Positions 1 to 13,274 of a stretch of DNA of 13,274 nt are shown piece by piece. The stretch comes from Dactylosporangium sp. AC04546 (GTDB lineage Bacteria; Actinomycetota; Actinomycetes; Mycobacteriales; Micromonosporaceae). The stretch spans positions 1 through 13,274 of the forward strand of contig NZ_JAHYSG010000191.1 in the NCBI RefSeq assembly GCF_022095675.1. Direction: 5' to 3'. The position numbers were made by a program, and so were the translations under genes. Under the pieces are notes generated by a model, which worked only from the letters and a program-made list of their open reading frames with translations, did not search any database and was not told where the DNA came from. Position 1 is the first letter of the stretch, and the number at the start of each line of letters is the position of its first letter.

Positions 1-67
1 CAAAGACGAACCCCAAAAAGAAGAAACCCACCGACCCCCGACCCCGCCGCACAGGTTAAAGATCAAG

Positions 68-841
68 TTAGCGGCTGATCAGGGTGAACACGGCCTCGTT
101 CGGGTCGACCACCACGGCGATGCGGCCGTGCGGCGAGTCGAACGGGCCGTGCTGCACCTGGCCGCCGGCCGCGGCCGCCCGCTCGGCCGCCCGGTCGGTG
201 TCGTCGGTCGCGAAGTACACCATCCAGTGCGCCGGGACGCCCTCCCACGCCGCGGTCATCGTCAGCCGGCCGGCCACCGGGTCGGCGCCGCCGATGCTCC
301 ACGCGGAGTAGTCGAACTGCTCCCAACCGCCGTCGACGCGGGTCTGCCGGTAGCCGAAGAGGCCGTGGTAGAAGAAGTCGGTCACGGTCGGCTCGCGGGT
401 GTTCACCTCGGCCCAGCACAGGGCCCCGTTCTCGTCGAAGAGCTGCGAGCCGGTGTGCCCGCCCGGCTCCCAGGCGCCGAACGCCGCGCCCGACGGATCC
501 GTCGCGAACAGCATCCAGCCGTTCTGCGGGATCTCCATCGGCGGGACGAGGATCTTGCCGCCGTGCTCACCGATCCGGTCGGCGGTGTCCGCCAGGTCGT
601 GTGACATGAGGTACAGGCTCCAGGCCGCCGGCATCGCCTCGGCCTCCGGCACCGGCGGGCTCATCCCGGCCACGATCCGGCCGTTCTTCAGGCACATCGT
701 GTAGTGGCCGAAGTCCGCCCCGGCGTCGGCGAACGTCCATCCGAAGACCGCCTGGTAGAACCGCTTCGCGGCCGGCACGTCGGGAGCCACCACGTCCGCC
801 CAGCAGGGTTCTCCGTCGATGTATCCCGTGCGCTCGACCAT
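68..841 (-). CDS. Two-domain VOC (glyoxalase/bleomycin-resistance fold) protein, CFP30B-like
   Basis: This is a 257-residue protein built from two tandem vicinal-oxygen-chelate domains, roughly residues 8-127 and 137-256. Each half opens with a similar strand (GEPCWADV near residue 10, GALCWAEV near 139) and closes with a DPSGA/DPNEA-type strand (around 115 and 246), so the protein is an internal duplication. Length and layout match the actinobacterial family containing the mycobacterial antigen CFP30B (Rv0577). Related proteins are often annotated as glyoxalase or hydroxylase, but the substrate is not known to me and metal ligands cannot be assigned with certainty. The frame stays open 49 codons upstream, but ATG at 841 is chosen because a perfect GAGGAGG lies 7 bases before it and the family motif begins just after. 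The gene is single, divergent from phoH; the stop is TAA. No clear terminator is visible in the 67 bases beyond it. Confidence 0.88.
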   Translation of the reverse strand: MVERTGYIDGEPCWADVVAPDVPAAKRFYQAVFGWTFADAGADFGHYTMCLKNGRIVAGMSPPVPEAEAMPAAWSLYLMSHDLADTADRIGEHGGKILVPPMEIPQNGWMLFATDPSGAAFGAWEPGGHTGSQLFDENGALCWAEVNTREPTVTDFFYHGLFGYRQTRVDGGWEQFDYSAWSIGGADPVAGRLTMTAAWEGVPAHWMVYFATDDTDRAAERAAAAGGQVQHGPFDSPHGRIAVVVDPNEAVFTLISR

Positions 842-848
842 GGCTGGG

Positions 849-855
849 CCTCCTC
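849..855 (-). promoter_or_regulatory. Ribosome binding site of the VOC gene
   Basis: On the minus strand GAGGAGG sits 7 bases before ATG 841. It is the strongest Shine-Dalgarno sequence in the window and decides this start against the longer upstream frame. Confidence 0.8.
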
Positions 856-982
856 GCGAGAATCGGTCATCTGCCTCCTTACCAGCACCGGGGGGCACGC
901 GGAGGGCGTTTGGCGACGAGTGGCATCTTCGGCCGAACCCGAAACGGGGAAAATGGGAACGGCCGTGCGGGCGGTCAGCCGA

Positions 983-988
983 TACCAT
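983..988 (+). promoter_or_regulatory. Possible -10 element upstream of phoH
   Basis: TACCAT fits the TAnnnT pattern of actinobacterial housekeeping -10 boxes and lies in the 208-base divergent region between the VOC gene and phoH. No recognisable -35 is seen 16-18 bases upstream, where the sequence is CG-rich. Initiation here would give a leader of about 55 bases. This is a weak call; the slightly AT-richer stretch at 943-958 could hold another promoter. Confidence 0.25.
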
Positions 989-1049
989 GAAGAGCCAGGA
1001 CAGGAGCGAGCCCCGGAAGCAGGTGCTTTAGGCCCACCGCGGCCAAGGT

Positions 1050-2120
<1,071 letters not shown>

Positions 2121-2127
2121 CCGAGTC

Positions 2128-2132
2128 AGGAG
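2128..2132 (+). promoter_or_regulatory. Ribosome binding site of ybeY
   Basis: AGGAG lies 5 bases before TTG 2138. It supports the rare TTG start, which is also where the family's N-terminal sequence begins. Confidence 0.7.
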
Positions 2133-2137
2133 CCCTG

Positions 2138-2593
2138 TTGTCCATCGAGATCGCCAACGAGTCCGGCGTCGACGTCAACTCCGACACCATTCTGGCGGTG
2201 GCGCGGCACGCCCTCGACGAGATGGGGGTCAACCCGCTCGCCGAGCTGTCGATCCTGCTCGTCGACGTGGAGTACATGACGGAGCTCAACCACCGGTGGA
2301 TGGACGGCGAGGGCCCCACCGACGTGCTCGCGTTCCCGATGGACGAGGGTAGCGTCGATCACGGGCCCGGCGAGGGCGGCGGCGAGCCGGCGCTGCTCGG
2401 CGACATCGTGCTCTGCCCGGAGGTGGCCGCCAAGCAGGCCGCCACCGCCGGGCACGCGACGATCGACGAGCTCGCGCTGCTCACTGTGCACGGCACGCTG
2501 CACCTGCTCGGCTACGACCACGCCGAGCCGGAGGAGGAGGCCGAGATGTTCGGCCTCCAGGCGCGTCTCCTCGAGAGCTGGCGAAAGTCGTGA
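2138..2593 (+). CDS. ybeY: Endoribonuclease YbeY (rRNA maturation factor)
   Basis: This 151-residue protein is the single-domain, zinc-dependent endoribonuclease YbeY, which acts in 16S rRNA 3'-end maturation and late 70S quality control in the cytoplasm. The diagnostic zinc motif [11 protein letters not shown] spans residues 118-128, with ligands His118, His122 and His128. The upstream family block (N-x-x-W then PTDVLAFP) is at residues 51-67, and [10 protein letters not shown] at 88-97 is also typical. Length is normal. The start is TTG 2138: a good AGGAG precedes it and the encoded [13 protein letters not shown] is the usual N-terminus in Actinomycetota. The gene lies 17 bases after phoH and 4 bases before the CorC gene, so the three are almost certainly co-transcribed. 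YbeY and PhoH/YbeZ are known functional partners. Confidence 0.96.
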
Positions 2594-2597
2594 CCCG

Positions 2598-3920
2598 TTG
2601 AGTGACGTGACGCTCCTGACCACGGCCGCGGGGCTGGTCGTGCTCGCGGGCCTGTTCGCGATGACCGACTCGGCGCTCAACGTGGTCTCGCCGGCGCGTG
2701 CCCACGAGCTGGCCCGGGAGGGCCGGCCCGGCGCCAACGCGCTGCAGGTGATCGCGGCCGATCCCGCGCGGTACATCAACCTCCTGCTCCTGCTGCGGCT
2801 GCTCTGTGAGCTGACCGCGACCACGCTGGTCGCCCTGGTGACGGCCGCGGCCGTCGGCGGTGACCGCGACTGGCTGGCCGCGCTGATCACCGCGGCGTCG
2901 ATGACCGTCGTCAGCTTCGTCGTGGTCGGCGTCGCCCCGCGCACGATGGGCCGCCAGCACGCCTACAACGTGGCCCGCTTCGCCGCGCCCCTCGTGCGCT
3001 GGCTCGGCACCGCGCTGGGCCCGCTGGCCCGCCTGCTGATCCTCATCGGTAACGCGGTGACGCCCGGCAAGGGCTACCGCGAGGGCCCCTTCGCGACCAC
3101 GATCGAGCTGCGCGAGCTGGTCGACCTGGCCGAGCAGCGGGGCGTCGTCGAGCACGGCGAGCGCGAGATGATCCACTCGGTGTTCGCGCTCGGCACGACG
3201 ATCGCCCGTGAGGTCATGGTCCCGCGCACCGAGATGGTGTGGATCGAGGCCCACAAGACCGTCCGCCAGGCGATGATGCTCGCGATGCGCAGCGGCTTCT
3301 CCCGCATCCCGGTCGTCGGGGAGAACGTCGACGACGTGCTCGGCATCGTGTACCTCAAGGACCTCGTGCGCCGCACCGCCGGCGACGACGCCGGCGCCGC
3401 CGAGATGCCGGTCGCCCAGGTGATGCGCAACGCCACCTTCGTGCCCGAGTCGAAGCCGGTCGACGACCTCCTGCGCGAGATGCAGGCGGCCCGGGTGCAC
3501 ATGGCGATCATCATCGACGAGTACGGCGGTACCGCCGGCCTCGTCACGATCGAGGACATCCTCGAGGAGATCGTCGGCGAGATCACCGACGAGTACGACG
3601 TGGGCGAGCGCCCGCCCGTCGAGGAGCTCCCCGACGGCGCGGTCCGGGTCACCAGCCGCCTGCCGATCGAGGACCTGGGCGAGCTGTTCGGCGTCGAGCT
3701 GCCCGCCGACGAGGTCGAGACCGTGGCCGGCCTGCTGGCCCAGGCCCTCGGCCGGGTCCCGATCCCGGGTGCCACGGCGGTGGTGGGCGGCCTGGTCCTG
3801 GTGGCCGAGGGCACGGCCGGCCGCCGCAACCGCATCGACACCCTCCTCGTCCGGCGCGCCGAGCCCGAGGACGAGGACGCGGACACCCCCGAGAACGAGA
3901 GGCAGCACGCCGATGCCTGA
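2598..3920 (+). CDS. CNNM/CorC (HlyC/CorC, YbeX-like) membrane protein with CBS pair
   Basis: This is a 440-residue membrane protein of the hemolysin C/CorC family, associated with Mg2+/Co2+ efflux or homeostasis. The N-terminal DUF21/CNNM transmembrane domain covers about residues 1-165, with hydrophobic segments near 5-24, 60-87, 93-113 and 128-153. Two CBS domains follow, about 200-258 (starting at EVMVPRTEMVW) and 275-330 (containing IIIDEYGGTAGLVTIEDILE at 304-323). The C-terminal CorC_HlyC/transporter-associated domain runs about 345-420 and ends in an acidic tail (EPEDEDADTPENE). The start is TTG 2598, four bases after the ybeY stop, with no strong Shine-Dalgarno; GTG 2607 is an alternative that would shorten the protein by three residues. 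E. coli YbeX corresponds to the soluble part only, in the ybeZYX operon. The last 8 bases overlap the next gene. Confidence 0.93.
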   Translation: MSDVTLLTTAAGLVVLAGLFAMTDSALNVVSPARAHELAREGRPGANALQVIAADPARYINLLLLLRLLCELTATTLVALVTAAAVGGDRDWLAALITAASMTVVSFVVVGVAPRTMGRQHAYNVARFAAPLVRWLGTALGPLARLLILIGNAVTPGKGYREGPFATTIELRELVDLAEQRGVVEHGEREMIHSVFALGTTIAREVMVPRTEMVWIEAHKTVRQAMMLAMRSGFSRIPVVGENVDDVLGIVYLKDLVRRTAGDDAGAAEMPVAQVMRNATFVPESKPVDDLLREMQAARVHMAIIIDEYGGTAGLVTIEDILEEIVGEITDEYDVGERPPVEELPDGAVRVTSRLPIEDLGELFGVELPADEVETVAGLLAQALGRVPIPGATAVVGGLVLVAEGTAGRRNRIDTLLVRRAEPEDEDADTPENERQHADA

Positions 3921-4251
3921 CCTGTCTGCCGAGGACACGAAGCTCGTGACGCTGGCCCGGGCGGCCCGGGCCCGCATCGGGGCCGTCGAGGGCGCCGCGG
4001 TGCGCGACGGCGACGGCCGCACGTACAACGCGGCCTCCGTCGCCCTCCCGTCCCTCTCGCTGACGGCCCTGCAGCTCGCGGTCGCCAGCGCGGTGGCCTC
4101 GGGCGCCACGAAGCTGGAGGCCGCGGCGGTGGTGACGGAGGCGTCGTCCCTGGACGGCCAGGGTCACGCGGCCGTCCGCGACGTCTCCCCGGCGGCCCCG
4201 ATCCACCTCGCCGCCCCCGACGCCACGGTCTTCGCCACCGTCACCGACTGA
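3913..4251 (+). CDS. Cytidine-deaminase-fold protein lacking the catalytic zinc site
   Basis: This small protein (112 residues) matches the first two thirds of cytidine deaminases. GAAVRDGDGRTYNAASV (27-43) followed by SLSLTALQLAVASAVASG (47-64) aligns with the usual DGR-Y-G-N ... L-T-C-A-E-R-x-A-I block. The key residues are absent: where cytidine deaminases have CAE or HAE (ligand plus catalytic Glu) this protein reads ALQ at residues 52-54, and no PCGxCRQ motif exists downstream. It is therefore probably not a deaminase, although such genes are often annotated as one. M. tuberculosis has, as I recall, a similar small protein (Rv2365c) between its corC-like gene and era, which suggests a conserved non-catalytic role in this neighbourhood. 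ATG 3913 overlaps the corC end by 8 bases. The 3' end overlaps the convergent flavodoxin-fold gene by 11 bases. Confidence 0.83.
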   Translation: MPDLSAEDTKLVTLARAARARIGAVEGAAVRDGDGRTYNAASVALPSLSLTALQLAVASAVASGATKLEAAAVVTEASSLDGQGHAAVRDVSPAAPIHLAAPDATVFATVTD

Positions 4252-4771
4252 CGGCGGCCAGGCTGCCCGTCCAGCGCGCGGCCAGCAGCCGCAGGCGGTC
4301 GCCGAACGACTCGGCGGCCGCCAGGTCGGCCGGCTCGGTCGCGCCGTCGGCGGACTGGGTCATCAGGCCCAGGTAGGCGCCGAGCCGGTTCTCCGCCACG
4401 GAGCCCAGCCCGAGTGGCGCCCACTGCATGCCGTGCTGCGCGGCGAACTGCGCCAGGTACTGCAGCGTGGCCAGCTTGTCGCCGTTCAGCGAGCCCGAGT
4501 TGGTGAAGCCCGCAGCCAGTTTGTCCTGCCAGGAGCGGTTTGCGTAGATGCCCGACGAGGCGTCCGCGAACGCCTTGAAGGGTGCGCTCGGGCCGCCCAT
4601 GTACGTCGGGCAGCCGAAGACCACCGCGTCGGCCGCGTCCAGCAGCGACCAGCCCTCCGCGTCGATCGTGTCCACCCGCAGCAGGTCCGCACCGGCCCCG
4701 GAGGCCACGGCCCGGGCCACGCGTTCGGTGTTGCCGTAGCCGCTGTGGAACGCCACCACGATGCTCGTCAT
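4241..4771 (-). CDS. Flavodoxin-fold NAD(P)H-dependent oxidoreductase (WrbA-like)
   Basis: This 176-residue single-domain protein has a flavodoxin fold. The FMN phosphate-binding loop is at residues 9-15 (HSGYGNT), preceded by a hydrophobic strand (SIVVAF). A second flavin loop follows AVVFGCPTYMGGPS (49-62), and AGFTNSGS (87-94) is the third cofactor-contacting strand and loop. These are hallmarks of the flavodoxin/NAD(P)H:quinone oxidoreductase (WrbA, NADPH-FMN reductase) group, so reduction of quinones or other electrophiles using FMN is likely; the substrate cannot be read from sequence. ATG 4771 has AGGGG 8 bases upstream; the longer open frame upstream runs through the divergent promoter and is rejected. 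The gene is divergent from a MarR regulator 63 bases away, the classic arrangement for a regulator controlling a detoxifying oxidoreductase. Confidence 0.88.
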   Translation of the reverse strand: MTSIVVAFHSGYGNTERVARAVASGAGADLLRVDTIDAEGWSLLDAADAVVFGCPTYMGGPSAPFKAFADASSGIYANRSWQDKLAAGFTNSGSLNGDKLATLQYLAQFAAQHGMQWAPLGLGSVAENRLGAYLGLMTQSADGATEPADLAAAESFGDRLRLLAARWTGSLAAVSR

Positions 4772-4779
4772 GCCAATAT

Positions 4780-4784
4780 CCCCT
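4780..4784 (-). promoter_or_regulatory. Ribosome binding site of the flavodoxin-fold gene
   Basis: On the minus strand AGGGG lies 8 bases before ATG 4771, inside the longer purine run GAGAGGGG (4780-4787). It fixes the start. Confidence 0.65.
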
Positions 4785-4787
4785 CTC

Positions 4788-4807
4788 GAAAAGCTTTTCT
4801 GAAAGCT
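4788..4807. promoter_or_regulatory. Candidate MarR operator (palindrome)
   Basis: GAAAAGCTTTTC (4788-4799) is a perfect 12-base palindrome. It overlaps a second inverted repeat, AGCTTT (4792-4797) with AAAGCT (4802-4807). It is the most AT-rich spot in the surrounding 2 kb and sits between two divergent genes, one encoding a MarR protein. Its size and symmetry suit a winged-helix dimer. It would cover the -10 side of the leftward promoter and the -35 of the rightward one, so binding could repress both genes. Binding itself is an inference. Confidence 0.55.
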
Positions 4808-4827
4808 ATCACGGCAGGGTTTAGGCT
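4799..4827 (+). promoter_or_regulatory. Candidate promoter of the marR-aminotransferase pair
   Basis: CTGAAA (4799-4804), 17 bases, then TAGGCT (4822-4827) gives a plausible rightward promoter whose -10 ends 7 bases before GTG 4835. Transcription would then begin at or next to the start codon (a leaderless mRNA), which would explain the missing Shine-Dalgarno site. It overlaps the leftward promoter back to back. Confidence 0.4.
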
Positions 4828-4831
4828 TCAA
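4803..4831 (-). promoter_or_regulatory. Candidate promoter of the flavodoxin-fold gene
   Basis: On the minus strand TTGAAG (4831-4826), a 17-base spacer and TAGCTT (4808-4803) make a good fit to a housekeeping sigma-70/HrdB promoter. Initiation would fall near 4796, inside the palindrome, leaving a leader of about 25 bases that carries the AGGGG site. Confidence 0.45.
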
Positions 4832-4834
4832 CCC

Positions 4835-4882
4835 GTGGCAAGGGACGTGGCAAGGGACGCGGCAAGGGACGCGGGAAGGGAC
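4835..4882 (+). repeat. Four tandem copies of a 12-base repeat at the marR start
   Basis: GTGGCAAGGGAC, GTGGCAAGGGAC, GCGGCAAGGGAC and GCGGGAAGGGAC follow one another exactly. They encode VARD-VARD-AARD-AGRD (first codon read as Met at initiation). Copies 1 and 2 each contain a possible GTG start, and every copy contains AAGGGA. Copy number may vary between strains and could shift the start or the N-terminal length. Confidence 0.85.
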
Positions 4883-5380
4883 CAGGTCGACCGCATCGTC
4901 GAGGAGTGGCGGCGGCAGTTGCCCGACACCGTGTCGCCGGCGATGGGCCTGGGCAAGCGCATCCACCGGCTGGCCGGGCGGCTGCAGGAGGCGGTCCGCA
5001 ACGAGACCGCGGCCCTCGGGCTGACGAGCGCCGACTTCGACGTGCTGTCGGCGCTGCGGCGGGCGGGGGAGCCCTACGCGATGAAGCCGTCTGCGCTCGC
5101 CAGCGGCCTGCTGCTGACCTCCGGCGGGATCAGCAACGTGCTGCGGCGTCTCCAGCAGGACGGGCTGATCGAGCGGGAGGCCGACGCCGCCGACGCGCGG
5201 GTCGCCTGGGTGCGGCTGAGCCCCAAGGGCGTCACGGTCGCCGAGAAGGTCGTCCGGGCGGTCACCGGCGCCCAGGAGCGGATCTTCAGCGCCGCGACCG
5301 AGGCGCAGGTCACCGAGGCGGCCGACGGGCTGCGTGCCATCCTGATCGCACTGGGCGACCGAGCGGACGGGGACGACTGA
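4835..5380 (+). CDS. MarR family transcriptional regulator
   Basis: This is a 181-residue winged-helix regulator if GTG 4835 is the start. The MarR domain spans about residues 33-170: dimerisation helix (MGLGKRIHRLAGRLQEAV), then LGLTSADFDVLSALRRAG (61-78), the recognition-helix region LLLTSGGISNVLRRLQQDGLIER (92-114), and the wing ADAADARVAWVRLSPKG (116-132). The DxR of the wing is present as Asp-Ala-Arg. The stretch RDQVDRIVEEWRRQLP before the domain is common in actinobacterial MarR proteins, so the start must lie upstream of it. GTG 4835 and GTG 4847 are the candidates; 4835 fits a leaderless transcript. The first 16 residues are four copies of a (V/A)xRD tetrad encoded by a 12-base tandem repeat. 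It probably controls the divergent oxidoreductase and the aminotransferase 2 bases downstream. Its ligand is unknown. Confidence 0.9.
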   Translation: MARDVARDAARDAGRDQVDRIVEEWRRQLPDTVSPAMGLGKRIHRLAGRLQEAVRNETAALGLTSADFDVLSALRRAGEPYAMKPSALASGLLLTSGGISNVLRRLQQDGLIEREADAADARVAWVRLSPKGVTVAEKVVRAVTGAQERIFSAATEAQVTEAADGLRAILIALGDRADGDD

Positions 5381-5382
5381 GC

Positions 5383-6273
5383 ATGCTGCAGCGCTACGAC
5401 GAGCGCAACGCCGACCTGCGCTACTGGGTGAACGGGACGCTCCGGCACCGCGACGAGCCGGGCATCTCGCCGTTCGACTCGGTGGTGCAGGGCGGGGACG
5501 CCGTCTGGGAGGGGCTGCGGCTCTACGACGGCGGCATCTACGGGCTCGAGGCGCACCTCGCTCGGCTGCGCCGCTCGGCCGTCGCGCTCGGCTTCGCGGC
5601 GATCCCGGCCGACGACGAGATCGTGGCGGCGCTCCAGGCGACCCTGCGCGCCAACGGCATGCGCGACGGCGTCCACGTCAGGCTGACCCTGACCCGCGGG
5701 GTCAAGGTCACCAGCGGCATGGACCCGCGGCTCAACCGGGCGGGCTGCACGCTCATCGTCCTGGCCGAGCACAAGGCCCCGGTGTACGACACGAGCGGGC
5801 TCACGCTCGTCACCAGCAGCGTCCGGCGGCCCGGCCCCGACGTGCTCGACCCGAAGATCCACCACAACAACCTGCTGAACTCGATCCTGGCCAAGATGGA
5901 GGCCAACGTCGCCGGCGCCGACGACGCGCTCATGCTCGACGCGCGCGGGTTCGTGGCCGAGACGAACGCGACCCACCTCTTCGCCGTCGCCGGCGACGCG
6001 CTCGTCACGCCGCGCGCGGTCGCCTGCCCGGAGGGCGTCACGCGCGACACCGTGCTGCGCATCGCGCCCTACCCGGTCGAGGTCCGCGACGTCACCCAGG
6101 TCGAGATGTACACCGCCGACGAGGTCTTCTGCACCGGCACCATGGGCGAGATCGCGGGCGTGACCCGGATCGACGGCCGCCCGATCGGCACCGGCGAGGT
6201 CGGCCCGGTGACCCGCAAGATCGCCGAGTTGTACCGCGAGCACGCCCGAGCGAACGCCACGCGGGTCATCTGA
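5383..6273 (+). CDS. PLP-dependent class IV aminotransferase (BCAT/D-amino acid aminotransferase-like)
   Basis: This 296-residue fold-type IV PLP enzyme belongs to the branched-chain aminotransferase/D-amino acid aminotransferase/aminodeoxychorismate lyase superfamily. Lys158 in LDPKIHHNN is the expected Schiff-base lysine, Glu193 in GFVAETNATHLF (189-200) the residue facing the pyridine nitrogen, and TGTMGEIAGV (251-260) the phosphate-binding loop. The N-terminal YWVNG and GISPFDSVVQGGDAVWEGL (27-45) are also typical. Transamination is likely, but the substrate cannot be fixed; it lacks the length and motifs of housekeeping IlvE, so I give no symbol. ATG 5383 lies 2 bases after the marR stop with GGGGA 9 bases upstream, indicating co-transcription. 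It overlaps the convergent sulfotransferase-like gene by 8 bases, and that neighbour may be its functional partner. Confidence 0.9.
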   Translation: MLQRYDERNADLRYWVNGTLRHRDEPGISPFDSVVQGGDAVWEGLRLYDGGIYGLEAHLARLRRSAVALGFAAIPADDEIVAALQATLRANGMRDGVHVRLTLTRGVKVTSGMDPRLNRAGCTLIVLAEHKAPVYDTSGLTLVTSSVRRPGPDVLDPKIHHNNLLNSILAKMEANVAGADDALMLDARGFVAETNATHLFAVAGDALVTPRAVACPEGVTRDTVLRIAPYPVEVRDVTQVEMYTADEVFCTGTMGEIAGVTRIDGRPIGTGEVGPVTRKIAELYREHARANATRVI

Positions 6274-6985
6274 TGCGGTGCCCCGCGAGCTCGTCGTAGA
6301 GCGGGAGCGCCGCGGCGACCAGTGCGGACAGCCGCGGCGGCACCACCGGTGGGGTGGGGTCGTACGGGGCGAAGCCCGTGGAGGCCTCGACCGCCGCGTA
6401 CCAGTGCGGGGCCCACACCCCGTCCGTGTCGCGCCGCCCCGGCGCCCATGACAGCATCGCCGGATCCCACGGGAGCCCGAGCGCCGCGCACAGCCGCGGC
6501 AGCACCGCGTCCGGCGCCCGCAGCACGTCCGCGGCGTCGACCACCGGCCCGGGGTACCGCCGGAAGATCGACACCTGCTGCGGGAAGCCCAGGTCCTCGA
6601 GGGTGGGCTCGCCCCGGACCTTCGAGTAGGAGGCGACCACGCTCGCGGGGTGGCGGATGAGGTACGCGTTGGTGACCTCCCCCAGCCAGTCGAGCCCGAT
6701 CTGCGGCAGCAGGTGGTGGGTCATGTGCTTCTGGTACTGCAGGGTGACGCCCGGGGGCAGCGGCGCCAGCAGATCATCGATCGCGGCACGCCAGTCGGCG
6801 GGCTGCGACGCGAGGATCTCGGTGCGGCCCGGGTGGTCGAGGCCCGTCGCGGAGAGGTAGTGCGCATAGAGCGGCTCGTCGACGACGGCGGCGCCGGGCC
6901 GTGCGCCGAAGCTGCGCATCATGGCCGTCGAGATGTTGCGGGGGCCGGACCACATGGCGACGCGCACGAAGAGAGGGTAACCCAT
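6266..6985 (-). CDS. P-loop sulfotransferase-like protein
   Basis: This 239-residue P-loop protein is of the sulfotransferase superfamily. MWSGPRNISTAMMRSF (11-26) matches the 5'-phosphosulfate-binding loop, VVDEPLYAHYLSATGLDHPG (34-53) is characteristic of a distinct subfamily, KHM (86-88) supplies a basic residue, and LIRHPASVVASYSK (109-122) matches the 3'-phosphate-binding motif with Arg111 and Ser119. TDGVWAPHWYAAVEASTGF (187-205) is another subfamily signature. As I recall, plant BCAT-like proteins carry this same domain fused in front of a class IV aminotransferase, so its convergent overlap with one here is notable. Sulfate transfer has not, to my knowledge, been shown for the subfamily. 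The start at 6985 has no Shine-Dalgarno; a GTG seven codons in or Met11 are alternatives, the latter leaving the P-loop intact. Confidence 0.8.
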   Translation of the reverse strand: MGYPLFVRVAMWSGPRNISTAMMRSFGARPGAAVVDEPLYAHYLSATGLDHPGRTEILASQPADWRAAIDDLLAPLPPGVTLQYQKHMTHHLLPQIGLDWLGEVTNAYLIRHPASVVASYSKVRGEPTLEDLGFPQQVSIFRRYPGPVVDAADVLRAPDAVLPRLCAALGLPWDPAMLSWAPGRRDTDGVWAPHWYAAVEASTGFAPYDPTPPVVPPRLSALVAAALPLYDELAGHRIR

Positions 6986-7009
6986 GTGGTGGTACGCCCG
7001 TTTTAAGAC

Positions 7010-7018
7010 CGTATAGCA
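7010..7018 (-). promoter_or_regulatory. Possible extended -10 promoter for the sulfotransferase-like gene
   Basis: On the minus strand TGCTATACG reads as an extended -10 (TGN then TATACG) in a short AT-rich patch (7000-7024) between two divergent genes. Initiation would be near 7002, leaving a leader of about 17 bases. No -35 match is seen, and the same patch could serve the divergent ATPase gene. Confidence 0.3.
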
Positions 7019-7144
7019 CGAAATCCTGGCGCGCGTCGATGCGAATCACTCGGCGTCGTGGCGCTTACTGTCGAGGGCGGAGCCCTGCAGTGCGCCCGCC
7101 CCGCCACCAGGCTTTCTGGAAACCGACGTCGGGTGATGCTGCGC

Positions 7145-7157
7145 GGGAAGGAAGGGG
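7145..7157 (+). promoter_or_regulatory. Ribosome binding site of the FtsK/SpoIIIE-like gene
   Basis: The purine run GGGAAGGAAGGGG ends 7 bases before ATG 7165. It sets this start against the longer in-frame opening that reaches back into the sulfotransferase-like gene. Confidence 0.7.
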
Positions 7158-7164
7158 CCGGTCG

Positions 7165-10100
7165 ATGGACCTGCTGATCGACGTGCGAGTGGCGCGACGG
7201 GACTCGACGGTGGCCCTGGACCGCACGGTCCGGGTCCGTACCGATCCCGCCGGCTCCGTGACCGAGCTGATCACCGCGTTCCTGGGCTCGCTCGACCCGG
7301 CCGACCGCCCCCAGCAGACCACCTGGGCCTGGCTGGAGCGCACCGGGCAGCGGCTCGACCCGGCCAGACCCGTCGGCGAGCAGGGCCTGCGCTGCGGCGA
7401 CGTCCTGCTGCTCGGCCCGCCGGAGCAGCCGCCGGTCCCGCCGCCGACCGGCGAGCACCGCTTCGAGTTGCTCGTCGTCGCCGGGCCGGACGCGGGCGCC
7501 TGGCTGCCGCTGCCGCCGGGCGAGTTCGTCGTCGGCACCGACCCGGGCGGCGACCTGGTGCTCGACGACCCGGCCGCCGGCCGCCGGCACCTGCACCTGG
7601 GCATCGGCAGCCACGAGGTGGCCGCGACCGACCTGCGCTCGCCGGCCGGCACCCGGATCGACGGGGAGCCGCTGGCCGGGACCGTGACCCTGTCCGGGGG
7701 CCAGCTGCTGCGCCTCGGCGGCACGCTCATCGCCGTGGAGGAGGTGCCGGCCGATCCGTCGGTGCCGGCCGGGCCGCCGCCTGCGGTGTGGCTGCCGGCG
7801 GTACCGCAGCCCCAGAAGAAGCGACGGTTCCGCCGCAACCACGCCGATCCGGCGGTCGAGTTCGCCGCGGCCATGGACCGGGCCGAGGTCGACGCGGCGG
7901 TGAAGCACCGCTCGGTCGTGCGCGCCCGGCGGGCCGAGCTGCCGAGCCTGGCCCACCTCGTCCGGGCCGCCGAGCGGCGCGAGGCGCCGCCCCGCCGCCC
8001 CGACGACCGGGACTTCCTCGTGCTGCGGCTCGGGACCGCCGACCGCCCCAGCCGGCTGCGCTTCGAGCAGGCGGCGACCAGTGGCGACTTCGACCCCGCG
8101 CACACCGACCGGATCACCGCGCTGCGCGAGCGGTACGCCACCGATCCCGACGTCCCGGTCGAGGCCGACCTCCGCGCGCTCGGCGCCCTCGGCGCGACCG
8201 GCCCGGGCCGCGACAGCGTCCTGCGCTCGTGGGTCGTCCAGCTCGCGACCCTCGTACGCCCCAACGACCTGGCGCTGGTGGTGCTGTGCGACCCGGAGCG
8301 GGCCGGGCCGTGGGCGTGGACCGGCTGGCTGCCGCACACCCGCACGCTGACCGCCGCGATCGCGCCCGGCGCGCGCACGGTGGCCGCCGAGCCCGAGGAC
8401 CGGGCCCGCGTCCTCGCGCTCGTCGAGGCGCTCCTGCGCCAGCGCCGCCGCGGCCGTCACGCGATCGCCGAGGCGTTCACGCCGCACGTCGTCGTGGTGC
8501 TTCCAGATCCGGAGGCGGTACCGGGGGAGGCCCTGGCCCGGCTGGTCGAGGAGGGCCCGCGGGGCGGGATCAGCCTGCTCGTGGGCGCGCCGACGGCCGG
8601 GGACCTGCCGCCCGGGGTGCCGGCTCGCGAGGGCGACGGGCTGCGCCTCACGGTCGCCGACCGGGTCGCCCGCGCGCTCGCCGCCACCCGCGACGCGGCC
8701 GGCGGCGCGGCCCCGCGGGTCGCCCCGCTGGCCGAGGTGCTCGGGCTGGCCGAGGTCACCCCGAGCGCGATCGTCAAGCGCTGGGTGCCGTCGACCCGCG
8801 ACCGCGGGCTGGCCGCGCCGATCGGGCTCGGCGGCACCGGCCCGGTCACGGTCGACCTGCGCCGCGACGGGCCGCACGGGCTGGTCGTCGGGGTGGCCGG
8901 CTCGGGCCGGTCCTGGCTGCTGCGCTCGTACCTGGCCGCGCTCGCCGCCACGTACCCCGCCAACCGGCTCACGTTCGTGCTCGTGGACGAGCCCGGGGCC
9001 GACACGTTCGCCGAGTGCGCCGGGCTGCCGCACACCGTCGGCGTGTTCGCCGAGACCGACCAGCACCGGGCCCGCCGGGTGCTGATCTCGCTCAACGCCG
9101 AGGTGCGCCGCCGCGAGGCCGTGCTGCGCCGGCACGGCGTGAAGGACATCGGCGAGATGGAGCGCAAGCACCCGGCCGCGGCGCCGGCCAACCTGCTCAT
9201 CGTGGTCGCCGAGTTCGCCACCGCGCCCGAGGAGTTCGTGCCCGGGCTGCGGGAGCTCGCCCGGCGGGGCCGGGCGACCGGGGTACACCTCCTGCTCGCG
9301 ACGGCCAGCCCGCACGGCGTGGTCGACGACGACCTGCGCGCCGAGGCCTCGCTCCGCATCGCCCTGCGGGTCGAGGAGGAGGCCGACAGCCTGGAGGTGC
9401 TGGAGCGTCCCGACGCCGCCCACCTCTCGCCCCTGCTCCCCGGCCGTGCGTTCGTGCGGCTGAGCGGGGGCGAGCCGGAGCCGGTCCAGGTGGCGTACGG
9501 CGGGGTCCGCTCGCCCGCCGGCCGCCGCGCGCTGCCGACCACGATCACCGAGGTCCGCTTCGAGTCCGGCCTCGACGCCGATGCCGGCGCCCCGGTGGCC
9601 GCCGACGGCGACCGCACCGACCTCCAGCGCCTCGCCGAGGCGATCGCCGCCGCGCACCGCGAGGCCCGCGTCCCGGACCAGCCGCGGCCCTGGCAGCCGC
9701 CGCTCGCGCCGACCTACACGCTCGACGCACTGGACGCGGCCCCGGGCGCCTTCACCGCGCCGATCGGCATGGTCGACCTGCCCAACTCGCAGGCCCGCCA
9801 GATCTGGCAGCTCGACCTGGAGGAGCTCGGCCACCTGCTGATCTTCGGCCCGGCCGGCGCGGGCAAGACCACCCTGCTGGACACGATCGCCGCGTCGTTC
9901 CAGCGGTCCTACGACGCCGGGGCGCTGCGGGTGTACCGCATCGGCGGCGAGGAGGCGCTGGAGCTGCTCGCCACGATCGGGAGCCTGGTCCGCGAGCGGG
10001 CGGCGCTCGACGAGCACCACGGCGCCCGGGTCCTGGTGCTCGTCGACGGCCACGACCCGCTGCTCAACGACGCCCTCACCCACGTCGCCGCCGAGGGCAA

Positions 10101-10305
10101 GGCGGTCGGCGTGCACCTGGTGGTGGCCACCGAGCAGCGCAGCGCGGTGCCGACCTCGCTGTCCCGGCTGATGCCCGGAAGGATCGCGCTGCGGTCGGCC
10201 GGGCGGGGCCTCGTGGAGGGCACGATCGAGCTGCAGGTGGCGACGGCGGGGACCACCGTCACGACTCCTGCACAACGCCCCCGCCAGTTGCGCCTGGAAG
10301 TCTGA
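7165..10305 (+). CDS. Soluble ubiquitin-like/FHA/FtsK-SpoIIIE ATPase, EccC/EssC-like
   Basis: This 1046-residue multidomain protein is related to type VII secretion ATPases. Residues 1-85 look like the ubiquitin-like domain of YukD/EccD (ending LDPARPVGEQGLRCGDVLLLG). Residues 98-193 form an FHA-like domain (FVVGTDPGGDLVLDD ... GTRIDG). Residues 280-560 resemble the EccC linker domain (WLPHTRT at 388-394). ATPase domain 1 (about 565-780) has an altered Walker A, GVAGSGRS at 576-583 with Arg for Lys, VDEPGAD at 607-613 instead of VDFKGG, and VAEF at 681-684 instead of VDEF. ATPase domain 2 (about 850-1020) keeps an intact Walker A, GPAGAGKT at 895-902, and a hydrophobic Walker B-like strand ending Asp961. 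No transmembrane helix is visible where EccC/EssC carry theirs (about 200-250). No WXG100, EccB/D/E or mycosin gene is in the window. It may be a cytosolic motor or scaffold; function unknown. Confidence 0.87.
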   Translation: MDLLIDVRVARRDSTVALDRTVRVRTDPAGSVTELITAFLGSLDPADRPQQTTWAWLERTGQRLDPARPVGEQGLRCGDVLLLGPPEQPPVPPPTGEHRFELLVVAGPDAGAWLPLPPGEFVVGTDPGGDLVLDDPAAGRRHLHLGIGSHEVAATDLRSPAGTRIDGEPLAGTVTLSGGQLLRLGGTLIAVEEVPADPSVPAGPPPAVWLPAVPQPQKKRRFRRNHADPAVEFAAAMDRAEVDAAVKHRSVVRARRAELPSLAHLVRAAERREAPPRRPDDRDFLVLRLGTADRPSRLRFEQAATSGDFDPAHTDRITALRERYATDPDVPVEADLRALGALGATGPGRDSVLRSWVVQLATLVRPNDLALVVLCDPERAGPWAWTGWLPHTRTLTAAIAPGARTVAAEPEDRARVLALVEALLRQRRRGRHAIAEAFTPHVVVVLPDPEAVPGEALARLVEEGPRGGISLLVGAPTAGDLPPGVPAREGDGLRLTVADRVARALAATRDAAGGAAPRVAPLAEVLGLAEVTPSAIVKRWVPSTRDRGLAAPIGLGGTGPVTVDLRRDGPHGLVVGVAGSGRSWLLRSYLAALAATYPANRLTFVLVDEPGADTFAECAGLPHTVGVFAETDQHRARRVLISLNAEVRRREAVLRRHGVKDIGEMERKHPAAAPANLLIVVAEFATAPEEFVPGLRELARRGRATGVHLLLATASPHGVVDDDLRAEASLRIALRVEEEADSLEVLERPDAAHLSPLLPGRAFVRLSGGEPEPVQVAYGGVRSPAGRRALPTTITEVRFESGLDADAGAPVAADGDRTDLQRLAEAIAAAHREARVPDQPRPWQPPLAPTYTLDALDAAPGAFTAPIGMVDLPNSQARQIWQLDLEELGHLLIFGPAGAGKTTLLDTIAASFQRSYDAGALRVYRIGGEEALELLATIGSLVRERAALDEHHGARVLVLVDGHDPLLNDALTHVAAEGKAVGVHLVVATEQRSAVPTSLSRLMPGRIALRSAGRGLVEGTIELQVATAGTTVTTPAQRPRQLRLEV

Positions 10306-10306
10306 G

Positions 10307-10312
10307 TACGCT
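10307..10312 (+). promoter_or_regulatory. Possible -10 for a leaderless era transcript
   Basis: TACGCT begins 2 bases after the upstream stop codon and ends 8 bases before GTG 10321, the spacing expected when transcription starts at the start codon. No Shine-Dalgarno precedes era, which fits. No good -35 is visible. An internal promoter here would let era-recO-uppS be expressed independently of the large ATPase gene. Confidence 0.35.
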
Positions 10313-10320
10313 GAACCATC

Positions 10321-11208
10321 GTGCAGCAGAACTATCGCGCAGGGTTCGCGTGCTTCGTCGGTCGTCCGAACGCGGGCAAGTCGACGCTGACCAACGCGAT
10401 CGTCGGTCAGAAGATCGCGATCACGTCGGCCAAGCCGCAGACCACCCGGCACACCGTGCGTGGCGTCGTCCACCGGCCCGAAGCCCAGCTCGTGCTGGTC
10501 GACACCCCCGGGCTGCACCGGCCCCGGACGCTGCTCGGCGAGCGGCTCAACGATCTGGTCCGCTCGACCTGGAGCGAGGTCGACGTCATCGGCCTGTGCC
10601 TGCCGGCCGACGAGGAGATCGGGCGGGGTGACCGGTTCATCAGCGGCGAGATCGCCGAGCTGAAGGCCACCCTGGTCGCCGTGGTCACCAAGACCGACCT
10701 GGTCGACCGGGCGACCCTCGCGCAGCGGCTGCTCGCGGTGCAGGAGCTGGGCGAGTTCGCCGACATCGTGCCGGTGAGCGCGGTGTCGGGGGAGCAGGTG
10801 GGCACGCTGGTCGACGTCATGATCGGCCACCTGCCGCAGTCGCCGCAGCTGTACCCCGACGACATGCTCACCGACGAGCCCGAGCACGTGCTGATGGCCG
10901 AGCTGATCCGCGAGGCCGCGCTGGAGGGCGTGCGCGACGAGCTGCCGCACTCGATCGCGGTGCTGGTCGAGGAGGTGCTCGTCGAGGACTCCGGCCTGAC
11001 CAAGATCTACGCCGACATCTACGTCGAGCGGTCGAGCCAGAAGGCCATCGTCATCGGCCACCAGGCGAGCCGGCTCAAGGACGTCGGCACCCGCGCGCGG
11101 CGCGCCATCGAGGACCTCGTCGGCGGCCGTGTCTACCTCGACCTGCACGTCCGGGTGGCCAAGGACTGGCAGCGCGACCCGAAACAGCTGCGCCGCCTGG
11201 GGTTCTAG
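10321..11208 (+). CDS. era: GTPase Era
   Basis: This 295-residue essential-type GTPase binds the 3' end of 16S rRNA and assists 30S assembly. All G motifs are present: G1 GRPNAGKST (14-22), G2 region QTTRHTVRG (40-48), G3 DTPGL (61-65), G4 TKTD (123-126) and G5 VSAVSG (152-157). The C-terminal KH domain follows (about 210-290), with KIYADIYVERSSQKAIVIG and the conserved ending DLHVRVAKDWQRDPKQL. The KH GxxG loop, often GKGG in Era, reads GHQA (246-249). Length is normal. The start GTG 10321 encodes the standard beginning a few residues before G1; with no Shine-Dalgarno, leaderless translation is possible. recO starts at the very next base. In relatives era lies near phoH-ybeY-corC; here it is 6 kb away. 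Confidence 0.97.
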   Translation: MQQNYRAGFACFVGRPNAGKSTLTNAIVGQKIAITSAKPQTTRHTVRGVVHRPEAQLVLVDTPGLHRPRTLLGERLNDLVRSTWSEVDVIGLCLPADEEIGRGDRFISGEIAELKATLVAVVTKTDLVDRATLAQRLLAVQELGEFADIVPVSAVSGEQVGTLVDVMIGHLPQSPQLYPDDMLTDEPEHVLMAELIREAALEGVRDELPHSIAVLVEEVLVEDSGLTKIYADIYVERSSQKAIVIGHQASRLKDVGTRARRAIEDLVGGRVYLDLHVRVAKDWQRDPKQLRRLGF

Positions 11209-11985
11209 ATGGCGTTCCGGGGCCGGCTCTATCGGGACGACGCGGTGGTGCTGCGCCTGCAGAAGCTCGGCGAGTCCGACCGGATCGTGACGCTGTTCAC
11301 CCGGCACCACGGGCGGATCCGGGCGGTGGCCAAGGGCGTGCGGCGCACGACGTCGAAGTTCGGCGGGCGGCTCGAGCCGTTCGGCCACGTCGACGTGCAG
11401 CTCATGGAGGGCCGGTCGCTCGACGTGATCAGCCAGGTCGAGGGCGTGGACCTGTTCGGGCGGCGGCTCATGGACGACTACCCGCGGTACACGGTGGCCA
11501 GCGCCATCGCCGAGACGGCCGAGCGGCTCACGCCCATCGAACAGGAGCCGTCGCTCAAGCTGTACCTCCTGACGCTCGGGGCGATGCGCGCCCTGGCCCT
11601 GCGCGAGCACGCGAGCAGCCTGGTCCTCGACGCGTACCTGCTGCGCGCGATGGGCGCCGCCGGCTGGGCGCCCGCGCTGCGTGAGTGCGCGGTCTGCGGT
11701 ACCCAGGGCCCGCACCGCGCCTTCTCGGTCCCGGCCGGCGGCGCCGTCTGCCCGGACTGCCGCCCGCCCGGTGCCGGCCACCCGGCACCTGCGACGATCG
11801 AGCTGATGGCGGCCCTGGCGGAGGGCGACTGGCCGGCCGCCGACGCGAGCGAGCCGGTGTTCCGCCGTGAGGCGAGCGGCCTGGTCGCCGCACACCTGCA
11901 GTGGCACCTGGAACGCGCGCTACGCTCGCTTCCGCTGGTCGACCGTGACGACACCGCGCGAATCCGGAAGGACACCGCTTCGTGA
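11209..11985 (+). CDS. recO: DNA repair protein RecO
   Basis: This 258-residue RecO acts in RecFOR-type recombinational repair, where RecO with RecR loads RecA onto SSB-coated single-stranded DNA. The N-terminal OB-fold covers about residues 4-80 (YRDDAVVLRLQKLGESDRIV at 8-27, then GRIRAVAKGVRR). A helical domain follows with an intact zinc finger, CAVC (160-163) and CPDC (181-184), present in many but not all RecO proteins. ATG 11209 directly abuts the era TAG with no spacer, and the 3' end overlaps uppS by four bases (GTGA), so translation of era, recO and uppS is likely coupled. No unusual residues are seen in the conserved regions. Confidence 0.96.
   Translation: MAFRGRLYRDDAVVLRLQKLGESDRIVTLFTRHHGRIRAVAKGVRRTTSKFGGRLEPFGHVDVQLMEGRSLDVISQVEGVDLFGRRLMDDYPRYTVASAIAETAERLTPIEQEPSLKLYLLTLGAMRALALREHASSLVLDAYLLRAMGAAGWAPALRECAVCGTQGPHRAFSVPAGGAVCPDCRPPGAGHPAPATIELMAALAEGDWPAADASEPVFRREASGLVAAHLQWHLERALRSLPLVDRDDTARIRKDTAS
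11966..11972 (+). promoter_or_regulatory. Ribosome binding site of uppS
   Basis: GGAAGGA inside the end of recO lies 9 bases before GTG 11982. It supports this start, which overlaps the recO stop. Confidence 0.6.
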
Positions 11986-12782
11986 GCAAAGGCACTTTCC
12001 GTCCGCCGTCGCAGCACCCGAGCGGTGCGCGCCCGCCCGCGCTGCCCAAGGAGGCGATCCCGCAGCACGTGGCGATCATCATGGACGGCAACGGTCGCTG
12101 GGCGAAGCAGCGCGGCCTGCCCCGCACGGCCGGCCACACCGCCGGCGAGGCGGCCCTCTTCGACGTGATCGAGGGTGCGCTGGAGCTCGGCGTGAAGTAC
12201 GTCTCGGCGTACGCCTTCTCGACGGAGAACTGGAAGCGCTCCCCGGAAGAGGTCCGCTTCCTCATGAACTTCAACCGCGACACGATCCACCGCCGCCGCG
12301 ACGAGTTCCACGAGATGGGCATCCGGGTCCGCTGGGCGGGCCGCCGCCCGCGCCTGTGGCGCTCGGTGATCCACGAGCTGGAGTACGCCGAGCAGCTCAC
12401 CCGCCACAACGACAAGCTCACGTTCACGATGTGCGTCAACTACGGCGGCCGGGCCGAGGTCGCGGACGCGGCGGCCCGCATCGCCGCGGACGTGGCCGCG
12501 GGCAAACTGAAGGCGGACCGGGTCTCGGAGAAGACGTTCGCCCGTTACCTGGACGAACCGGACCTTCCGGACGTCGACCTGATGATCCGCAGTTCGGGCG
12601 AGATGCGGACGTCGAACTTCATGATCTGGCAGGCGGCGTACGCCGAGTTCGTCTCGATCGACACACTGTGGCCCGACTTCGACCGCCGTCACTTGTGGTA
12701 CGCCTGCGAGGTCTACGCGAAGCGCGACCGCCGCTTCGGCGGCGCCATCCCGAACCCGGTCGTACCGACCCTGACCTCGTAG
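11982..12782 (+). CDS. uppS: Polyprenyl diphosphate synthase, cis-type (isoprenyl transferase)
   Basis: This 266-residue cis-prenyltransferase extends an allylic diphosphate with isopentenyl diphosphate to make the C50-C55 lipid carrier precursor for peptidoglycan and arabinogalactan-type glycans. HVAIIMDGNGRWAKQRG spans residues 29-45, with Asp35 the catalytic Mg2+-binding residue. YAFSTENWKRSPEEV and FTMCVNYGGRAE are standard, and LMIRSSGEMRTSNFMIWQAAYAEF contains the RxSGE and SNF(M)(I)WQ motifs that bind the homoallylic diphosphate. The MIRVRWAGRRPRLW-type segment and its place after era-recO match M. tuberculosis Rv2361c, a decaprenyl diphosphate synthase, so a long-chain product is likely; C50 or C55 cannot be decided from sequence. 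The first 25 residues are a polar, family-variable extension. It is the last gene of the run; repeats follow its stop. Confidence 0.95.
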   Translation: MSKGTFRPPSQHPSGARPPALPKEAIPQHVAIIMDGNGRWAKQRGLPRTAGHTAGEAALFDVIEGALELGVKYVSAYAFSTENWKRSPEEVRFLMNFNRDTIHRRRDEFHEMGIRVRWAGRRPRLWRSVIHELEYAEQLTRHNDKLTFTMCVNYGGRAEVADAAARIAADVAAGKLKADRVSEKTFARYLDEPDLPDVDLMIRSSGEMRTSNFMIWQAAYAEFVSIDTLWPDFDRRHLWYACEVYAKRDRRFGGAIPNPVVPTLTS

Positions 12783-12803
12783 CCCACACGACCCGGCCCC
12801 GCA

Positions 12804-12918
12804 CGTTTGGGCTGGGCTTCGCGGGTTAGGTCTGGGCTTTTGCGCGTTGGGCTTGGCTTCGCGTGTTGGGCTGAGCTTCGCGGTTTGGGTCCGGCCTCGG
12901 CGTTTGGGTCCGGCCTCG
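12804..12918. repeat. Repeat array A: six degenerate ~19-base tandem units
   Basis: Six units of 18-21 bases share the pattern GTTTGGGCTGGGCTTCGC with drift. The last two share an identical 17-base core, GTTTGGGTCCGGCCTCG, at 12883-12899 and 12902-12918. The array begins just after the uppS stop. Drift increases across the array, as expected of an old slippage-derived minisatellite. Confidence 0.75.
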
Positions 12919-12947
12919 CGAGTCGCCGCCCCCGCGCGCCGTCTGCG

Positions 12948-13160
12948 CCGCGTCCGTCCGCGCCTCCCGCGTCCGTCTCGCGCTTTCCGGCTCGCGCCTT
13001 CCGCCCCGCACCGCGCCCGTCCGCGCCCCCCGCGTCGGTCTCGCGCCTCGCGCTTCCCGGCTCGCGTCTCCCGCCCCGCACCGCGTCCGTCTCGCGCCTT
13101 GCGCCTGCGTCTCGCGCCCCCTCGTGTCCGTCTTGCGCTTCCCGGCTCGCGCCTCCCACT
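12948..13160. repeat. Repeat array B: three long degenerate units of 63-80 bases
   Basis: Three successive units each begin CCGCG(T/C)CCGT and carry TTCCGGCTCGCG or CTTCCCGGCTCGCG near the end: 12948-13010, 13011-13080 and 13081-13160. The first two close with CCGCCCCGCA. Shorter sub-repeats of the type CGTCTCGCGCC recur inside them. The plus strand is strikingly pyrimidine-rich throughout, a strong strand asymmetry. Confidence 0.7.
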
Positions 13161-13213
13161 TGCCGCCGCGGTGATCTTGGGGTTGTGGCTTCGAGCCCGT
13201 CCGTACAAATCGG

Positions 13214-13238
13214 AAAAATCCGGACCACAAGCCCGGAT
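13214..13238 (-). terminator. Candidate intrinsic terminator for a minus-strand gene to the right
   Basis: On the minus strand ATCCGG (13238-13233), a 9-base loop and CCGGAT (13223-13218) form a perfect 6-pair stem followed directly by four further T residues (13217-13214). This would end a minus-strand gene entering from beyond the right edge, converging on uppS. The stem is short, so the call is tentative. Confidence 0.42.
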
Positions 13239-13274
13239 CGCGGCAGGGTGGGGGATGCGGCTGGAGGCGGGGAG

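Follow-up and report, generated by a model that had tools for sequence, protein, structure and literature searches.

A membrane-free, motor-degenerate EccC-like protein with ubiquitin-like and FHA domains, encoded before era in Dactylosporangium

What does a protein do that has the core of an EccC/EssC-like ATPase of type VII secretion (T7SS), carries its own ubiquitin-like (UBL) and FHA domains and has no membrane anchor? This question is raised by one gene in a 13,274-nucleotide stretch of DNA from Dactylosporangium sp. AC04546, the whole of which is called the window here. Dactylosporangium are soil bacteria, and the window is 72-93% identical to its nearest named relatives, six Dactylosporangium species. 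An earlier note on this DNA had suggested a cytosolic ATPase, derived from or parallel to T7SS, with a job other than secretion. We found that the protein has lost the transmembrane (TM) hairpin, D3, part of D2, the catalytic residues of D1 and the FHA phosphothreonine residues, and that its gene has been retained before era. We consider it reasonably likely that the protein is a genus-specific, domesticated and motor-dead soluble scaffold or adaptor, derived from a UBL-FHA-TM-EccC ATPase.

Features of the locus, in window coordinates:
6266-6985, minus strand: sulfotransferase-like gene, upstream (Pfam, locus comparison)
7165-10305, plus strand: reduced membrane-free UBL-FHA-EccC/EssC-like protein, 1046 residues (open frame, profile matches)
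7165-7428, plus strand: ubiquitin-like domain, residues 1-88 (Foldseek; family profile against solved structures)
7456-7743, plus strand: FHA-fold domain, residues 98-193, with T125, G139 and A161 at the canonical R, S and N sites (Pfam, alignment)
7807-7836, plus strand: junction, residues 215-224, site of the TM hairpin in full-length relatives (alignment, Kyte-Doolittle)
7990-8664, plus strand: EccC-type DUF (first NTPase-like domain), residues 276-500 (EccC/EssC profiles, structure matches)
8752-9504, plus strand: D1 ATPase domain, residues 530-780, catalytic residues degenerate (PF01580; residue counts)
8890-8913, plus strand: D1 Walker A GVAGSGRS, K replaced by R582 (residue counts)
9208-9216, plus strand: D1 Walker B region, AEF in place of DEF, D replaced by A682 (residue counts)
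9745-10302, plus strand: shortened D2, residues 861-1046, with no D3 after it (Pfam, alignment)
9847-9870, plus strand: intact D2 Walker A GPAGAGKT (residue counts)
10321-11208, plus strand: era-type GTPase (MMR_HSR1 and KH_2), starting 15 bases past the stop of the gene (Pfam)
11209-11985, plus strand: recO, same apparent operon (scan, locus comparison)
11982-12782, plus strand: uppS-like gene, same apparent operon (order kept in 7/7)

Domain order and the membrane anchor

The frame is also open 5' of 7165, back to a GTG at 6901; the N-terminus MDLLIDVRV is kept in 7/7 orthologues (MDLLIDVRVT in one), and an open orthologue was present in all seven Dactylosporangium genomes examined. The kinship with T7SS claimed in the earlier note was upheld: the protein has the DUF and D1 homology of a T7SS core ATPase, and its core matched TIGR03928 (3.7e-94) and TIGR03924 (1.2e-73), both under the curated cut-offs. 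YukB (9qks) was its top sequence match among solved chains, the EccCb1 D2 structure (9jv8) was among its structure matches, and Foldseek ranked 4nh0 first by E-value, with low TM-scores; both structure models were weak. At L041 and L043 an insert lies before the DUF, in the linker after window residue ~272, and that of L043 is repetitive (HGARADLHGTRADLHG-like).

The fusion of a UBL to the ATPase, which the earlier note had described for one protein, turned out to be common to a wider actinobacterial family of membrane-bound ATPases with the order UBL-FHA-TM-DUF-D1-D2-D3. We sampled this family as 47 full-length loci from 40 genomes, chosen among the better-scoring matches and not at random; an EccC-like locus (L074) and the seven EccC loci of the window's own genome were left out of the 47, and eight further loci entered no count. 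The Dactylosporangium protein begins in the same way, with a UBL followed by an FHA domain.

Pfam alone gave YukD at E 0.088 for the window UBL, under the cutoff, and at E 0.01 it recognized YukD in 3/47 and ubiquitin in 2/47 of the family N-termini. A family profile found the UBL in the window frame at 8e-21 (the window was included in the training set). Against solved structures, this profile matched ISG15 and di-ubiquitin chains at ~2e-7, EccD/Snm4 (7b7j) at 0.0023 and single natural ubiquitin chains at only 0.003-0.004; chains of several ubiquitins reach lower E-values because domain scores sum. YukD was absent among the best 60 structure matches listed. Foldseek, run on an N-terminal model of modest quality (pLDDT 51, block means 65-83 across residues 21-90), found ubiquitin folds for the most part (8tyx: probability 1.00, TMt 0.77, rmsd 2.3), with no match at E ≤0.001 and a best value of 1.1e-3. 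The profile A5, built from two Dactylosporangium and 25 family rows, gave matches at <1e-5 in 19/22 family members that were not part of it and in 19/29 additional loci from the phylum (small databases). The remaining ten of those 29 comprised four misframed loci, two that were cut, one that looked EccC-type, and L208, L211 and L214, for which there was no clear match to the profile. With hhalign, the family UBL matched the EccD UBLs of the same genome at 88% probability (alignments roughly trimmed). The alternative that residues 1-88 are another FHA domain, on the pattern of EssC, was rejected by Foldseek and by the family profile against structures.

The FHA region matched Yop-YscD_cpl (1.5e-12) and FHA (2.8e-5) in Pfam; the presence of UBL and FHA domains on one chain, already read from the bare sequence, was thus borne out for the UBL by the family profile and Foldseek and for the FHA domain by Pfam. 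The phosphothreonine-binding residues R125, S139 and N161 are each absent from all seven orthologues, and all three are retained in 28/47 full-length relatives. The full motif was present in 9/9 relatives with a kinase in the stretch versus 19/38 without one (p 0.0067, relatedness ignored). It is therefore incomplete in 19 of the 38 kinase-free relatives as well, which weakens the case for a scaffold, as this loss is not special to the Dactylosporangium branch. Kinases were counted only when both a kinase domain and a catalytic motif were present, which gave 9/47 full-length loci (eight within 1 kb); BLAST alone gave 16/47, partly through other proteins, such as a neighbour of ~1000 residues at L049 and L071. 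No kinase match was found in the window or at the six other orthologue loci. The kinase linked to the two closest full-length relatives (G021 and G025) was not found in Dactylosporangium: the C-terminal half of the G021-adjacent kinase had no good match in the seven genus genomes (best E 5.1e-6, 118/357 residues).

The absence of a membrane helix, also noted earlier, was confirmed by alignment and by a Kyte-Doolittle scan, our sole TM test. Six window residues (219-224) lie opposite 51-54 residues in 47/47 family members, and the hairpin loss amounts to ~46 residues in 7/7 genomes. Hydropathy at the hairpin site is -0.56 to 0.96 in the seven orthologues (-0.52 in the window) and 1.56-2.98 in the 47 relatives, with at least 1.6 in 46 of them. 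The maximum for the window protein is 0.36 over residues 190-300 and 1.52 overall, the latter within the DUF. Thus the N-terminal TM anchor of a T7SS core ATPase is lacking. In L039 and L040 a stretch within D1 reaches 1.93-2.06, which we took for a core strand.

The motor domains

D1 has lost several residues that are invariant in the 47 full-length relatives. In Walker A, all seven orthologues have arginine at the site of the lysine that is present in 47/47 relatives and 7/7 EccC proteins. Walker B Asp682 is alanine in six of the seven (L042 keeps the aspartate), against aspartate in 47/47 relatives and 7/7 EccC, and both K610 and Q714 are found in 0/7 orthologues versus 47/47 relatives. E683 and D608 are retained in 7/7, and the loop after D608 is variable among orthologues. 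The protein therefore lacks the intact D1 Walker A and B pair of a T7SS core ATPase, as well as the combination of membrane hairpin and active D1 that marks the UBL-FHA-TM-EccC family.

The losses continue towards the C-terminus. The middle piece of D2 is missing, with 45-48 residues in the orthologues opposite 75-113 in the relatives; D3 is absent, with 35-40 residues versus 259-350, so that there is no D1-D2-D3 array. All seven genus orthologues thus lack the hairpin, a portion of D2 and the whole of D3. The D2 Walker A is intact, with a lysine in 7/7 orthologues, while 36/47 full-length relatives have arginine here and 11/47 lysine. Together with the retention of D2 Asp961 in 7/7, this might suggest a working soluble ATPase that uses D2 as its motor to move or remodel a protein that is not secreted. 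We regard this as unlikely, given the shortening of D2 and an acidic motif (VDG) that lacks the Glu found directly after Asp in the D1 of relatives. Moreover, the D2 lysine is shared with the two closest full-length relatives, and it was therefore inherited and not regained. For a scaffold or adaptor, the intact P-loop would have another use: D2 may bind nucleotide and so set the shape or oligomeric state of the protein.

Descent, neighbours and the position before era

The nearest proteins outside the genus are those of G021 (L044) and G025 (L045), with 48-51% identity over the best segments. In our tree the Dactylosporangium clade is sister to these two full-length proteins (100/99; stem 0.71), and the UBL-FHA family is split from seven EccC proteins encoded in the genome of the window (100/100). 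Judged from these sequences, the window protein is a reduced Dactylosporangium branch of the UBL-FHA-TM-EccC family, descended from within it. Of the two origins left open by the earlier note, derivation from T7SS-type ATPases therefore stands, and the tree rejected a cytosolic ATPase that arose in parallel without common descent.

At 33/47 full-length loci the surveyed stretch contains a WXG100-like gene, within 1 kb at 27; PF06013 matched 29 of the 33 best candidates, and the WXG100 profile was iterated on the same loci in which it was counted. EccB, EccD or mycosin gave a BLAST match at 1/47 loci and none at 46/47; the queries were taken from the genome of the window, which makes the positive control (7/7 EccC loci) partly self-matching. 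Flanks of ~7 kb were surveyed, some ending at contig ends, and genes were called with a simple GC3 script, which failed on the low-GC locus L229. Because of the WXG100 neighbours, the few EccB/EccD/mycosin matches and some kinases, the full-length family seems to be the motor of a T7SS-like system that carries the ubiquitin-like subunit in cis. Around the Dactylosporangium gene the picture is different. As the earlier note had said of its surroundings, none of the window's 139 stop-to-stop frames matched the WXG100 profile (best E 0.36) or, by BLAST, EccB, EccD or mycosin. The same single profile found no WXG100 at the six other orthologue loci, and linked WXG100 genes thus number 0/6, with none in the window. 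Homologues therefore do not consistently sit in complete T7SS loci.

Could the protein still act on secretion from elsewhere in the genome? It might modulate the assembly of a resident T7SSa, by joining or titrating EccC rings or EccD UBLs and so tuning secretion. Seven further EccC-type loci occur in the genome, all with one or more EccB/EccD/mycosin matches (the queries came partly from them), and over the matched core their EccC proteins share 32-36% identity with the window protein. The gene is not linked to any T7SSa locus, however, and the tree parts its product from EccC with full support, and we find this role rather improbable. A direct part in a secretion machine, with recruitment to the membrane in trans by a partner, would have a precedent in split EccC systems, where soluble EccCb is recruited in this way, and soluble EccC pieces do exist (9jv8). 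However, EccCb is a D2-D3 pair without DUF and D1, the opposite part to the window protein, which has a DUF and a degenerate D1 and lacks D3. With no WXG100 match in the window or the six other loci, and a full-length sibling unseen in 5/7 genus genomes (G001 and G005 each have one), we give this possibility little credence. The position of the gene speaks for a scaffold or adaptor outside secretion.

In 7/7 genomes the stop codon lies 15 bases ahead of the era start, and the gene, era, recO and uppS stand together. In L042 the phoH-cdd side is inverted and on the other flank, and the gene is still with era (the names phoH, cdd and uppS are those that we take these neighbours to have). Elsewhere in the host's family, 40 other genera had an era match and 29 gave loci, two of them with incomplete stretches; the gene was upstream of era in 0/29, and a cdd-like gene lay ≤1.5 kb upstream of era in 22/29. 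In the window, positions 3913-7165 hold flavodoxin-like, MarR, aminotransferase class IV and sulfotransferase genes, which with the 1046-residue gene stand between the cdd-like gene and era. GC-rich degenerate tandem arrays with periods of 7 to 70 bases occupy 12807-13157, 3' of uppS. The linkage to era suggests shared expression only.

The gene is under purifying selection. Over all 21 orthologue pairs dN/dS was 0.25-0.40 for the whole gene, 0.15-0.37 for D1 despite its degenerate catalytic residues, and 0.08-0.24, lower than for the gene, for era. Constraint along the gene is uneven, since single-pair maxima are as high as 0.87 (UBL), 0.72 (DUF) and 0.99 (linker ahead of D2). A pseudogene was rejected on the constant era spacing and dN/dS. 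That the gene is decaying towards loss, as its many domain and motif losses, long stem branch, variable D1 loop and few domain pairs with high dN/dS might suggest, is highly improbable against open frames in 7/7, this dN/dS, the constant 15-base spacing and its retention in two genomes where the neighbouring sulfotransferase was not found (L039) or is a 144-base remnant (L040).

Proposed role and known systems

The degenerate D1 motor residues and FHA site, the loss of D3 and the position before era in 7/7 go beyond what the earlier note had recognized. Because the protein has no anchor, intact D1 or D3, it is unlikely to be a secretion motor, and it would probably be unable to serve as a pore. 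Because it is conserved and kept by era despite these losses, it has probably been reused for a non-secretion job. We propose that it may act as a soluble scaffold or adaptor in which the UBL, the FHA fold, the DUF and the dead D1 would offer protein-binding surfaces; the constraint on D1 after loss of its catalytic residues suggests that this domain serves in structure or binding. Several observations temper this proposal. E683 and D608 are kept throughout and D682 in L042, and nucleotide binding sometimes survives a Lys to Arg change, which counts against a dead motor. In addition, dN/dS for the gene is above that of era and uneven among domains, and a partner could still tether the protein to a membrane complex.

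If this is correct, the protein is an evolutionary case in which a secretion-type motor lost its anchor, motor residues and signalling site, and was retained; the non-motor functions of the UBL, FHA and DUF modules could then be approached apart from secretion. The family is of the known T7SS type; for the soluble motor-degenerate derivative and for the UBL-ATPase fusion, we found no description in the open-licence literature searched.

How does the protein compare with known systems? It has the domain order of the full-length UBL-FHA-TM-EccC ATPases, and lacks three features that they keep: the TM hairpin, the catalytic residues of D1, and D3. EccC of T7SSa shares its DUF and D1 homology; there, the UBL is on EccD, whereas the window protein has it fused to the ATPase, along with an FHA domain, and has no EccB/EccD/mycosin match nearby. 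EssC/YukB of T7SSb shares an N-terminal FHA domain and the EccC core. EssC has two N-terminal beta-sandwich domains, in the part of its description available to us (PMC4925161), whereas the first domain of the window protein is ubiquitin-like, and YukD/EsaB is separate in T7SSb.

The closest parallel to the full-length family may be T7SSd, for which an FHA-bearing ATPase, a kinase and WXG100 proteins, and no ubiquitin-like protein, are reported in the sections of Garrett et al. that we consulted (PMC11217815). The T7SSd ATPase TsdC is, in those sections, likewise an actinobacterial FHA-bearing membrane ATPase with WXG100, and some family loci have a kinase; the likeness is to the description of TsdC and not to TsdC sequences. 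It is weaker because true kinases number 9/47, not 16/47. At three full-length loci (L049, L052 and L071, the last in Dactylosporangium G001), a WXG100 gene is accompanied by the ~1000-residue neighbour, of one cluster and with Ig/fn3 domains in L071, recalling TsdI of T7SSd; no true kinase was found at these three by domain and catalytic motif. The window protein differs from T7SSd in lacking TM, WXG100 and kinase, and neither kinase nor WXG100 occurs at the six other orthologue loci. The UBL-ATPase fusion may be the reason why T7SSd is reported without a ubiquitin-like gene, and the full-length family offers a testable proposal for that component. Tentatively, both ideas may be joined: a widespread T7SS-like fusion of UBL and motor would explain the gap in T7SSd, and in Dactylosporangium it would have given rise to a soluble, motor-dead, non-secretory scaffold that is co-expressed with Era.
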